From Caulobacter segnis (GTDB lineage Bacteria > Pseudomonadota > Alphaproteobacteria > Caulobacterales > Caulobacteraceae), in the NCBI RefSeq assembly GCF_023935105.1, contig NZ_CP096040.1, positions 3,348,001 to 3,412,000 of the forward strand: a DNA stretch of 64,000 nucleotides, read 5' to 3'. This document shows, piece by piece, positions 1 to 64,000 of the stretch (its first letter is position 1; every line of letters starts with the position of its first letter). The position numbers and the translations under genes are program-made. Below the pieces are notes generated by a model. The model saw nothing but the letters and a program-made list of their open reading frames with translations, was not told where the DNA came from and did no database searches.

Positions 1-804
1 GCTGACCAGGGCCACCGCCCCGCCCTGCTCCTCGCGCAGCGCGTCCAGGCGCCGGATGATGGCGTCGCGGGCCACCGGATTGGTGTGCTGGAAGCTGAGC
101 TCCTCCAGCTCCACGCAGATGCGATGACAGCCGATGTTGCGGGCCAGCGGCGCGTAGATGTCGCGCGTCTCGCGGGCGATCCGCTCGCGCTTGGCCTGGT
201 TCTTGATGAAGTGCAGCGTCCGCATGTTGTGCAGACGGTCGGCCAGCTTGACCAGCAGGACGCGGACGTCCTTGGAGATGGCCAGGATGAATTTGCGCAG
301 GTTCTCGGCCTGGCGCATGTGCTCGGCCTGCAGCTCGAGCTTGGAAAGCTTGGTGACGCCCTCGACCAGTTCGCCGATCTCGTCGCCGAACAGCTTGGCG
401 ATCTCTTCCTTGGTGACCGGGGTGTCCTCGATCACGTCGTGCAGCAGGGCCGTGACGATGGTCGCGGTGTCCAGCCGGTACTCGGTGAGGATGCCCGCCA
501 CCTCGATCGGGTGGGCGTAATAGGGGTCGCCGCTGGCCCGGGTCTGCGAGCCGTGCATGCGCATGGCGTAGACATAGGCGCGGTTCAGCAGCGCCTCGTC
601 GGCCGTCGGGTCGTAAGCATGGACCCGCTCGATCAGTTCGTACTGGCGAAGAAACTTGGGGCGAGGCTTGGGCGCCTCGGTGGTCGTCGCGGCGACCGGC
701 GCCACAGACGACGACGCGCCCGAATCGACTTCGGGCGCGCGTTGGGGTGAAGCGGTCGGTTCGACCGCTTCCAGGGTCAGAGGGTCTGCGCCTTCGGGGC
801 TCAG
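1..804 (-). CDS. spoT: RelA/SpoT (p)ppGpp synthetase/hydrolase, N-terminal part
   Basis: Bifunctional stringent-response enzyme that makes and degrades (p)ppGpp. Only about 268 N-terminal codons are inside the window; the gene runs off base 1. After a proline/alanine-rich leader of roughly 35-40 residues comes the HD hydrolase domain, with [22 protein letters not shown] (the HD pair) and [12 protein letters not shown], all RSH hallmarks. The synthetase, TGS and ACT domains would lie outside. It directly follows rpoZ on the same strand, a common pairing. The start is unclear: the first usual in-frame start is GTG 705-703, but a perfect AGGAGG (817-812) sits 7 nt before an in-frame CTG (804-802) that overlaps the rpoZ stop as CTGA. 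I list the CTG. Confidence 0.93.
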
Positions 805-1160
805 TACCGCTCCTCCTGGCCGCCATCGCGGTCGCTCTGCAGAGCGCGGACCAGTTCCAGCTCGCTCATCTGCATGTGGCTGGGATCGGCCAGCAGGGCC
901 AGGGTCTCGGCCTCTTCCTCGGCCTCGGTGTGCTCATCGACACGTTGCAGCGTGCTGATGAGGTGCTCCTTCAGGGCCTCGTGGTCGATCACGTCGTCGG
1001 CGATCTCGCGCAGGGCGACGACCGGGTTCTTGTCGTTGTCGCGGTCGACCATCAGGGCCGCGCCGGCCGAGATGCCGCGCGCGCGATGCGCCGACAGCAG
1101 GACCAGCGAGAAGCGGTTCGGAACCTTCTCGACGCAATCTTCGACGGTGACGCGGGCCAT
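801..1160 (-). CDS. rpoZ: DNA-directed RNA polymerase omega subunit
   Basis: Omega subunit, which helps fold and assemble RNA polymerase beta-prime. The 119-residue product starts [20 protein letters not shown] and continues with the conserved AHRARGIS segment, both typical of RpoZ. The C-terminal third is an acidic glutamate-rich tail, as in other alphaproteobacteria. The ATG at 1160-1158 matches the family N-terminus; an upstream in-frame extension to 1214 has no family support. The stop codon overlaps or abuts the spoT start region, so the two are probably co-transcribed and translationally coupled. Confidence 0.95.
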
Positions 1161-1271
1161 GAGTTCCTCGGGCTGCGGTTGGCTATCGCAAAATAGGCTT
1201 CCGCGCGGCGACACGCAACGTCGCGCACGAAGGTTCTGACTTTCGCGAGGGGGCGCTTATGCCGTGTTCGC

Positions 1272-1276
1272 GAGTC
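1272..1276. promoter_or_regulatory. Single GANTC (CcrM-type) site upstream of rpoZ
   Basis: GAGTC lies in the 170-bp gap between the M13 peptidase stop and the rpoZ start, about 112 bp before rpoZ. GANTC is the CcrM methylation target in Caulobacter. A single site can occur by chance, so no regulatory role is claimed. Confidence 0.3.
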
Positions 1277-1293
1277 AATGTCCAGGGAAGACT

Positions 1294-1320
1294 CTCCTCC
1301 CCCGCGACGCGGGGGAGGAG
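1294..1320 (-). terminator. Strong GC hairpin after the M13 peptidase gene
   Basis: A perfect 12-bp stem (1294-1305 with 1309-1320) closes a 3-nt loop, starting 11 nt past the stop of the minus-strand peptidase gene. No T-run follows on the minus strand, so it may be a 3-prime stabilising hairpin or a dispersed palindromic repeat rather than an intrinsic terminator. Similar GC palindromes occur in other gene gaps here (16.35 kb, 41.2 kb). Confidence 0.55.
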
Positions 1321-1330
1321 AAAACACCCC

Positions 1331-3373
1331 CTACCAGACCTTCACCCGCTTCTCCGGCGGCAGGTACATGCTGTCGCCCGGCTTGATGTCAAAGGCGGCG
1401 TACCAGTCGTCCAGGTTCCGGACCGTGAAGGCGCGGTACTGGTCCGGGGCGTGGCCGTCGGTGATGATCTGCTGGCGCAGGGCCGCCGGGCGCGAATAGC
1501 CCAACCAGCTCTGGGCGAAGGCCAGGAAGAAGCGCTGGTCGCCGGTCATGCCGTCGATCACCGGGGCGGGCTTACCGCCCAGCGAGGCGTGGTAGGCGTC
1601 CAGCGCCGCGCCCAGGCCGGCGACGTCGGCGATGTTCTCGCTCAGCGTCTGCTTGCCGTTCACGGCCAGGTCGGGGAACGGCTTGTAGGTGTCGAACTGC
1701 TCGGCCAGCGCCGTCCCCGCCTTCTCGAACTGGGCCAGGTCCGCCGGGGTCCACCAGTTGCGCAGGCGGCCCTGGCTGTCGAACTGCGCGCCCTGGTCGT
1801 CGAAGCTGTGGCTGATCTCGTGGCCGATGGTGGCCCCGGTCGCGCCGTAGTTGGCGGCCGGGTCGTTGGCCAGGTCGAAGTTCGGCGGGGCCAGGATGGC
1901 GGCCGGGAAGTTCAGGGCGTTCAGCATCGGCAGGTTCACGGCGTTGACCGTCTGCGGGGTCATCACCCACTCGCCGCGATCGACCGGCTTGCCCAGCTTG
2001 GCGAGCGCGGTGGCGTAGTCGAAGGCTTCCGAGCGCTGGAGATTGCCGAACGCGTCGCCACGCACCACCGCATAGGCCGAATAGTCGCGCCAGGTGTCGG
2101 GATAGCCGACGCCGACCTTCAGAACCGACACCTTCTTGCGGGCCTCGGCCTTGGTCGCCGGATCCATCCAGGCCAGGGCGTCGATGCGCTTCTCGAAGGC
2201 GACCTTCATGCTGTCGACCATGGCCGTGACGGCGGCCTTGGACTCCGCCGAGAAGTACTTGTCGGCATAGAGCTTGCCGACCGCCTCGCCCAGCACGGCG
2301 TTGGTCGAGTTCACCGCCCGCTTCCAGCGCGGCGACAAGGCCGGCACGCCCTGCAGCGACGCGTTGTAGAAGGCGAAGCGCTCATCGACGAACGCCTTGG
2401 GCAGGACATTGGAATAGTGGTCCAGCAGGTGGAAGGTCAGATAGTCCTTCCAGGTCGCCAGCGGGACCTCGGCCGCGGCCTTGCCCAGGCCGGTCACCAT
2501 CGTGGGATGCCAGACGATGAAGCGCGGCTGGCCCGACAGCTTGGCGGCGGCGAAGAAGGCGGCCCAGTCCAGGCCCGGGGCCTTCGAGGCGAAGTCGGCC
2601 GCGGTCCAGCTGTTGTTGGCCTTCTGGACGTCGGCGCTGTCGGCGCGGCTGGCCGAGGCCTGGGCCAGCTGGGTTTCCAGGGCCATGATCGCCTTGGCCT
2701 TGGCGGCCGGATCGGCCACGCCGCCCAGGGTCAGGATCTTCTCGACGTGGGCGACGTACTTGGTGCGCGCCTCGACCATCGAGGCCTTGTCCGAGAGGTA
2801 GTATTCGCGGTCGGGCATGCCCAGGCCGCCTTGCAGCAGGAACGGCGCGTATTGGCTGGTGTCGTCGAAGGCCGGCGAGACCCACAGGCCCAGCACGTTG
2901 TCGGTATAGAAGTCGGTCGAGTTCAGGGCGTCGACGTCGGCGCGGATATTGCCGCCCAGCACCGTGGCCAGTTGCTTCTTGTCCTTGATCGCGGCGATGC
3001 GGGCCAGATCCGTCTTCAGCGGGGCCAGGCCCTTGGCCTCGATAGCCGCCTCATCCATGTAGCTGGCGTAGTAGTCGCCGACCTTCTTGCCGTCGCCCGT
3101 CCCGCCCTTGGCCGCGTCCTGGATCAGGTCGACCGTGCGCTTGCTGGCCTCCTCGACCATCACCGCGGTCTTGCCGTAGCGGCTGCGATCGGCCGGGATC
3201 GGGTGGGCCTTGACCCACGTGTTGTTGGCGTAGGTCCAGAAGTCGTCGCCCGGCTTGATCGACTTGTCGATCGAAGTCAGGTCGACGCCGCTCTTCATCT
3301 GGGCGAAGGCGGGGGCGGCGGTCATCAGCGCGCAAGCGGCGACGCAGGCGAGCAACGAGCGGGTCAGGGTCAT
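1331..3373 (-). CDS. M13 family (neprilysin/PepO-like) zinc metallopeptidase
   Basis: Secreted zinc endopeptidase that cleaves oligopeptides, probably in the periplasm. The 680-residue length is normal for M13. A signal peptide (about residues 1-24) ends at a likely AFAQ cleavage site. The N-terminal M13 domain opens with the typical GDDFWTYANNTW. The catalytic motif HEISH is at residues 518-522, and the third zinc ligand with its aspartate is in ENIADVAGL at about 579. The C-terminal CxxW is replaced by KVW at the end. It stands alone; folK lies upstream on the same strand across an 83-bp gap. The substrate is unknown. Confidence 0.95.
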   Translation of the reverse strand: MTLTRSLLACVAACALMTAAPAFAQMKSGVDLTSIDKSIKPGDDFWTYANNTWVKAHPIPADRSRYGKTAVMVEEASKRTVDLIQDAAKGGTGDGKKVGDYYASYMDEAAIEAKGLAPLKTDLARIAAIKDKKQLATVLGGNIRADVDALNSTDFYTDNVLGLWVSPAFDDTSQYAPFLLQGGLGMPDREYYLSDKASMVEARTKYVAHVEKILTLGGVADPAAKAKAIMALETQLAQASASRADSADVQKANNSWTAADFASKAPGLDWAAFFAAAKLSGQPRFIVWHPTMVTGLGKAAAEVPLATWKDYLTFHLLDHYSNVLPKAFVDERFAFYNASLQGVPALSPRWKRAVNSTNAVLGEAVGKLYADKYFSAESKAAVTAMVDSMKVAFEKRIDALAWMDPATKAEARKKVSVLKVGVGYPDTWRDYSAYAVVRGDAFGNLQRSEAFDYATALAKLGKPVDRGEWVMTPQTVNAVNLPMLNALNFPAAILAPPNFDLANDPAANYGATGATIGHEISHSFDDQGAQFDSQGRLRNWWTPADLAQFEKAGTALAEQFDTYKPFPDLAVNGKQTLSENIADVAGLGAALDAYHASLGGKPAPVIDGMTGDQRFFLAFAQSWLGYSRPAALRQQIITDGHAPDQYRAFTVRNLDDWYAAFDIKPGDSMYLPPEKRVKVW

Positions 3374-3456
3374 CGGGATCGTCCTATGAGCGTCCGGCGG
3401 GACGCTTGGCGCGGAAATTTGGCCGGACTATGGGCGCCGCTCGCGCCGATCGGAGA

Positions 3457-3956
3457 TTAAACTTTGGCAATGGAGCGCGCGTCGCGCCCCACCGTGGCGT
3501 TCGCCGCCAGCCGTAAAGCCGGCTCGCCGCTGACCGGATGGATCCAGGCCGGAGCCAGTTCGGCCAACGGCCCCATCACGAACAGGCGCTCATGAGCCCT
3601 GGGATGCGGCGTCACGAGGTCCCCGTCCAGCACCGCCCGGCCGTGCGCCACCAGATCCAGATCCAGGGTGCGCGCGGCGTTGGCCGCTCCCTCGCCCGCC
3701 CGAAACGCGCCTCGATCCGGTGCAGGGCCGCCAGGGTCTCGGCGGGCGACAGGTCGGTGCGGACGATGGCCACGCCGTTGAGGTATTCCGGTCCCGTCGG
3801 GTCGGGCCAGGCCGCCGAGGCCCACCAGGTGGAGCGCGCGACCAGCGCCAGCCCCTCTTCCGGCAGGGCCGTCAGCGCCGCTTCCAAAAGCGCCTCGCGA
3901 CTCGTATACGCTCCCGCCAGATTACACCCGAGCGCCACGATCACGGCCTCGTCCAA
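3457..3956 (-). pseudogene. folK: folK (HPPK), split by a one-base frameshift
   Basis: 2-amino-4-hydroxy-6-hydroxymethyldihydropteridine pyrophosphokinase, a folate-pathway enzyme. The N-terminal half (VIVALGCNLA, a GxN-type start, then EYLNGVAIVRTDL and ARFGRARER) is in one frame. The C-terminal half, with NAARTLDLDLVAHG, TPHPRAHERLFV and MGPLAELAP, is in another. The frames meet at about 3680-3690, and adding one base would restore RERPNAARTLDLDL and a protein of about 162-166 residues, normal for HPPK. Start candidates are TTG 3956 and GTG 3944. The gene is needed for folate synthesis, so a sequence error is more likely than true loss. It is divergent from the NYN gene. Confidence 0.85.
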
Positions 3957-3992
3957 GTCATTTTCAGCGACCTGATTTTTCAAGGGATTACC

Positions 3993-4589
3993 GTGACCTT
4001 CTATCCGACCGACCGGCTCGCGCTGTTCATCGACGGCGCCAATCTCTATTCCGCCGCCAAGGCCCTGGGCTTCGACATCGACTACCGCAAGCTGCTGGAC
4101 GAGTTCAAAAAGCGCGGCGTCCTGATCCGGGCCTATTACTACACCGCCATCGCCGAGAACGACGACTATTCGCCGATCCGGCCGCTGGTCGACTGGCTGG
4201 ACTACAACGGCTTCACCCTGGTCACCAAGCCGGCGCGCGAGTTCACCGACAGCCAGGGTCGCAAGCGCTGGCGGGGCGACATGGACATCGAGATCGCCGT
4301 CGACATGCTGCAGATGGCCGAGACCGCCGACCACCTGGTGCTGTTCTCGGGCGACGGCGATTTCCGCGCCCTGGTCGAGGCGATCCAGCGCAAGGGTCGC
4401 CGGGTCACCGTGGTCTCGACCATGAAGAGCCAGCCGCCGATGACCAGCGACGACCTGCGCCGCCAGGCCGACAACTTCGTCGAACTGGCCGACCTGGGCG
4501 CCATCATCGGCCGCCCGCAGCGGATCCAGCCGCGCCCGGTGTCGGACAATCGCACCCCGGCCGAACGCGAAGCCGACGACGAGTACTGA
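3993..4589 (+). CDS. NYN-domain (LabA/DUF88-like) protein, probable RNase
   Basis: 198-residue protein of the NYN family, a PIN-like nuclease fold. LALFIDGANLY near the N-terminus carries the first catalytic Asp. GDMDIEIAVDML and LFSGDGDFRALVEA carry the others. The arrangement matches LabA/LabA-like proteins, thought to act on RNA. The GTG start at 3993 is chosen because AAGGG (3982-3986) lies 6 nt ahead and the family N-terminus begins there. It is followed one base after its stop by the uracil-DNA glycosylase gene, so the two form an operon. RNA target unknown. Confidence 0.88.
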   Translation: MTFYPTDRLALFIDGANLYSAAKALGFDIDYRKLLDEFKKRGVLIRAYYYTAIAENDDYSPIRPLVDWLDYNGFTLVTKPAREFTDSQGRKRWRGDMDIEIAVDMLQMAETADHLVLFSGDGDFRALVEAIQRKGRRVTVVSTMKSQPPMTSDDLRRQADNFVELADLGAIIGRPQRIQPRPVSDNRTPAEREADDEY

Positions 4590-4590
4590 A

Positions 4591-5268
4591 ATGACCCAGG
4601 TTTCCAACATCGTCGGCGAGGTCGTTCCCAACCCCGCCGAGCCGCCGCGCGACTGCCCGCTGTGCCCGCGCCTGGTGGCCTATCGCCGCGAGAACCAGGC
4701 GCTGTATCCGGACTATTTCAACGGTCCCGCCCCGTCGTTCGGCGACAAGGACGCGCGGCTGCTGGTCGTCGGCCTGGCCCCCGGCCGCAAGGGCGCCAAC
4801 CGCACCGGTCGGCCGTTCACCGGCGACTATGCCGGGACCCTGCTCTACGAGACCCTGATCAAGTACGGCTTCGCCACCGGCAAGTTCGAGGCGCGGCCCG
4901 ATGACAGCCTGAAGCTGGTCGGCAGCGCGGTGACCAACGCCGTCCGCTGCGCCCCGCCCGGTAACAAGCCCGAGACCTCGGAAGAGAACACCTGCCGTCC
5001 GTTCCTGAAGGCGCGGCTGGACATGTTTCCGAACCTGAAGGCCATCGTCACCCTGGGCGACGTCTCGCGGCGCAATGTGCTGAAGACCCTGGGCCTGAAG
5101 GCTTCCGCCGGCATCCCCGGCCACGGCTCGGAGTTCCAGGCCGGCCCCTACCGGATCTTCAACAGCTATCACTGCTCACGGCTCAACACGAACACCGGCC
5201 GCCTGACGACGCCGATGTTCGAGGACCTGTTCGCGCGGGTGAAGGCGTATCTGGACGAAGCCGCCTAG
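4591..5268 (+). CDS. Uracil-DNA glycosylase, family 4/5 (UDGb-like), Fe-S type
   Basis: Removes uracil and related deaminated bases from DNA in base-excision repair. The 225-residue protein has motif A GLAPGRKGANRTGRPF (61-76) and a C-terminal motif B with HCSRLNTNTGRLT, the pattern of family 5 (UDGb) enzymes. CPLC (22-25) plus later cysteines (VRCAPP, NTCRPF) fit a 4Fe-4S cluster. In motif B, HCSRLN replaces the more usual HPSPLN. It is coupled to the NYN gene upstream. Its TAG stop overlaps the convergent hydrolase stop in a shared CTAG (5265-5268). Confidence 0.9.
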   Translation: MTQVSNIVGEVVPNPAEPPRDCPLCPRLVAYRRENQALYPDYFNGPAPSFGDKDARLLVVGLAPGRKGANRTGRPFTGDYAGTLLYETLIKYGFATGKFEARPDDSLKLVGSAVTNAVRCAPPGNKPETSEENTCRPFLKARLDMFPNLKAIVTLGDVSRRNVLKTLGLKASAGIPGHGSEFQAGPYRIFNSYHCSRLNTNTGRLTTPMFEDLFARVKAYLDEAA

Positions 5269-6104
5269 CGCGGCTTCATCCACCCATTGTCGTTCAGCCA
5301 GTCCACCAGCAGGTTCGGCCAGTGCTTGAACGAGGCCTGCTCCTTGCGCAGGCCCATGTTGAAGGCGTGGCCGCCGGCCTGGAACAGGTGCAGCTCGACC
5401 GGAACCTTGGCGGCGCGGAACTTGGGCAACAGGTCGACCAGCGGCGCCGAGCAGCACTCGTCGTCGTTGGCGGCGACCATGAAGGCCGGCGGCGCGTCCG
5501 CCGGCACCTTGTCGGGCACGCCCAGCGGCCCTGGATAGACCAGCACCTGGAAGTCCGGCCGGGCGCTGACCGCGTCGATGGCGTCGACCTTGGGATCGCC
5601 GGCCACCGCGCCCTTGTAGATCTCGAGGTTCGCCGTCTCGCCGCCGGCCGAGAAGCCCATCAGGCCGATGCGTTTGGGATCGACCCCGTAGTCGGCCGCG
5701 TGGGCGCGAACCCACCGCACGCCCCGGACCGCGTCCTGGCGGGCGTTCTCGATCGTGTAGGGCGAGCCCTCCTCGCGGAACAGCCGGTACTTGATGATGA
5801 AGACCGCCACGCCGGCCGGGTTCAGCACCTTGGCGACGTCCGTGCCTTCCGAGCGGATGACCAGGATCTTGTGGCCCCCACCGGGCAGCACGACCAGCGC
5901 CGCGCCGGTGGCGACGTCCTTGGGCGGCAGATAGACGGTGACCGACGGGTTGTTGATGCTTCTGAGCCAATAGTCGCCAGGGATCTCCGGCATGTCCTTG
6001 CGGCTCTCGAAGCCCGGCGCGCCGTTGGGCCACAGCGGGATCTGCTGCTGGGCCTGGGCCAGGCCGGGCGCCAGCAGGGCCGCGGCCAGGACCAGCGCCT
6101 TCAC
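5265..6104 (-). CDS. Secreted alpha/beta hydrolase (esterase-like)
   Basis: 279-residue serine hydrolase with a signal peptide (ALVLAAALLAPGLAQAQ). The oxyanion region is LVVLPGGGHK, the nucleophile elbow is GFSAGGE with Ser at about 152, an Asp-rich acid loop is AANDDECC, and the catalytic His is in AGGHAFNMG. It resembles carbohydrate acetyl-esterase and BD-FAE-type hydrolases. The GTG start at 6104 overlaps the oxidoreductase stop (GTGA) and fits the signal peptide. As the last gene of a three-gene operon with two exported sugar-acid-type enzymes, it may deacylate a carbohydrate in the periplasm. Substrate unknown. Confidence 0.88.
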   Translation of the reverse strand: MKALVLAAALLAPGLAQAQQQIPLWPNGAPGFESRKDMPEIPGDYWLRSINNPSVTVYLPPKDVATGAALVVLPGGGHKILVIRSEGTDVAKVLNPAGVAVFIIKYRLFREEGSPYTIENARQDAVRGVRWVRAHAADYGVDPKRIGLMGFSAGGETANLEIYKGAVAGDPKVDAIDAVSARPDFQVLVYPGPLGVPDKVPADAPPAFMVAANDDECCSAPLVDLLPKFRAAKVPVELHLFQAGGHAFNMGLRKEQASFKHWPNLLVDWLNDNGWMKPR

Positions 6105-7207
6105 AGCTTCACCGTCCGGCCTTCGCGGGCGGCGCGGTAGATGGCCTCGATGACCCGCAGGTCCTTCAGACCCTCCTCGCCCGAGACGATCGGCTCGCGG
6201 CCCGTCAGAATGCACTCGGACAGGTGATCCAGCTGGGCCGAGAACTGGTTCTTCGCCTGCGGCGCCGGCTCGCGCGGCGCCGGCGGCCCGCCCAGCGCGG
6301 CCCGCATCGACTGGCCCTGATAGCTGGTCGCCGGGTCGAGCTCGATCCAGCCCTTGGGCCCGCTGACCCGATAGCGGTTGAAGTTGGCGGTGTAGGCCGA
6401 GCCGCACTGCGCCGTCGCGCCCGACGGGAACAGGAGCTGGAAGTTGATGATGTCCTCCACCTCCTTGAAGCGCGGGTTCGAGCGGTCGGTGGACTCCATG
6501 GCGTTGACCGCCACCGGCTCCTCGCCGGTCAGGTAGCGCGCGGCGTTCAGGCTGTAGATGCCGATGTCCATCAGACTGCCGCCGCCCGACAGCGCCTTCT
6601 TCAGCCGCCACTGCGTCGGATCGCCGATCGTGAAGCCGTGGTCGGTCGAGATCGAGCGCACCGGCCCGATGGCGCCGTCGCGGATCAGCTTGATGGCCTC
6701 GATATTGTGGGCCTGGAAGCGGCTGCGATAGCCGATCATCAGCTTGCGGCCGGCCTTCTTGCAGGCGGCGATCATCGCCTGGCAATCGGCGGCCGAGGTC
6801 GCCATCGGCTTCTCGCACATCACGTGCTTGCCCGCCTTGGCCGCCCGCTCGGTGAAGGTGCGGTGCAGGCCGTTGGGCGTGATGACGTAGACGATGTCGA
6901 CATCGGGATTATCGACGATCCGGTCGAAGGTCTCGTAGCTGTAGCGGTGGCTTTCCGGGATGCCGTACTGCTCGCCGAACGTCTTCAGCTTCTCCGGCGT
7001 ACCGCTGACCAGGGCGACCAGCTTGGAATGCTCGCACTCGGCGAAGCGCGGCATGATGATCTTGGTGGCGTAGTAGCCCAAACCCAGGATCGCATAGCCC
7101 AGCTTGCGGTCGGGCGTCTGGCTCCACGCCTTCAGCGGCGCGACGCCGGCCGCCAGGCCCGCCGCGACGCCCGCCCCGAGGAAGGCGCGCTTGCTCATCG
7201 TGTCCAT
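6101..7207 (-). CDS. Exported Gfo/Idh/MocA-family oxidoreductase (GFOR-like)
   Basis: NAD(P)-dependent sugar oxidoreductase of about 368 residues. An N-terminal signal region begins SKRAFLGAGVAAG, with a KR rather than the twin RR of a classic Tat signal. The Rossmann glycine motif follows in GYAILGLGYYA, then the family motif CEKPMATS with the conserved EKP lysine, and a C-terminal GFO_IDH_MocA domain (DIGIYSLNAARYL). The layout resembles glucose-fructose oxidoreductase, which is exported with its cofactor bound. Start ATG is 7207 or 7198. It sits between a lactonase and a hydrolase, so oxidation of a sugar to a lactone followed by lactone opening is plausible. Confidence 0.92.
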   Translation of the reverse strand: MDTMSKRAFLGAGVAAGLAAGVAPLKAWSQTPDRKLGYAILGLGYYATKIIMPRFAECEHSKLVALVSGTPEKLKTFGEQYGIPESHRYSYETFDRIVDNPDVDIVYVITPNGLHRTFTERAAKAGKHVMCEKPMATSAADCQAMIAACKKAGRKLMIGYRSRFQAHNIEAIKLIRDGAIGPVRSISTDHGFTIGDPTQWRLKKALSGGGSLMDIGIYSLNAARYLTGEEPVAVNAMESTDRSNPRFKEVEDIINFQLLFPSGATAQCGSAYTANFNRYRVSGPKGWIELDPATSYQGQSMRAALGGPPAPREPAPQAKNQFSAQLDHLSECILTGREPIVSGEEGLKDLRVIEAIYRAAREGRTVKL

Positions 7208-7211
7208 GTCA

Positions 7212-8246
7212 TCACCACCCTAGGCCGGAGGTCTTGGTGCGCACGCGCGCCACGACGTGATTGGAGGTCAGAAACAGCGCCTTGCCGTCCTCGCCGAACA
7301 CGCAGTTGGCGATCGGGCCGCCGGTCTCGATGACGCCCAGCAACTTGGCGTCCGGCGTCAGGATCAGGATCCCGCCCGGCCCGCTGGCGAACAGCCGCCC
7401 CTGGGCGTCGACCTTCATGCCGTCCGGCAGGCCCGGCCCACCGGCCTTCAGCAGGTCGCTGGCGTCGAAGAACACTCTGGATGACCTCGGCAGGCCGTCC
7501 GGGCCGAGGTCGTAGGCCATGATCACCGGCCGCTTGGGGTCCGAGACCGCCACGTACAGCCGCTTGCCATCCGGAGACAGGCCAACCCCGTTCGGGAAGC
7601 TCAGCGCGCCGTCGACCAGCGCCACCTCGCCGTTCGGACGCCGCAGATAGACGCCGTTGAACGCCATCTCCTTGGCCGGCGAGGCGTCCAGGCCTTCCAG
7701 GCCGTAGGGCGGATCGGTGAAGTAGAGCGCGCCCTTCAGGGGACCGCCCCGAACCTCGACCAGATCGTTGGGGCTGTTGAACTTCTTGCCCTTGTACGTG
7801 CTGGCCAGGACGGTCTTCTTCTTGGTCGCCAAATCGATCTTGGCCAGACCGCGATTGCCGCAGTCGCAGACCAGAAGATCGCCGGCCAGACTGACGATCG
7901 CGCCATTGGTGCCGGCCTCGCGGAAGATCTTGGTCGGCGGACCGTCATAGCCCGACGGCTTGAGGAAATCGGTCTTGCCGGCCTTGGCGTCCCAGCGGTG
8001 CAGGGCATTGCCCGGCACGTCCGAGAACAGCAGGTAGCCGCCCTTGCGCACCCAGGCCGGTCCCTCCGCCCAGGTGATCCCGTCGGCCAGCTGCTCGATC
8101 ACGGCGTCCGGCGCGATGATCGCGTCCAGCTCGGGCGACAGCCGGCGGATGCGGCCGATCCTCGGATAGGCGGGAGATGCGGCGAAGGCCTGGCCCGTGG
8201 CGATCAGGGCGGCTCCGGCGCCGAGCACGGCGCGGCGGGTGGTCAT
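7212..8246 (-). CDS. Exported SMP-30/gluconolactonase-like beta-propeller lactonase
   Basis: Calcium-dependent sugar-lactone hydrolase of the SMP-30/gluconolaconase/LRE family. The N-terminus MTTRRAVLGAGAALIATG is a Tat-like signal. Propeller motifs follow: WAEGPAWVRKGGYLLFSD (metal-ligand Glu and first blade), SPNDLVEVRGG, TDPPYGLEG, LSFPNGVGLSPDG and LPDGMKVDAQG (Asp ligand). The ATG at 8246 is preferred because GGAG lies 7 nt upstream; an in-frame TTG at 8273 is less likely. It is the first gene of the lactonase-oxidoreductase-hydrolase operon, with its promoter probably in 8247-8347. Confidence 0.92.
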   Translation of the reverse strand: MTTRRAVLGAGAALIATGQAFAASPAYPRIGRIRRLSPELDAIIAPDAVIEQLADGITWAEGPAWVRKGGYLLFSDVPGNALHRWDAKAGKTDFLKPSGYDGPPTKIFREAGTNGAIVSLAGDLLVCDCGNRGLAKIDLATKKKTVLASTYKGKKFNSPNDLVEVRGGPLKGALYFTDPPYGLEGLDASPAKEMAFNGVYLRRPNGEVALVDGALSFPNGVGLSPDGKRLYVAVSDPKRPVIMAYDLGPDGLPRSSRVFFDASDLLKAGGPGLPDGMKVDAQGRLFASGPGGILILTPDAKLLGVIETGGPIANCVFGEDGKALFLTSNHVVARVRTKTSGLGW

Positions 8247-8347
8247 GGCGGGTCTCCGCTTCTGATTGGCCAAATTTCGAGTTAGCCGGACCTTTATGGG
8301 GAGACAGCGATGTCAGGGCAACCGGCGTTCGACTAAAGTCGCATCCT

Positions 8348-9838
8348 CTACAGTCTGACCCTGGGCACGGCGTCGAGCCAGCGGGCGTAGGCCGCCTCGC
8401 GCTCGTGCGGCTTGATCGACGGCGTCAGGGTCTCGGCCGCAGGGCTGGCCTCGGCCGCTTCCTCGACCGAGGCGTAGAGCCCCGCCCCCACCCCGGCGAA
8501 CAGGGCCGCGCCCAGGGCCGTGGTCTCCTGGTAGCTGGCGCGGCGCACCGGGATGCCGGTCAGGTCGGCCAGCCGCTGCGAGAACCAGACGCTCTTGGAC
8601 ATGCCGCCGTCGATCCGCAGCTGCGCGGCCTCGCCGAACGCCGAGGGCGCGTCGGTCCGCATGGCCTCGATCAGATCGCGGCTCTGGAGGGCGCAGGAAT
8701 CGAACGTCGCCGCCGCGATCTCGGGCAGGCCGGCGTCCCGGGTCAGGCCGAAGATCCCGCCGCGGGCCTCGGCGTCCCACCATGGCGCCCCTAGGCCCGT
8801 GAAGGCCGGCACCACGACGACGCCGTGATCGGCCTTGGCGGCCCGCGCCAGGGCCTCGGCGGCGCGCGGGCCGCCGGTGACGCCCAGCCCCTCACCCAGC
8901 CACTGGATCGCCGCACCGGCCACGAAGATCGAGCCTTCGAGCGCATAGGTCGTCCTGCCGTTCACACGCGCCGCCACCGTGGTCAGCAGCCGCGCGTGCG
9001 ACACGGCGCGTTCCTCGCCGGTATTGATCAGCATGAAGCAGCCGGTGCCGTAGGTGGCCTTCATCTGGCCCGGCGCCACGCAGCCCTGCCCCATCAGCGC
9101 CGCCTGCTGGTCGCCGGCCACGCCCCGGATCGGGACCTCGCGGCCGAGGATCTGGGCCTGGGTCGCGCCATAGTCGTCGACGCAATCCAGCACCTTGGGC
9201 AGCAACGCGGCCGGAACCTTGAACAGGTCCAGCATCTCGGCCGACCAATCCTGCGCCGCGATGTCGAACAGCAAGGTGCGCGAGGCATTGGTGGCGTCGG
9301 TGGCGTGGACGGCGCCGGCCGTCAGCCGCCAGATGACCCAGCAGTCCATGGTCCCGGCCAGCAGCTCGCCCGCCTCGGCCCGAGCCCGCGCGCCGGGAAC
9401 CTTGTCCAGGATCCAGGCGATCTTGGTGCCCGAGAAATACGGGTCCAGCAGCAGGCCGGTGACCTCGGTGACCCGGGGCTCGTGACCCGCTTCCTTCAGG
9501 CTGGCGCAGACGTCGGCCGTGCGGCGGTCCTGCCAGACGATGGCCGGATGGATCGGACGGCCGGTCTTGCGGTCCCAGATCACGACCGTCTCACGCTGGT
9601 TGGTGATGCCGATCGCGGCCACCTCGTCGCCGCGCCCCGACTTCTCCGTCGCCTCGCGCAGCACCGCCACGCAGGCCGCGTAGATCTCCTCGGCGTCGTG
9701 CTCGACCCAGCCGTCGCGCGGATAGCTCTGGCGCAGCGGCCGGGACGCCTCGGCCAGCGGCCGGCCGGCGAGGTCGAACAGGATGGCTCGGGTGCTGGTC
9801 GTGCCCTGGTCCAGGGCCAGGATCAGATCTTGAGCCAT
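8348..9838 (-). CDS. glpK: Glycerol kinase
   Basis: Phosphorylates glycerol to sn-glycerol 3-phosphate in the cytoplasm. At 496 residues it is full length. FGGY-kinase landmarks are LALDQGTTSTRAILFD (phosphate-1 motif), GITNQRETVVIWD, AIVWQDRRT, a DPYFSGTKIAWILD segment, GVAGDQQAALMGQGC and TYGTGCFMLIN (phosphate-2), and RIDGGMSKSVWFSQ (adenosine motif). No glpF or glpD lies nearby. It is divergent from the DUF2336 gene with about 100 bp between, which should hold its promoter. Confidence 0.97.
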   Translation of the reverse strand: MAQDLILALDQGTTSTRAILFDLAGRPLAEASRPLRQSYPRDGWVEHDAEEIYAACVAVLREATEKSGRGDEVAAIGITNQRETVVIWDRKTGRPIHPAIVWQDRRTADVCASLKEAGHEPRVTEVTGLLLDPYFSGTKIAWILDKVPGARARAEAGELLAGTMDCWVIWRLTAGAVHATDATNASRTLLFDIAAQDWSAEMLDLFKVPAALLPKVLDCVDDYGATQAQILGREVPIRGVAGDQQAALMGQGCVAPGQMKATYGTGCFMLINTGEERAVSHARLLTTVAARVNGRTTYALEGSIFVAGAAIQWLGEGLGVTGGPRAAEALARAAKADHGVVVVPAFTGLGAPWWDAEARGGIFGLTRDAGLPEIAAATFDSCALQSRDLIEAMRTDAPSAFGEAAQLRIDGGMSKSVWFSQRLADLTGIPVRRASYQETTALGAALFAGVGAGLYASVEEAAEASPAAETLTPSIKPHEREAAYARWLDAVPRVRL

Positions 9839-9964
9839 TCACGCGTCCTCCACTCGTTCCACCTGTTTAAGCATGTTTTCATTTGGGGGCCGCAAGGTCA
9901 TCCTCCTCGGGTCTTCGGGATTCGAAGGAGGCGGGCCATCCAAGCCGTCGAGATCGCAGCGCTC

Positions 9965-11050
9965 ATGAAGCTGGCTCGCAGTCGCGAGCCCGGCGATCGT
10001 GAACGTCTGCTCACGGGCATCATCGATCTCTGCGAGGCCGGCCAGGCCAGCGGCGAGCCGACCCATCCCGATATCCAGGCCCTGCTGAACTCGATCTTCA
10101 TGACCCTGGTGGTCGAGGCCGAGCGCGACATCCGCCATCGTCTGGCCGAACGCCTCGCCGACGCCGACTGGGCGCCGTCGGCCCTGATCAACATCATGGC
10201 GCTGGACGAGATCGAGATCGCCCGGCCGATCATCGCCCGCAGCCCGGTGCTGCAGGATCACGACCTGATCCGCCTGCTGGTCCAGGCGACGCTGGAGCAC
10301 CAGATCGAGATCGCCCGTCGCCCGCGCCTGCCCGGCGCCGTGGTCGAGGCGATCATCGAACGCGACGAACCCGCCGTCCTCACGGCCCTGGCCTCGAACG
10401 AGACCGCCGAGATCTCGCCCGCCGCCATGGGCCAGTTGGTCGAGCGCTCGCGAGACGTCGTCGCGCTACGCTCGCCCCTCGCCCGCCATCCCAAGCTCTC
10501 GACCGATCTGGCCGAGCAACTCTATCTGCTGGTCGGCCGCGCCCTGCGCGACACGCTGATGTCCCGTTTCAATCTGGACTCCGGCAAGATGCAGACGGCG
10601 GTCGATGACGCCCTCCGCGCGGCGCATCGCGGCGACAGCGACGAAGACATCGCCCCCGTCGAGCAGGACGAGGACCGCGAGGAGATGGAGCGCTCGCTGA
10701 TCGAGAAGCTCGACTCCGCCGGCCAGCTTCGGCCGGGCTACCTGCTGCGGGTGCTCCGCGAAAGCCGGTTGCAGTTGTTCGTCATGGCCCTGGCGCGTCT
10801 GGGTAAGTTCGAATCCGCCCAGGTCCGCCGCGCCATCGACAGCAGCCGCCCCGAACTGCTGGCCCTGGCCTGCTCGGCCGTGGGCATCGACCGCAGCGTC
10901 TTCCCGACCATCCTGGAGCACGTGCGCCAGCTGAACGGCGGCCGTCCGGGCGGCGGAGAGGAAGGCGTTCGGCGCGCCGCCAGCGCCTTCGGCCCGTTCA
11001 CGCCCGACATCGCCGGCATGGCCTTCCGCCAGGCCGTGGGTCAGGTCTGA
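9965..11050 (+). CDS. DUF2336 domain protein
   Basis: About 361-residue, mostly alpha-helical, HEAT-like cytoplasmic protein of family DUF2336, common in Caulobacterales; function unknown. Recognisable stretches are MTLVVEAERDIRHRLAERLA, PLARHPKLSTDLAEQLYLL and an acidic linker EQDEDREEMERSLIEKL before the C-terminal half. The listed ATG (9965) has no good Shine-Dalgarno. A near-perfect AAGGAGG (9925-9931) instead sits 6 nt before an in-frame ATC (9938), with coding sense continuous from there, so the true start may be a non-canonical codon or the start may have been altered. It is followed by nadK after 57 bp. Confidence 0.82.
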   Translation: MKLARSREPGDRERLLTGIIDLCEAGQASGEPTHPDIQALLNSIFMTLVVEAERDIRHRLAERLADADWAPSALINIMALDEIEIARPIIARSPVLQDHDLIRLLVQATLEHQIEIARRPRLPGAVVEAIIERDEPAVLTALASNETAEISPAAMGQLVERSRDVVALRSPLARHPKLSTDLAEQLYLLVGRALRDTLMSRFNLDSGKMQTAVDDALRAAHRGDSDEDIAPVEQDEDREEMERSLIEKLDSAGQLRPGYLLRVLRESRLQLFVMALARLGKFESAQVRRAIDSSRPELLALACSAVGIDRSVFPTILEHVRQLNGGRPGGGEEGVRRAASAFGPFTPDIAGMAFRQAVGQV

Positions 11051-11107
11051 CCAAACCTTTCCCAAGGCCCCTTTGACAAACCTGGGGGCTTCACGCCTCT
11101 TGGCGCC

Positions 11108-11890
11108 ATGTACCAGCCGCAACCGTTCGTGACTCGCCTGGCCTTCAAGTCCAGCGACCGGCCCGAGGCCATCGAGGCCCGCGAACGCCTGACCGCCCGC
11201 TATGGCGATGTCGGCGACGAGAACGCCCAGGTGATCGTCGCCCTGGGCGGCGACGGCTTCATGCTGGAGACCCTGCACGAGGCGATCGCCTCCCAGACGC
11301 CGATCTACGGCATGAACCGCGGCTCGGTCGGCTTCCTGATGAACGAGTACAGCGAGGACGACCTGCTGGAGCGGATCAACGCCGCCGAGCGCGCCGTCAT
11401 CCATCCGCTGGCCATGGTCGCCATCGACGCACACCGCCGCCAGCATCGGGCGCTGGCGATCAACGAGGTCTCGCTGCTGCGCCAGACGCGCCAGACCGCC
11501 AAGCTGCGCATCTCGATCGACGGCAAGGTGCGGATGGGCGAACTGGTCTGCGACGGGGCCCTGCTGGCCACCCCCGCCGGCTCGACCGCCTACAACCTCT
11601 CGGCCCACGGCCCGATCATCCCGATCGACGGCCAGGTGCTGGCCCTGACCCCGATCAGCGCCTTCCGTCCCCGACGCTGGCGCGGGGCGCTGCTGCCCCA
11701 GTCGGCGCGCGTCACCTTCGAGATCCTGGAAGCCGACAAGCGCCCCGTCAGCGCCGTGGCCGACAACTTCGAGGTCCGCGACGTCCTGGAAGTCCATATC
11801 TCCGAGGACCGCGGTACGTCGCTTTCCATGCTCTTCGACGCCGGGCGCAGCCTGGAGGAAAGAGTTCTGGCGGAACAATTCTCCGCCTGA
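11108..11890 (+). CDS. nadK: NAD kinase
   Basis: ATP- or polyphosphate-dependent NAD kinase that makes NADP. The 260-residue product carries the GGDG motif at 47-50 ([12 protein letters not shown]), the NEVSLLR region, and [15 protein letters not shown], the conserved NAD-binding segment. A TTGACA-like hexamer (11072-11077) lies in the short gap after the DUF2336 gene and could be a -35 box, but no clear -10 follows. It is followed by a weak hairpin (11913-11934) before the Hpt gene. Confidence 0.96.
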
Positions 11891-11912
11891 TCTGAAGACC
11901 TCGCCTCGGACA

Positions 11913-11934
11913 TGAGACGTTGGGTCGCGTCTCA
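11913..11934 (+). terminator. Small hairpin between nadK and the Hpt gene
   Basis: TGAGACG (11913-11919) pairs with CGTCTCA (11928-11934) over an 8-nt loop, 22 nt after the nadK stop. There is no following T-run, so terminator activity is uncertain; the palindrome could equally be a protein-binding site upstream of the Hpt gene. Confidence 0.35.
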
Positions 11935-11995
11935 CCCAATATTAACGCCTGCTATGTTAGCGGTTACGCAACTATCCGCCGCTGGGGAGGCGCCC

Positions 11996-12481
11996 GTGAC
12001 GAATAAGACCGCTGAAGTGATCCAGGTGCCGAACATGCTCAAGCTCAAGGTGGGCGGGCGTGGCGGCATCGACATGGCCGCTATCGCCAAGGCCGAGGCC
12101 GCTCTGAAGAGCCTGTCCGGCAACTTCGCCCAATGGCTGAACGACGAGATCGTCAAGCTGGAGGCCGCCCGTCAGGCGATCCGCGTCGAGGGCATGAACG
12201 CCCAGACGGTCGAGACCCTGTATCTGCGCGCCCACGACCTGAAGGGCCTGGGCGCGACATACGAGTTCCCGCTGATCACCCGCCTGGCCGCCTCGCTGTG
12301 CAAGCTGATCGACGAGCCGGAGACCCGTCTCCAGGCGCCGATGTTCCTGGTCGACGCCCACATCGACGCGATCAAGGCCTGCGTCCGCGACGACATCAAG
12401 GTCGACACCCACCCCGTGGGCAAGGCCCTGGTCACCGAGCTGGAAGCCCGCGTCACCGAATATCTCGAAGCCGCCGCCTAG
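11996..12481 (+). CDS. Orphan histidine phosphotransfer (Hpt) protein
   Basis: 161-residue single-domain phosphotransfer protein. The Hpt signature is LYLRAHDLKGLGATYEF, with the phospho-accepting His at about residue 80 and the HxxKG lysine and glycine three and four residues later, embedded in a four-helix-type sequence. It should relay phosphate between a hybrid kinase and a response regulator, but no kinase or receiver is adjacent. The GTG start at 11996 is chosen because GGGGAGG (11984-11990) lies 5 nt before it. The 3-prime end abuts the convergent flavoprotein gene with no spare base. It is not ChpT, which is a larger dimeric pseudo-kinase protein. Confidence 0.82.
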   Translation: MTNKTAEVIQVPNMLKLKVGGRGGIDMAAIAKAEAALKSLSGNFAQWLNDEIVKLEAARQAIRVEGMNAQTVETLYLRAHDLKGLGATYEFPLITRLAASLCKLIDEPETRLQAPMFLVDAHIDAIKACVRDDIKVDTHPVGKALVTELEARVTEYLEAAA

Positions 12482-13885
12482 TCAGGTCAGGCCAAACAGG
12501 CCTTTCAGATACGGGTTGAGCATCCGGCCCTCCGGATCCAGATCCTGGCGCACATCCAGGAAATCCTTCCAGCGCGGATAGATCGCCGCCAGCTGCCCGC
12601 CGTTCAGCGTGTGCAGCTTGCCCCAGTGCGGCCGGCCGTCGTAGCGGCGGAAGATCGGCTCGATCAGCTGGTACATGAAGCTGAAGTCGTCGCGATAATA
12701 GGCGTGCACCGCCACCGAGCCCCGCGCCCCGCCATGGAAGGGCGACAGCCACGCGTCGTCCGGCGCGATCCGCCGCGCCTCGATCGGGAAGAAGACGTCC
12801 GGACGCTCCTTCTCGATGGTCCCCACGACCTCCGCCAGCGCCTTCAGCTGGTTCTCGACCGGCAGGTGGAACTCCATCTCGTTGAAGCGCACCGGTCGCT
12901 CGGTCGACAGCAGCTTCCAGCCCTCGTCGACGGCCGTTTCGGGCTTGGCGGTCGACAGCAGCGCCTTGGCCGCGGCCTTGCGCAGCGGCGTGGCGAAGCC
13001 CAGCAGGTTCCGCAGCCCCCGCAGCGCCTCGAGGAATTCGGTGTCCTGGTCGGGGCCGCGCGGCAAGACCGGATCGTCGGTCTCGTCGTGGCTGATATTG
13101 GCCGCCAGGCCGGTGAAGGGCACGGCGAAGAACTCGAAGTTGCGGTGCTGGGCCCAGCGCGCCTCGGCGTTGGCCAGGGCTTCGTCGAACGGCTCCAACC
13201 ACACGTGGCGGCGCAGGCGCCGGTTGGCGCCGGTCTTGATCCGGACCTGGCTGATCACCCCCAGCGCGCCCAGCGAGACGCGAGCGGCCTGGAAGACCTC
13301 GGGGTTGGTCGCCCTGTCGGCGTCGATCACCCGGCCCGTGGGCGTCACCAACCGCAGGCCGGTGACGTCGCCGTGGATGGCCGCGATCGTCTGGCCGGTT
13401 CCATGGGTGGCCGTGCCCAGCGCTCCACCCAGCGACTGCTTGTTGATGTCGGGCAGGTTCGGCAGCGCCCGCCCCTTCTCGGCCAGCAACGGCCCTAGGG
13501 CGCCGAGCCGCGTGCCGGTGCGCACGATCGCCTGGTCGCCCTCCCAGCCGACGATGCCGGCCATGGCGTCCAGCGAGACCAGGGTCCCGCTGGTCGGAGC
13601 CAGGGCGGTGAAGGAGTGGCCCGCGCCCACCGGCCGGATGGGGCCTTGCGCTCGCCCGAGCATCTCGGCCAGTTCGGCCTCGTCCTTGGGGGCCAGGCGG
13701 GCGGCGGGATAGGCGTGCTGCACGCCCGACCAATTGCGCCAGAGCAGCTTGCCCTGGGCGTTGACCGAGGCCGGCGCCGGCGGTTCGGGCTTGTCTCCCG
13801 TCGCCACGACATAGGCCGCGCCGCCGCCGGCGACGACCGCCGCGCCCGTTCCGCCCGCGATCAGGGCTCCACGCCTGGTGATCAT
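12482..13885 (-). CDS. FAD-linked aldonolactone oxidase-like protein, exported
   Basis: 467-residue flavoprotein of the vanillyl-alcohol-oxidase fold with an ALO (arabinono/gulono-lactone oxidase) C-terminus. A Tat-like signal MITRRGALIAGG is followed by PCMH FAD-binding segments (IRPVGAGHSFTALAPTSGTL, GALGTATHGTG, VSLGALGVISQVRIK). The C-terminal HWGKLH motif is typical of L-gulono-, D-arabinono- and sugar-alcohol oxidases. The expected role is oxidation of a sugar lactone or sugar alcohol to an ascorbate-like or aldonate product, reducing oxygen or a cytochrome. A lipoprotein cytochrome c (frameshifted) lies 69 bp upstream on the same strand and might be its electron acceptor. Confidence 0.88.
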   Translation of the reverse strand: MITRRGALIAGGTGAAVVAGGGAAYVVATGDKPEPPAPASVNAQGKLLWRNWSGVQHAYPAARLAPKDEAELAEMLGRAQGPIRPVGAGHSFTALAPTSGTLVSLDAMAGIVGWEGDQAIVRTGTRLGALGPLLAEKGRALPNLPDINKQSLGGALGTATHGTGQTIAAIHGDVTGLRLVTPTGRVIDADRATNPEVFQAARVSLGALGVISQVRIKTGANRRLRRHVWLEPFDEALANAEARWAQHRNFEFFAVPFTGLAANISHDETDDPVLPRGPDQDTEFLEALRGLRNLLGFATPLRKAAAKALLSTAKPETAVDEGWKLLSTERPVRFNEMEFHLPVENQLKALAEVVGTIEKERPDVFFPIEARRIAPDDAWLSPFHGGARGSVAVHAYYRDDFSFMYQLIEPIFRRYDGRPHWGKLHTLNGGQLAAIYPRWKDFLDVRQDLDPEGRMLNPYLKGLFGLT

Positions 13886-13953
13886 GTTTCCCCCGCTCTT
13901 CCTGGCGCATGACGGTCGCCGAAACCGCGAACACTTTCGGCTGTCATGCTTGC

Positions 13954-14312
13954 CTATTTCGCGGAGTCTTCGCGCCCCGCCATGAAGCGTATCAGGGCCT
14001 TGAAATCATCCGGCGTGCAAGTCGCGCACTGGCCGGTGGCGGGCATGGCGTTGAAGCCCTGGATGGCGTGGTCCAGCAGGACGCCCTCGCCGCGCTTGTA
14101 GCGCCCGTCCCAGGCGGCGCGGTCATGGATCAGCGGCGCGCCGGTGCCAGGGACGGCGTGGCAGGCGTGGCACGAGGTTTCGTACAGGGCCGACAGGCGC
14201 GCGTCGGCGGGACGCAACGCCAAGGCCTGCTCCGGCGTCGGAGGCGGCGGCGCCTTGGCCCGCAGGCGGCGAGTATCAGGGCGGACGCGGTGAGGACGAA
14301 CGCCCGCTTCAT
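13954..14312 (-). pseudogene. Lipoprotein c-type cytochrome, frameshifted near the lipobox
   Basis: Small mono-haem cytochrome c, expected to be lipid-anchored and to carry electrons in the periplasm. The signal peptide [18 protein letters not shown] ends in a lipobox, but the following frame turns into arginine-rich nonsense. One base added in the G-run at about 14258-14262 restores AKAPPPPTPEQALALRPADA followed by the haem-binding CHACH and the C-terminal QCATCTPDDFKALIRFM, giving about 119 residues. The ATG overlaps the folD stop (TGATG). Sequence error is at least as likely as a real pseudogene. It may serve the neighbouring FAD-linked oxidase. Confidence 0.8.
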
Positions 14313-15205
14313 CAGGCGATCCCCGACAGGCGCTTGGCGGCGGTCAGGGTGTTGGCCAGGAGGCAGGCGATGGTCATCGGCCCCACCCCGCCCGGCACCG
14401 GCGTGATGGCGCCGGCCACTGCGCGGACCTCGTCGAAGGCGACGTCGCCCACCAGGCGGGTCTTGCCCGCTGCGGCGGCTTCCGGATCGCGAGCCGGATA
14501 GCGGGTGATGCCGACGTCGATGACCACCGCGCCGGGCTTCACCCAATCGGCCTTGACCATCTCGGCCCGACCGACGGCGGCCACGACGATGTCGGCCTGG
14601 CGCACGATGCCCGGCAGGTCCTGGCTGCGCGAGTGGGCGATGGTCACGGTGCAGTCGGCGGCCAGCAGCATCTGGGCCATCGGCTTGCCCATCAGGTTCG
14701 AGCGGCCGATGACCACGGCGGTCTTGCCCTTCAGGTCGCCGACCACGTCCTTGATCAGCATCATGCAGCCCGTCGGCGTGCAGGGCGCCAGGGCCGGCAG
14801 GCCGCTGGCCAGGCGCCCGGCGTTGGTCACGGTCAGGCCGTCGACGTCCTTGTCCGGCGAAAGCGCCGCCACGACGTCCATCTGGCTGATGTGCGGCGGC
14901 ACCGGGAACTGGACCAGCACGCCGTGGATCTTGGGATCGGCGTTGAGCTTAGCGACCACGGCCAGGAGCTCGTCCTGGGTGGTTTCGGCGGGCAGGCGGT
15001 GGGTCTCCGAGTACATCCCCGCCTCCTCCGTCTGCTGCCCCTTGTTGCGGACATAGACCTGGCTGGCCGGATCCTCGCCGACCAGCACCACGGCCAGGCC
15101 TGGGGTGACGCCATGCTTGGCCTTCAGCTCGGCGACCTCCTCGGCGACCTTGGCCCGCAGATCGGCCGCGAAGGCCTTGCCGTCGATGATGGTCGCCTGG
15201 GTCAT
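14312..15205 (-). CDS. folD: Methylenetetrahydrofolate dehydrogenase/cyclohydrolase
   Basis: Bifunctional NADP-dependent enzyme that interconverts 5,10-methylene- and 10-formyl-THF. At 297 residues it is full length. Signatures are [14 protein letters not shown] with the catalytic Lys in the YxxxK motif, [36 protein letters not shown] (Rossmann) and [16 protein letters not shown]. The ATG at 15205 is chosen for its GGAG ribosome-binding site and family N-terminus (TQATIIDGK). A downstream cytochrome gene overlaps its stop. Confidence 0.97.
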
Positions 15206-15312
15206 GGGGGTTCTCCTGCTTGGCCCGTCCCTAGCCTTTGGAAGCGAGACTCGCAACGGCGGGTGAGAACGCCCCATTGCCCGCGTCGCCGGGCCTCGCT
15301 AAGGAAGACGCC

Positions 15313-15329
15313 CGTCCGGCCACCGGACG
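15313..15329. repeat. Short perfect hairpin upstream of tRNA-Thr
   Basis: CGTCCGG and CCGGACG flank a 3-nt CCA loop, 6 nt before the tRNA start. It could affect tRNA leader processing or terminate antisense reading from the folD promoter region; nothing shows which. Confidence 0.4.
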
Positions 15330-15335
15330 GCCCAT

Positions 15336-15410
15336 GCCGGCGTAGCACAGCGGTAGTGCAGCGGTTTTGTAAACCGAAGGTCGGGAGTTCGATCCTCTCC
15401 GCCGGCACCA
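15336..15410 (+). tRNA. tRNA-Thr (anticodon TGT)
   Basis: A 75-nt cloverleaf: acceptor GCCGGCG pairs with CGCCGGC, followed by A73 and an encoded CCA. The D-arm is GCACAGCGGTAGTGC, the anticodon loop is TTTGTAA with anticodon TGT, and the T-arm holds the invariant GTTCGATCC. The outermost anticodon-stem pair is G-A. It lies between folD (minus) and the YaiI-family gene (plus). Confidence 0.96.
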
Positions 15411-15435
15411 GTCCTTCCATTCAGGTCCAGTCGCG

Positions 15436-15897
15436 ATGACCGCCATCCTCTTCATCGACGCCGACGCCTGCCCCGTGAAGGACGAGGCCTACAAGGTCGC
15501 CGCCCGCCACGGCTTCAAGACCTTCGTGGTGTCCAACAGCTGGATCCGCGTGCCGCTGACGCCGGTGATCGAGCAGATCGTGGTCGACGCCGGCCCCGAC
15601 GTCGCCGACGACTGGATCGCCGAGCGTTGCGGGCCGGGCGACGTGGTGGTGACCAACGACATCCCCCTGGCCGACCGGGTCCTGAAGGCCGGCGGCGCGG
15701 CCGTGGCCCCGAACGGGCGGGTGTTCAGCGCCGACATGATCGGTTCGGCCCTGGCCTCGCGCTCGATCGGCGAGCACCTGCGCTCGATGGGCGAGGTCAC
15801 CAAGGGCCCAGCCGCCTTCGCCAACGCCGACCGCTCGCGCTTCCTGCAGGCGCTGGACCAGCTGGTGGTCAAGGCCAAGCGGGCCGTTCCCCGATGA
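15436..15897 (+). CDS. YaiI/YqxD family protein (UPF0178, DUF188)
   Basis: 153-residue conserved protein with a PIN-like nuclease-type fold. ILFIDADACPVKDEAYKVA is the family N-terminal signature with its acidic residues, and VVTNDIPLADRVLKAG plus FSADMIGSALASR continue the family pattern. The biochemical role is not established. It starts 26 nt after the tRNA and overlaps arfB by ATGA, so it is co-transcribed with that ribosome-rescue gene, which hints at an RNA or translation role. Confidence 0.9.
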   Translation: MTAILFIDADACPVKDEAYKVAARHGFKTFVVSNSWIRVPLTPVIEQIVVDAGPDVADDWIAERCGPGDVVVTNDIPLADRVLKAGGAAVAPNGRVFSADMIGSALASRSIGEHLRSMGEVTKGPAAFANADRSRFLQALDQLVVKAKRAVPR

Positions 15898-16316
15898 TCG
15901 AGATCACGTCCTGGCTGCGGATCGATGAGGACGAGCTGGTCTGGAAGGCCACCCGCGCCTCGGGTCCCGGCGGCCAGCACGTCAACAAGACCTCGACCGC
16001 CGTCGAGCTGCGCTTCGACGTGCGCAACGCCCCGTCCCTTCCCGAAGACGTCAAGGCGCGCCTGGAGAAGCTGGCCGGCAGCCGCCTGACCCAGGACGGC
16101 GTGCTGATCCTGTTCTCGCAGGGCTCACGCTCGCAGGAGATGAACCGCCAGGACGCCCAGGAGCGCCTCGTGGACCTGATCCGCCGCGCGACCGAGAAGC
16201 CCAAGCCCCGCAAGGCCACCAAGCCGACGTATTCCAGCAAGCTCAAACGGCTGGACGGCAAGGCCAAGCGCGGGACAGTGAAGTCCGGACGCGGACGAGT
16301 TAAGTTCGACGACTGA
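15894..16316 (+). CDS. arfB: Alternative ribosome-rescue factor / peptidyl-tRNA hydrolase ArfB
   Basis: 140-residue release-factor-like hydrolase that frees peptides from stalled ribosomes. The catalytic GGQ is at residues 26-28 in RASGPGGQHVNKTSTAVEL. The C-terminal basic tail (PKPRKATKPTYSSKLKRLDG and on) is the ArfB extension that enters the mRNA channel. The ATG overlaps the upstream stop (ATGA). Caulobacter relies on both trans-translation and ArfB; smpB is also in this window at 30.9 kb. Confidence 0.95.
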   Translation: MIEITSWLRIDEDELVWKATRASGPGGQHVNKTSTAVELRFDVRNAPSLPEDVKARLEKLAGSRLTQDGVLILFSQGSRSQEMNRQDAQERLVDLIRRATEKPKPRKATKPTYSSKLKRLDGKAKRGTVKSGRGRVKFDD

Positions 16317-16353
16317 GGATGCAACGCTGTGCGGCTTGAGTGGTCGCCGGACC

Positions 16354-16410
16354 TCTCCTCCCCTTTCAGGAGAGCAGAGTGTGGACGGCTCGAAGCGGAC
16401 GAGCCGCCGG
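16354..16410. repeat. Palindromic elements between convergent arfB and MarR genes
   Basis: Two hairpins fill this gap. CTCTCCT...AGGAGAG has a 7-bp stem around a C/T-rich loop, and CGGCTCG...CGAGCCG has a 7-bp stem around a 7-nt loop. They are suited to bidirectional termination between the two convergent genes, and resemble the intergenic palindromes at 1.3 kb and 41.2 kb. No T-run is present. Confidence 0.5.
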
Positions 16411-16938
16411 CTAAACCGTCTCCGGCGGGGCCGGGGTGGAGAACGCGATGACGTCCTGCTTCCAGTCCGGCTCGACGATCAGGCCGGTCAGCATCTTCTG
16501 CAGATAGAGGGTCATGGCCGCCTGCTCTTCCGCGGTCAGGTTGGCGCAGATGTCGCGGTTCAGCGGGCGAATCTCGGCGCGGATCGTTTCCAGCAGGCCG
16601 CGACCGATGTCGGTCAGGCGGACCACGACGATACGGCGGTCGCTGGACGAGGTCTCGCGCGCCACCAGACCGTCGGCGATCAGGCTGTCGATCGAGCGCG
16701 TCAGCGTGGTGCGGTCCGTGGCCGCCAGCTTGGCCAGGCGGGTCATCGACAGGTCGCCGAACCGGCGCAGCGAGATCATCGCCACCCACTTGGCGAAGGT
16801 CAGGCCGTGCCGGGCCAGAAGGTCCGCGGCGACCGCGCGGCGATGCTGCTCGGTCTGGTAAAGCAAGTAGCTGAGATAGCTCGGCAGCGGCAGCGCATGG
16901 TCCTCGACCACGTCGGCGCGCTCATCCCCCTTACGCAT
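16411..16938 (-). CDS. MarR family transcriptional regulator
   Basis: 175-residue winged-helix regulator that likely dimerises and responds to small phenolic or lipophilic ligands. The N-terminal helices contain PSYLSYLLYQTEQHRRA. The HTH is LSMTRLAKLAATDRTTLTRS, and the wing is ETSSSDRRIVVVRLTDIG with the conserved DxR. ATG 16938 is preferred over GTG 16956 because a GGGGCGG stretch lies just ahead. Its targets are unknown; no transporter or enzyme is divergently arranged with it. Confidence 0.9.
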   Translation of the reverse strand: MRKGDERADVVEDHALPLPSYLSYLLYQTEQHRRAVAADLLARHGLTFAKWVAMISLRRFGDLSMTRLAKLAATDRTTLTRSIDSLIADGLVARETSSSDRRIVVVRLTDIGRGLLETIRAEIRPLNRDICANLTAEEQAAMTLYLQKMLTGLIVEPDWKQDVIAFSTPAPPETV

Positions 16939-17021
16939 AATCGTTTCCGCCCCCACAAAACGGCGCTCTGTGTCTCATAAGGTTAACGGCCACGCAATCT
17001 GTGGTGTCCGCTACGGAAACG

Positions 17022-17048
17022 AAAAACCCCGCGAAAGGCTTCGCGGGG
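17022..17048 (-). terminator. Intrinsic terminator after the small unknown gene
   Basis: A 9-bp GC stem (17027-17035 with 17040-17048) and 4-nt loop are followed on the minus strand by five Ts. It lies 48 nt past the stop of the 71-residue gene and so should end the gcrA-like/small-gene transcript. Confidence 0.85.
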
Positions 17049-17095
17049 TCATCTCATTCAATTTATGCGGGAATTCTGACTGTCAGGTTCGCTCG

Positions 17096-17311
17096 TCAAG
17101 CGTCGGTGGCGGCCCGGTTGCGGTCGCGGCCCCGGGTCAGCCAGTTGTCCGGATAGGTCTCGCGCACGGTGATCGACTTGAACTGGGTGACCGGGATGCG
17201 GGCGTGGTCGCCGGGGTTCAGATCGCGCGACACCGAGTGGCCGGCGAACTCCTCGATGATGGTGATCACTTGGCTGCTGCCGGCGGCGTTCTCGATCAGG
17301 ACCATGTTCAT
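17096..17311 (-). CDS. Small conserved-looking protein of unknown function
   Basis: 71-residue protein, start MNMVLIENAAGSSQVITIIE, not recognised. It lacks a signal peptide or membrane segment, is beta-rich in the middle (HARIPVTQFKSITVRETY) and ends in a basic/alanine tail. It lies 63 nt downstream of the GcrA-family gene on the same strand, with an intrinsic terminator behind it, which supports it being a real gene in that transcript. The ribosome-binding site is weak. Confidence 0.65.
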   Translation of the reverse strand: MNMVLIENAAGSSQVITIIEEFAGHSVSRDLNPGDHARIPVTQFKSITVRETYPDNWLTRGRDRNRAATDA

Positions 17312-17374
17312 GGGTTTTGCTCGGTGGTCTCGAGGAAAGGAGAAAATTCTGGCGAAGAAGGTCTGGAGCAGGCC

Positions 17375-17875
17375 TCAGATCTGGCTCGGCTGAACCCGTT
17401 CCTTCAGGCCCTTCAGGGCCCAGGCCTCGACGGCCTGGCTGGAGCCGAGGCGACGGAAGGCGCCGGCGCTGTGCTGTTCGCAATACGAGCCGCGCGAAGT
17501 CAGCTTGGGACGGCCGCAGAAGCCGAAGTCGTCACCCTCGGGGTTGCCGATCGGCCAGCGGCACGAGTGGGCGCCCAGCTCCAGGATGCCCGACGTCGGC
17601 AGCAGGTCTTCCTCGGTGCGCTCCAGACGCGGCGCGACGTGGGGCGCAGCGGTGGTCTCGCGGGTCGGCCGGCGGACCTGGATGCGCGACGGCGAGCGGA
17701 CGGTGGTGATGCGTTGGCGGGTCGGAACCTCGCGGACGGTGATGCCCAGACGGTGAACCTTGCCGATCACCGCGCTACGGCTGACGCCGCCCAGTTGGCG
17801 GGCCACCTGGCTCGCGCTCAGGCCTTCCAGCCAAAGCTTCCTGAGCGTCGCGGTGCGTTCCTCGCTCCAGTCCAT
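17375..17875 (-). CDS. GcrA-family cell-cycle regulator (probable paralogue)
   Basis: 166-residue protein. The N-terminal DNA-binding half, beginning DWSEERTATLRKLWLEGLSA, with SQVARQLGGVSRSAVIGKVH, is clearly GcrA. The C-terminal sigma-70-binding domain has the conserved LGAHSCRWPIGNPEGDDFGF and FCGRPK...YCEQHS cysteine pattern. GcrA works with sigma-70 at promoters carrying methylated GANTC. The linker is shorter and not proline/alanine-rich as in Caulobacter crescentus GcrA as I recall it, so I read this as a paralogue rather than the master regulator. Two GANTC sites lie 104-128 bp upstream. Confidence 0.88.
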   Translation of the reverse strand: MDWSEERTATLRKLWLEGLSASQVARQLGGVSRSAVIGKVHRLGITVREVPTRQRITTVRSPSRIQVRRPTRETTAAPHVAPRLERTEEDLLPTSGILELGAHSCRWPIGNPEGDDFGFCGRPKLTSRGSYCEQHSAGAFRRLGSSQAVEAWALKGLKERVQPSQI

Positions 17876-17978
17876 GATCTTGTGTCCCTGCCCATCGGAG
17901 CCAGCCCGCTCCGTGAGAAAATGGGTAGAATTTATGGTTAACGCCCGTCAAACAATTATGTGCGGACCCACGTTTTGC

Positions 17979-18003
17979 GATTCCACTTTTCGTGAGAAGA
18001 ATC
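17979..18003. promoter_or_regulatory. Paired GANTC sites upstream of the gcrA-like gene
   Basis: GATTC at 17979-17983 and GAATC at 17999-18003 are 20 bp apart in the region between the gcrA-like gene and the divergent cytochrome c gene. GANTC is the CcrM target and part of GcrA-dependent promoters. Close pairs are uncommon in Caulobacter genomes, where these sites are under-represented. They could serve either divergent gene. Confidence 0.5.
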
Positions 18004-18153
18004 ACGTAGATACCGGCAATTGTCGCAGGGCTCCCGCCAAGCCCGCCTTAAGGAACATTGTTCCGTGACAGGCGGGGGACCCTGATTTTATAAGGGTTTG
18101 GAATGCGTCGCGCCGTCGCAGCCGGTGCGGCGAAACGTCAGTTGGGGACCAGC

Positions 18154-18651
18154 ATGCGTACGTTGAGATTGGCGGCCGTCACGGCCCTCTGCCTGGCCGC
18201 CACGGCCTGCTCCAAGGACGGCGGCAGCTCGGGCGAGGCCCCGGCCTCCGCGCCCGCCTCCGCGCCCGCCCCGACCGACGCCGACAAGGCCGCCGCCCTG
18301 GCCGCCCTGCCCGCCCCCTACAACACCGGCGACCTGTCGAACGGCCAGAGCAAGTTCGCCCTCTGCCGCTCGTGCCACACCATCACCGAGGGCGGCCCGG
18401 ACCTGACGGGGCCGAACCTCTACGGCGTCTTCGGCCGCAAGGCGGGTTCGAAGGAAGGCTACGCCTATTCCGACGCGGTGAAGGCGGCGGGCTTCACCTG
18501 GGACGCCGCGCACCTGGACAAGTGGCTCTCGAGCCCGCGCGAGTTCCTGCCGGGCACCAAGATGACCTTCGCGGGCCTGCACGATCCCAAGGACCGCATC
18601 GACCTGATCGCCTACCTGAAGGTGGAGACGGGCTACAAGCCGGCGCCCTGA
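18154..18651 (+). CDS. Lipoprotein class I cytochrome c
   Basis: 165-residue mono-haem cytochrome. A lipoprotein signal ends at LAATAC (Cys 19), then an alanine/proline linker. The haem-binding CRSCH is at about 71-75, and TGPNLYGVFGRKAG and the axial-Met segment GTKMTFAGL are typical of cytochrome c2/c550-like proteins. The ATG at 18154 is chosen for its GGGGA site and signal peptide; an upstream in-frame ATG at 18103 would bury the signal. It should shuttle electrons at the outer face of the inner membrane. Confidence 0.93.
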   Translation: MRTLRLAAVTALCLAATACSKDGGSSGEAPASAPASAPAPTDADKAAALAALPAPYNTGDLSNGQSKFALCRSCHTITEGGPDLTGPNLYGVFGRKAGSKEGYAYSDAVKAAGFTWDAAHLDKWLSSPREFLPGTKMTFAGLHDPKDRIDLIAYLKVETGYKPAP

Positions 18652-18766
18652 CCATGCGCCCGGCCCCGCTCGAAAAAGAAGCGTGCGTGCGGCATTGTTA
18701 CACGCTCCGCGACAGGCGGTTCTGGCGCATGGATAGAGTTTCCAACCGGGATCCGGATCCAGGCCC

Positions 18767-19504
18767 ATGACGCCCGACGAGGATCGGATCGCGCAGCTGT
18801 TCGACGCCTATAACGGCCGCGCCTTCGATCGCTGCGTCGCGATGCTCACCGACGACGTCGAATGGCCCAACGAGGTCGAGAGCGGCGTGCTGAAGGGCCG
18901 CGACGCCGTCCGGATCTACTTCACCGACGTCACCGCCCCACTGCGGGCCCACTACGAACCGATCAGCCTGCACACCGACGCACGCGGCCGCGTCAGCGTG
19001 CCGAGTCGCCAGGCCGTCGCCAGCGCCGCCGATGGCTCGCTGTGGTCCAGCACCCGCGTCGTTCACCGCTTCACGCTCGCGGGCGGCCAGATCACGCGGA
19101 TGGAGGCCGAGCAGGACGTCCAGGCCGTCACCTTCCCCGGGATCGCCGACCTGCTGACCCGGCTGCACGGGGCGATCAACGCCCGCGACCTGGATGCGAT
19201 CGTCGCCTGCTACGCCCCGAACGCCCGCTTCGCCGACACCTTCGAGAGCGGCGAGATCCAGGGGCTGGACGGCGTGCGCGCCCACTTCGAGCACCTGCTG
19301 GACACCGTCCGTCTGAAACTGGTGGTGCTGAACCACGCCCTGGCGCCCGACGACCGGGTCCGGGCGCGGATCCAGGTCGAGACCCGCGGCCCGAGCGGCG
19401 GCCTCTGGCAGGACGATACGATCACCGTCTGGTATCGTCTGGAGCGGGGGTTGATCGTCGAACAGGACGTCGACGACAGCGGTCGTGACGGAAACGGACC
19501 ATGA
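18767..19504 (+). CDS. Protein with two tandem SnoaL-like (NTF2-fold) domains
   Basis: 245-residue cytoplasmic protein with two SnoaL-type domains. Domain 1 (about 1-125) has LFDAYNGRAFDRCVAMLTDD and EWPNEVESG. Domain 2 (about 126-245) has LHGAINARDLDAIVACYAPN and ADTFESGEIQGLDG. Each carries the [F/I]NARDL-like and ESG elements of a small-ligand-binding cone. The reaction is unknown; such folds host isomerases, cyclases and binding proteins. It overlaps a third single-domain gene downstream (ATGA), giving three related domains in a row. Confidence 0.82.
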   Translation: MTPDEDRIAQLFDAYNGRAFDRCVAMLTDDVEWPNEVESGVLKGRDAVRIYFTDVTAPLRAHYEPISLHTDARGRVSVPSRQAVASAADGSLWSSTRVVHRFTLAGGQITRMEAEQDVQAVTFPGIADLLTRLHGAINARDLDAIVACYAPNARFADTFESGEIQGLDGVRAHFEHLLDTVRLKLVVLNHALAPDDRVRARIQVETRGPSGGLWQDDTITVWYRLERGLIVEQDVDDSGRDGNGP

Positions 19505-19857
19505 GCGCGCTGCTCGAGCTTCTGGAAACGGCCTACGAGGCTTTCAACGCCCGCGATCTGGCGGGCATCCGGACGGCGCTGCATCCCGATGTGGTCTGGC
19601 CCGACACCCTGGAAAGCGGCCCGTCGTTCGTCGGCCGGGAAGCGACGATGGCGCAGTTCGCCCATATCTTCGCGACCATCGTGCCGAACATCGCCCTGAT
19701 CCGGGTGGTGTCGGAAAGCGCCGACGCCCTGACGGTCGAGTCCCAGTACTCGGTCGAGAGCCCCGACGGCCATCTGTGGACCGACAGCCGCGCCACCCTG
19801 ATCTACCATTTCCGCGACGGCCTGCTGTCGGGCCTGACGATCGTCGGCGGCCTCTAG
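19501..19857 (+). CDS. Single SnoaL-like (NTF2-fold) protein
   Basis: 118-residue protein with one SnoaL-like domain: AYEAFNARDLAGIRTALHPD, VWPDTLESGPSFVG and a C-terminal ATLIYHFRDGLLSGLTIV strand. It is closely similar in layout to both halves of the preceding gene (shared FNARDL and TLESG patterns), which suggests duplication. The start overlaps that gene by 4 nt. Function unknown; probably a hetero-complex partner or a redundant enzyme. Confidence 0.82.
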   Translation: MSALLELLETAYEAFNARDLAGIRTALHPDVVWPDTLESGPSFVGREATMAQFAHIFATIVPNIALIRVVSESADALTVESQYSVESPDGHLWTDSRATLIYHFRDGLLSGLTIVGGL

Positions 19858-19862
19858 GCTTT

Positions 19863-22217
19863 CTAGGCCAGCAGGTCGGCGCAGGCGTCCAGCACCGCCT
19901 CGGCGTCCAGGCGGTATTTGCCGTAGAGGTCCGGCAGGTCCCCCGACTGGCCGAACGCCTCCAGCCCCAGCGCTCGCACCCGCTGACCCCGCACCGAACC
20001 CAGCCACGACAGGGCCAGCGGCGCACCGTCGGTGAGCGTCACCAGGCCAGCGTCGCGGTCCAGCGGCGTCAGCAGGGTCTCGATGGTCGAGACCCGCGCG
20101 CCATCCCCGGTCCAGCGCGCCCGCCCCGAGGCCGTCCAGTCCCGGTGCAGCACGTCGGCCGAGGTCACGGCCAGCAGGCCGGCCTCGGGCATGTCCTCGG
20201 ACAGCGCCTCGAAGGCGGCCAGGGCCTCGGGGGCCAGGGCTCCGCTGTAGACCACCGCCAGCCGCGCGCCCGGCGCGGGCGCCTTCAGCCAGTAGGCGCC
20301 GTCGACCACGCCCCGGCGCCAGGCGTCATCCGCCCGCTCGGGCTGATCGATCACCCGCGTCGACAGGCGCAGATAGGTCGAAGCGCCGTCCGCCGCCTGG
20401 ATTCGGTCGAACGCGTGGGCCATCAGCACCGCGGTCTCGTCGGCGAAGGCCGGTTCGTAGGTGTCCAGGCCCGGCTGGGCCATGCCGATGACCGGGGCGT
20501 TGATCGACTGGTGCGCTCCCCCTTCCGGGGCGAGCGTTAGTCCGGAAGGCGTCGCCACCAGCAGGAACCGGGCGTCCTGGTAGCAGGCGTAGTTCAGGGC
20601 ATCGAGGCCCCGGGCGATGAACGGATCGTACAAGGTCCCGACCGGGAACAGGCGCTCGCCGAACAGCGGCGCGGTCAGGCCCAGCGCCGCCAGGGCGATG
20701 AACAGGTTGTTCTCGGCGATGCCCAGCTCGACGTGCTGGCCGGTCTCGGCCTTGGACCAGACCTGGGCCGAGGGGATGCGGCGGCGCTTGAAGACGTCCT
20801 CGTGGGCGCGGCGCTGGAACACGCCCCGGCGGTTCACGAAGCCGCCCAGGTTGGTCGAGACCGTCACGTCCGGCGAGGTGGTGACGACGCGGCCGGCGAA
20901 CTCGTCCTTGCGGGCGGCGATCTCAAACATCACCTTGCCGAACGCGGCCTGGGTCGACTGCTCGCCGCCTCCGGAAACGGCCGTCAGCAGTTCGTCGGCG
21001 GTCGGGGTCGGGATCCTGGGCGCGACGTGCTGGCGCTCGACCTCGGCGGCGAACGGCGCGCGGGCGACCAGGCCCTTCAAGGCCGTGCGCTCGGCCGCCG
21101 ACAGGCCCGACAGCGGGTCCCACTCCTCGCCCTCGACGACGCCCAGCCGTTCGCGCAACTCGGCGATCTGGGCCGGGGTCATCAGGCCCGCGTGATTGTC
21201 CTTGTGCCCCTGGAACGGCAGGCGCAGGCCCTTGACCGTGTAGGCGATGAAGAAGCGCGGCCGATCGTCCTGCCCCGCCTTCTCGAAAGCCTCCAGCAAG
21301 GTCTCCAGGCAGTGACCGCCCAGTTCGGTCATCAGCTCGGCCAGGTCGACGTCCTTGTAGCCGGCGATCAGGGCCAGGGTCCTGGGACTGCCGGCCAGGT
21401 CGGCGTTCAGCCGCTCGCGCCAGGCCGCCCCGCCCTGGTAGGTCAGGGCCGAGAACAGGTCGTTGGGCGCGGTCTCGATCCACTCCCGCAGCTTGTCGCC
21501 ACCCGGCTTGGCGAAGGCCTCGCGCTGGCGCTTGGACCACTTCAGCGTCTCAACGGTCCAGCCGGCGGCCTCGAAGATCTCGCCATAGCGGGTGAACATG
21601 CGGTCCTGGGTGGTCGCGTCCAGGCTCTGGCGGTTGTAGTCGACGATCCACCAGGTGTTGCGGATGTCGTGCTTGCAGGCCTCGATTAGGGCCTCGTAGA
21701 TGTTGCCCTCGTCCAGCTCGGCGTCGCCCAGCAGCGAGATCATCCGGCCCATCTTTTCAGGCTTCACCGCCCCGCGCGCGGCCAGGTAGTCCTGAGTCAG
21801 CGAGGCGAAGGCGGTCATGGCCACGCCCAGGCCGACCGAACCGGTCGAGAAGTCGACGTCGTCCACGTCCTTGGTCCGCGAGGGATAGGACTGGGCCCCG
21901 CCCAGGGCCCGGAAGCGCTTGAGGTTGTCCAGGCTCTGGCGGCCGAACAGGTGCTGGATGGCGTGGAACACCGGGCTGGCGTGCGGCTTGACCGCCACTC
22001 GGTCCTGCGGCCGCAGCGCCTTCATGTAGAGGGCGGTCATGATCGTGGTCAGCGAGGCGCTGGACGCCTGGTGACCGCCGACCTTCAGGCCATCGCGGCT
22101 TCGCCGGAGATGGTTGGCGTTGTGGATGGTCCACGCAGCCAGCCAGAGAATCCGTTCCTCGAGACGGCGCAGCAGAGCTATTTCCTGCCGCCTGGCCGTC
22201 AGAGAGCCATCAGCCAT
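19863..22217 (-). CDS. Homodimeric pyruvate dehydrogenase E1 (AceE)-like thiamine enzyme
   Basis: 784-residue thiamine-diphosphate enzyme resembling AceE-type 2-oxoacid dehydrogenase E1 rather than the two-subunit E1 usual in alphaproteobacteria. N-terminal motifs are GGHQASSASLTTIMTALYM and DFSTGSVGLGVAMTAFA. The TPP motif reads GDAELDEG...DYNRQSLD, so the usual GDG is GDA. The central pyrimidine domain has GIAENNLFIALAALG, and LAPEGGAHQSI is also AceE-like. It is about 100 residues shorter than E. coli AceE. No E2 or E3 gene is near. The substrate may be a 2-oxo acid other than pyruvate; transketolase is a less likely annotation. Confidence 0.8.
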   Translation of the reverse strand: MADGSLTARRQEIALLRRLEERILWLAAWTIHNANHLRRSRDGLKVGGHQASSASLTTIMTALYMKALRPQDRVAVKPHASPVFHAIQHLFGRQSLDNLKRFRALGGAQSYPSRTKDVDDVDFSTGSVGLGVAMTAFASLTQDYLAARGAVKPEKMGRMISLLGDAELDEGNIYEALIEACKHDIRNTWWIVDYNRQSLDATTQDRMFTRYGEIFEAAGWTVETLKWSKRQREAFAKPGGDKLREWIETAPNDLFSALTYQGGAAWRERLNADLAGSPRTLALIAGYKDVDLAELMTELGGHCLETLLEAFEKAGQDDRPRFFIAYTVKGLRLPFQGHKDNHAGLMTPAQIAELRERLGVVEGEEWDPLSGLSAAERTALKGLVARAPFAAEVERQHVAPRIPTPTADELLTAVSGGGEQSTQAAFGKVMFEIAARKDEFAGRVVTTSPDVTVSTNLGGFVNRRGVFQRRAHEDVFKRRRIPSAQVWSKAETGQHVELGIAENNLFIALAALGLTAPLFGERLFPVGTLYDPFIARGLDALNYACYQDARFLLVATPSGLTLAPEGGAHQSINAPVIGMAQPGLDTYEPAFADETAVLMAHAFDRIQAADGASTYLRLSTRVIDQPERADDAWRRGVVDGAYWLKAPAPGARLAVVYSGALAPEALAAFEALSEDMPEAGLLAVTSADVLHRDWTASGRARWTGDGARVSTIETLLTPLDRDAGLVTLTDGAPLALSWLGSVRGQRVRALGLEAFGQSGDLPDLYGKYRLDAEAVLDACADLLA

Positions 22218-22232
22218 GCTTCCTCACCTGCG

Positions 22233-25200
22233 CTATGCCGGTGAGGTTTGCCCCTCACCGTTCTTTTCGCGGGCTTCATACTCTTCGATCTGCCGGGCCG
22301 TCCACTCCGGCGACTTCGTGAAGCGCGCGAGGAGGTCATAGAACACCGGAACGATGAACAGCGTCAGCAGGGTCGCGAAGATCGCGCCGGTGAAGATCAC
22401 CGCCCCGATCGTCTTGCGACTTCCCGCGCCGGCGCCTGCCCACAACATCAGCGGCAGGGCCCCCATGGCCGCGGCGATCGAGGTCATGATGATCGGACGC
22501 AGGCGCAGGGCCGCCGCCTCGATCACCGCCTCGCGCACGGTCAGGCCTTCGTCGCGCAGCTGGTTGGCGAACTCGACGATCAGGATGCCGTTCTTGGTGG
22601 CGATGCCGACCAGGATGATCAGGCCGATCTGGCTGTAGGTGTTGATGGTCGAGCCGGTCATCAGCAGGCCGAACAGCCCGCCCAGCGCCGCCAGCGGCAC
22701 GGTCAGCATGATGACGGCCGGATGGATCCAGCTTTCGAACTGCGCGGCCAACACCAGGAACACCAGCAGCAGGGCCAGGCCGAAGGCTATGGCGATGCCG
22801 CCTGAGCCTTCCAGATAGTCCTTGGCCTGGCCGCCCCACTTGACGCTGACGCCGGGCACGGGCCGCTCGGCCGCCTGCGCCTGGAAGAACGTCACGGCGT
22901 CGCCGACGGTATAGCCGGGGTTCAGCTGGGTCGTCAGGGTCACCGAGCGCAGGCGGTCGACGCGCGGACGGTCCGGGGTGTCGCCGCGCAGCTGCGTGGT
23001 CACCACGGTCGACAGTGGCACCAGGACACCCGAATTGGTGCGGACGTTCAGCCGGTTCAGGTCCTCGATGCTGCGACGCTGTTCCAGGTTGGTCTGCAGG
23101 ATGACGTCGTATTCCTGGCCGTTCTTGATGTAGGTCGTGGCGCGCCGGGAGCCGAACATGGTCTCCAGCGCGCGGCCGATCGACTGGGCCGAGACGCCCA
23201 GGCTGGCGGCCTTGTCCAGGTCGATCTGCACCGACAGGCGCGGCGCGGTCGGCTCGTAGTCGAGGCGCGGACGCGACAGGCCCGGATTGTCCTGGGCTTC
23301 GGCCAGGATGGGCTTCAGCCACTCGGCCAGCTGGACGTAGTCGTTGCCGACGGCGATCAGGTCGACGTTGGTGCCCCCGCCCCCGCCGCCACCGCCGCCC
23401 CGCTGGAACGGACCGCGCACGCTGGCGATGGCGCGCACGCCGGTGATCTTGCCGAGGTCCTTGTTCAGCTCGGCGGCGACCTGGTCGGCGGTCTTCTTGC
23501 GCTCGCCCCAGGGCTTCATGACCACGACGCCGTTGCCGGTGTTGAACTGGCTCTGGCCGAAGCGCGGGATGCTGAGAATGGTCCGATCGGCCTCGCCGTC
23601 CTCGCGATAGCGGGTGATGGCTTTCTCGACCCGCGCGGCGATGCCGGCGGTGTAGTCGTAGCCCGCCCCTTCGGGCGCGGTGATCGACACGTCCACGCGG
23701 CCCCGGTCCTCGGGCGGCACCAGTTCCTTGGGCAGGACGGTGAAAAGCAGGCCCGCGAAGGCGGCCAGCACCACCACCAGCACGCCGGCGATGGCCGCCG
23801 ACCATCCGCCGAGGATGCTCTCCAGCGAGGCGCGGTACGAGTTCTTCAGCTTGTCCATGGCCGCGTCGACGCGCTTGGCCAGCCAGCCCTCGCCGTGCGC
23901 GGGCGCAGCAGCTTGGAGGCCATCATCGGCGACAGGCTCAGCGCCAGCAGCGCCGAGAAGGCGACGGCGGCGGCGATGGCCACGGCCAGCTCGACGAACA
24001 GGCGGCCGATATAGCCCGGCAGAAACATCAGCGGCGCGAACACCGAGATCAGCACGATCGTGGTGGCCACGACGGCGAAGAACACCTGGCGCGTGCCGCG
24101 CTCGGCGGCGACCAGGGCGGGCTCGCCCTCGTCCACGCGGCGCTGGATGTTCTCGACCACCACGATGGCGTCGTCGACGACCAGGCCGACGGCCAGCACC
24201 AGGGCCAGCAGGGTCAGCAGGTTCAGCGAGAAGCCCATCGGGGCCAGGACGATGAAGGTGGACAGGATGCAGATCGGCGCGACAATCGAGGGGATCAGGG
24301 CCGAGCGCCAGCTGCCCAGGAACACCAGGTTGACCAGCACCACCAGGCCGATCGACAGGCCCATGGTAATCCAGACCTCGTGGATGGCCTCGGCGGTGAA
24401 CACCGAGTTGTCGACGGCCACGACCATCGTGGTGCCAGGCGGCAGGCTCTGGTTGATGAGGTCGACTTCCTTGCGGACTGCCTCGGAAATGGCGACGTCG
24501 TTGGCCTGCGACTGGCGGGTCAGGCCGATGCCGACCTGGTCGATGCCATTGCCCCGGAACATGCGCCGGCGCTCGTCCGGGCCTTCCTCGATGCGCGCCA
24601 CGTCGCCCAGCCGCAACACGAAGCCGTTGGCGTCGGCCGCGCGCAGCGGCAGGCGGGCGAACTCCTCGGGCTTGGCGTAGGCGCGGGCCACACGGATCGT
24701 GAAGTCCTTGGCGTTGCTTTCCAGCGAGCCGGCCGGCAGCTCCAGGTTCTGGGCGTTGAGCGCGTTCTCGACGTCGTCGACGCTGACGTTGCGGGCGGCC
24801 ATCTCATTGGCGTCCAGCCAGATCCGCATGGCGTAGATCTTGGCCCCGAACAGGTTGGCCTGAGCCACCCCGTCGATCGTCGACATCCGCTCGACCAGAT
24901 AGCGGTCGGCGTAGTCCGCCAGGGCCAGGGGGTCCAGGGTCGTCGAGGTCAGGTTCAGGATGATGATCGGCGAGGCGTCGGCGTTGGCCTTGGCGATCTG
25001 CGGCGGATCGGCCTGATCCGGCAGGTTGCTGGTCACCCGGCTGACGGCGTCGCGCACGTCGTTGGCGGCCGCGTCCAGGTCGCGGTCGAGGTTGAACGTG
25101 ATGGTGATCTGCGAGCGGCCGTCACGGCTGCTGCTGTTGACGCGGTCGATGCCCTGGATGCCGGCCACCTGGCGCTCGATCACCTGGGTGATGCGCTCCT

Positions 25201-25375
25201 CGATGACCTCGGCCGAGGCGCCGCGATAGGTGGTCGAGACCGAGACGACGGGCGGATCGACGCTGGGCAATTCGCGGATCGGCAGCGAGCTGTAGGCCGC
25301 CAGGCCGATGACACAGAGGATGATCGCCGCGACGGCGGCGAAGACGGGACGACGGACGGAAAGGTCGGACAGCAT
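22233..25375 (-). pseudogene. RND (AcrB/HAE1-type) efflux pump, split by a one-base frameshift
   Basis: Inner-membrane proton/drug antiporter. The N-terminal half (VRRPVFAAVAAIILCVIGLA, EVIEERITQVIERQVAGI, and the DD pair in ALVLAVGLVVDDAIVVVENI) is in one frame up to about 23890. The C-terminal half (MDKLKNSYRASLESILGGWS onward, with PAVIMLTVPLAALGGLFGLL and GIATKNGILIVEFANQL) is in another. One base added near 23891-23900 restores LLRPAHGEGWLAKRVDAAMD and a protein of about 1047 residues, normal for the family. A run of nine glycines (coded near 23373-23402) sits in the second porter domain. It is translationally coupled to the adaptor gene (TGATG at 25375). Confidence 0.88.
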
Positions 25376-26496
25376 CAGCCGGCCTTACGGCCAGAACCGC
25401 CCTGCTCGCCGCCTTTTTGGCCAGGCTTGCCGCCGCCGCTGCCGACGGGCGCGCCGTCCTGGATGCGGTTCAGGCCGTCGGCCACGATCTTGTCGCCCTT
25501 GGTCAGACCCGAACGGATCTCGACGAAGCCGGCTTCGGTGATGCCGGTGTCGACGTCGGTGCGGCGGGCGACCATGCCCTTGGGGCCCTTGGCGATCCGG
25601 AAGACCGAGGCCTGGTTGCCCTCGAACTGCACGGCCGCCTCCGGCACGGCGACGGCCGTGCGCACGCCTTGGTCGATGGCGACCTTGACCAGCATGCCCG
25701 GCTTCAGGCGGCCATCGGCGTTCGGGAACTCGGCGCGGGCCTTGATGGCGCGGGTGGCCGGGTCGATGCGGGTGTCGATCTGGGCGATACGGCCCTGGAA
25801 GGTCTGGCCGGCCAGGGCGTCGGGGCGCGCCGTGATCGGCAGGCCCTCGCGCAGGGTGGAGAGATAACGATCGGGCACCGAGAAATCGACGCGGATCACC
25901 GAGGCGTCGTCCAGGCTGACGATCGGCGTGCCGGCGGCGATCAGCATGCCCGGCGCGACGTCCGAGATGCCGACGCGGCCCGCGAACGGCGCCCGCAGCA
26001 CACGATCCAGCTTCTGAGCCTGAGCCGTGCCCACCGAGGCCTTGGCGACCTCTAGAGCGGCAAGATACTGCTCGGCCGTGGCGCGCGGGGCGATGCCCTT
26101 GTCGGCCAGGGTCTTCCAGCGCGTGTAGTCGCGTTCGGCCTGGGCCAGCCGCGCCTTGGCCTCCGAGATCCCGGCGTCCTCCTGGTCGGCCTTGAGGGTG
26201 ACCAGCACCTGGCCGCGCGACACGGCCTCGCCATCGCGGAAATGGACCGCGGTGATCAGTTCGGCGGTGTTGGAGGTGATCGTCACCGACTGCCGCCCCT
26301 TGGCCGCGCCCAGCACCTCGATACGATCGGTGAACGGCCGCTCGCCGACCGCCATCTGCGAGACGTTGGTCGCGCGCGCGCCGCCGCCGGCGCCCTTGGC
26401 CTCCTTGTTGGCGAAGGCCAGCTTCAGGCCGCCCACCACCAGCATCAGGACGACGGCGGTCAGGGCCACCACGAGGAAGAAGTGCCTACGGATCAA
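25375..26496 (-). CDS. RND efflux membrane-fusion (adaptor) protein
   Basis: Periplasmic adaptor of the HlyD/AcrA family, linking the RND pump to an outer-membrane channel. One N-terminal membrane anchor (HFFLVVALTAVVLMLVVGGL) is followed by a lipoyl-like half (VTITSNTAELITAVHFRDG), a coiled-coil hairpin (ISEAKARLAQAERDYTRWK), the second lipoyl half (VLRAPFAGRVGISDVAPG), a beta-barrel, and a glycine/lysine-rich tail (GSGGGKPGQKGGEQGGSG). The TTG start at 26496 is chosen because GGAG lies 6 nt before it and the anchor follows at once, giving 373 residues. No outer-membrane factor gene is nearby. Confidence 0.9.
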   Translation of the reverse strand: MIRRHFFLVVALTAVVLMLVVGGLKLAFANKEAKGAGGGARATNVSQMAVGERPFTDRIEVLGAAKGRQSVTITSNTAELITAVHFRDGEAVSRGQVLVTLKADQEDAGISEAKARLAQAERDYTRWKTLADKGIAPRATAEQYLAALEVAKASVGTAQAQKLDRVLRAPFAGRVGISDVAPGMLIAAGTPIVSLDDASVIRVDFSVPDRYLSTLREGLPITARPDALAGQTFQGRIAQIDTRIDPATRAIKARAEFPNADGRLKPGMLVKVAIDQGVRTAVAVPEAAVQFEGNQASVFRIAKGPKGMVARRTDVDTGITEAGFVEIRSGLTKGDKIVADGLNRIQDGAPVGSGGGKPGQKGGEQGGSGRKAG

Positions 26497-26616
26497 AGAA
26501 ACGCTCCGGGCGCCGAGCAGAGTCGGCGAAGCTATAAGTGCGGCGAGATATGCACCGCAGCCTAAAGCGGCGTCCAGTGACACACGGATGACGGACTGTT
26601 GCAGTCCTGAAACAAG

Positions 26617-27372
26617 CTAGAGGCGCCGCCACAAGGCCAGCACGACGCCCTGATCGCGAGCGGTTTCGCGGCCCGAGACCGTATCGCGCCATCCACCCTG
26701 CACGCTCCAGTCGCCGAATGATCGAACGATCGAGATCTCGCTCTTCAGCCAGCGCGAACGGACCGGGCTGCGATCGGCTTGCCCCGCATAGGTTTGCGCC
26801 AGAACCAGCCAGTTCCTGGCCGGCCGCGCGCCCAGGGTCGCGTCCATCCGCGTCTCGTCGGCCAGCCCCTGGCGCTTCAGCCGCGCGACTTGCAGATCGA
26901 CATAGACCTCGTGGCCCTTCCAGACCCCCGAGCGGCCGAAAAGCACCCGTGCTTCCAGGTCCAGACTGCCTTGGCCCGGCGCGGCGTAACCGGCGTTGCG
27001 CCCCGCGCCCGCTTCGCCGGCGCCCAGATAGACGGCAAGCGATGAGCGCTCACCGCGCAGGACCGCCCACCGCAGACCCGCCTCGACGGGTCCCCGGCCC
27101 GAGTAGCTGACCCAGCGGTCGTGGCCGCGCGTGACGCCGGCCTTGGCCTGGAGGGTCAGGCGCGGGGTCAGGCCGCGCTCGACGAAGACCGACAGGCTCT
27201 CATCGCGGCGTGGGTCGATCTGGACAAGCACGGCGTCGGGATCGTAGCCCTGGTCGGCGGTCGTGCGCTCGTACTTGGCGATCAACTGGGCGCGGCCCGG
27301 CTCGAGCGGCCAGGCGCCGGCCAAAGCCGTGGACGCCGGGCACGAAAAAGCCGCCGTGATCGCCAGGACCAC
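26617..27372 (-). CDS. Exported protein, probable outer-membrane beta-barrel, unknown
   Basis: About 251 residues: a signal peptide (VVVLAITAAFSCPASTALAGA) then alternating amphipathic strands with many aromatic and arginine positions (AQLIAKYERTTADQGYDP, VSYSGRGPVEAGLRWAVL, SSLAVYLGAGEAGAG, RNWLVLAQTYAGQADRSPV), ending in DQGVVLALWRRL. This is the look of an outer-membrane barrel similar to transporter-like or MetA-pathway phenol-degradation-family proteins, but I cannot name it. The GTG at 27372 is the only good in-frame start near the signal; its ribosome-binding site is weak. It lies 29 nt after the aldolase stop on the same strand. Confidence 0.68.
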   Translation of the reverse strand: MVLAITAAFSCPASTALAGAWPLEPGRAQLIAKYERTTADQGYDPDAVLVQIDPRRDESLSVFVERGLTPRLTLQAKAGVTRGHDRWVSYSGRGPVEAGLRWAVLRGERSSLAVYLGAGEAGAGRNAGYAAPGQGSLDLEARVLFGRSGVWKGHEVYVDLQVARLKRQGLADETRMDATLGARPARNWLVLAQTYAGQADRSPVRSRWLKSEISIVRSFGDWSVQGGWRDTVSGRETARDQGVVLALWRRL

Positions 27373-27401
27373 GACGGCTGTTCGGACGTCCGAAAGGGCG
27401 G

Positions 27402-28175
27402 CTAGTCCGCGTAGCCCGGCAGCTCGCGATCCAGCCTGCGCAGGCAGCCCGGCCACGCCAGGCCGCCAATCATGCCCATGCCCATGCCAGTCTGACGACG
27501 CACCTCTTCCTGGGCCGCGTCGGGCGCCAGGAGGACGTTGTCGCGTCCGATCGACAGAGCCATCACCTGCTGCGCGCACGCCCGCTCCAGGAAGAACATC
27601 CCCAACCAGCACTCCGCCGCCGAGGCGCCCACGGACAGGGTGCCGTGGTTGCGCAGCATCATCAGCTTCTTGTCGCCCAGGTCGGCCACCAGCCGCTCCC
27701 GCTCGTCCAAGTTGAGCGCAATACCTTCATAGTCGTGATAGGCGACCTGAGGCAAGACGATCAGCGAATGTTGCGTCAGCGGCAGCAGGCCTTCCTTGTG
27801 CGCCGACACCGCCGTGCCCTGGTCGCTGTGCAGGTGCATGACGTAGTGGGCGTCGTCGCGCGCGGCGTGGATGGCCGAGTGGATCGTGAAGCCCGCCGGA
27901 TTGATGAAGTACGGCGTCTTGTCGACGATGGCGCCATCAAGATCGACTTTCACTAAGCACGAGGCGGTCATCTCGCCGAAGAACATGCCGTACGGATTGA
28001 TCAGGAAGTGATGCTCGGGCCCCGGGATGCGGGCTGAGATGTGCGTGAAGATCATGTCGTCCCAGCCGTGCAGGGCCACAAGACGATAGAGGGCGGCGAG
28101 GTCGACCCGCGCCTGCCACTCGGCTTCGCTGACCTTGCCCTTGAGGGACGTGATGGGCATAGCGCCGTCGGCCAT
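27402..28175 (-). CDS. Class II aldolase/adducin family protein
   Basis: 257-residue zinc-dependent aldolase-fold protein. Family features are LYRLVALHGWDDMIFTHISARIPG, FLINPYGMFFGEMTASCLVK, the metal site YVMHLHSDQGTAVS, and a third His in MLRNHGTLSVG. Substrates of the family include fuculose-1-P, ribulose-5-P and methylthioribulose-1-P; this member may lack aldolase activity, as the eukaryotic adducins do. The ATG at 28175 is chosen for its GGGAGG site. It is divergent from the DUF969 operon, with an imperfect palindrome in the shared region. Confidence 0.88.
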   Translation of the reverse strand: MADGAMPITSLKGKVSEAEWQARVDLAALYRLVALHGWDDMIFTHISARIPGPEHHFLINPYGMFFGEMTASCLVKVDLDGAIVDKTPYFINPAGFTIHSAIHAARDDAHYVMHLHSDQGTAVSAHKEGLLPLTQHSLIVLPQVAYHDYEGIALNLDERERLVADLGDKKLMMLRNHGTLSVGASAAECWLGMFFLERACAQQVMALSIGRDNVLLAPDAAQEEVRRQTGMGMGMIGGLAWPGCLRRLDRELPGYAD

Positions 28176-28190
28176 GGTGTGCCTCCCGTA

Positions 28191-28206
28191 GGTTATCATT
28201 GTTACC
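28191..28206. promoter_or_regulatory. Imperfect palindrome in the aldolase/DUF969 divergent region
   Basis: GGTTATCATTGTTACC is an inverted repeat with one mismatched pair in the arms, 16 bp before the aldolase start. It may be an operator or part of a promoter. No regulator gene is adjacent. Confidence 0.3.
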
Positions 28207-28323
28207 TTGAGGGTCGCGCCGAGGCGGAAAGCCGTCAAGAGGCCCGATTAAGTCGCCCTGCCCGCTTGCCAGCCTCGCGCGGGCGCCGGACCGTCCCTTC
28301 GAAGCGTGGGAGAGTCGCGGCGG

Positions 28324-28968
28324 ATGCTGACCCTGTTGGGCGTCTTGGTGATCGTGCTGGGCTTCGCCCTGCGCTTCAATCCGCTGCTGGTCGTGATCGC
28401 CGCCGCCCTGACCTCGGGACTGGCCGCGGGCCTTACGCCGCTTGAGGTTCTGGCCGCCTTCGGCAAGGCCTTCAACACCAACCGCTATGTCAGCGTGGTC
28501 TGGCTCGTCCTGCCGGCCATTGGCCTCCTGGAGCGCGCCGGCCTGCAGCAGAGAGCCCGCAACGCCATACGCGGGATCCGCGCCGCCAGCGCCGGGCGAA
28601 TACTTTTAGTCTATCTATTGATGCGCCAATTGACCGCCGCCCTGGGACTGGTCTCGGTCGCTGGCCAGGCCCAGACCGTTCGTCCGCTGGTCGCTCCCAT
28701 GGCCGAGGCCGCCGCCGAGCCGCTGGACGACGACCAGCGTGAGACGGTCAAGGCGATGACCGCCGCCACCGACAATGTCGGTCTGTTCTTCGGCGAGGAC
28801 ATCTTCCTGGCCATCGGCTCGATCCTGCTGATCGTCGGCTTCCTGGATCAGAGCGGCGTCACGGTGGAGCCGCTGCGTCTGTCCATGTGGGCGATTCCGA
28901 GCGCCATCGCCGCGTTCGTCATCCATGGCGCACGCCTGCTGTTGTTCGATCGGCGGCTGAAAGCATGA
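28324..28968 (+). CDS. DUF969 family integral membrane protein
   Basis: 214-residue membrane protein with about five or six hydrophobic segments (LTLLGVLVIVLGFALRF, LLVVIAAALTSGLAAGL, VVWLVLPAIGLLERAG, GEDIFLAIGSILLIVGFL, MWAIPSAIAAFVIHGARLLL). It contains FNTNRYVSVVWLVLPAIG, which fits family DUF969. Members nearly always sit beside DUF979 and the two are presumed to form one transporter. It overlaps the DUF979 gene by ATGA. The ATG at 28324 is preferred to GTG 28306 because GGGAG precedes it. Confidence 0.88.
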   Translation: MLTLLGVLVIVLGFALRFNPLLVVIAAALTSGLAAGLTPLEVLAAFGKAFNTNRYVSVVWLVLPAIGLLERAGLQQRARNAIRGIRAASAGRILLVYLLMRQLTAALGLVSVAGQAQTVRPLVAPMAEAAAEPLDDDQRETVKAMTAATDNVGLFFGEDIFLAIGSILLIVGFLDQSGVTVEPLRLSMWAIPSAIAAFVIHGARLLLFDRRLKA

Positions 28969-29906
28969 TCGGCCTGCCGCTCGTCTACCTGTTGGCCGGC
29001 CTGATGTTCGCGGCCTTCGCCGGGCTCAGCGCGCTCGACCGCGAGAACGCCAAGCGTTGGGGCAATGCTGGCTTCTGGGGCCTGGTCGCGATCAGCTTCC
29101 TGTTCGGCGACCGCCTGGGCGACCTTGGCAACGGCGTCCTGGTCCTGGCCCTGGCCGCGATCGCCGGGAGCGGTCGGCTAGGCGTCGGCGCGCCGCAGAC
29201 CACCTCGCCCGCCGAGCGCGAGCGCCTCGCGGCGACCTACGGCGCACGCCTGTTCGTCCCGGCTCTGGTCATTCCGCTGTTGGTCCTGGCCGGTTCCTTG
29301 ACCCTCAAGCGCCTTCCGTTCGTCGATCCCAAGCAGGCGACCCTGATCGCCCTGGCCTTCGCAGCCCTGATCGCGGCCATACTGGCCAAGATCATGTTCC
29401 ACCAACCGGCCTCGGCGCCCTTGCAGGAAGGCCGCCGCCTGATGGATCTGGTCGGCTGGGCGGCGCTGCTGCCGCAGATGCTGGCGGCCTTGGGGGCGGT
29501 GTTCGCCCTGGCTGGCGTCGGCAAGACCATCGGCGAGATCGCCATTCAGCTGACCCCCGTCGACAGCCGCTTCGCCGCCATCGCGGCCTACTGCGTCGGC
29601 ATGGCCGTCTTCACGGTGATGATGGGCAACGCTTTCGCGGCCTTTCCGGTGATGACTGGCGGCATCGCCCTGCCCCTGGTGATCGGCCATTTCGGCGGCG
29701 ATCCAGCCGTGGTCTGCGCCATCGGCATGCTGTCGGGCTTCTGCGGGACGCTGTTGACGCCGCTGGCGGCCAATTTCAACCTTGTGCCGGCGGCGCTCCT
29801 ACAGTTGAAGGACCGTTACGCCGTGATCCGCGCCCAGGCGCCGACCGCGGCCCTGATGCTGGTCGTCAACGTGGTCCTGATGAACGCCCTCGCCTTTCAC
29901 CGATGA
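28965..29906 (+). CDS. DUF979 family integral membrane protein
   Basis: 313-residue membrane protein with about eight or nine hydrophobic spans, including LVYLLAGLMFAAFAGLSAL, GVLVLALAAIAGSGRLGVG, ALVIPLLVLAGSLTLKR and AVFTVMMGNAFAAFPVMTGG. The NAFAAFPVMTGGIALPLVIG segment is characteristic of DUF979 as I know it. It forms a pair with DUF969 by a 4-nt overlap, and overlaps the DUF2891 gene by another ATGA, so three proteins are made from one coupled message. A permease for 5-oxoproline or related compounds has been proposed for such pairs in other bacteria; here that is inference. Confidence 0.88.
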   Translation: MIGLPLVYLLAGLMFAAFAGLSALDRENAKRWGNAGFWGLVAISFLFGDRLGDLGNGVLVLALAAIAGSGRLGVGAPQTTSPAERERLAATYGARLFVPALVIPLLVLAGSLTLKRLPFVDPKQATLIALAFAALIAAILAKIMFHQPASAPLQEGRRLMDLVGWAALLPQMLAALGAVFALAGVGKTIGEIAIQLTPVDSRFAAIAAYCVGMAVFTVMMGNAFAAFPVMTGGIALPLVIGHFGGDPAVVCAIGMLSGFCGTLLTPLAANFNLVPAALLQLKDRYAVIRAQAPTAALMLVVNVVLMNALAFHR

Positions 29907-30898
29907 GCCTCGCCCGCGCCACCGCCTCGCGCTTCGCCAGGATCGCCCTGGGCCACCTGACCCGTGAGTATCCCAACAAGCTGGATCACGTGATGGCGGG
30001 TCCGGACGACGTCCGTTCGCCGCGCGACCTGCATCCGATCTTCTTCGGCAGCTTCGACTGGCACTCGTGCGTCCACGGCTACTGGCTGCTGGCCACCCTG
30101 CTGCGCCTGCGCCCGGAGATTCCGGAAGCCGAAGAGATCATCACCCTGTTCGACGACGCCTTCACCCAGGAGAAGGTTGCCGTCGAGGTCGCCTACCTGG
30201 CCCGCCCCGAAAGCCGGGGCTTCGAGCGCCCCTACGGCTGGGCCTGGAGCCTGATGCTGCAGGCCGAGCTGCTGCGTCACGACCGTCCCTGGGCCAAAGT
30301 TCACGCGCCTCTGGCCGCCACGTTCAAGGCGCGCTTCGAGGCCTTCCTGCCGATCGCCGACTATCCGGTCCGGGCCGGGACCCACTTCAACACCGCCTTC
30401 GCCCTGGTCCTGGCCTACGAATACGCCGAGATGACCGACGATCAGGCCTTCTTCGAACTGCTGCAGAACCGCGCTCTGGTCTGGTACGGCCAGGACGCGT
30501 CGTGCCCCGCCTGGGAGCCGTCGGGCGACGACTTCCTCTCGCCGGCCCTGATCGAGGCCGAGGCCATGCGCCGCCTCCTGCCCCGCGCCAGTTTCGAGCT
30601 GTGGTTCCCGCGCTTCCTGCCCGATCTCGCGCGCAAGCAGCCGGCGACGCTGTTCACGCCGGCCAAGGTCAGCGATCGCAGCGACGGCAAGATCGCCCAC
30701 CTGGACGGCCTCAACCTGTCCCGCGCCTGGTGCTGGCGAACCCTGGCCGCGGCGATGCCCGAGGCCGATCCGGCCAAGCCGCTCGCGATCAACGCCGCCC
30801 TGAACCACTTGGCGGCCGCCATCCCGCACGTCTCGGGCGACTATATGGGCGAGCACTGGCTGGCCACCTTCGCCCTACTGGCGCTGGAGAACGGCTAG
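29903..30898 (+). CDS. DUF2891 family protein
   Basis: 331-residue soluble protein. HPIFFGSFDWHSCVHGYWLL and PVRAGTHFNTAFALVLAYEY are conserved blocks of DUF2891, whose members look like all-alpha toroid (glycosidase-like) folds. Further blocks are ESRGFERPYGWAWSLMLQAE and ACWEPSGDDF-type (seen as CPAWEPSGDDFLSPALIEAE). There is no signal peptide. It is translationally coupled to DUF979. The activity is unknown; the coupling suggests it acts on what the DUF969/979 pair imports, or that it is a structural partner. Confidence 0.88.
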   Translation: MSLARATASRFARIALGHLTREYPNKLDHVMAGPDDVRSPRDLHPIFFGSFDWHSCVHGYWLLATLLRLRPEIPEAEEIITLFDDAFTQEKVAVEVAYLARPESRGFERPYGWAWSLMLQAELLRHDRPWAKVHAPLAATFKARFEAFLPIADYPVRAGTHFNTAFALVLAYEYAEMTDDQAFFELLQNRALVWYGQDASCPAWEPSGDDFLSPALIEAEAMRRLLPRASFELWFPRFLPDLARKQPATLFTPAKVSDRSDGKIAHLDGLNLSRAWCWRTLAAAMPEADPAKPLAINAALNHLAAAIPHVSGDYMGEHWLATFALLALENG

Positions 30899-30910
30899 CG
30901 CCGGGGCGCG

Positions 30911-31369
30911 TCAGTCGCCCCGGTCGCCCTTCATCAGGCGGGCCTTGTCGCGGGCCCAATCGCGAGCGGCTTCGGTTTCGCGCTTGTCGTGGTTCTTCTT
31001 GCCCTTGGCCAGGCCGATCTCGAGCTTGGCCAGGCCCTTGTCGTTCCAATAGAGCTTCAGCGGGATCATGGTCCGGCCGTCGCGCTGCACGGCGCCGATC
31101 AGCTTGTCGATCTGCTTGCGATGCAGCAGCAGCTTCCGGTGGCGGCGCGGCTCGTGGTTGAAACGGTTGGCGTGGCCGTAGGGCGGGATGTCGGCGTTGA
31201 TCAGCTTGATCTCGCGCCCTTCGACCGAAGCGTAGGACTCGGCGATATTGGCCCGGCCGACGCGCAACGACTTCACCTCGGTGCCGGTCAGCATGATACC
31301 GGCCTCGAAGACCTCCTCGATGAAGTAGTCGTACCGGGCGCGCCGGTTCTCCGCGATCGGCTTGGTCAT
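30911..31369 (-). CDS. smpB: SsrA-binding protein SmpB
   Basis: 152-residue partner of tmRNA in trans-translation. The sequence has [40 protein letters not shown], the [17 protein letters not shown] region and the basic tail [20 protein letters not shown] that enters the decoding site. The ATG at 31369 overlaps the dapA stop by one base (TAATG). A tmRNA gene is not seen in the window. Length and start match the family. Confidence 0.96.
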
Positions 31370-32253
31370 TATTCGAGACCAGCCTCGCGCATGGCCTCCA
31401 GGATGGTCGGCCGGACGGCTTCGGCGCACGCGGTGATCGGCAGGCGGACGTCTTCCGCGCACAGGCCCAGGTGCGCCAGGGCGAACTTGGTCGGGGCCGG
31501 CGAGCTGTCCAGGAACAGGGCCTTGTGCAGGCGCACCAGGCGGTCCTGCCAGTACAGGCCGGTCTCCCACTGGCCGGCCATGCAGGCGTTCATGAAGGCG
31601 GCGGTGGCGTCCGGCGCGACATTGGCGGTGACCGAGATCACGCCGTGGCCCCCATGGGCCATGTAGCCCAGGGCCGTCGGATCGTCGCCCGACAGCAGGA
31701 CCCAGTCCTCGCCGCACATCAGGCGCTGGAAGCTGATCCGGGTCAGGTCGCCGGTGGCGTCCTTGATGCCGATGATGTTCGGGAGCTTGGAGAGGCGCGC
31801 TAGGGTCTCGTTGGAGATGTCGACGCCCGAGCGGCCCGGCACGTTGTAGACGAACACCGGCAGCTGGACCGCGTCGTTGATCGCCTTGTAGTGCTGGTAC
31901 ATGCCCTCTTGGCTGGGACGGTTGTAGTACGGCGTGACGACCAGGGCGGCGTCGGCGCCGACGGCCTTGGCGTGCTGGGCCAGTTCGATGGCCTCGTCGG
32001 TCGAGTTGCTGCCCGCGCCGGCGATCACCGGCACGCGGCCGGCGGCGGTCTTCACGCACAGCTCGACGACGCGCTTGTGCTCCTCGTGCGACAGGGTCGA
32101 GGTCTCGCCGGTGGTGCCAACCGGCACCAGGCCATGAACGCCGCCCGAAATCTGGCGCTCCACCAGGGCCACGAACGCTTTTTCGTCCACCTCACCGTCC
32201 CGGAACGGCGTGACGAGGGCCGGAATGACGCCCTTGAACGGAGAATGGACCAT
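31369..32253 (-). CDS. dapA: 4-hydroxy-tetrahydrodipicolinate synthase
   Basis: Condenses pyruvate with aspartate semialdehyde, the first step to lysine and meso-DAP. At 294 residues it has GTTGE at 46-50, the YYNRPSQEG segment, YNVPGRSG (136-143) with the catalytic Tyr, and the Schiff-base Lys in [10 protein letters not shown] (about K164). The ATG at 32253 gives the family N-terminus [16 protein letters not shown]. It is upstream of smpB in one operon and divergent from the lytic transglycosylase gene, so two envelope-related genes share the 254-bp control region. Confidence 0.96.
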
Positions 32254-32438
32254 GACTTGCAAATTGCCGTGAGGAGACGCCGCTTCGGTTGCGGCAGGAT
32301 GATGGGGGCGGACAATATGTCGCTGCCCCGCCGTTCCGCAACCGGCGCGCCGACGCGGTTGGTGGGACAGGTGCGGATTTGATGGGGGAAGCCGACGCGG
32401 TCAAGCCCCGCCAACCGCTCTTAAACCTATTAGGGCCT

Positions 32439-32469
32439 GAATCGTCGCATAGGGCGTGGTTCGAGATTC
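32439..32469. promoter_or_regulatory. Paired GANTC sites before the lytic transglycosylase gene
   Basis: GAATC (32439-32443) and GATTC (32465-32469) lie 26 bp apart and 39-69 bp before the TTG start, where a promoter is expected. They are candidate CcrM/GcrA-controlled elements, fitting cell-cycle timing of a peptidoglycan-cleaving enzyme. No clean -35/-10 pair was identified by eye. Confidence 0.5.
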
Positions 32470-32507
32470 GGATACAAGCTCTTCGAGGCTTGGTTAAGGA
32501 GAGTGTC

Positions 32508-34601
32508 TTGGCTTCAGTGGCGCGTCGGATTCTGCTTGGGGGAGCTTGCATCGTGGCCTTGGTCGTGGGCGCCGCCGACGCCCAGACGACGAGCTACGCG
32601 ACGCAGCAGCCCGGCCTGATCACCACGCCGCCGACCGCCGCCTCGGCCTCGCTGTCGGACACCGACGCGGCCAACCTGCAGACCGCCCTGGCCGCCGCCA
32701 AGCGCGGCGACGTCTCGGGCGCGCGCATGGCCATGGACAGCCTGCAGGACCCGGTCGCCCGCAAGATCGCCCAATGGGCCATGGTCGACAGCAACGCCGA
32801 GGCCCTGAGCTTCTTCGAGCTGGACGCCGCCCGTCGCGATCTGGCCGGCTGGCCGCGCGGCGCCCGCCGCGACAACGCCGCCGAAAAGGCCCTCTCGACC
32901 TCGGGTCTGGACCCCGCTCGCGTCCTCGCCTGGTTCGGCGGCGCCCCGCCGGCGACCGCCGAGGGCGCCATGACCATGGCCAGCGCCTACCAGGCCCTGG
33001 GCCGCAACCAGGACGCCACCAACCTCATCCGCCGCACCTTCCGCGACAAGGTGTTCGAAGCCGACGCCCAGCGCGCCATGATCGCGCGCTTCGGCGCGAT
33101 GCTGACGCCCGACGACTACAATCGCCGCGCCGATATCCTGCTGTACGGGCAACAGGGTCCGGCCGCCCGCGACATGGTCGCCCTGCTGTCCGACACCCAA
33201 GCGGCCGCCGCCCGTGTGCGCATGGCCTATCGCGCCAACTCGGCCAACGCCAACGACCTCTACAACGGCCTGACGCCCGACCTGCAGGCCTCGCCCGGCG
33301 TCGTGTTCGAGCGCGCCGCCTATCTGCGTCGCAAGGGCATGGACTCCCTGGCCCTGCCGATGGTCGTCAACTTCCCGGCCCCGCCGACGGAAGAAGCCTC
33401 GACCATCATCTGGAAGGAACGCAAGCAGCTGGTCGTGGCGGCCCTGAAGGCCGGCGACAGCGCCGGCGCCTACGCGGCCGCCGACAACGTCCAGGCCCTG
33501 GCCCCTGCCGACATCGCCGAGAGCGAGTTCTACGCCGGCTGGATCGCCCTGACCCGCCTGCGCAACCCCGACGCCGCCGCCGCTCACTTCGCCCAGATCG
33601 CCGCGGTCGGCGCCTCGCCGATCACCAAGGGCCGCGCCCTCTACTGGCAGGGCCGCGCGGCCCAAGCCCAGGGCGACCCGATCGCCGCCCAGGCCTTCTA
33701 CGCCGAGGGCGCGCGCTACATCACCACCTTCTACGGCCAGCTTGCCGCCGAAAAGGCCGGGCTGACCGAACTGCGTCTGGATCGTGACCCGGTCATCACC
33801 CAGGCCGACCGCGCCCGCTTCTACGGCCGCGAGCAGGTCCGCGCCGCGCGGATCCTGGCCGATATCGGCCAGCGCGACCTGTTCCGCAGCCTGGTGCTCT
33901 ATATCGACGACACCCTGCCCAACGCCGAGGAGTCAGCCCTGCTGGTCGACCTGGCGCGCGGCTACGGCGACCAGGACCTGGCCATGCGCGCGGTCCGCAC
34001 CGCCGCCCAGCGCGGCATGACCCTGCCCGAGCGCGGCTACCCGCTGCTGGACCACCACTTCACGCCGGGCCCTGGCGCGGCCGAGACGGCCTTCGTCTAT
34101 TCGATCTCGCGCCAGGAGAGCAATTTCGACCCGGCCGCCCGCTCTGGCGTCGGCGCGCGCGGCATGATGCAGCTGATGCCCGCCACGGCCTCGCTGGTGG
34201 CCCGCAAGCTGGGCGAGAACCACTCGGTCGATCGTCTGACGGACGCCCCGTACAACATGCGCCTGGGCTCGGTTTATCTGGGCGACATGGTCCGTGGGTT
34301 CAGCGGCTCGTACATCATGGCCGCCGCGGCCTATAACGCCGGCCCCGGGCGTCCGGCCCAATGGGCGGGTCTGTGCGGCGATCCGCGCGGCGCTCAGACC
34401 GACCCGCTCGACTTCATCGAGTGCATCCCGTTCTCCGAGACCCGCAACTACGTGATGCGGACCCTGGAGACGACCATGGTCTACCGGGCCCGCCTGGCTG
34501 GCGGCGTCGCCCCGCTGACCCTGTCCAGCGACCTCAAGCGCGGCGGCTACGTCTACACCCCGTCGGTCGCCTCGGCCGACACGGGAACGGTCCAGCCCTA
34601 G
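32508..34601 (+). CDS. Soluble lytic murein transglycosylase (Slt70-like)
   Basis: Periplasmic enzyme that cleaves peptidoglycan glycan strands to 1,6-anhydro-muropeptides. The 697-residue protein has a signal peptide (ILLGGACIVALVVGAADA), a long alpha-superhelical U-domain (about 50-500), and a C-terminal SLT domain: ISRQESNFDPAARSGVGARG with catalytic Glu at about 537, MMQLMPATASLVARK, and AAAAYNAGPGRPAQW. Caulobacter SdpA and SdpB are enzymes of this type. The TTG start at 32508 is chosen because AAGGAG lies 6 nt upstream and the signal follows directly. Confidence 0.93.
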   Translation: MASVARRILLGGACIVALVVGAADAQTTSYATQQPGLITTPPTAASASLSDTDAANLQTALAAAKRGDVSGARMAMDSLQDPVARKIAQWAMVDSNAEALSFFELDAARRDLAGWPRGARRDNAAEKALSTSGLDPARVLAWFGGAPPATAEGAMTMASAYQALGRNQDATNLIRRTFRDKVFEADAQRAMIARFGAMLTPDDYNRRADILLYGQQGPAARDMVALLSDTQAAAARVRMAYRANSANANDLYNGLTPDLQASPGVVFERAAYLRRKGMDSLALPMVVNFPAPPTEEASTIIWKERKQLVVAALKAGDSAGAYAAADNVQALAPADIAESEFYAGWIALTRLRNPDAAAAHFAQIAAVGASPITKGRALYWQGRAAQAQGDPIAAQAFYAEGARYITTFYGQLAAEKAGLTELRLDRDPVITQADRARFYGREQVRAARILADIGQRDLFRSLVLYIDDTLPNAEESALLVDLARGYGDQDLAMRAVRTAAQRGMTLPERGYPLLDHHFTPGPGAAETAFVYSISRQESNFDPAARSGVGARGMMQLMPATASLVARKLGENHSVDRLTDAPYNMRLGSVYLGDMVRGFSGSYIMAAAAYNAGPGRPAQWAGLCGDPRGAQTDPLDFIECIPFSETRNYVMRTLETTMVYRARLAGGVAPLTLSSDLKRGGYVYTPSVASADTGTVQP

Positions 34602-35349
34602 AGGCGTCGCGCCGCCAGCAAAGGCCCCGCCGACGTCTCGACGATCTCGCCGTCGAGACGGAAGACCTCGTTCAGGATGAAGCGCGACAGGGCTTCGCGC
34701 GGCGGGCCCTCGGCGACGATGCGGCCGTGGTCGACGACCAGGATGCGATCGCAGGATCGGGCCGCCAGGCCCAGGTCGTGCAGGGTCACCACCACCGCAG
34801 CCCCCGTCTTGCCTCGGCGCGCAGCAGATCCAGCGTCAGCAGCTGAGCGTCGGGATCCAGCCCCGCCACCGGTTCGTCCGCGACCAGCAGCGGCGCGCGG
34901 GTGGCCAGCAGGCGCGCCAGCAGCACGCGGGCTCGCTCGCCCCCGGACATGTCCAGCACGCCGCGCTCGGCCAGATCCGCCGCGCCGACACGAGCGAGGC
35001 TCTCCAGCGCCAGGGCGTCCGCCGCGTCGTCGGCCAGATCGACCGCGCCCAGCGCCGCGACCATGCGGGCGGGCAGGTTCCAGGCCAGGCGGCGGTCCTG
35101 CGGGAGATAGCCGACCAGCCTGGCGCGTTCGTCGGGCTTCAGGGCGGCCAGCGCGCGATCCGACAGCCTCGCCTCGCCGCCCGATAGCGGCAGCAGGCCC
35201 AGGCCCGCCCGCAGCAGGCTGGTCTTGCCCGCGCCGTTGGGGCCGACGACGCCCACGACCTCGCCGGCGACCACGGTCAGGGAAGCGGCCTCCAGCACCG
35301 TCTTGCGGCCCTGGCGAGCGGCGATCTCGATCAGCGTCCAGGCGCTCAT
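34598..35349 (-). pseudogene. Iron/B12-type ABC importer ATPase, split by a one-base frameshift
   Basis: ATP-binding subunit for the FecCD/BtuF-like importer encoded upstream. Walker A is VVGPNGAGKTSLLRAGLG, the signature is LDMSGGERARVLLARLL, and Walker B is LLVADEPVAGLDPDAQ, all in the first frame. The frame then runs to RRGLRWW and stops, while the H-loop VTLHDLGLAARSCDRI and the C-terminus EALSRFILNEVFRLDG are in another frame. One G added in the run at 34801-34805 gives RRGAAVVVTLHD and about 250 residues, typical of BtuD/FhuC. It is coupled to the permease gene (ATGA). Confidence 0.87.
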
Positions 35350-36332
35350 GCCCGCCAACTCCGCGAGGCCCGCCAGGCCAGGACGGCGAAGGCGGGCGCC
35401 CCGAATAGGGCCGTGACGACGCCCAGCTTCAGCTCCTGGTCGGTGGGGATCAGGCGGCCGGCCAGATCGGCCAGCACCAGCAGCAGCGCCCCGGCCAGGG
35501 CCGAGGGCCACAGGATGCGCTGGGGATCATCCTTGACCAGGGCCCGCACCAGGTGCGGCGCGGCCAGGCCGACGAAGCCGATCACGCCGGCCGCCGCCAC
35601 GGCCGCCCCGGTCAGCAGGGCCGAGCCCGCGACGGCGTAGACCCTCAAGGCGGACATTGGCAGGCCCGACATCCGCGCCGCCTCCTCGCCCAGGGTCAGC
35701 ATGCGCAGTCCCCGCCCCGCCCGCAGGCACAGCGCCGCGCCGACGGCCATCGGGATCAGGGCCCGGAGAGCGTCGGTCCAGTCGCGGTTCTCGACCGAGC
35801 CCATCAGCCAGGCCAGGATCTCGGCCGTGGCCACCGGCGAGGGTGAGAGGTTGAAAACGAGGGCCGTCAGCGCTCCGCCGAACGCCGACAGCGCCACGCC
35901 GAACAGGATCAGCGCCTCGGGCTCGCGGAACCGCGCGGCCAGGGCCACGACCATGGCCCCGGCGACCAGGGCCCCGACCAGGGCCGACAGCTCGATCGCG
36001 CCGGGGACGACGGCCAGGCCCGCCGAGATGGCCAGGGCCGCGCCCAGGCCCGACACGGCCGAGACGCCCAGCACGCCGGGGTCGGCCAGCGGATTGCGCA
36101 GCAGGCCCTGCATGGCGGCGCCCGCCAGGCCCAGCGCCGCTCCGACCAGGGCCGCCACGGCCACGCGGGGGCCGCGGATCGTCCACAGCACCTCGCCCGG
36201 CGGCGAGGCCGGATGGCTCAGGGCCTGGACGTACTGGGACAGCGCGAACGGAGTCTCGCCCAGCGACACGGCCAGGAGCGCCGCGCCCGCCAGGACCAGC
36301 AGCATCAGGAGGCAGAGGCGGGACAGGCTCAT
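35346..36332 (-). CDS. FecCD/BtuC-family ABC importer permease
   Basis: 328-residue permease with about nine to ten membrane spans, for uptake of ferric siderophore, haem or cobalamin. Family blocks are PRVAVAALVGAALGLAGAAM, QGLLRNPLADPGVLGVSAVS, FNLSPSPVATAEILAWLMGS, AGVIGFVGLAAPHLVRALV (the coupling-helix region) and PTDQELKLGVVTALFGAPAF. It overlaps both neighbours by 4 nt, so the binding protein, permease and ATPase form one coupled unit. Confidence 0.94.
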   Translation of the reverse strand: MSLSRLCLLMLLVLAGAALLAVSLGETPFALSQYVQALSHPASPPGEVLWTIRGPRVAVAALVGAALGLAGAAMQGLLRNPLADPGVLGVSAVSGLGAALAISAGLAVVPGAIELSALVGALVAGAMVVALAARFREPEALILFGVALSAFGGALTALVFNLSPSPVATAEILAWLMGSVENRDWTDALRALIPMAVGAALCLRAGRGLRMLTLGEEAARMSGLPMSALRVYAVAGSALLTGAAVAAAGVIGFVGLAAPHLVRALVKDDPQRILWPSALAGALLLVLADLAGRLIPTDQELKLGVVTALFGAPAFAVLAWRASRSWRA

Positions 36333-37156
36333 CGCGCGGCCCTGGCCAGCATTTCGGCGCCCTCGGCGGCGAACCAGCCGGGACAGCCGACCACCGAAGC
36401 CGGCAGCGAGGCCGCCGTCCGGGTCTCGACCACCTTGCGCAGGGCCGCGTGGCGACCCGGTCCCCAGCGGTCCGCCCCGGCGCGCAGCGTGTCGAACAGG
36501 CCCAGCACCACCGCCGTCGGCGGCGCCATGACCATCCGCTCCAGCGACACCGGTGCGAAGTACGGCGCGGTGTTGGCGTTCGCGTAGCCCGCGCTCTTCA
36601 GCATGGCGTCGATCAGGGTCCCCGTCCCCGCCGTATAGCCGCCGGGGGTCAGATAGAGCGCCGGCCGCCCCTTGCCCGTCCCGGCCGCGCGGGTCAGCTG
36701 GGCGTCCATGCGCGCGATGATCGCCTCGCCCTCGGCGCGGCGGTCCAGGGCGGCGGCGACCTTGCGGACATTGGCGCGGACGCCGTCGAAATCAGCCGCG
36801 TCGTCGAGGGCCACGGTGGCGACGGCCTTCTTCTCCAGCGCCTTGGACAGCCGCGCGTCGCCGCCCCACAGGCGCACGACGACATCGGGCCGCGCGGCGA
36901 CCAGGCTTTCGAACGTTGCGCGGCGCAGCGGCAGGCCGGCGGCGCGCTCGCGCATATAGCTGTCGCGGGCGATGGCCCGGTGCGAGAGGCCGACGATCGT
37001 CTCGCGCGGCGCCAGGGCCAGCACATACTGGTCGGCGCAGGAATCCAGCGACATCACGCGCGGCTGCGGCTCGCCTATGCCTTGCGCGGCTTGAGCCAGT
37101 CCCGGGACGAACGCCATCGCCGCCAGAACGGCGCGCAAGGCCTTGGCGGCGCTCAT
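36329..37156 (-). CDS. BtuF/HmuT-like periplasmic substrate-binding protein
   Basis: 275-residue solute-binding protein of the helical-backbone class (cobalamin, haem or ferric siderophore). A signal peptide (ALRAVLAAMAFVPGLAQA) is followed by PRVMSLDSCADQYVLALAPR, which matches the typical SLxxCADQ(L/Y) opening, and by ARPDVVVRLWGGDARLSKAL. The ligand is not decidable from sequence: SLDSCADQ occurs in both B12 and siderophore proteins. It lies 4 nt after the TetR gene and overlaps the permease gene. Confidence 0.88.
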   Translation of the reverse strand: MSAAKALRAVLAAMAFVPGLAQAAQGIGEPQPRVMSLDSCADQYVLALAPRETIVGLSHRAIARDSYMRERAAGLPLRRATFESLVAARPDVVVRLWGGDARLSKALEKKAVATVALDDAADFDGVRANVRKVAAALDRRAEGEAIIARMDAQLTRAAGTGKGRPALYLTPGGYTAGTGTLIDAMLKSAGYANANTAPYFAPVSLERMVMAPPTAVVLGLFDTLRAGADRWGPGRHAALRKVVETRTAASLPASVVGCPGWFAAEGAEMLARAAR

Positions 37157-37160
37157 GAAA

Positions 37161-37796
37161 TCAGTCCGTGACCAGGCCGTACAGCAGACCGTCCAGCATG
37201 ACCTTCATCAACTGGTCGGCGTCCGACCAGCCGCGCTCGGGCTTGGTGATCAGCAGCGAGACCAGGCCATGGCAGCCGCTCCACAGCACCTCGGCCGCCT
37301 CCTTGGCCGCCCCCGAGCGCAGGCGGCCCTGGGCGGCGATCTGGTGCACCGGCTCGCTGAACTTCTCGAAGCAGCGGTCGCCCAGCGCCAGGACATCGGC
37401 GGTCTTGTCGACCGAGATGTGATCGCCGGTGCTGCAGAACACCAGCTGGTAGGTGTTCGGATTGTCGAGGGCGAACTTCATGTACGCCTCCAGCATGACC
37501 CGCACCCGCGAGACGGGGTCGATCGGCTGGGCGGCGATCTGGGTGTTCAGTTCCAGCAGACGCTCGATGGCGTCGTTGCTGATCTCCAGCAGGATCTGGT
37601 CCTTGTCGCGAAAGTGCATGTACAGCGCGGTCGACGACACGCCCACCGCGTCGGCGATCTTGCGGATCGTCGCGCCGGAATAGCCTTCGGCGATGAAGAT
37701 CCTCTCGGCCGCCGCCAGGATCTCGCCCCGGCGCAAGTGCCCGTCGCCCTTGGGCTTTCGCGCGGACTTGTGAGGCTTCTTCAGAACGACCGTCAC
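37161..37796 (-). CDS. TetR/AcrR family transcriptional regulator
   Basis: 211-residue regulator. The N-terminal HTH reads ILAAAERIFIAEGYSGATIR then KIADAVGVSSTALYMHFRDK, clear TetR. The C-terminal ligand domain contains LEAYMKFALDNPNTYQLVF. GTG at 37796 is preferred because AGGGGA precedes it; GTG 37832 and ATG 37865 are possible longer starts. It is the first gene of an operon with a BtuF-like protein, permease and ATPase, separated by only 4 nt, so it may regulate that importer, although TetR control of iron or B12 uptake is unusual. Confidence 0.88.
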   Translation of the reverse strand: MTVVLKKPHKSARKPKGDGHLRRGEILAAAERIFIAEGYSGATIRKIADAVGVSSTALYMHFRDKDQILLEISNDAIERLLELNTQIAAQPIDPVSRVRVMLEAYMKFALDNPNTYQLVFCSTGDHISVDKTADVLALGDRCFEKFSEPVHQIAAQGRLRSGAAKEAAEVLWSGCHGLVSLLITKPERGWSDADQLMKVMLDGLLYGLVTD

Positions 37797-37939
37797 GGAC
37801 TTGGCTTCCCCTGCATTTCCCCCGAAGGACACTAAACGGGAATCACCCAGCCGTCGCAAGAACATGCGTCAAAGGACGATTGCGCGCCCACGCGGGGTCG
37901 CGCGCGCGAGGCCAGGTCGCAAAACGCGCATTTTTCCAT

Positions 37940-37970
37940 TTGACAGCCTTTGGTTGTGATTCCGTTATTC
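37940..37970 (+). promoter_or_regulatory. Candidate sigma-70-like promoter with a GANTC in its spacer
   Basis: TTGACA (37940-37945) and TTATTC (37965-37970) are 19 bp apart, with GATTC at 37958-37962 inside the spacer. This resembles GcrA-type promoters of Caulobacter. It would read toward the GT2 glycosyltransferase gene at 38019. The spacing is long and the call is by eye. Confidence 0.35.
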
Positions 37971-38018
37971 GCGCCGTTGGGGCGATCGCCAGTTGGGCAA
38001 AGGACGGCAGGGGCTTCC

Positions 38019-39437
38019 ATGGCGCGCGAGGAAGGACGGCTGGACCTGGTGTCCACGCCGATGGGCGGACCTGCGTCCATCGAACAGCCGGCGACGCAGG
38101 CGAAGGGTGAGCGCGACGGCGCCCACCAGACCCTGTCGACGCCTCAAGCGGCGTTCGTCGCCTTAGCCGGCCTGCTCGCGGCGCTGGGCGTCGCGCTGAA
38201 GCCGGACGGCGTCGTCATGGCGATCCATCACCTGTTCTTCGGCGTCTTCCTGCTGGGCGGGCTCACGCGGCTCGCGGCAGCCTGCACGCCCTTGCCGCCG
38301 ATCTCGGCGCCGCCGCTGGCCGATGAAGACCTGCCGACCTACACGATCATCGCCCCGCTCTATCGCGAGGCCGAGGTCGCGGCCGAGCTCGTCCAGAACC
38401 TGACGGCCCTGGACTATCCGCGCGACCGGCTGCAAGCCTTGATCGTGCTGGAGGCCGATGACGAGGCCACCAAGGCGGCGGTGCGGGCCATCGCCCTGCC
38501 CGCCTTCGTCCAGGTGTTGATCGCCCCGCCGGGAACGCCCAAGACCAAGCCCCGCGCCTGCAACCACGCGCTGGAGCGAGCGCGGGGCGAGTTGGTGGTG
38601 ATCTACGACGCCGAGGACATGCCCGATCCCGGACAGCTTCGCGAAGCGGCGGCGCGGTTCGCGGCCGCCGATCCGCGCCTGGCCTGCCTGCAGGCGCCGC
38701 TGCGGATCGAGGACCCGGGGTTCTCGCTGTTCCTGCCCTCGCAGTTCCGGCTGGAATACGCCGCGCACTTCGAGGTTCTGCTGCCGGCCCTGGCGCGCTG
38801 GGGCCTGGCCTTTCCGCTGGGCGGCACCAGCAACCACTTCAAGACCGCGGCCCTGCGCGCGGTTGGCGGCTGGGATCCCTACAATGTCACCGAGGACGCC
38901 GATGTCGGCTTTCGCCTGGCCGCCGCCGGTCATCGGCTGGGCGTGATCAGCCGGCCCACCTGGGAGACCGCCCCCACCACAGCCGGCCAGTGGTTCCCGC
39001 AGCGCGCCCGCTGGATCAAGGGCCACATGCAGACCCTGGCGGTGCATGCGCGCGGTCCGGTCCCGCGCCAGCCGCGCAACGCCGCGGCCCTGATCCTGAC
39101 CCTGGCCCAGTCGGTGGCCTCCTCGCACCTGCACGGCCCCGTGATGGCCGTGGCGATCGCGGCGGCGGCGATCGACTACCTGCCCGACGCGGCGTTCGCC
39201 ATCCCGCCCTGGGACCTGATGCTCTATACCCTGGGCTGGAGCGCGGCGGCCCTGGCCGGGGCGCGCGGCGTGATGCGGGCCGGCGGCAAACCCAGGTTCC
39301 TGCACCTGTTCGGCATGGTCGGCTACTGGCTGCTGCAGAGCGCCGCGGCGACCACGGCGCTGCACCAGTTCGTCACCGCCCCGCATCGCTGGGACAAGAC
39401 ACGACATGTCCCACGCTCTGGACCTTCGGGGGGCTAA
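38019..39437 (+). CDS. Membrane GT2 (cellulose-synthase-like) glycosyltransferase
   Basis: 472-residue processive-type family 2 glycosyltransferase. Two N-terminal hydrophobic segments (QAAFVALAGLLAALGVAL, LFFGVFLLGGLTRLAAA) precede the catalytic domain: TIIAPLYREAEVAAELVQNL, VIYDAEDMPDP (DxD), NVTEDADVGFRLAAAG (ED) and QRARWIKGHMQ (QxxRW). About four C-terminal spans follow. It should polymerise or transfer sugars at the inner membrane; the product is unknown. The ATG at 38019 is chosen because AGGGG precedes it. It is immediately followed by a methyltransferase gene. Confidence 0.88.
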   Translation: MAREEGRLDLVSTPMGGPASIEQPATQAKGERDGAHQTLSTPQAAFVALAGLLAALGVALKPDGVVMAIHHLFFGVFLLGGLTRLAAACTPLPPISAPPLADEDLPTYTIIAPLYREAEVAAELVQNLTALDYPRDRLQALIVLEADDEATKAAVRAIALPAFVQVLIAPPGTPKTKPRACNHALERARGELVVIYDAEDMPDPGQLREAAARFAAADPRLACLQAPLRIEDPGFSLFLPSQFRLEYAAHFEVLLPALARWGLAFPLGGTSNHFKTAALRAVGGWDPYNVTEDADVGFRLAAAGHRLGVISRPTWETAPTTAGQWFPQRARWIKGHMQTLAVHARGPVPRQPRNAAALILTLAQSVASSHLHGPVMAVAIAAAAIDYLPDAAFAIPPWDLMLYTLGWSAAALAGARGVMRAGGKPRFLHLFGMVGYWLLQSAAATTALHQFVTAPHRWDKTRHVPRSGPSGG

Positions 39438-39454
39438 GGCGGTATTGGCCGGCG

Positions 39455-40366
39455 ATGGCTCCGAAGATCGCTCCTGCCCCCATCGTCATGCGCACCACCG
39501 GCTGGGCGGACTACGCCTTGCTGGACAGCGGCCATGGCAAGAAGCTGGAACGCTACGGCCGCTACACCGTCGTACGCCCCGAACCGCAGTGCTTCTGGGC
39601 CCCGCGCCTGGACCAGAAGGTCTGGGACAACGCCGACGCGGTCTTCGATCCCACCGACGAGGACGAGGCCGGCCGCTGGCGTTTCAAGGGCAAGCCGATC
39701 GAGAAGTTCGACCTGGGCTGGGGCGAGGCCAGGTTCCACGGCCAGTTCACGCCCTTCCGGCATCTGGCCTTCTTTCCCGAGCAGGCCGCCAACTGGGCCT
39801 GGCAGGACGAGCGGGTGCGCGCGCTGCGTCAGGGTTCCGGACCTCAGCCCAAGATCTTGAATCTGTTCGGCTATACCGGCGTGGCCTCACTGGTCTGCGC
39901 CGCCGCAGGCGCGGCCGTCACCCACGTGGACGCTTCCAAGAAGTCGGTCGGCTTCGCGCGTGAGAACGCCGCCTTTGCGGGCCTGGCCGACAAGCCGATC
40001 CGCTGGATCGTCGAGGACGCCCGCAAGTTCGTGGCCCGCGAGGTCCGACGGGGCAACAAATACGACGGCATCATCCTGGACCCGCCGAAGTTCGGCCGCG
40101 GCGCCGACGGCGAGGTCTGGCGCCTGTTCGAGGACCTGGCGGCCCTGACCAAGGACTGCGCCGCCCTGCTCGGCGACGACGCCGCGTTCCTGTTGATGAA
40201 CGCCTATGCCGCCCGCGTCTCGGGCGCGGCGATGTCGGGGCTGCTGGCCCAGGAGCTGCAGGGGCGCGGCGGCGTCATCGACTGGGGCGAGCTGTCCCTG
40301 GTCGAGGAGAAGGGCGACCGCCAGATCGGCCTGTCGTTCTTCGCCCGCTGGTCGTCTGAAGGGTAA
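39455..40366 (+). CDS. RlmI-like class I SAM-dependent RNA methyltransferase
   Basis: About 303 residues. The SAM-binding region is LNLFGYTGVASLVCAAAGAA with acidic HVDASKKSV, and the DPPKFGRG motif (in IILDPPKFGRG) matches RlmI/RlmK-type 23S rRNA methyltransferases. It lacks an obvious PUA domain, so it differs from E. coli RlmI. Starts at ATG 39455 or 39488 are both possible. It is followed 5 nt later by a SpoU methyltransferase, giving an RNA-modification pair. Confidence 0.85.
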   Translation: MAPKIAPAPIVMRTTGWADYALLDSGHGKKLERYGRYTVVRPEPQCFWAPRLDQKVWDNADAVFDPTDEDEAGRWRFKGKPIEKFDLGWGEARFHGQFTPFRHLAFFPEQAANWAWQDERVRALRQGSGPQPKILNLFGYTGVASLVCAAAGAAVTHVDASKKSVGFARENAAFAGLADKPIRWIVEDARKFVAREVRRGNKYDGIILDPPKFGRGADGEVWRLFEDLAALTKDCAALLGDDAAFLLMNAYAARVSGAAMSGLLAQELQGRGGVIDWGELSLVEEKGDRQIGLSFFARWSSEG

Positions 40367-40371
40367 GGGCG

Positions 40372-41163
40372 ATGAACACCAAGACCGTCACCTCCCTGAC
40401 CAACGGCACCGTCAAGGCCGTCCGCGCCCTGCACATGCGCAAGGAGCGGGAAGAGAGCGGCCTGTTCCTGGCCGAGGGCCTGAAGATCGTCATCGAGGCG
40501 ATCGACTGCGGCCATGCGCCGAAGATCGTCATGTACGGCCCCGACGCGGCCGACCATCCGATGCTGAAGAAGGCCGTCGCCGCATGCGTGAAGGCCGGCG
40601 GCGAGGTCATCGAGGTCAATCGCGAGATCCTGGAAAAAGTCTCGCGCCGCGACAATCCCCAAGCCGTCGTGGCCGTCTTCAAGCAGGTGTTCACGCCGCT
40701 GTCGGCCATCGCGCCCGAGAGCGCCCCGTGCTGGGTGGCCATGCAGGCCGTCCGCGACCCGGGCAACCTGGGCACCGTGATCCGCACCGCCGACGCGGCC
40801 GGCTGCGGCGGGGTGATCCTGGTCGGTGACTGCGTCGATCCCTATTCGGTCGAGGGCGTGCGGGCGACCATGGGCTCGATCTTCGCGGTGAAGATCGCCA
40901 AGGCCACGGTGCAGGAATTCCTGGCCTGGCGCGAGACCTGGCCCGGCAGCGTGGTCGGCACGCTGCTGACCGCCACGGTCGACCACAAGAGCGCCGACTA
41001 CGTGAAGCCGTCGCTGATCCTGATGGGCAACGAACAGCAGGGCCTGCCGCCCGAACTGGCCGCCGCCTGCGACGTCAACGTCAAGATCCCGATGCGCGGC
41101 CGCGCCGACAGCCTGAACCTGTCGGTGGCGACGGGGATCATGATCTACACGGTGACGGGGTAG
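40372..41163 (+). CDS. SpoU/TrmH-family RNA 2-prime-O-methyltransferase
   Basis: 263-residue SPOUT-class enzyme for 2-prime-O-methylation of rRNA or tRNA. An N-terminal substrate-binding domain (RKEREESGLFLAEGLKIVIE) is followed by the knotted SPOUT domain with motif 1 AVRDPGNLGTVIRTADAAG, motif 2 LILMGNEQQGLPPEL and motif 3 RADSLNLSVATGIMIY. The target nucleotide is unknown. It is co-transcribed with the RlmI-like gene. Confidence 0.93.
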   Translation: MNTKTVTSLTNGTVKAVRALHMRKEREESGLFLAEGLKIVIEAIDCGHAPKIVMYGPDAADHPMLKKAVAACVKAGGEVIEVNREILEKVSRRDNPQAVVAVFKQVFTPLSAIAPESAPCWVAMQAVRDPGNLGTVIRTADAAGCGGVILVGDCVDPYSVEGVRATMGSIFAVKIAKATVQEFLAWRETWPGSVVGTLLTATVDHKSADYVKPSLILMGNEQQGLPPELAAACDVNVKIPMRGRADSLNLSVATGIMIYTVTG

Positions 41164-41185
41164 GTTTCAGGACTGGCCCCCACCT

Positions 41186-41271
41186 GACCGCTCCGCGGTC
41201 GTCCGCCCCCGGAGGGGGCGGAAGGTGATCCTTCTTCCCCTCCGGGGGAGAAGGGCCGAAGGCCCGGAGGG
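41186..41271. repeat. Intergenic cluster of GC hairpins (dispersed palindromic element)
   Basis: Four hairpins are stacked between convergent genes: GACCGC/GCGGTC (41186-41200), CCGCCCCC/GGGGGCGG (41203-41221), CTTCTTCCCC/GGGGGAGAAG (41231-41253) and GGGCC/GGCCC (about 41254-41266). The dense, ordered layout resembles intergenic palindromic repeats found many times in Caulobacter genomes. It would form structured 3-prime ends for both flanking transcripts. Confidence 0.65.
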
Positions 41272-41279
41272 GGCAAATG

Positions 41280-43721
41280 CTATGTCCCCCGCGGCTTCGC
41301 CCGCGTCACCGGCAGCGCGTTCGCCGGGTCGTCCGGCCAGACGTGCCTGGGATAGCGGCCCTTCATTTCGATCTTCACGTCGCGCCACGAGCCCTTCCAG
41401 AAGCCGGGCAGGTCCCTGGTGATCTGGATCGGGCGGTGGGCGGGCGACAGCAGGGCCAGGGTCAGCGGGACCTTGCCCCCGGCGACGCAGGGATGTTCGG
41501 ACAGGCCGTAGAGCTCGCCGACCCGCACCTCGACGCGGGGACCGCCCTCGGCCGCGTAGTCGATGGCGAAGGTCGAGCCCGTGGGAGCCTCGAAGCGGGC
41601 CGGCAGCAGCGCGTCCATCCGGCGCTGCAGATCCCATGGGACCAAGATCTTCAGCGCGTCGTGCAGCGTCCCCTCGTCCAGGCTGGACAGCGACGAGCGG
41701 CCGGCCAGCAGCGGCGCCAGCCATTCGTCCAGGCGCGCGATCAGGGCGGCTTCCGACAGGTCCGGCCAAGCCTCGCCATCGACGTCGCGCAGGAAGGCCA
41801 CGCGGTCGAGGAAGCCCTTGGCCCGCTCTCCCAGACGCAAGGCCGACAGGCCGTCGGTCCGCACCTGCTCCATCAGGGCGCCGGCGATCAGGGTCGGGTC
41901 GGGATTGTCGATCAGCCGCTCTTCCAGCACCAACCGCCCCAGGCGCAACAGGCGCTTGGCGCGGACCTTGCCGCCGGCGGTCTCCAGGCGGTCCTCGGCC
42001 ACCAGACGGTCGGCGAAGGCCTCGCGCAGGTCGATCTCGTCGACGGCGGCGGCCAGCAGGATGCGATCGCGGGCCTCACCACCGCCCAGTTCGCCGACAG
42101 CCAGCCAGGCCTCGCGCGCCAGGGGATCGGTCGGTTCCAGATAGACGCCTCGGCCGCCGGCCAGCTGGAACTCGCCCGGCTTGCCGCGCGCCTTGGCCAC
42201 CCGCTCGGGATAGGCCTCGGCCAGCATCAGGCCAATCTCCAGTTCCGGCGCCTTGGACGGCCTGCCGGCCGCGCGGCTCCAGCGCTCGACCAGGGCCATG
42301 GCGTCGCGGGCGCGCGGTGAGCGGTCGCGGTGCAGGTTTTCAAGCCGCCGACGAAGGTCGACATCCTTGCCGCCCAGCCCCTGCTCGGTCAGCACGGCGG
42401 CGATCTCGGCGGCCTCCCGGGCCTGGCCCGAGGCGGCGGCGCGCACGACCATATGGGCCAGACGCGGCGGCAGCGGCATCTCGGCCAAGGCCTTGCCGTG
42501 CGGGGTCAGGTCGCCCTGCCCGTCCAGCGCCTGGATGCGGCTCAGTAGGGTCCGCGCCTCGGCGAAGGCGGCCGCTGGCGGCGGGTCCAGGAAGGTCAAG
42601 CCCAAGGGATCGCGCGCCCCCCAACGGGCCAGATCCAGGGCCAGGCGCGAGAGGTCGGCCTCCAGGATCTCCGGCCGGGCGAAGGCGGGCAGCGCGCGGG
42701 TCTCGGGCTCGTCCCACAGGCGGTAGCAGACGCCAGGCTCGGTGCGGCCGGCGCGGCCTCGGCGCTGGTCGGCGGCGGCGCGGCTGACGCGGACGGTCTC
42801 CAGCCGAGTGATGCCCGAGGCCGGGTCGTAGCGCGGCACGCGGGCCAGGCCGGCGTCGATCACCACGCGCACGCCCTCGATGGTCAGGCTCGTCTCGGCG
42901 ATCGAGGTGGCCAGCACCACCTTGCGGCGACCGGCGGGCGCGGGAGAGATGGCGCGGTCCTGGGCGGCGGGCTCCAGCGCGCCATACAGCGGCGCGATCT
43001 CGACGTCCGGCCGGCGCAGACGGTCGTTCAGCCAGCTCTCGGCCCGGCGGATCTCGCCCTGGCCGGGCAGGAAGACCAGGACCGAACCGCCCTCCTCCGC
43101 CAGGGCCCGCTCGACGGCGCGGCCCACGCGCTCTTCCAGACGCTGGCGCTCGTCGCGGCCCAGATAGCGGGTGTCGACCGGGAACATGCGGCCCTGGCTC
43201 TCGACGATCGGGGCGTCGGCCAGCAGCGAAGAGATCCGGGCCCCATCCAGGGTCGCCGACATCACCAGCAACCGCAGGTCGTCGCGCAGCACGCTCTGGA
43301 CGTCGCGCGCGAAGGCCAGGCCGAGGTCCGCGTCCAGGCTGCGCTCGTGAAACTCGTCGAACAGCACGGCGGCGACGCCGTCCAGGCCCGGATCGTCGAG
43401 AATCATCCGTGTGAAGACGCCTTCGGTGACCACCTCGATGCGTGTCTTGGCCGAAACCTTGGACTGCAGGCGCACGCGGAAGCCGACGGTCTCGCCGACG
43501 GATTCGCTCAAGGTGGCGGCCATGCGCGAGGCGGCGGCGCGGGCGGCCAGGCGGCGTGGCTCCAGGACGATGATCTTGCGGCCCTCGACCCACGGCTCCT
43601 CAAGCAGGGCCAAGGGAACGGCCGTCGTCTTGCCCGCGCCCGGCGGCGCGACGAGAACGGCGGTCTCCCGGTCGCGCAGGGCGCCTTTCAGCGCGGGAAG
43701 GGCCTCGAAAATGGGCAACAT
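41280..43721 (-). CDS. hrpB: ATP-dependent helicase HrpB
   Basis: DEAH-type RNA helicase of 813 residues, the usual HrpB length. Motifs: PPGAGKTTAVPLAL (Walker A at about 26-33), GVFTRMILDDPGLDGVA, DEFHER (DEAH-box variant), MSATLDGARIS, motif V/VI region VATSIAETSLTIEGVRVV and QRRGRAGRTEPGVCYRL, then the HrpB C-terminal domain (SEHPCVAGGKVPLTLALLSP, WKGSWRDVKIEMKGRYPRHV). The substrate RNA in vivo is unknown. The ATG at 43721 is chosen over an in-frame extension. It converges on the SpoU gene across the hairpin cluster. Confidence 0.95.
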   Translation of the reverse strand: MLPIFEALPALKGALRDRETAVLVAPPGAGKTTAVPLALLEEPWVEGRKIIVLEPRRLAARAAASRMAATLSESVGETVGFRVRLQSKVSAKTRIEVVTEGVFTRMILDDPGLDGVAAVLFDEFHERSLDADLGLAFARDVQSVLRDDLRLLVMSATLDGARISSLLADAPIVESQGRMFPVDTRYLGRDERQRLEERVGRAVERALAEEGGSVLVFLPGQGEIRRAESWLNDRLRRPDVEIAPLYGALEPAAQDRAISPAPAGRRKVVLATSIAETSLTIEGVRVVIDAGLARVPRYDPASGITRLETVRVSRAAADQRRGRAGRTEPGVCYRLWDEPETRALPAFARPEILEADLSRLALDLARWGARDPLGLTFLDPPPAAAFAEARTLLSRIQALDGQGDLTPHGKALAEMPLPPRLAHMVVRAAASGQAREAAEIAAVLTEQGLGGKDVDLRRRLENLHRDRSPRARDAMALVERWSRAAGRPSKAPELEIGLMLAEAYPERVAKARGKPGEFQLAGGRGVYLEPTDPLAREAWLAVGELGGGEARDRILLAAAVDEIDLREAFADRLVAEDRLETAGGKVRAKRLLRLGRLVLEERLIDNPDPTLIAGALMEQVRTDGLSALRLGERAKGFLDRVAFLRDVDGEAWPDLSEAALIARLDEWLAPLLAGRSSLSSLDEGTLHDALKILVPWDLQRRMDALLPARFEAPTGSTFAIDYAAEGGPRVEVRVGELYGLSEHPCVAGGKVPLTLALLSPAHRPIQITRDLPGFWKGSWRDVKIEMKGRYPRHVWPDDPANALPVTRAKPRGT

Positions 43722-43901
43722 CACGCCCGCTTTAGCGGCGCCGCTCCCGATCGCCAAGCAGGGCTGGACTAGCCACCCGCGCGGAGAACATTTACGCGCA
43801 TCCACCGCTCGACCTTGACCCCATGCTCATAAACGGGTCACGGTCCGCAAAATTTTCCAAAGGCGACCCCTGGGGGGAGTCTTGCCTATCCAGGAGGAAC
43901 T

Positions 43902-45467
43902 ATGTGGCGCGTAAAATCGCTTGATGCGATCCTAGCGACGGCTGAGAAAAAATCCCTTCACCGTTCGCTCGGCGCCTTCCAGCTGACCATGCTGGGCATC
44001 GGCGGGATCATCGGCACCGGTATCTTCGTTCTGACGGCCGAGGCGGCCCAGAAGGCCGGTCCGGGCATGATGCTGGCCTTCGTCATCGCCGGTGTCGTCT
44101 GCGCCGTGGCCGCCCTGTGCTACGCCGAACTGGCCTCGATGGTTCCCGTCGCCGGTTCCGCCTACACCTACTCTTACGCCGTGCTGGGCGAATTCGTCGC
44201 TTGGCTGGTCGGCTGGGCCCTGATCTTGGAATACGCGGTGGCCGCCTCGGCCGTGGCCGTGGGCTGGTCGGGCTATGTCGTCGGCCTGATCGAGCACTCG
44301 CTGCATGTCACCCTGCCGGTGGCCCTGACCTCGGGCCCCTACATCGCGGGCGGCATCGTCAACCTTCCGGCCATCATCATCTCGCTGGCCGTCACCGGCC
44401 TGCTGATCCTGGGCACCACCGAGAGCGCCACCGTCAACGCCGTGCTCGTGACCATCAAGGTCGCGGCCCTGGTCGCCTTCATCGCCCTGGCCCTGCCGGT
44501 CATCAACGACAAGAACTTCCACCCCTTCGCGCCGCTGGGCACGCCGGGCGTGATCGGCGCCGCCGCCTCGATCTTCTTCGCCTATGTCGGCTTCGACGCC
44601 GTCTCCACGGCCGCCGAGGAGACCAAGAACCCGCAGCGCAACATCCCGATCGGCCTGATCGGCTCGCTGGTCATCTGCACCATCTTCTACCTGCTGGTCG
44701 CCGCCGGCGCGATCGGCGCCTATGGCGCGCAACCGGTCTTCGGCCCGGCGGGCGAGATCCTGGCGCCCGGCTCCAAGGCCCTGGCCGACCAGTGCTCCAC
44801 CCTCAGCGCCGCCGGTGACATGCCGCTGGTCTGCTCGCGTGAGGCCCTGGCCCACGTCCTGCGCCAGATCGGCCACCCGGCCGTCGGTAACATGCTCGGC
44901 ATCGCCGCCGGCATCGCCCTGCCCTCGGTCATACTGATGATGATCTACGGCCAGACCCGCATCTTCTTCGTGATGTCGCGCGACGGCCTGCTGCCGGGCG
45001 TCCTCTCGAAGGTCCACCCGAAGTTCAAGACGCCGCACATCGTGACCATGATCACGGGCGTGGGCGTCACCCTGGCCGCCGCCTTCCTACCGGTGGGCAA
45101 GCTGGCCGACATCTCTAACTCGGGCACCCTGTTCGCCTTCCTGATGGTGGCGATCGCGGTGATGATCCTGCGCGTCAAGCAGCCGAACCGTCCCCGTCCG
45201 TTCAGGACGCCGCTGGTCTGGATCATCGCGCCGATCGCGGCCGCCGGCACGATCGTGCTGTTCATGTTCCTGCCGCATGACGCCAAGGTGCTGTTCCCGA
45301 TCTGGTCGGCGATCGGCCTGGTCGTCTACTTCTCGTTCGGCTTCTGGAACTCGGGCGTCCGCAAGGGCGTGGACGAGGTCCCCGAGCTCGACCCGAACGC
45401 GCCGGCCACCGGTGTTCCGCCGATGCCGGGTGCCCCGGCGCCGGGCTCCAAGGAAGAGCGTTCTTGA
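43902..45467 (+). CDS. APC-family amino-acid permease
   Basis: 521-residue, about 12-span transporter of the amino-acid/polyamine/organocation superfamily, close to the cationic amino-acid transporter (CAT/YfnA) branch. The first span has GIGGIIGTGIFVLTAEAAQK; AELASMVPVAGSAYTYSYAV and FFAYVGFDAVSTAAEETKNP are the family consensus segments. A proline-rich tail (PPMPGAPAPGS) ends the protein. It has a good AGGAGG site and an intrinsic terminator behind. The exact amino acid is not decidable. Confidence 0.93.
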   Translation: MWRVKSLDAILATAEKKSLHRSLGAFQLTMLGIGGIIGTGIFVLTAEAAQKAGPGMMLAFVIAGVVCAVAALCYAELASMVPVAGSAYTYSYAVLGEFVAWLVGWALILEYAVAASAVAVGWSGYVVGLIEHSLHVTLPVALTSGPYIAGGIVNLPAIIISLAVTGLLILGTTESATVNAVLVTIKVAALVAFIALALPVINDKNFHPFAPLGTPGVIGAAASIFFAYVGFDAVSTAAEETKNPQRNIPIGLIGSLVICTIFYLLVAAGAIGAYGAQPVFGPAGEILAPGSKALADQCSTLSAAGDMPLVCSREALAHVLRQIGHPAVGNMLGIAAGIALPSVILMMIYGQTRIFFVMSRDGLLPGVLSKVHPKFKTPHIVTMITGVGVTLAAAFLPVGKLADISNSGTLFAFLMVAIAVMILRVKQPNRPRPFRTPLVWIIAPIAAAGTIVLFMFLPHDAKVLFPIWSAIGLVVYFSFGFWNSGVRKGVDEVPELDPNAPATGVPPMPGAPAPGSKEERS

Positions 45468-45493
45468 TCTTCGGCGGATAGCCGTTAGGTCGG

Positions 45494-45528
45494 AAAGGGC
45501 GGGCGCTTCGGCTCCCGCCCTTTCTTTT
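45494..45528 (+). terminator. Intrinsic terminator after the permease gene
   Basis: AAAGGGCGGG (45494-45503) pairs with CCCGCCCTTT (45514-45523), loop of 10 nt, followed by CTTTTG. It lies 26 nt after the permease stop and just before the ribosome-binding site of the MBL gene, so read-through or a separate downstream promoter is needed for that gene. Confidence 0.85.
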
Positions 45529-45558
45529 GCCCGCCCTTTTCTTTGGGAGGTCGCCCCG

Positions 45559-46284
45559 ATGACCCAAGCCCCCTCGCCGATGCCCATCGCCGCCGTGATC
45601 GCACCGGTCACCCCGCTGCAGCAGAACTGCACGATCGTCTGGTGCACCAAGACGATGAAGGCCGCGATCATCGATCCGGGCGGCGAGGTCGACCGCCTGC
45701 TCAAGGCCATCGCCGACAAGGGCCTGACGCTGGAGAAGATCTGGATCACCCATGGCCACATGGACCACGCCGGCGGCGCGGCCGAGCTGAAGGTCCGCAC
45801 CGGCGTCCCGATCGAGGGCCCGCACGAGGACGACCAGTTCTGGATCGACCGCATCCAGCAGAGCGGCGAGCAGTACGGCATGCCCGAGGCCCGGATCTTC
45901 GTCACCGACCGCTGGCTGAAGGACGGCGACAAGGTCACCCTGGGCGAGACCGAATTCGAAGTGTTCCACTGCCCCGGCCACACGCCCGGCCACGTGGTGT
46001 TCTTCCATCGCGAGACCAAGTTCGCCCAGGTCGGCGACGTGCTGTTCCAGGGCTCAATCGGACGGACCGACTTCCCGCTGGGCAACCACCAGGACCTGAT
46101 CGACTCGATCACCCAGAAGCTTTGGCCCCTGGGCGAGGACGTGCGCTTCGTGCCCGGCCACGGCGCGATGTCGACCTTCGGGGCCGAGCGGCGGAGCAAT
46201 CCGTTCGTGGGGGACCGCGTGGTCGCGGCGATGCAGGCCCAGGGTTCGGCCTATCAGGCGCCGAAGAACCACTCGCCGGGCTGA
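45559..46284 (+). CDS. MBL-fold metallo-hydrolase (glyoxalase II/YcbL-like)
   Basis: 241-residue zinc hydrolase. The metal motif THGHMDHAGG is followed by HCPGHTPGHVVFF and a final His in FVPGHGAMSTFGAER, with QVGDVLFQGSIGRTDF bridging the metals. This is the YcbL type of small glyoxalase II-like hydrolase, probably acting on thioesters. The ATG at 45559 follows a GGGAGG site; a second in-frame ATG at 45580 is possible. There is no clear partner gene. Confidence 0.9.
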   Translation: MTQAPSPMPIAAVIAPVTPLQQNCTIVWCTKTMKAAIIDPGGEVDRLLKAIADKGLTLEKIWITHGHMDHAGGAAELKVRTGVPIEGPHEDDQFWIDRIQQSGEQYGMPEARIFVTDRWLKDGDKVTLGETEFEVFHCPGHTPGHVVFFHRETKFAQVGDVLFQGSIGRTDFPLGNHQDLIDSITQKLWPLGEDVRFVPGHGAMSTFGAERRSNPFVGDRVVAAMQAQGSAYQAPKNHSPG

Positions 46285-46435
46285 GAAAGGCCCCATTCCG
46301 GGGTCATCGAGGCCCGATCGGCTCCAGGGGGCTGGAACAGACCGGACCTCACGCCAGCGACCCGCTCGGGTGGGGGAAAGCGGCCCGCCGGTGCGACATC
46401 GGATCGCACGACTGGGTTGCGTCGCTGTTTCAGAA

Positions 46436-46464
46436 GTGAAATCTGACCGTGACGGGGGCGTGAC
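46436..46464 (+). promoter_or_regulatory. GTGA[C/A] direct repeats before the response-regulator gene
   Basis: GTGAC at 46449-46453 and 46460-46464 have exactly 11-bp spacing, and GTGAA at 46436-46440 lies one step (13 bp) upstream. Head-to-tail repeats near one helical turn are the binding geometry of OmpR/PhoB regulators, so this may be an autoregulatory site. It lies 11 nt from the start codon. Confidence 0.45.
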
Positions 46465-46475
46465 AGGAACATCGA

Positions 46476-47255
46476 ATGGAAAATGTCCAGAACACCGTCC
46501 CAGGGACCACGGCCCAAGGCGACCTCGACACCCCGCGCGGCGCGGCTCCGCGTATCCTGATCGTCGATGACGATCCGGGCATCCGCGACGTCGTCTCCGA
46601 CTTCCTCACGCGCCACGGCTACGCGGTGGAGACCGCCCAGGACGCCCGCACCATGGAGCAGGTCCTGGCGCGCGGCCCGATCGACCTGATCGTGCTGGAC
46701 GTCATGCTGCCCGGCGAGGACGGCCTGGCCATCTGCCGCCGCCTGTCCGCCGCCAGCGACGGTCCGGCGATCATCATGCTCTCGGCCATGGGCGAGGAAA
46801 CCGACCGCATCGTCGGCCTGGAGCTGGGCGCCGACGACTACCTGCCCAAGCCCTGCAATCCCCGCGAGCTGCTGGCCCGCGTCCGCGCCGTGCTGCGCCG
46901 CCGCCAGGAGCCCCGCGCCGTCGACGACGCCATGGGCGCGGCCTGCGAGTTCGCCGGCTGGCGCCTGGACTTGGTGCGCCGCGAACTGCGCTCGCCCCAG
47001 TCGGTGGTCGTCAATCTGTCCAGCGGCGAGTTCTCGTTGCTGCGCGCCTTCGTCGAGCGCCCGCAGCGGGTGCTGACCCGCGACCAGCTGCTGGACCTGG
47101 CCCGCGGTCGCGACAGCGACGCCTACGACCGCGCCATAGACGTCCAGATCAGCCGCCTGCGCCGCAAGCTGGACGATGGCGGCGGCAGCGAGCTGATCCG
47201 CACGATCCGCAGCGAAGGCTACATGTTCACCGCCAAGGTCGTCCGCACCCCATGA
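46476..47255 (+). CDS. OmpR-family response regulator
   Basis: 259-residue two-component regulator. A 25-residue leader precedes the receiver domain: acidic triad in RILIVDDDPGIR, phosphorylation Asp at about 75 in LIVLDVMLPGEDG, and the switch Lys in LPKPCNPRELL. The C-terminal winged helix has LSSGEFSLLRAFVERPQRVL and IDVQISRLRRKLDD, the OmpR/PhoB recognition helix. The stop overlaps the histidine-kinase start (ATGA). Candidate binding repeats stand just before the gene. Confidence 0.94.
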   Translation: MENVQNTVPGTTAQGDLDTPRGAAPRILIVDDDPGIRDVVSDFLTRHGYAVETAQDARTMEQVLARGPIDLIVLDVMLPGEDGLAICRRLSAASDGPAIIMLSAMGEETDRIVGLELGADDYLPKPCNPRELLARVRAVLRRRQEPRAVDDAMGAACEFAGWRLDLVRRELRSPQSVVVNLSSGEFSLLRAFVERPQRVLTRDQLLDLARGRDSDAYDRAIDVQISRLRRKLDDGGGSELIRTIRSEGYMFTAKVVRTP

Positions 47256-48655
47256 CTCCGTTCCGGCGCGGCGCGCCGCTGTTCGTCCAGGCGCTGGGCC
47301 TCGTCATCGTCACCCTGGTGGCGGCCCAGCTGATCTCGATCGCGGTCATCTTCAACCTGCCGCCGCCGCCGCCCGAATTCTATCGCGCCAGCGAGATCGC
47401 GCGGGCCATCAAGTCGGGCCAGCCGGTGCAGCCGCGCGACGGTCGCCTGCTGGTGGTCAAGCGCCACGGCTCGGTCCGCGCCATCGGTCCCGACAGTCCG
47501 CGCCGGACGGATTTCAAGAGCGAGATCAGCCGGGCGATCGACGTCCCCATCGGCCGGGTGGAGCTGCAGATCGACAACGGTCCGCGCTTCTTCGTCCGCC
47601 GGACGCCAGTGACGCCGCCGAAAGCGCGCGACGATGGCCCGCGCACCGGGCCGCCGCGCGAACCCTTCGCCCGGGGTCCTGGCGGCCCCGACGGTCCGCC
47701 CCGGGGCAAGGACGAGCCGCTGATCTTCGGCGACTTCAAGCTGGGCGTACGCCAGAGCGACGGCCACTGGCTGGTGGTCGAGCCCAAGCCGACCTTCCGC
47801 TTCGACAGCTGGCAACAGCGCGTCCTGCTGATCCTCTTGCTTTCGGTCGCCGCCGTCACGCCGCTGGCGTGGCTGTTCGCCCGCCGCCTGGCCCAGCCGA
47901 TCACGGCCTTCGCCGACGCCGCCGAGCGGCTGGGCAAGGATCCGCGCACGCCGCCGCTGAACATCTCGGGGTCCGGCGAGGTGGTGGCCGCCGCCACCGC
48001 CTTCAACAACATGCAGGAACGCCTGCGCCGCTACGTCGAGGACCGCACGGCCATGGTCGGGGCCATCGCCCATGACCTGCGCACGCCGCTGACCCGCCTG
48101 AAGTTCCGCATCGAGGCCACGCCCGACGACGTTCGCGCCAAGCTGGCCGCCGACATCGACCAGATGGAGGCGATGATCTCGGCGACCCTGGGTTTCGTGC
48201 GCGACACCAGCCGCCCGGCCGAACGCACCCGGCTGGAGCTGTCCTCTCTGCTGGAAAGCGTGATGGACGAAGCGGCGGAAACCGGTCGCGACGCCACCGT
48301 CGAACAGGCCGAGAAGGTGATCATCGAGGGCGACCCCATCGGCCTGAAGCGCATGGTCTCCAACCTGGTCGAAAACGCCCTGAAGTACGGCGGCGCGGCG
48401 CGTGGCCGGGTCTATGCCGAGGACGGCATGGCGATCGTCGAGATCGACGACAATGGTCCGGGCGTATCCACGGGGGAATTGGAGCGGGTGTTCGAGCCGT
48501 TCTATCGCGGCGAGCCCTCGCGCAACCGCGAGACGGGCGGCATCGGCCTGGGCCTGGCGGTCGTCCGCTCGCTGGCCCGCGCCCACGGCGGCGACGTCAC
48601 GCTGCACAATCTCCCCAGCGGCGGCCTGCGCGCCTGCGTTCGGCTTCCGGCCTGA
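47252..48655 (+). CDS. EnvZ-like sensor histidine kinase
   Basis: 467-residue membrane kinase. TM1 is FVQALGLVIVTLVAAQLISI. A periplasmic region of about 165 residues holds a proline/glycine/arginine-rich stretch. TM2 is VLLILLLSVAAVTPLAWLFA, then a HAMP domain, HisKA with phospho-His about 274 in AIAHDLRTPLTRLK, and an HATPase domain: NLVENALKYG (N box), DDNGPGVS (G1), GGIGLGLAVV (G2). The signal is unknown. The product pairs with the upstream regulator by overlap. The disordered Pro/Gly loop recalls the EF-hand lipoprotein encoded just downstream. Confidence 0.93.
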   Translation: MTPFRRGAPLFVQALGLVIVTLVAAQLISIAVIFNLPPPPPEFYRASEIARAIKSGQPVQPRDGRLLVVKRHGSVRAIGPDSPRRTDFKSEISRAIDVPIGRVELQIDNGPRFFVRRTPVTPPKARDDGPRTGPPREPFARGPGGPDGPPRGKDEPLIFGDFKLGVRQSDGHWLVVEPKPTFRFDSWQQRVLLILLLSVAAVTPLAWLFARRLAQPITAFADAAERLGKDPRTPPLNISGSGEVVAAATAFNNMQERLRRYVEDRTAMVGAIAHDLRTPLTRLKFRIEATPDDVRAKLAADIDQMEAMISATLGFVRDTSRPAERTRLELSSLLESVMDEAAETGRDATVEQAEKVIIEGDPIGLKRMVSNLVENALKYGGAARGRVYAEDGMAIVEIDDNGPGVSTGELERVFEPFYRGEPSRNRETGGIGLGLAVVRSLARAHGGDVTLHNLPSGGLRACVRLPA

Positions 48656-48819
48656 TCCTGGCCGCGAGGCACGCCCGCGATATCCGACGGCAAGCTTCGG
48701 GCGGCCATTGCGGCGGAACGGCGGCGATTGTTGCCGCGCCGCAAGGCCCAGGGCCGCGCCTGACATCGCGCGGCAATCCGGCCACGCTTCAAAGCGGGAC
48801 TGCTTGGAGATCCCCGCGC

Positions 48820-49617
48820 ATGAAACTTCGCTCGCTCGGCCTGACCGCCGTCCTCTCCGCCACCCTCGCCGCCTGCGCCAGCGGGCCGCCGGACGGTCCT
48901 GGCGGGCCGGGTGGTCCCGGCGGACACGGCGGTCCTCCGGGCGAGCATGGCCCGGGCGCGATGGGCGGCGGTCCGCAGCTGTTCATCAGTCCCGCCGGCG
49001 AGCCGTTCCGCGCCGCGCCGGGCGCGCCCTACCCCGTCCGAGCCTGGTTCGACGGCGCCGACGCCAATCACGACGGCGCGCTGAGCCGCGACGAGTTCGT
49101 GGCCGACTCCCTGCGCTTCTTCGCCGTGGTCGACACCGACAAGAACGGCGTCATCGACGGCTTCGAGGTCTCGAACTACGAGACGCGCATCGCGCCCGAG
49201 ATCATCGGCCTGCCGTCGCCGGGCGGCGCGATGCGGCGCGGCCCGATGGGTCAAGGTCCCGGTGGAGATGGGGGCGACGGTGACGACGCGGCCCCGCGCC
49301 GGCGCCAGCAGGTCACCAACGTCCTGCAGGGCGCTGCCCTGTTCGGCCTGATCGCCGAGCCAGAGCCGGTGATGGCCTCGGACGGCAATTTCGACCGCCG
49401 CATCACCAAGGACGAGGCGATCAAGGCCGCCAAGACCCGCTTCGCCCTGCTCGACACCGACAAGGACGGGTTTCTGAAGTTCGAGGAGTTGCCCAAGACC
49501 CCTGCCCAGACGGGCTTCCGCCCCGGCGGCCAGGGCAAGGGTAAGGGCGGCGGCATGGGTCGCGGACGACGCGGCGGCGGTCACGGCGGCGGGATGGGCG
49601 GCGGCCGTCCGGGCTAG
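48820..49617 (+). CDS. EF-hand domain lipoprotein
   Basis: 265-residue calcium-binding lipoprotein. The signal peptide ends LAACA (lipobox). A glycine/proline/histidine-rich linker (GGPGGHGGPPGEHGPG) follows. Three EF-hand loops are visible: DANHDGALSRDEF, DTDKNGVIDGFEV and DTDKDGFLKFEEL, and a fourth, partial one is in DGNFDRRITKDEA. The C-terminus is again Gly/Arg-rich. It lies 164 bp after the histidine kinase on the same strand. Role unknown; possibly a periplasmic or envelope calcium sensor. Confidence 0.88.
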   Translation: MKLRSLGLTAVLSATLAACASGPPDGPGGPGGPGGHGGPPGEHGPGAMGGGPQLFISPAGEPFRAAPGAPYPVRAWFDGADANHDGALSRDEFVADSLRFFAVVDTDKNGVIDGFEVSNYETRIAPEIIGLPSPGGAMRRGPMGQGPGGDGGDGDDAAPRRRQQVTNVLQGAALFGLIAEPEPVMASDGNFDRRITKDEAIKAAKTRFALLDTDKDGFLKFEELPKTPAQTGFRPGGQGKGKGGGMGRGRRGGGHGGGMGGGRPG

Positions 49618-49618
49618 G

Positions 49619-50287
49619 CTAGCCGCCGACCAGGCTGGCGATGATGTTGATGCCCAGCGCCAGGATGGCGGTGTTGTAGAAATAGGCCGTGGCCGCATGG
49701 GCGGTGACCAGTCGGCGCAGCTTGGACGTCAGGATGCTGTTGTCGGAGACCTGGAAAGTCGCCCCCACGCTGAACGCCAGATAGGCGAAGTCCATGTAGC
49801 TGTTGGGCTGCTCGCCGGGAAACTGGATGCCGCCCTTCCTCTTGCCGTCGCCAAAGTGGCGATGGGCGTAGTGCAGGACGAACACTGACTGCAGCACCAG
49901 CCACGACAGCACCAGGGTCACCCCGGCGCAGACGGCGATGAAGGCCTTGGCCTGGCTGCTGGCGCTGCGCGCGAAGATCATGGCGTCGACCACCGCCGCC
50001 AAACTGGCGAGGATGGCGGCCAGCACGATCAGCAGCAAAACGGGCACGCCCTCGTCCTCCCGCGCGGCGCGCGAACGGACCTCGGCCTCGTCGGCCTTCA
50101 AGAATAGCCGCCACGTGGTCAGCAAATAGACACTCGCGGCGCAGTCCCAGCCCAGCAACAGGTGCGCGCCACGCGGCGCGCCCAAACATTTCGCCGCGAT
50201 CCAGGCGATGATCCCAGCCGCCAAACCGGCCGCCAGACGCCAATGCGAAGCGGCGCGATCGACCATCTGCTTGGTCTTACGGGTCAT
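49619..50287 (-). CDS. DUF1345 integral membrane protein
   Basis: 222-residue membrane protein with about five to six spans, including LAAGLAAGIIAWIAAKCLGA, VPVLLLIVLAAILASLAAVV, AGVTLVLSWLVLQSVFVLHY and NTAILALGINIIASLVGG. LLGWDCAASVYLLTTWRLF and PNSYMDFAYLAFSVGATFQVSD-type segments match DUF1345 (the stretch MDFAYLAFSVGATFQVSDNS is conserved). Function unknown. Start ATG 50287 or GTG 50293; AGGAG is 4 nt before the GTG and 10 nt before the ATG. It converges with the EF-hand gene. Confidence 0.85.
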   Translation of the reverse strand: MTRKTKQMVDRAASHWRLAAGLAAGIIAWIAAKCLGAPRGAHLLLGWDCAASVYLLTTWRLFLKADEAEVRSRAAREDEGVPVLLLIVLAAILASLAAVVDAMIFARSASSQAKAFIAVCAGVTLVLSWLVLQSVFVLHYAHRHFGDGKRKGGIQFPGEQPNSYMDFAYLAFSVGATFQVSDNSILTSKLRRLVTAHAATAYFYNTAILALGINIIASLVGG

Positions 50288-50405
50288 TCTCACACGACTC
50301 CTCGAAGGCCGGTCTATCCCGGTGCGGCGTAATTAGTGCGATCTCATGGTGAACCGAAAGCGACTTCACTGGTTACTTCACCGGAACGCGCAGGAAACGA
50401 CGCCA

Positions 50406-50537
50406 GTGACCGACCCAGACGCCCCGCCGCCGCCCGAGCCCAAACCGCCCGAGTACGAGCCCGGTGTCACGCCCGTCGAGGAGCCCCCTCCCTCGTCGCC
50501 GGTCGATCCAGGGGACGACCGTCCCTATGACGCCTGA
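50406..50537 (+). CDS. Small proline-rich acidic protein
   Basis: 43 residues from the GTG at 50406, or 63 from the ATG at 50346. The sequence (TDPDAPPPPEPKPPEYEPG then VEEPPPSSPVDPGDDRPYDA) is one third proline and looks disordered. A Shine-Dalgarno-like AGGAAA is about 10 nt before the GTG. It does not match a family I know. Whether it is translated is uncertain, although its codon pattern is typical for the region. Confidence 0.45.
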   Translation: MTDPDAPPPPEPKPPEYEPGVTPVEEPPPSSPVDPGDDRPYDA

Positions 50538-50581
50538 TCTCGCTCGTACCGCTTTGTGACCTGTCCGACTAGGAGCCCCAC

Positions 50582-50788
50582 ATGGACATCGATAGCGAAC
50601 GTCCCCGCGGTCGTCGCGGTTTCGCCGCCATGGACCCGGAACGCCGCCGCGAAATCGCCAGGAAGGGCGGAGCTAGCGTGCCCAGCGAAAAGCGCAGCTT
50701 CGCCAAGGATCGCGATTTGGCGGCGAATGCTGGCCGCAAGGGCGGTTCGTCCTCGCGCGGCGGTCGCCCCGGCGATCGCGCCCTTTAG
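50582..50788 (+). CDS. KGG-repeat (YciG/con-10-like) stress-type small protein
   Basis: 68-residue basic, hydrophilic protein. GFAAMDPERRREIARKGGAS and ANAGRKGGSSSRGG hold the KGG motif of general-stress proteins such as YciG and fungal con-10. There is an AGGAG site 6 nt upstream and an intrinsic terminator 27 nt downstream. It is probably intrinsically disordered and cytoplasmic; the family is linked to stationary-phase or stress survival but the mechanism is unknown. Confidence 0.85.
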   Translation: MDIDSERPRGRRGFAAMDPERRREIARKGGASVPSEKRSFAKDRDLAANAGRKGGSSSRGGRPGDRAL

Positions 50789-50815
50789 GCGATCAACGGA
50801 TTAAGATCCGAGAGG

Positions 50816-50851
50816 CGCGCCGGTCCCGAGGTTTCGGAACCGGCGCGTTTT
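50816..50851 (+). terminator. Intrinsic terminator after the KGG protein gene
   Basis: A 9-bp GC stem (50816-50824 with 50839-50847) is followed by TTTT. It also lies 25 bp beyond the convergent EgtB-EgtD stop. Confidence 0.85.
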
Positions 50852-50875
50852 CGTGTGTGTGCGTGACCGGCCCGG

Positions 50876-53038
50876 TCAGGCCGTGAGGGCGTAGATCGCG
50901 AAGGCCGGATCCTCGCTGACCCAGCGCTGGACCAGCGTCCAGCCGGCCCGCGCGGCGATCGTCTCGAAGGCCTCGGCCGGATACTTGTAAGAGTTCTCGG
51001 TGTGGATGGTCTCGCCGGCGGCGAACCGGAAGCCATGATCGCCGACCATGACGATCTGGTCGCGGGTGCTTTCCAGATGCATCTCGACCCGGCTTTCCTG
51101 GGCGTTCCATACCGCCTTGTGCGCGAAGGCCATGGGATCGAAGGTCCCGCCCAGTTCGCGGTTGATGTGGACGAGGACGTTGCGGTTGAAGGCCGCCGTC
51201 ACGCCCTGCGCGTCGTCATAGGCCGGGATCAGCACGGCGGGATCCTTGGCCACGTCCGCGCCGACGATGAACAGCGAGCCCTCGCCCAGCAGGGTCCTGG
51301 CCTGACGCAGCAGCGCCTCGGCCTCGTCCGGCGCGAAGTTGCCGATCGTCGAGCCAGGGAAGAAGCCGACGGGCGTGTGGCCCTTGGCGCCTTCGGGCAG
51401 CGCGATCGCCTTGGTGAAATCCTCGACCAGCGGCGCGACGGCCAGATCGGGATAGTCCTGGCGCAGGCTGGCGGCGGCCTCGTCCAGCGCCGTCGGGCTG
51501 ATGTCGATCGGGGCGTAGACGGCGATCTGAGGCGCGGCGTCCAGCACGATGCGGGTCTTGGTGCTGGCCCCGCTGCCGAACTCGACCAAGACCGCGTCGG
51601 CGGGAATGCGCTGGGCGATCTCCGGCGCGATCTGGCGCAGCAGCGCCGTCTCGGTGCGGGTCAGGTAGTATTCCGGCAGTTCGCAGATCGCCTCGAACAG
51701 GCGCGAGCCCTCGGCGTCGTAGAAGTACTTGGCCGGCAGGGTCTTGGGACTGGCCGACAGGCCGGCGATCACCTCGCCCAGGAAGGTGTTCTCGGGCGTC
51801 ACCTCGGCCAGGCGGTCGTCGTCCGCGAGTCGCAGGCCGGCGAACATCCAGCGGCTGCCGGGATGGAAGAAGTTGCGATAGGTCGCCCGCGTGTGGCCTG
51901 GCGGCGTGGCCTCGCAGCCGCCGCGCAGCGTCATCTGGCTGACCATGAACTTGCCATTGTACTCGCCCAGCGCGCCCGGCCCCGGGCGGAAGCCTGGATA
52001 GGCGCCGTAGGCGCTGGCGGTCCATTGCCAGGCCGCGCCATAGAGTTGGCGAAGGGCCGTCATGCCGGTGGCCGTGGCCGCGGCCTCCCACTCCGCCTCG
52101 GTCGGCAGGCGGCGGCCCGCCCAGGCGGCGTAGGCGGCGGCCTCGTAATAGCTGAGATGGACGACCGGCGCGTTCGGGTCGACCGGATGGCGACCGCGCA
52201 GGGTCATGGTGGTCCACGCGCCGCTTTCGTCACGCCGCCAGTAGCCGGGCGCTTCCCAGCCCTCCTCCTTGACCTTGGCCCAGCCCTCGGAGAGCCAAAG
52301 ATCGGCGCGGCCATAGCCGCCGGCCTCGATGAAGGCCAGCCACTCGCCGTTGGTCACCAGACGATCAGCCAGGCGGAACGGGGCGACGTAGGTCTTGTGG
52401 CGCGGACGCTCGTTGTCGAACGCGAAGATGCTGGCGCAGGCTCCGATCTCGACCAGGCCGCCGGCGAAGCGGTGAAAACGTTGCGGCCCCGCGTCCGGCC
52501 GCGGCGCAGCGGCGCCGGGCTGATAGGCCGGGCTCAGCGGCGACTGGGCGAACAGGTGCAGGATGTCCATCAGGATCAGCTCCTGGTGCTGCTCCTCATG
52601 CGCCAGCCCCAGGTCCATGCGCTCGCGGATTTCGGGCGTCAGCGGTCCTTCCAGGAGGCGCGCCATGGCCGCGTCGACATGGGCGCGATAGGCGCCCACG
52701 TCCTGCGTCGACGGCCGGGTCAGCAGCCCGCGTTGCGGACGCGGCTGCCGAGGACCCACGGCCTCGTAGTACGAGTTGAACAGATAGCCGTAGCTGGCGT
52801 CGTAGACCGCGTAGCCCGGCAGAAAGGGCGTCAGCAGGAAGGTCTCGAAGAACCAGGTCGTATGGCCCCGGTGCCATTTGGTCGGACTGGCGTCCGGCAT
52901 GGACTGGGCCGCCTGGTCCTCGGGCGACAGGGGCGCGGCCAGGACCTCGGTCCGGCGCCGCACGCGGCGATAGCGGTCGGCCAGCGCGTCGACCGACGCG
53001 TCCAGGAGTTCCATTACGGGCAGATCGTCCGGGGTCAT
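50876..53038 (-). CDS. EgtB-EgtD fusion: ergothioneine biosynthesis
   Basis: 720-residue single-chain protein combining two ergothioneine enzymes. The N-terminal EgtB part (about 1-410) has a DinB-like iron site (HRGHTTWFFETFLLTPFLPG and GLAHEEQHQELILMD) and an FGE/sulfatase domain (RLPTEAEWEAA, LYGAAWQWTASAYG, GGCEATPPGHTRATYRNFF). The C-terminal EgtD part (about 415-720) has LPAKYFYDAEGSRLFEAICE, LVEFGSGASTKT, FFPGSTIGNFAPDEA and FNRNVLVHINRELGG. EgtD trimethylates histidine to hercynine; EgtB oxidatively joins a thiol donor to it. The ATG at 53038 has AGGAGG upstream. The linker is in frame and smooth, so a missed stop seems unlikely. Confidence 0.92.
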   Translation of the reverse strand: MTPDDLPVMELLDASVDALADRYRRVRRRTEVLAAPLSPEDQAAQSMPDASPTKWHRGHTTWFFETFLLTPFLPGYAVYDASYGYLFNSYYEAVGPRQPRPQRGLLTRPSTQDVGAYRAHVDAAMARLLEGPLTPEIRERMDLGLAHEEQHQELILMDILHLFAQSPLSPAYQPGAAAPRPDAGPQRFHRFAGGLVEIGACASIFAFDNERPRHKTYVAPFRLADRLVTNGEWLAFIEAGGYGRADLWLSEGWAKVKEEGWEAPGYWRRDESGAWTTMTLRGRHPVDPNAPVVHLSYYEAAAYAAWAGRRLPTEAEWEAAATATGMTALRQLYGAAWQWTASAYGAYPGFRPGPGALGEYNGKFMVSQMTLRGGCEATPPGHTRATYRNFFHPGSRWMFAGLRLADDDRLAEVTPENTFLGEVIAGLSASPKTLPAKYFYDAEGSRLFEAICELPEYYLTRTETALLRQIAPEIAQRIPADAVLVEFGSGASTKTRIVLDAAPQIAVYAPIDISPTALDEAAASLRQDYPDLAVAPLVEDFTKAIALPEGAKGHTPVGFFPGSTIGNFAPDEAEALLRQARTLLGEGSLFIVGADVAKDPAVLIPAYDDAQGVTAAFNRNVLVHINRELGGTFDPMAFAHKAVWNAQESRVEMHLESTRDQIVMVGDHGFRFAAGETIHTENSYKYPAEAFETIAARAGWTLVQRWVSEDPAFAIYALTA

Positions 53039-53372
53039 GGGCCCTCCTGGTCGAGCGGGACCGTGGTTCAGTCCGAGCGACGACAACGTCTCCGGAACTT
53101 CGGTGTTCCGATCCCCGGTTGCAAGCCGGGCCGTCACGCCTTGCTGCCACGTTGTGTCAGGAGCCCGCTCGCAAGGTTCGCGATCAAAATAACCCGATTT
53201 GAGTTTTCAGGCCCCGTCGCGCTGGAGGGCGGCCGTTCGCGACAACGTCTCACTATCGGAGGACGTCGGTTGCCCCTTACCGCCGACGGGCCTGCCGGTC
53301 GGAGAATTGAGCAGCTCCGACCGGCCATCCCACCCTTTTCCAGACCATCCAGGCCTTCAGATCCCCAGCCGC
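53039..53372. other. Gene-free gap with hairpin and direct repeats
   Basis: A 334-bp stretch without a supportable gene lies between the EgtB-EgtD start and the isochorismatase stop. It holds the EgtB-EgtD promoter region, a 12-bp direct repeat CGACAACGTCTC (53081-53092 and 53240-53251), and the hairpin at 53294-53325. I see no RNA gene. Confidence 0.6.
53294..53325 (-). terminator. Perfect 11-bp hairpin after the RutA/RutB-like operon
   Basis: GCCGGTCGGAG (53294-53304) pairs perfectly with CTCCGACCGGC (53315-53325) around a 10-nt loop, 47 nt beyond the isochorismatase stop. There is no T-run on the minus strand, so Rho-type or stabilising function is possible. Confidence 0.55.
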
Positions 53373-53996
53373 CTAGGCGCGCCATGCGGCGACGACGCTG
53401 GTCGCGTCGGTCAGGATCGCGGTGTTCAGGTCCAGCGTCTTCAGCGCCACCGCATGCAGATCGGGCTCATAGGCCGCGCAGGCGTCGACGGCGACGAAGA
53501 CATGATAGTCGTGGTTGAACGCGTCTCGCGCCGTGCTGTCGACGCAGCACTCGGTGGTCAGGCCCGCCAGCAACAGGGTGTCGACGCCCATCCCCTTCAA
53601 CACCGCATCGATGTCCGTGTCCCAGAAGGGGCTGTAGCGCGTCTTTCGAAAGACCGGCTCGCCCGGCGCGGGGCGAGGACCGACGAAGGCGCTGCCCGGC
53701 GAACCCGCACGACACAGCGCCGGCCCCTCGTCCGGATCGAGGCCTCGGCGACGGCTGCGCTCGTTCCAGACGGCGGAGTCGCTCTCGTCCGTGGTGAGGA
53801 GACCCACGAACACCACCGGAACCCCGCCCCCGCGCGCCGCCTCGACGAGCCGCTCGGCCGCCACCAAGGCCGCCGGCACGGTCGAGAGGTCCAGGCCCCA
53901 TTGGCCGGACAGGCCTTCCGGCGAGGCGAAGTCGACCTGCATGTCGATGATCACAAGCGCCGTGCGCTGGGGCGCGATCCAGGTCTCCAGGCTCAC
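53373..53996 (-). CDS. Isochorismatase-family cysteine hydrolase (RutB-like)
   Basis: 207-residue amidohydrolase. The catalytic triad is visible: Asp in LVIIDMQVDFASPEG, Lys in VFRKTRYSPFWDTD, and Cys in AGLTTECCVDSTARDAF. The cis-peptide segment preceding the Cys is also typical. It follows the RutA-like monooxygenase with a 4-nt overlap (GTG at 53996). In the Rut pathway the isochorismatase-fold RutB hydrolyses ureidoacrylate. This one could do that or a similar amide step. There is no RutC, D, E, F or G nearby. Confidence 0.87.
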   Translation of the reverse strand: MSLETWIAPQRTALVIIDMQVDFASPEGLSGQWGLDLSTVPAALVAAERLVEAARGGGVPVVFVGLLTTDESDSAVWNERSRRRGLDPDEGPALCRAGSPGSAFVGPRPAPGEPVFRKTRYSPFWDTDIDAVLKGMGVDTLLLAGLTTECCVDSTARDAFNHDYHVFVAVDACAAYEPDLHAVALKTLDLNTAILTDATSVVAAWRA

Positions 53997-55057
53997 GCGA
54001 ACACCGACCGCAGCGCCGGCAGGATCTCGTCGCCGAACATCGCCAGGCCTTCCACATAGTCGGGGAAGATCAGCATCAGCCCGTCCAGCTCGCAGTCGGT
54101 CATGAACGCCTCGACCTTCTCGCGGCAGGTGGCCGGCGAGCCGACGATCGTCTCGGTCATGAACGCGCCCTGCTTCTCGGCCACGGCCTGCAGACGGTCG
54201 GCGGGCACGCCCCAGTTGGCCAGCATGGCCAGTATCGCGCCGATGTCCGCCCCCTCGGCGTAACGGCGCATCAGCGCCTCGGCCCCGGCGTCGCTCTCGG
54301 CGTGGACGATCGTGCACATGGCGTAGGTGCGGATCGTCTTGCCCAGGTCACGCGCCAGCGCCTTGGCCCGGCGGGAGGCTTCGCGGTGGTCTTCGCGCGA
54401 GCGGCCGCCGATGAAGCAGGCGTCGGCCTCGCGCACCGAAAACTGGAAGCCCCGATCGCTCATGCCCGCGCAGATCAGCTCCGGGCGGGGCCTGGACAGC
54501 GGCTTGGGCTTGGACTGGCAGTCCCTCATCGTGAAGTACTTGCCGGCGAAGTCGACGCTGTCCTCGGACCACAGGCGCTTGACGATGGTCGTCCACTCCT
54601 CGGCCAGGCCATAGCGGTCGTCGTGGGACAGCGAATCGTCCCAGGCGCTCATCTGGTCGAACTCGGCCTTGTAGGCGCCGGCCACGATGTTCAGCCCCGC
54701 CCGGCCGCCGCTGATATGGTCGAGGGTGGCGATCATCTTGGCCGCCACGGCCGGATTCTGCAGCAGCGGGTGCACCGTGGCCCAGATGCGGACGGTCTTG
54801 GTCGCTTCGGCGATGGCCGCCATCAGAGTCACCGACTCGAGCGAGGTTCCCCAGTGGTCGGTCTCGCCGCCGAAACCCCGGAACTTGCCCATCGACATCA
54901 CGAAATCCATGCCGACCTGGTCGGCCTTGATCGCCGCCGCGCGGTTCTGGGCGTAGAGGCCATCCAGCGTGGGCGTGGTCCTGGAAACGATCCAGCCGCC
55001 GTTGGCCACGGGCAGAAAGACGCCGAAATCCTTGTGTTGCGAGGGTCTGTGGAACAT
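53993..55057 (-). CDS. RutA-like flavin monooxygenase (LLM class)
   Basis: 354-residue FMN-dependent monooxygenase of the luciferase-like group. The pattern LPVANGGWIVS, KFRGFGGETDHWGTSLESVT, LDHISGGRAGLNIVAGAYK and ELICAGMSDRGFQFSVREAD follows E. coli RutA closely (RutA: GNNGWLIS, LRGFGGKTEFWD, ISGGRFGVN, ICAGQSDAGM, from memory). RutA opens uracil through a flavin-N5-oxide. It is linked to a RutB-like hydrolase by GTGA overlap. The substrate may be uracil, thymine or another pyrimidine or ring amide. A palindrome stands 34 bp before the start. Confidence 0.88.
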   Translation of the reverse strand: MFHRPSQHKDFGVFLPVANGGWIVSRTTPTLDGLYAQNRAAAIKADQVGMDFVMSMGKFRGFGGETDHWGTSLESVTLMAAIAEATKTVRIWATVHPLLQNPAVAAKMIATLDHISGGRAGLNIVAGAYKAEFDQMSAWDDSLSHDDRYGLAEEWTTIVKRLWSEDSVDFAGKYFTMRDCQSKPKPLSRPRPELICAGMSDRGFQFSVREADACFIGGRSREDHREASRRAKALARDLGKTIRTYAMCTIVHAESDAGAEALMRRYAEGADIGAILAMLANWGVPADRLQAVAEKQGAFMTETIVGSPATCREKVEAFMTDCELDGLMLIFPDYVEGLAMFGDEILPALRSVFA

Positions 55058-55090
55058 GTCGCGGATCCTATCACGGCGCCAACGCGAGGA

Positions 55091-55107
55091 TCACGCGCTT
55101 CGCGTGA
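55091..55107. promoter_or_regulatory. Palindrome before the RutA-like gene
   Basis: TCACGCG and CGCGTGA are a perfect inverted repeat with a 3-bp centre, 34 bp upstream of the minus-strand RutA-like start and 126 bp upstream of the divergent lptC-like gene. It may be an operator. It does not look like the RutR consensus as I remember it. Confidence 0.4.
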
Positions 55108-55232
55108 GCGGACAACCGCACTTGAAGCGGCGTCAACCACCGCCATCTGCAAGCCACTTATCCGCGCCAGGATCCCGCACCGGAAAACAAAGGCCTTGGG
55201 CGAAAGGCGACGTAGGACTATCCATTCCCCAA

Positions 55233-55865
55233 ATGCTCACCCAGACCGATGGCGTCTCCGCCGTCCCCCTCGTTGAAAGCGCCGCGGAACGGGCCCGCAA
55301 TCGTCGCCGGGCGCCGGTCCGTCGACTGCGCCTGGTCCTGGCCGTCTTCGCGATCGGCATCGGCGTGGCCGTGGTCGGCCAGGCCTCGCTGCGCAGCTTC
55401 GCCTCGAACAAGACCCAGACCCAGGCGGCCAACACGCCCCTGCTGCTGAACAAGCCGCGCTTCACCGGCGTGCTGAAGGATGGCCGCGCGTTCCTGATCA
55501 CCGCCGACAACGCCGAGCGCGACGCCAAGGACCAGAACCTGGTGCGCCTGACCACGCCCGTGCTGGTGCGCGGCTACGGCGCGCCCAATCCCAGCCAGGC
55601 GACGGCCAAGACGGGGATCTACCGCGAAGCCGAACACACGCTGCTGTTGACCGACGACGTGAAGATCACCAGCGCCGAGGGCTACGACTTCGACGCCCCC
55701 CGGGCCCTGATCGACATGCGCACGGGCGAGGTCAGCGGCGACTCCGGCATCGCGGGCAACGGCCCCAAGGGCAGCACCCAGGCCAACAGCTACAACGTCA
55801 CCGACAAGGGCGACCGCGTCGTGCTGAACGGCCGCGTCCGCACCCGGCTGGAGCGGCAGCGCTGA
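55233..55865 (+). CDS. LptC-like lipid-export protein (sphingolipid locus)
   Basis: 210-residue bitopic protein: an arginine-rich cytoplasmic leader, one TM (LRLVLAVFAIGIGVAVVGQ), then a periplasmic beta-jellyroll of the LptC type (FTGVLKDGRAFLITADNAER, YREAEHTLLLTDDVKITSAE and YDFDAPRALIDMRTGEVSGD, GDRVVLNGRVRTRLE). LptC belongs to the machine that pulls lipid A from the inner membrane. Here it heads a chain of close-packed genes (1-bp gaps or ATGA overlaps) leading to ceramide synthesis, so it may handle a sphingolipid. I recall reports implicating an LptC homologue in Caulobacter sphingolipid transport, not verified here. Confidence 0.85.
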   Translation: MLTQTDGVSAVPLVESAAERARNRRRAPVRRLRLVLAVFAIGIGVAVVGQASLRSFASNKTQTQAANTPLLLNKPRFTGVLKDGRAFLITADNAERDAKDQNLVRLTTPVLVRGYGAPNPSQATAKTGIYREAEHTLLLTDDVKITSAEGYDFDAPRALIDMRTGEVSGDSGIAGNGPKGSTQANSYNVTDKGDRVVLNGRVRTRLERQR

Positions 55866-55866
55866 C

Positions 55867-56994
55867 GTGGCCGCCGCCAAACGCGTCTGCTTCCTCTATA
55901 TCGCGCAACACCATCAGGTCTGGCACAGCCTGTCGGTGGCCGTCGCCATGGCTCGACGCTGGCCGGCCATCAAGGTCGAGATCGCCGCGACCACGCCTGA
56001 GCTGATCGACTATGTCGCCGGCCTGATCGCCGAGCTGGGCGGCGCGCCGATCACGCTGGTCCTGCTGCCTCCGGCCTGGCTGCGCCGCCTGGGTGGCGGC
56101 GGCGCTCCGCCCAAGACGCCGATGCTGATCGCCAACGCGCTGCGCCTGGCGCGTTACGACGCGGTGATCACACCCGAGCGGACCACCGCCCTGCTCCGTC
56201 GCATCGGCGTCCGCCATCCGCTGCTGGTCTACACCCAGCACGGCGCCGGCGACCGCGAGGGCCCGTTCGAGCCGCGCCTGAAGCTGTTCGACCTGGTCAT
56301 GGCCGCCGGCCGCAAGCAGCGCGACCGGATGCTGAGCGAGGGCTGGGTCACCGAAGAGACCTGCGCCATGGTCGGCTACCCCAAGTTCGATCTGGTCGAC
56401 GAGCTGCCGCCCCGGGCCCTGCCGCGCTTCGAGCGCCCGGGCCCTGTGGTGCTGTACAACCCCCACTTCCACGCCGAGCTCGGCTCCTGGCCCAAGTGGG
56501 GCAAGCAGGTGCTGGAGTTCTTCGCGGCCAACGACCGCTACAACCTGATCTTCGCCCCACACATCCGCCTGTTCGAAACCGCCACCATGGACGAACGCGC
56601 GGCCTTCAAGGTGTTCGCCGAGAACCCGCGCATCCATGTCGACCTGGGCGGGCCGGCGGCGGCGGACATGACCTATACCAAGGCCGCCGACCTCTATCTG
56701 GGCGACGTCTCCAGCCAGGTCTACGAGTTCCTGCGCACGCCCAAGCCGTGCCTCTTCCTCAACGCCAGCGGCGCCCGCTGGCGCGGCGATCCCAGCTTTC
56801 ACCACTGGCTCTACGGTCCGGTGCTGGAGACGGTCGAAGCGCTGGGCGAAGGGCTGGACGGCGCCTTCGCCACCCATGGTGACTATCGCGAAGCCCAGGC
56901 CCAGGGCATCGCCGAAACCTTCGACGTCAGCAACATCCCCGCCTCGGTGCGCGCGGCCCGCGCCATCGTCGACAAGTTGGAAAGCGCGGCATGA
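55867..56994 (+). CDS. CDP-glycerol glycerophosphotransferase-like protein
   Basis: 375-residue GT-B-type protein resembling the CDP-glycerol:poly(glycerophosphate) glycerophosphotransferase (TagB/TagF) group. Features are VYTQHGAGDREGPFEPRLKL (with a conserved HG), GYPKFDLVD, VVLYNPHFHAELGSWPKWGK and YTKAADLYLGDVSSQVYEFL, which parallels the family TDVSS motif. Gram-negative cells lack teichoic acid, so its acceptor is likely a lipid. In the sphingolipid locus it could build the phosphoglycerol or phosphoglycerate headgroup. The GTG at 55867 follows the LptC-like stop with one base; the 3-prime end overlaps the flippase gene. Confidence 0.82.
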   Translation: MAAAKRVCFLYIAQHHQVWHSLSVAVAMARRWPAIKVEIAATTPELIDYVAGLIAELGGAPITLVLLPPAWLRRLGGGGAPPKTPMLIANALRLARYDAVITPERTTALLRRIGVRHPLLVYTQHGAGDREGPFEPRLKLFDLVMAAGRKQRDRMLSEGWVTEETCAMVGYPKFDLVDELPPRALPRFERPGPVVLYNPHFHAELGSWPKWGKQVLEFFAANDRYNLIFAPHIRLFETATMDERAAFKVFAENPRIHVDLGGPAAADMTYTKAADLYLGDVSSQVYEFLRTPKPCLFLNASGARWRGDPSFHHWLYGPVLETVEALGEGLDGAFATHGDYREAQAQGIAETFDVSNIPASVRAARAIVDKLESAA

Positions 56995-58394
56995 GCGACG
57001 CCGCGCCGCCAGATCTCGCGCCCCCAGGGACCAAGCCCGTCTCGCCGCTCAAGAAGGTGCTGGCCAACGCCGGCCAACTGCTGAGCGGGCGCGTGGTCAA
57101 CGCGGTGGTGGGGCTGGCCTATATCGCCCTCACCTACCGCAGCCTGGGCAAGGAAGCCGCCGGCGTGCTGGTGCTGATCAACGCCTTCGCCCAGTTCCTG
57201 GGGGAGGCCGCGCACTTCCAGTCGTGGCAGACCCTGATCACCTATGGCGCCGCGCCGCTGCTGGACGACGACAAGCGCCGCTTCCAGCAGGTGCTGCGCC
57301 TGTCGATGCTTCTGGACCTGATCAGCGGCGTGCTGGGCGTGATCCTGGGCGTGCTGGGAGCCTGGTTCTTCTGGCAGGAGCTACGCTGGCCCGAGGGCAC
57401 GAACGGCTACGGCGCGCTGTACGCCCTGTCGATCGGCGTAATGACCTCGGCCACTGGCGTGGGCCTGCTGCGCCTGTTCGATCGCTTCCGTTTCCTGGCC
57501 GCCGAACAGGCGATCAGCTCGTTCGTGCGCATGGTCGGCTGCGCGATCTGCGCCTTCACCCACGCGCCCCTGCCCTATTTCCTGCTGGCCTGGGCGGCCG
57601 GGACCTTCGCCTCGTTCGCCTATATCGCCGCCATCGCCTTCTGGGACCTCAAGCGGCGCGGGTTGCTGCGGGGCTTCAGCCTGATCGGACCAACCAGCCA
57701 GGACCTGCCTGGCGTCTGGCGCTTCGCCCTGGCCACCAATTTCTCCGGCACGCTGGACGTCGGCTTCACCCACGTGCTGACCATGATCGTCGGCGCGATG
57801 CTGGGCCCGGCCCAGGCCGCCTCGTGGCGGATCGGCAAGCAAGTGGCCGACGGCATGGCCAAGCCCGCGCGGCTGATGGTGCCCGCCCTCTACCCCGAAC
57901 TGGCCAAGATGCGCGCCGCCGGCAGCCAGCAGGCGATGAACAAGCTGGCCGTTCAGATCGCCCTGATCGGCGGCGCGGCGGCCGGCGTCCTGCTGCTGGT
58001 CAGCCTTCTGGCGGGCTACTGGATCCTGGAAAAGGTTGTCGGTCCGGGGTATGGCGCGGCCGCCGGGGTGATGAACTGGCAGGTCGCCGCCGCCGCCATC
58101 GGGGTGATGACCCTGCCGCTCGAACCCATGCTCGTGTCGATGCGCGCGGCGGGATCGGCCTTGACCGTGCGCCTTGTCGTGGTCATCGCCTATCTCGCGG
58201 CCCTGGGACCGCTGATCAACACCTTCGGCCTGACCGGCGCGGGCGCCGCGCTGGTCGCGGCCGCTTTGGGAATGGGGATCGGCATGTATTTCATGGCGCG
58301 CCGCAGGCTCGCCCGACTCGCGGCGGAGGAAGACTCCGCGCGCACGACCAAAGACGATGAAGGCCCAAGTTATGATCACGCCCACGGCGTCTGA
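56991..58394 (+). CDS. Wzx/MATE-type lipid or glycan flippase
   Basis: 467-residue, about 12-14-span membrane protein of the oligosaccharyl-lipid flippase (MOP) superfamily. Examples of spans are GVLGVILGVLGAWFFWQEL, GVLLLVSLLAGYWILEKVV and VRLVVVIAYLAALGPLINTF, with polar loops as in Wzx proteins. The first visible helix is VVNAVVGLAYIALTYRSLGK. It lies between the transferase and the ligase with a 4-nt overlap upstream. The most natural reading is that it moves a sphingolipid or its headgroup intermediate across the inner membrane. Confidence 0.84.
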   Translation: MSDAAPPDLAPPGTKPVSPLKKVLANAGQLLSGRVVNAVVGLAYIALTYRSLGKEAAGVLVLINAFAQFLGEAAHFQSWQTLITYGAAPLLDDDKRRFQQVLRLSMLLDLISGVLGVILGVLGAWFFWQELRWPEGTNGYGALYALSIGVMTSATGVGLLRLFDRFRFLAAEQAISSFVRMVGCAICAFTHAPLPYFLLAWAAGTFASFAYIAAIAFWDLKRRGLLRGFSLIGPTSQDLPGVWRFALATNFSGTLDVGFTHVLTMIVGAMLGPAQAASWRIGKQVADGMAKPARLMVPALYPELAKMRAAGSQQAMNKLAVQIALIGGAAAGVLLLVSLLAGYWILEKVVGPGYGAAAGVMNWQVAAAAIGVMTLPLEPMLVSMRAAGSALTVRLVVVIAYLAALGPLINTFGLTGAGAALVAAALGMGIGMYFMARRRLARLAAEEDSARTTKDDEGPSYDHAHGV

Positions 58395-60087
58395 CCGCAC
58401 CGTTCGGTTCGCCGACTTCCCGACCCTGACCCAGGCCCTCGACTTCGCCGCGACAGGCGAGACGGGGATCAACCTCTATTCGCTGCGCGGCGAGCTGGTC
58501 GAGGCCATCTCCTACGCCAAGCTGCGCGAGGACGCCCAGGTGCTGGCCCGCCGCCTGCTGGCCACGGGGGCCAAGGTCGGCGACAGCGTGGCCCTGCTGG
58601 CCGAGACCGACGGCGACTTCGTCCGCGCCTTCTTCGCCTGCCAGTACGCGGGCCTCTTGCCCGCGCCGCTGGCCCTGCCGACCCCGCTGGGCGGCCGTGC
58701 GGCCTATATCGAGCAGATCAAGAACCTGACCACCTCGGCCAAGGCCAGAATTCTGATCGGCCCCGTGGGCCTCAAGGACTGGGTGGCCGAGATCGGCGAG
58801 GCCGCGGGCCTGGACTTCGCCGGCGTCCTGGCCGACCTGCCGGAAGACGCCAATGAAAATGGCGGCGCGGCCCTGCCGGCCATCGCGCCGGAAAGCCCCT
58901 GTTACCTGCAGTTCTCGTCGGGCAGCACCCGCACGCCGACGGGCGTCCTCGTTTTGCACAAGGCCCTGATGGCCAACTGCGTGGCGATCACGCGCGACGG
59001 CCTGCAGGTCGTGCCCAGCGACCGCGCCATCTCGTGGCTGCCGCTCTATCACGACATGGGCCTGATCGGCTTCCTGCTGGCCCCGCTGAGCTGCCAGATG
59101 TCGGTCGACCTGCTGCCCACCGGCGCCTTCGTCCGCCGCCCGCTGCTGTGGATCGACCTGATCTCGCGCAACAAGGCCACCACCGCCTACAGCCCCACCT
59201 TCGGCTACGAGCTTTGCGCCCGCCGGGTTCAGGGCCAGTCGCTCGAGAGCTACGATCTCAGCCACTGGCGCCAGGCCGGCCTGGGCGGCGACATGATCCG
59301 CATGCCGCCGCTGAAGGCCTTCGTCGAGGCGTTCGGCCCGGCCGGCTTCTCGGACAAGGCCTTCGTGGCCAGCTACGGCATGGCCGAGGCGACCCTGGCC
59401 CTCTCCATGGCCCCGCTGGGCAAGGGTCTGCGGGCCGAGACCCTGGACGTCGAGCGCCTGGAGCGTGACAATCTGGCCGTCGATGCGCCTGAAGGTTCGG
59501 ACCGCGCCCGCGACTTCGCCCGCTGCGGCCCGGCCCTGCCCCACCACTTCCTCGACGTGCGCGACGAGAGCGGCGCCGTCCTGCCCGAGCGCGGCGTCGG
59601 CCGCATCTTCGCTAAGGGCCCCTCGGTGATGAGCGGCTATTTCGCCAATCCGGAAGAGACGGCCCGCGTGCTGTCGGCCGACGGCTGGCTGGACACCGGC
59701 GACATCGGCTTCAAGATCGAGGGCGAGATCGTCATCACCGGCCGCGCCAAGGATCTGATCATCCTGAACGGCCGCAACATCTGGCCGCAAGACCTTGAAT
59801 GGACGGCGGATCACGAGATCGACGGCCTGCGTAGCGGCGACGTCTGCGCCTTCGCCATCCCCGCCGAGCCGGAAGACCAGATCGTGGTCCTGGTCCAGGC
59901 GCGCGGCGGCGACGCCGACAGCCGCGCGGCCTTGGTCGAGCAGGTCACCACCCTGCTGCGCACCCGCCACGGGGTCGAGGCCAAGGTCAAGCTGGTGGGC
60001 GCCCACGCCCTGCCGCAGACCTCGTCCGGCAAGCTGAGCCGTTCGAAGGCCAAGACCGCCTATCTGGCCGGGACCTATGGCGACTAG
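58372..60087 (+). CDS. Fatty acyl-AMP ligase (acyl-CoA/ACP synthetase) for ceramide
   Basis: 571-residue ANL-superfamily enzyme. Motifs: LQFSSGSTRTPTGVLVLHKA (P-loop), SWLPLYHDMGLIGFLLAPLS (DMG region), YGMAEATLALS, WLDTGDIGFKIEGEIVITGR and the Lys in SSGKLSRSKAK. The overall pattern is of the fatty acyl-AMP ligase (FAAL) subgroup, which loads acyl groups on a carrier protein. It is followed by the cerR-like gene and a dedicated ACP, so it likely primes the ACP for serine palmitoyltransferase. The ATG at 58372 is chosen for GAAGG ahead of it; ATG 58357 is possible. Confidence 0.9.
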   Translation: MITPTASDRTVRFADFPTLTQALDFAATGETGINLYSLRGELVEAISYAKLREDAQVLARRLLATGAKVGDSVALLAETDGDFVRAFFACQYAGLLPAPLALPTPLGGRAAYIEQIKNLTTSAKARILIGPVGLKDWVAEIGEAAGLDFAGVLADLPEDANENGGAALPAIAPESPCYLQFSSGSTRTPTGVLVLHKALMANCVAITRDGLQVVPSDRAISWLPLYHDMGLIGFLLAPLSCQMSVDLLPTGAFVRRPLLWIDLISRNKATTAYSPTFGYELCARRVQGQSLESYDLSHWRQAGLGGDMIRMPPLKAFVEAFGPAGFSDKAFVASYGMAEATLALSMAPLGKGLRAETLDVERLERDNLAVDAPEGSDRARDFARCGPALPHHFLDVRDESGAVLPERGVGRIFAKGPSVMSGYFANPEETARVLSADGWLDTGDIGFKIEGEIVITGRAKDLIILNGRNIWPQDLEWTADHEIDGLRSGDVCAFAIPAEPEDQIVVLVQARGGDADSRAALVEQVTTLLRTRHGVEAKVKLVGAHALPQTSSGKLSRSKAKTAYLAGTYGD

Positions 60088-61024
60088 ACGGATCGTCGCG
60101 GTCACCGGGGCGACGGGCTTCCTGGGTCGTCATCTGGTCCAGGCCCTGGCCCGGGACGGCTGGACGCCCCGCGTCCTGGTGCGCCGCGATCCGATCCATC
60201 CCCTCTGGCGCGACCTCGAGGTCGAGGTCGTCACGGGCGATCTGAAGACCCCGGGCGCGCTGGACCGTCTCTGCGGGGGCGCGGAGGTCGTCGTCCATGT
60301 GGCCGGCCTGATCAAGGCCGCCTCACTCGAGGGCTTCAACGCCGTCAACCGTGACGGCGCCCGCGCCGCCGCCCTGGCCGCCAAGGCTTCCGAAGCGCGC
60401 TTCATCCTGGTCTCCAGCCTCGCCGCCCGCGAGCCGGCGCTCTCGAACTACGCCACCAGCAAGCGCGCCGGCGAGGACGCAACGCGCGAGGCTTTTCCCG
60501 AGGCGCTGATCGTGCGGCCGCCGGCCATCTATGGCCCCGGCGACACCGAAACCCTGGCCTTGTTCGAACTGGCGGCAAAAAGCCCGATTCTGCCCGTACT
60601 TTCCCCGGACGCGCGGGTCGCTATGATCCACGTCCATGACGCAGCAGCTCAGCTTGCGAACTTGTGCAAAAACCCTGTTTCGGGTCTGGTAGAGTTATCT
60701 GATGTGCGGCGCGACGGTTACACTTGGACGGAAATCATGAGCGCCGCTGGCGCGACCATGGGCGCGAAGCCGCGCCTAGTAAGGCTTCCGGACGGCGTCC
60801 TGACACTGGCCGGAACCCTAGCGGACGCTTGGTCTTTGGCCTCCCGAACCCCCCTGGTGTTCGGTTCAGGCAAGGCCAGGGAGTTGCTTCACGCGAATTG
60901 GTCACTATCTAGCGCTCCGATGTCGGAGGGAGTACCCAGCGTGTTCGGCTTGATCGACGGGTTCGCACATACCGTCGATTGGTATCGGACACAGGGTTGG
61001 TTGCCCAAAAATATCGGCGCCTAG
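60077..61024 (+). CDS. cerR: 3-ketosphinganine/ceramide reductase (CerR-like NAD epimerase fold)
   Basis: 315-residue SDR/epimerase-fold oxidoreductase. The NAD-binding motif is VTGATGFLGRHLVQALA, the catalytic YxxxK is YATSKRAG, and a conserved VRPPAIYGPGD follows. In Caulobacter, CerR (gene order spt-acp-cerR-acyl ligase) reduces the keto group of the sphingoid intermediate. The present gene overlaps the ligase gene and stands before acp and spt, matching that order. Its symbol is assigned by synteny and fold. Confidence 0.88.
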   Translation: MATRRIVAVTGATGFLGRHLVQALARDGWTPRVLVRRDPIHPLWRDLEVEVVTGDLKTPGALDRLCGGAEVVVHVAGLIKAASLEGFNAVNRDGARAAALAAKASEARFILVSSLAAREPALSNYATSKRAGEDATREAFPEALIVRPPAIYGPGDTETLALFELAAKSPILPVLSPDARVAMIHVHDAAAQLANLCKNPVSGLVELSDVRRDGYTWTEIMSAAGATMGAKPRLVRLPDGVLTLAGTLADAWSLASRTPLVFGSGKARELLHANWSLSSAPMSEGVPSVFGLIDGFAHTVDWYRTQGWLPKNIGA

Positions 61025-61048
61025 TTTGAATATGGCGGAAATCTGACA

Positions 61049-61053
61049 GACTC
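61049..61053. promoter_or_regulatory. GANTC site upstream of the ACP gene
   Basis: GACTC lies in the 78-bp gap between cerR and acp, 50 bp before the acp start. An internal promoter here would allow separate acp-spt expression. One site can occur by chance. Confidence 0.3.
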
Positions 61054-61102
61054 GCCGTTACAGTAGTGTCACGGGTGGGGCTCCCCGGAGGTTTGATTTA
61101 GA

Positions 61103-61354
61103 ATGGATACGGTGACGGATCTCAGCTTGCGCGAGATCGGGGTGGCTGCGAGCAAGGTTCTGGGACGGCCTGTAGAGGTGCGTTCCGAGTCGCATATCGG
61201 CCGTGACCTCGCCGTGGACTCCCTTGCCCTCATGAACATCATCATGGAGCTCGAAGACACCTTCGACATCTCCATACCACTCGATCGCCTCGCTTCCGTC
61301 GAAACCGTGGGCGACCTTTCCAAACTGATCAACGATCTCCGGACTAGGGCTTAA
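61103..61354 (+). CDS. Dedicated acyl carrier protein for sphingolipid synthesis
   Basis: 83-residue ACP. The phosphopantetheine attachment serine is about residue 40 in AVDSLALMNIIMELED, followed by the typical FDISIPLDRL helix. Acidic overall with a basic end. It is placed directly before spt (3-bp gap), as in Caulobacter where an ACP is needed for serine palmitoyltransferase. GGAGG lies about 12 nt upstream of the ATG, a long spacing. Confidence 0.93.
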   Translation: MDTVTDLSLREIGVAASKVLGRPVEVRSESHIGRDLAVDSLALMNIIMELEDTFDISIPLDRLASVETVGDLSKLINDLRTRA

Positions 61355-61357
61355 CTA

Positions 61358-62572
61358 ATGGGGCTGTTTGATAAGCACCTGGCCTATCGCGATGCGTACA
61401 AGGCCATCCAAGACGCCGGCGCCGACCCCTTCAAGGTTCGCTTCGACGCCGTGACCTCGCCGACCGAAGGCGTCGTGGAGGGTCGCCCGACCATCCTGCT
61501 GGGCACCAACAACTATCTGGGCCTGACCTTCGACGAAGAGGCCATCGCCGCCTCCGTCAAAGCCGTGCAGGAACGTGGCACCGGCACCACCGGTTCCCGC
61601 ATCGCCAACGGCTCGTTCGAGGCTCACGTCGAGCTCGAACAGGAGCTGGCCAAGTTCTACGGCCGCAAGCACGCTATGGTCTTCACGACCGGCTACCAGG
61701 CCAATCTGGGCGTGCTGTCGACCCTGGTCGGTCGCGGCGACCACCTGATCCTCGACGCCGACAGCCACGCCTCGATCTACGACGGCTCGCGTCTCGGCCA
61801 CGCCGAAGTCATCCGCTTCCGCCACAACGACCCCGAAGACCTGGCCAAGCGCCTGCGCCGCCTGGGCGACGCGCCCGGTGAGCGCCTGATCGTGGTCGAA
61901 GGCGTCTATTCGATGATCGGCGACGTCGCGCCGCTGAAGGAAATCGCCGCCGTGAAGCGCGAGCTGGGCGGCTACCTGCTGGTCGACGAGGCCCACTCGA
62001 TGGGCGTCCTGGGCGCCACGGGCCGCGGCCTGGCCGAAGCGGCCGGCGTGGAAGACGACGTCGACTTCATCGTCGGCACCTTCTCCAAGAGCCTGGGCGC
62101 CATCGGCGGCTTCTGCGTCTCGAACCTGGACGACTTCGACGTCATGCGCGTCGTCTGCCGCCCCTACATGTTCACCGCCTCGCTGCCGCCGGCTGTGGTC
62201 GCCTCGACCATCACTGCCCTGCGTCGCATGATCGAGCAGCCGCAGCTGCGCGACCGCCTGAACCGCAACGCCAAGCGCCTGTACGACGGCCTGACGGCCA
62301 TGGGCTTCCACACCGGCCCGACGGCCAGCCCGGTGGTCGCCACGACCATCCCGGACCAGGAACGCGCCATCGCCATGTGGAACGGCCTGCTGCAGGCCGG
62401 CGTCTACCTGAACCTGGCCCTGCCGCCCGCCACGCCCGACAGCCGTCCGCTGCTGCGCGCCAGCGTCAGCGCCGCTCACACCGACGAGCAGATCGACGCC
62501 GTCCTGGGCGCCTTCGCCGAAATCGGCGCGGCCCTGGGCGTGATCGAGCCGCTCAAGCGCGCCCGCGCCTGA
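61358..62572 (+). CDS. spt: Serine palmitoyltransferase
   Basis: 404-residue PLP enzyme of the alpha-oxoamine synthase family that condenses serine with an acyl thioester, the first step of sphingolipid synthesis. Motifs: ILLGTNNYLGLTFDEEA, GTGTTGSRIANGSFEAHVEL, DADSHASIYDGSRLG (His at about 137 stacks on PLP), DEAHSMGVLGATGRG, and the PLP-lysine in GTFSKSLGAIGG (K244). Distinguishing it from AONS or KBL relies on the adjacent ACP, ligase and cerR genes. It has an intrinsic terminator behind it. Confidence 0.95.
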   Translation: MGLFDKHLAYRDAYKAIQDAGADPFKVRFDAVTSPTEGVVEGRPTILLGTNNYLGLTFDEEAIAASVKAVQERGTGTTGSRIANGSFEAHVELEQELAKFYGRKHAMVFTTGYQANLGVLSTLVGRGDHLILDADSHASIYDGSRLGHAEVIRFRHNDPEDLAKRLRRLGDAPGERLIVVEGVYSMIGDVAPLKEIAAVKRELGGYLLVDEAHSMGVLGATGRGLAEAAGVEDDVDFIVGTFSKSLGAIGGFCVSNLDDFDVMRVVCRPYMFTASLPPAVVASTITALRRMIEQPQLRDRLNRNAKRLYDGLTAMGFHTGPTASPVVATTIPDQERAIAMWNGLLQAGVYLNLALPPATPDSRPLLRASVSAAHTDEQIDAVLGAFAEIGAALGVIEPLKRARA

Positions 62573-62596
62573 TAGCGCTCACTTTTCTGAACGAAG

Positions 62597-62624
62597 ACGC
62601 CCGGGCTCATCGCCCGGGCGTTTT
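62597..62624 (+). terminator. Intrinsic terminator after spt
   Basis: A 10-bp stem (62597-62606 with 62612-62621) with 5-nt loop is followed by TTTT. It ends the sphingolipid operon and lies just beyond the convergent cpgC-like stop, so it may serve both. Confidence 0.88.
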
Positions 62625-62645
62625 GGTTTGTCCGATCCTCGCCCT

Positions 62646-63533
62646 CTAGGGGGAGGATTGTCGGCGCCGGTTCTTCCAGACCTTCAGCAGCACCGCCGGA
62701 GCCGACAGGATCGGGTGCCGCTCGCGCCAGGGCGTGACCTCGACCGGCACGCCGGTATGACGCTCGATCTTCCAGGCCGCGTAGCGGGACGCGCCCTGGA
62801 AGGTGAAGGCCGCCTTCATCAGGCGCGCCACGTTCAGCGGCTTGCCCAGCAGCCTGCGCACGCTCCAGGCCTTCTTCAGACGGGCTCGCTCTTCCTCGGT
62901 CATGGCCCCGCCCTCGTCGGCCTGGACGGCCTCCATGACGTGGTCGTAGCGCAGCGGGTCGAAGGTCAGGATCGAGACCTCCCTGCCCGCCTTCTCGACG
63001 CGCAGTTCAGCCTTGTAGGTCTCGCGGAACAGCGCCGTCCACAGGGCGTGCGGCGAGCCCCTGACGGGGCCCAGGGCGATGGCGAAGCGGCCCGCCGTGC
63101 GGCAGGCGTCGGTGACGGCGTCGATCACCGCCTGACGCGCGTCCCGGTCGGCCCAGATGAGCGCGCAGGGCTGGACGAAACGAGCCCAGATGGTGGTGTC
63201 CTTGGTCGTCCCGGCGGCGGCGCGTTCGAACTGGCCCAGCGTCATCGAGGCGACCTTGGCCCGCAGGGTCCGCCCCTCGTGCGTCATCTCGTGATAGCTG
63301 ACGTCCGGCCACAGGATCCGCGTGAAGAATCCCCGCCAGCCGGCCGGCGGCCGTTCGGTCAGCACGTAATAGTCCAGCACCCCCGACAGATCGCCGGTGC
63401 GCAGGATCGAGCCATAGAACAGGACGGCCCGCGCGCTTGGAAAGACCGTCGTCAGGTGCTCGGCGAAGGCGGTGATCGGCGCGGGGGTCGACGTGGACAG
63501 CTCGGCCGCGACCAGGTCGCGCAGGCGGCTCAT
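62646..63533 (-). CDS. cpgC: CpgC-like protein (ceramide-phosphoglycerate synthesis)
   Basis: 295-residue protein without a signal peptide. The N-terminal part holds AVLFYGSILRTGDLSGVLDY, which fits a nucleotidyltransferase-fold GS...D site, and the rest (TYKAELRVEKAGREVSILTF, WKIERHTGVPVEVTPW) is not recognised. Its start overlaps the ceramide-kinase-like stop (ATGA), and the locus position next to spt matches the Caulobacter cpg genes, which make ceramide phosphoglycerate. The symbol rests on synteny, not on a verified alignment. Confidence 0.72.
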   Translation of the reverse strand: MSRLRDLVAAELSTSTPAPITAFAEHLTTVFPSARAVLFYGSILRTGDLSGVLDYYVLTERPPAGWRGFFTRILWPDVSYHEMTHEGRTLRAKVASMTLGQFERAAAGTTKDTTIWARFVQPCALIWADRDARQAVIDAVTDACRTAGRFAIALGPVRGSPHALWTALFRETYKAELRVEKAGREVSILTFDPLRYDHVMEAVQADEGGAMTEEERARLKKAWSVRRLLGKPLNVARLMKAAFTFQGASRYAAWKIERHTGVPVEVTPWRERHPILSAPAVLLKVWKNRRRQSSP

Positions 63534-64000
63534 CCGACCAGGAACCTCAGGGCCGGCCCGAGACCGATCGTCAGCTCGCCGCCCTCGAACACCTCGCCGT
63601 CCAGGACGAACGGCGCGCCGCCGTCCAGGCCAACGACGTTGGGATCGCGCCGGCGATAGCCCAGGCCTTCGAGCTGGGGCTCGGCCTTGCCGCTCAGGAC
63701 CAGAGGCAGAGCTTTCAGCAGCCGCCGGGGCGGCGCGTCGACGTCCAGGATCTTCAACCCCTCGCGCGGCGGGCCGAACGGCTTGAGGCCGAACGGCAGA
63801 CGCTTCAGCGCCGTGGCCACGATCGCGAAGCGCTCCTCGCCCGGCTGGGCCTCGCCGTCGAAGGTCAGCCTGGCCGGGACGCCTTCGCGCCACTCGTCGC
63901 GGGTTCCGCCGAACAGCGCCCCCAGGGTGGCGGTGGCGATCGTCACGCCGACAGCCAGATTGTGGAAGAAGCCGACCTTGTGGACCTTCTGGGACAGGTT
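63530..64000 (-). CDS. cpgB: Ceramide kinase/DAGK-like protein, C-terminal part
   Basis: The last 156 codons of a gene that enters from beyond the right edge. The residues KVGFFHNLAVGVTIATATLG, DEWREGVPARLTFDGEAQPG, ERFAIVATALKRLPFGLKPF and the end LTIGLGPALRFLVG fit the C-terminal domain of diacylglycerol/sphingoid/ceramide-kinase-type proteins (all-beta region with FAIVATALKRLPFG). The Caulobacter cpgB gene encodes such a kinase and lies here in the spt locus. The N-terminal catalytic domain is outside the window, so the symbol is provisional. Confidence 0.72.
   Translation of the reverse strand, partial: NLSQKVHKVGFFHNLAVGVTIATATLGALFGGTRDEWREGVPARLTFDGEAQPGEERFAIVATALKRLPFGLKPFGPPREGLKILDVDAPPRRLLKALPLVLSGKAEPQLEGLGYRRRDPNVVGLDGGAPFVLDGEVFEGGELTIGLGPALRFLVG

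Follow-up and report, generated by a model that had tools for sequence, protein, structure and literature searches.

A TagF/TarL-like candidate transferase, a Wzx-like flippase and Lpt-type genes in the sphingolipid cluster of Caulobacter segnis

The block of genes at the end of the window (the whole 64,000-nucleotide stretch analysed, positions 3348001-3412000 of a 5.69 Mb genome) is, judged by gene content and order, the 5' half of CC_1168-CC_1152, the Caulobacter sphingolipid cluster known from the literature. On balance we favour a reading in which the cluster provides ceramide synthesis, a phosphoglycerate-type headgroup, flipping and hand-over to an Lpt-type exporter. The route taken by bacterial sphingolipids over the inner membrane to the outer membrane was described as unknown in 2024 (PMC11087976, PMC11324152; all papers are cited here from excerpts of their text). 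Roles for LptC2 (CC_1168) and the flippase (CC_1166) have already been proposed in print; what we add is the linkage of CC_1167-type genes, which encode a TagF/TarL-like candidate transferase, to this pathway.

Gene order and ceramide enzymes

On the forward strand, LptC2, a second LptC-like protein (55233..55865), is followed by the candidate transferase with a GT-B-type fold (55867..56994), the Wzx-like flippase of the MOP superfamily (56991..58394), the fatty acyl-AMP ligase/acyl-ACP synthetase AasR (58357..60087, in the CC_1165 position), the SDR-type ceramide reductase CerR (60077..61024), the dedicated acyl carrier protein AcpR (61103..61354) and the serine palmitoyltransferase Spt (61358..62572). 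Convergent on the reverse strand lie genes for a CpgC-like protein (62646..63530, the CC_1161 counterpart) and a CpgB-like ceramide kinase (63530..64000, the CC_1160 counterpart), the latter truncated by the window end and with an 84% identical relative in locus L037. A sequence-only reading had proposed this gene set and order, and both are borne out by the open reading frames, which mostly overlap or lie 1-3 bp apart. The LptC2 frame, translated from the start at 55233 adopted from that reading, ends 1 bp before the GTG start of the transferase; the transferase overlaps the flippase by 4 bp, the flippase overlaps the ligase by 38 bp (given the ATG at 58357 as start) and the ligase overlaps cerR by 11 bp. 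The 78 bp between cerR and acpR form the sole larger gap in the row, and 3 bp separate acpR from spt.

Past the window end (L009), the CpgB-like gene continues and carries a GGDGT motif; just downstream are cpgA, CC_1158, lptF2, lptG2, the ceramide synthase gene (bCerS), CC_1153 and cpgD, with bCerS and the exact CC numbers assigned via position and relatives. Contiguous aasR-cerR-acpR-spt with convergent cpgC and cpgB, and the downstream gene set from cpgA to cpgD, both identify a Caulobacter phosphosphingolipid cluster. In a C. vibrioides strain (L036) the first eight window genes occur in identical order at 76-95% identity, including syntenic cerR (76%) and the CpgC-like gene (77%); cpgB was not resolved there as a separate match.

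Family models agree with these names. The ligase scored 887.7 bits against NF006624 (cut-off 600), Spt 685 against NF047599 (equivalog cut-off 500), AcpR 45 against PF00550 (PP-binding; cut-off 20.8), CerR 64 against PF01370, an epimerase/SDR fold, and CpgA 38.3 against PF01066, the CDP-alcohol phosphotransferase family; the CpgC-like protein had no Pfam or NCBIfam match. Our SPT calls rest on E-values, and the NF047599 check covered a second host copy (58%) and a 48% copy in L027, a low-GC locus whose genes were read by hand; both passed. Ceramide in C. crescentus requires AasR, AcpR, Spt, CerR and bCerS according to published work, and we regard the ceramide synthesis step as virtually certain here. 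CpgB phosphorylates ceramide (PMC12275187), CpgC is needed for CPG (PMC11324152), and CPG2 needs CpgA and CpgD (PMC11324152, PMC12275187), the product of CpgD being CDP-glycerate (PMC12275187). The CpgD authors draw a parallel with TagD-TagF, assign the transfer to CpgA and defer its activity to future work; the enzyme for phosphoglycerate transfer from CDP-glycerate is supported genetically, not biochemically (PMC12275187).

The CC_1167-type transferase

Because the transferase and the flippase both fall below Pfam cut-offs, their labels needed profile and fold evidence. The transferase scored 13.3 bits against PF04464 (cut-off 22.1), and two homologues, 34% and 39% identical to it, passed at 27.6 and 26.2 bits. 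Its AlphaFold model (pLDDT 92.6) matched TagF best (chain 3l7k, Z 24.2, 322/375 residues aligned, 3.6 Å), a likeness over the whole length, and TarL followed at Z 22.9. By hhalign, its family aligned with PF04464-type proteins (probability 96.4, E 1.3e-9), pairing H125-G126, H232 and D280/S282/S283 with the PF04464 motifs. These HG and H residues and the DxSS donor motif, whose catalytic role is taken from work on TagF and from PDB titles, occur in 81/81 family sequences, an invariance partly built in for HG and DxSS by selecting loci with HGAGDR-type and DVSSQ-type peptide patterns. By profile and fold, the CC_1167-type protein thus looks TagF/TarL-like.

UDP-GlcNAc 2-epimerases matched the same model at Z about 22.5, trailing TagF by roughly 2 Z units or less, and Foldseek placed UDP-sugar glycosyltransferases and epimerases first and TagF 14th. 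C. crescentus also makes glycosphingolipids under phosphate starvation (PMC6445935), so the protein might instead be an NDP-sugar transferase or epimerase-like enzyme decorating sphingolipid or another envelope lipid. Searched against sequences of solved structures, however, the family profile gave seven matches, headed by the TagF-like Cps3D (E 0.003) and including no sugar transferase; TarL was among them at E 0.27, and one unrelated chance match outscored it (0.026). A Pfam scan of 42 family members likewise pointed solely to Glyphos_transf, in 18/42 at E 0.01. The published glycosphingolipid transferases Sgt1 and Sgt2 are presumably other genes, and we consider the sugar-transferase explanation unlikely. 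The TagB/TagF-like call made from sequence is accordingly supported by fold and profile, contrary to the account that set CC_1167 aside (PMC11324152, in the excerpted text).

That account judged CC_1167 "probably unrelated" to sphingolipids; in its fitness data, the cofitness of CC_1167 is 0.57 for spt and 0.54 for CC_1159 (PMC11324152). We examined the neighbourhoods of 80 transferase loci, the best 80 of at least 562 relatives, chosen by the two peptide patterns named above. Counting neighbours other than CerR, AasR, HAD, AspOH, HIT and DUF2141 matches and SPT below 45% identity, 46 of these best 80 loci had a pathway-specific neighbour, 42 had at least two and 41 had the flippase, while 34 had no specific neighbour in the DNA examined. 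Separate counts for CpgB were left out, its query being a stop-to-stop reading with extra N-side residues. A single specific neighbour was found at 4/46 loci: a flippase 35% identical and about 7 kb away at L082, and a CC_1153-like gene at each of L102, L104 and L108; linkage in Erythrobacteraceae is via the CC_1153-like neighbour alone. In a check of the neighbour search on 10 stretches of the host genome, most picked as paralogue-bearing, those paralogues matched.

On the tree, the linked loci are spread over seven or more named families, and gene order differs among them in Azospirillaceae, Roseomonadaceae, Parvularculaceae and one gammaproteobacterium. Linkage required seven gains or losses on the tree, against a shuffled mean of 26.2; it is thus strongly clustered, and the 46 loci are not 46 independent events. 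The sequence-only reading had expected its three leading genes to occur together with spt. For the transferase this held with one exception: 78 of the best 80 of at least 562 loci had SPT (34 within the locus and 44 via a genome search, the search covering 78), and G091, with a transferase and no SPT, is a counter-example. SPT was present in 41/41 genomes holding 45 transferase loci versus 23/172 in a class-wide sample. Only 3/172 genomes of that sample had the transferase, too few for statistics, so a scan of named genomes was used instead. Within the order, the transferase occurred in 9/33 SPT-positive versus 0/77 SPT-negative genomes. Fisher tests on the counts within the order ignore shared ancestry; this sample of 110 genomes overlaps the 80 loci (L025 is L100, and G261:C32 is L041), and the two are not independent.

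CC_1167 could still be a passenger gene whose linkage in Caulobacter is an inherited neighbourhood. The published verdict, the 24/33 SPT-positive genomes of the order without the transferase, the loci without specific neighbours and the lineage-clustered linkage would all agree with this. Against it stand linkage in a different gene order in several families and a gammaproteobacterium, the recovery of SPT for nearly all of the best 80 loci and the published cofitness, and we hold it to be very unlikely. Our genome comparisons, contrary to the printed verdict, tie the CC_1167-type gene to the lipid pathway, and it is likely that the TagF-like protein acts on sphingolipid.

Two genomes of another genus, g157 (L022/L115 and L023/L116), carry a full CPG2-type gene set, including CpgD and CC_1153 homologues, and in them neither the transferase nor LptC2 was found; a transferase requirement in every CPG2-type gene set is thereby ruled out. 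Three beta- and gammaproteobacterial species have none of CC_1166-1168 (PMC11324152). Taken together, these cases mean that none of LptC2, transferase and flippase is universally needed. The g157 gene sets also bear on the suggestion that the TagF-like protein itself makes CPG2 from CPG and CDP-glycerate, alone or with CpgA. Its fold and motifs, the CDP-glycerate made by CpgD with the authors' TagD-TagF parallel (PMC12275187) and the cofitness with CC_1159 would suit that role; but CpgA, of the CDP-alcohol phosphotransferase family, is needed for CPG2 in print, and sets of cpgA, cpgD and CC_1153 without the transferase exist, as known from their genes alone. We find this explanation quite unlikely, and we name CDP-glycerate only tentatively as a possible donor for the TagF-like protein. 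The earlier idea that the transferase completes the headgroup is supported in part, as the two g157 gene sets lack it.

Flippase and Lpt-type export

The flippase model (pLDDT 86.7) matched WzxE (9g9n) at Z 31.8 over 405/467 residues (3.6 Å), placing it in the MOP fold, and MATE and MurJ matched as well. The window protein had no Polysacc_synt (PF01943) match at E 1 or 0.01 and reached no Pfam cut-off, and PF01943 was found in 15/21 family members scanned. Within the order, the predicted co-occurrence with spt was confirmed for this gene: the flippase was present in 23/33 SPT-positive genomes, ten having no match, versus 0/77 SPT-negative genomes, and in 18 of these 23 genomes SPT was no more than 15 kb away. 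CC_1166 has been proposed as a flippase in sphingolipid transport (PMC11324152), and we consider it quite likely that the flippase belongs to this pathway.

LptC2 scored 79.1 bits against PF06835 (cut-off 21) and 41.7 against TIGR04409 (38), and is 41% identical to the host's other LptC (L114:3804-4424). That other gene adjoins lptB and an LptA-like gene named by eye; LptC2 adjoins sphingolipid genes instead of an lptC-lptA-lptB row, unlike an LPS-dedicated LptC. Its wide co-occurrence with spt, also expected from sequence, did not materialize. A second LptC locus was detected in 5/110 genomes of the order, all in the genus of the window (a very divergent copy could escape such a search), and LptC2 stood at 28 of the best 80 of at least 562 transferase loci, all 28 assigned to Caulobacterales from the title or the position on the tree. 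It was also not detected in the g157 and L055/L056 clusters, and we reject LptC2 as the core of the export system. We also reject the three leading genes as an inseparable unit: the two g157 genomes have the flippase without transferase or LptC2, and Azospirillum, Belnapia and L025/L026 have it near the transferase without LptC2.

At least four LptF/G copies were present in 31/33 SPT-positive versus 1/77 SPT-negative genomes of the order. The lptF2/lptG2 pair, which lies beyond the window end and was hidden from the sequence-only reading, is the export component whose occurrence follows spt most closely. PMC11324152 proposes CC_1168 as LptC2 and CC_1156/CC_1155 as LptF2/LptG2 in sphingolipid transport. 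The host genome has one LptB above the family cut-off and one LptD, with no second copy of either found, so an LptF2/LptG2(/LptC2) exporter must borrow LptB and LptD. In LptG2 of six loci, including the host's, a Glu is missing in the putative LptB-coupling helix. With the nearest solved fold of the flippase being the lipid III flippase WzxE, flippase and LptC2 might work on a different envelope polymer, either O-antigen or exopolysaccharide, and lie here by chance; the absence of the flippase from SPT-negative genomes, its proximity to SPT and the LptF/G duplication in SPT-positive genomes make this highly improbable, and Lpt-type export of sphingolipid is a likely function of the set.

In the pathway we favour, the TagF-like protein would take an alcohol phosphate from a CDP-activated donor, perhaps CDP-glycerate, and join it to the headgroup of the sphingolipid on the inner face, and the Wzx-like protein would carry the lipid across the inner membrane. 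LptF2-LptG2, with LptC2 where present, would pair with the shared LptB and pass the lipid to a shared LptA/LptD bridge. The periplasmic placement of CerR (PMC11087976) fits badly with cytoplasmic headgroup completion followed by flipping and export. The make-flip-export idea was right in general, and most of it is already in print (PMC11324152, PMC13001222).

Meaning and comparison with known systems

In the genome comparison, LptF2/LptG2 and the flippase emerge as the parts most closely tied to ceramide synthesis, and a shared LptB is predicted; the dismissed CC_1167 returns as a TagF-like candidate, and its possible donor was identified only recently. Caulobacter relies in part on CPG2 to survive without LPS (PMC12275187), so the export route bears on LPS dispensability. 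A bolder version, which we regard as doubtful, is that CC_1167-type proteins represent a novel TagF-superfamily branch drawing on CDP-glycerate from CpgD to extend ceramide phosphoglycerates by more phosphoglycerate units, yielding teichoic-acid-like poly(phosphoglycerate) sphingolipids moved by the Wzx-like flippase and exported by a hybrid LptB2-LptF2-LptG2(-LptC2). If true, this would mean a Gram-negative outer membrane with a teichoic-like lipid supporting life without LPS.

The closest known system is C. crescentus CC_1168-CC_1152 (CCNA_01226-01210; PMC11324152), called a "sphingolipid biosynthesis and export cluster" in PMC13001222, with the same genes, order and orientation. The window genes correspond to CC_1168-CC_1160 and the downstream stretch to CC_1159-CC_1152, a match that rests on the gene list of PMC11324152 and on the C. 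vibrioides strain, in which the DUF2141 gene inside the host cluster was not detected. Relative to LPS transport by LptB2FGC-A-DE, LptC2, LptF2 and LptG2 align with almost the full length of their family profiles, but a further LptB above the cut-off or a further LptD was not detected. The flippase matches the fold of WzxE, from the MOP superfamily that also holds MurJ and MATE, over nearly its entire length, whereas its genomic partner is ceramide synthesis rather than a glycan locus. The transferase resembles the PF04464 proteins TagF, TarL and Cps3D in its top structure match and aligned HG, H and DxSS residues, but has "NPHF" in place of "PT(F/W)R" and "DVSS" in place of "DYSS", and sits in a Gram-negative sphingolipid cluster instead of a teichoic acid or capsule locus. 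Finally, whereas the published account, in its excerpted text, omits CC_1167 and CC_1157 from the pathway, CC_1167-like genes here keep sphingolipid neighbours in several families.

Gene order of the cluster and predicted structures of its TagF-like and Wzx-like proteins

Reading of open frames bore out the gene block noticed from sequence alone, with seven plus-strand genes at 55233-62572, spaced 5' to 3' by 1, -4, -38, -11, 78 and 3 bp; two minus-strand genes come next, and the window end truncates the last of them (cpgB position). By family search, the plus-strand genes encode an LptC-like protein (gene 1, LptC2), a protein with a below-threshold Glyphos_transf match and otherwise unlabelled (gene 2, the transferase), an unlabelled protein whose predicted structure has a membrane flippase fold (gene 3), a fatty acyl-AMP ligase (gene 4), an SDR-type reductase (gene 5), an ACP (gene 6) and a serine palmitoyltransferase (SPT) above the equivalog cut-off (gene 7). 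Minus-strand genes 8 and 9 had no Pfam match (gene 9 was searched as a cut piece) and are called cpgC and cpgB by position. The first eight genes keep their order in a Caulobacter vibrioides strain (locus L036), at 76-95% identity.

Beyond the window end, the 5.69-Mb genome (G000) continues in locus L009 with the remainder of cpgB, then genes for a CDP-alcohol phosphotransferase (cpgA position) and a metallophosphoesterase (CC_1158 position), a DUF2141 gene, a HIT-like gene (by eye), lptF2, lptG2, a gene of ceramide-synthase type (by position), CC_1153 and cpgD. The DUF2141 gene (L009:12553-13101) was not detected in C. vibrioides L036; the HIT-like gene (L009:13125-13562) occupies the CC_1157 position, and both types recur in such clusters of other families, for example in Azospirillum and Belnapia.

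The call of gene 2 as TagB/TagF-like is supported by profile evidence together with predicted fold. Its model (pLDDT 92.6) matched TagF best (Z 24.2, 322 residues aligned, 3.6 Å), followed by the capsule enzyme 8a0c (Z 23.7) and TarL (Z 22.9), with UDP-GlcNAc 2-epimerases close behind (Z about 22.5); Foldseek alone put UDP-sugar glycosyltransferases and epimerases on top and TagF at rank 14. We favor TagF over an epimerase or glycosyltransferase because profile evidence breaks this structural tie. Searched against the sequences of solved structures, the family profile found TagF-like Cps3D best (E 0.003), while TarL (E 0.27) scored more weakly than an unrelated chance match at 0.026. Glyphos_transf was matched by 18 of 42 family members at E 0.01 and other Pfam families by none of the 42, and two transferase homologues lay above the Glyphos_transf cut-off. 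Profile-profile comparison with three clear Glyphos_transf members (probability 96.4%, E 1.3e-9) paired H125-G126 with HG, H232 with HP and D280/S282/S283 with DYSS. The paired residues were present in every one of the 81 sequences; for HG and DxSS, this follows in part from how the scan was built. We take them as the counterparts of the TagF residues that serve catalysis and donor binding; the substitutions H444N (TagF) and H300N (TarL) appear in PDB titles.

The flippase model (pLDDT 86.7) matched WzxE, the lipid III flippase (Z 31.8 over 405 residues), human MATE1 (Z 31.0) and MurJ (Z 27.9), and PF01943, not found in the window protein, matched 15 of 21 members of its family. The model thus predicts a membrane flippase fold, which does not itself give the substrate.

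Genomic distribution of the transferase

Transferase homologues are rare, occurring in 9 of 110 genomes of the order and 3 of 172 in a sample of the class (both counts include the genome itself). A scan of named genomes gave at least 562 relatives, of which the best 80 loci were kept. With generic superfamilies left out of the neighbor count, 46 of these best 80 had at least one pathway-specific neighbor and 42 at least two; with 23 loci removed whose titles name Caulobacter (22) or Caulobacterales (L033), the figure is 23 of 57. The flippase neighbors the transferase in 41 of the 80, following it in Caulobacter and preceding it in Azospirillum, Oleisolibacter, Belnapia and Siccirubricoccus. 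In Marinicaulis (L100, identical to L025) and L026, the neighbors are a CC_1153-like nucleotidyltransferase, a HAD phosphatase and the flippase; the L027 region holds the transferase with HAD, flippase, CC_1153-like, ceramide-synthase-like, LptF2/G2 and SPT genes, and the transferase also lies inside such a cluster in the gammaproteobacterium Arhodomonas (L105). Among the best 80 loci, the sole specific neighbor in Erythrobacteraceae is the CC_1153-like gene. On the tree, the linked label requires 7 gains or losses, compared to a shuffled mean of 26.2. Linkage to sphingolipid genes is therefore lineage-clustered and spread over several families, rather than 46 independent events.

The predicted co-occurrence with spt largely held for the transferase: SPT was present in all 41 genomes tested (45 of the best 80 loci), the background being 23 of 172 class genomes. 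Among the remaining 35 loci, 33 carry SPT in the locus itself, and the other two (L038, L101) lie outside the SPT test. G091 runs counter to this: it carries the transferase, and a search for SPT at E<=1e-90 found none in it. Two genomes of genus g157 have homologues of cpgA, cpgB, cpgC, cpgD, CC_1153, CC_1158 and lptF2/G2, and genome search found neither transferase nor LptC2 in them. Because they hold the set without it, the transferase is, judged by gene content, not required for every CPG2-type gene set.

The HAD phosphatase genes (L025:10591-11304, L026:6733-7638, L027:7868-8593; PF12710 in L025 and L027, similarity in L026) lie between flippase and transferase genes. These three loci yielded no CC_1158-type phosphoesterase, for which the HAD phosphatase is a candidate replacement. 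After the transferase in L027 comes an aspartyl/asparaginyl beta-hydroxylase-type gene (5635-6450, PF05118); because this family includes the LpxO-type lipid hydroxylases, the product may hydroxylate the sphingolipid. A second transferase paralogue in a congeneric genome (L024:8924-10156, G212:C2) stands beside a glycosyltransferase-like gene (by eye), with a weak CerR-like SDR match and no sphingolipid cluster genes in the surrounding 20 kb.

The flippase and probable Lpt-type export parts across the order

Using one set of 110 order genomes throughout (cut-offs E<=1e-100 for SPT and E<=1e-20 for the flippase), we found SPT in 33. The flippase occurs in 23, every one SPT-positive, as the sequence-only reading had expected, and in 18 of the 23 it is no more than 15 kb from SPT. 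Four or more LptF/G copies are present in 32 genomes, comprising 31 of 33 with SPT and 1 of 77 without; the exceptions are G174 and G205 (SPT without duplication) and G175 (duplication without SPT). LptC2 did not track SPT in this way: two LptC loci were found only in G000, G212, G236, G261 and G271. In three further genomes a second LptC stretch lay within about 1 kb of the other, and for two of these it scored under the cut-off. LptC2 is present in 28 of the best 80 transferase loci (of at least 562), every one from Caulobacterales, assigned by title or, where one is titled only 'bacterium', by position on the tree. LptC2 thus looks like a lineage-specific addition. G000 has one LptD and one LptB copy above its cut-off; with this single LptB, LptF2-LptG2 would presumably have to use a shared LptB. 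LptC, an LptA-like gene and LptB adjoin in locus L114.

In LptG2 (L009:14776-15837; G000:C1:3416776-3417837) and its counterparts in L022, L023, L067, L123 and L124, Ala replaces the Glu of the SE(L/V)xAMRxxG motif, whose helix presumably couples to LptB. The Glu is kept in LptF2 copies and in the compared LptG-type sequences from Azospirillum, Belnapia, Siccirubricoccus, Aureimonas and the LptG1-type copies L135-L137. A third LptF-like gene (L113:6803-8005; G000:C1:3184803-3186005; PF03739 208.5 bits, 45% identical to LptF2) has no adjoining LptG partner and lies beside a glycosyltransferase-like gene (by eye), the start of which resembles the gene right after cpgD; the congeneric G212 also has five LptF/G copies. 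A second SPT (L112:8715-9935; G000:C1:724715-725935) is 58% identical and scores 627 bits on NF047599 (cut-off 500), with no other cluster homologues found within the 18 kb read.

A proposed route beside published work

We propose that ceramide would be made by the published enzymes and that CDP-glycerate, shown in PMC12275187 to be the product of CpgD, should be present in the cytoplasm. The TagF-like enzyme, encoded in a gene run with ceramide synthesis, would be a natural user of such a CDP-activated donor, transferring glycerate phosphate or another alcohol phosphate to a putative acceptor (C1P, CPG or CPG2). Outward movement of a sphingolipid would then fall to the Wzx-like protein, and its extraction to the second LptF/G pair. 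A known difficulty is that PMC11087976 places CerR in the periplasm, whereas CpgB and CpgD need nucleotides; for this reason the substrate of the flippase may be the ketone precursor, the finished lipid or both.

Much of this was anticipated. The 17-gene C. crescentus region is described in PMC11324152, and PMC13001222 terms CCNA_01210-01226 a sphingolipid biosynthesis and export cluster. PMC11324152 proposes a transport route with CC_1168 as LptC2, CC_1166 as flippase and CC_1156/1155 as LptF2/LptG2, so that two of the three steps suggested by the sequence-only reading (LptC2 and flippase) are already in print; that reading is only partly supported. The same paper judges CC_1167 and CC_1157 probably unrelated, and gives CC_1167 cofitness of 0.57 with spt and 0.54 with CC_1159. 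In the literature searched (supplements and subscription papers lay outside it), we found no function proposal for CC_1167/CCNA_01225. The cluster itself is known; its transfer and export steps can now be tested directly. PMC12275187 draws a parallel with TagD-TagF and, on genetic grounds, attributes the transfer to CpgA. Our analysis adds one thing to published work, namely evidence placing the CC_1167-type gene in the sphingolipid pathway as a TagF-like member.
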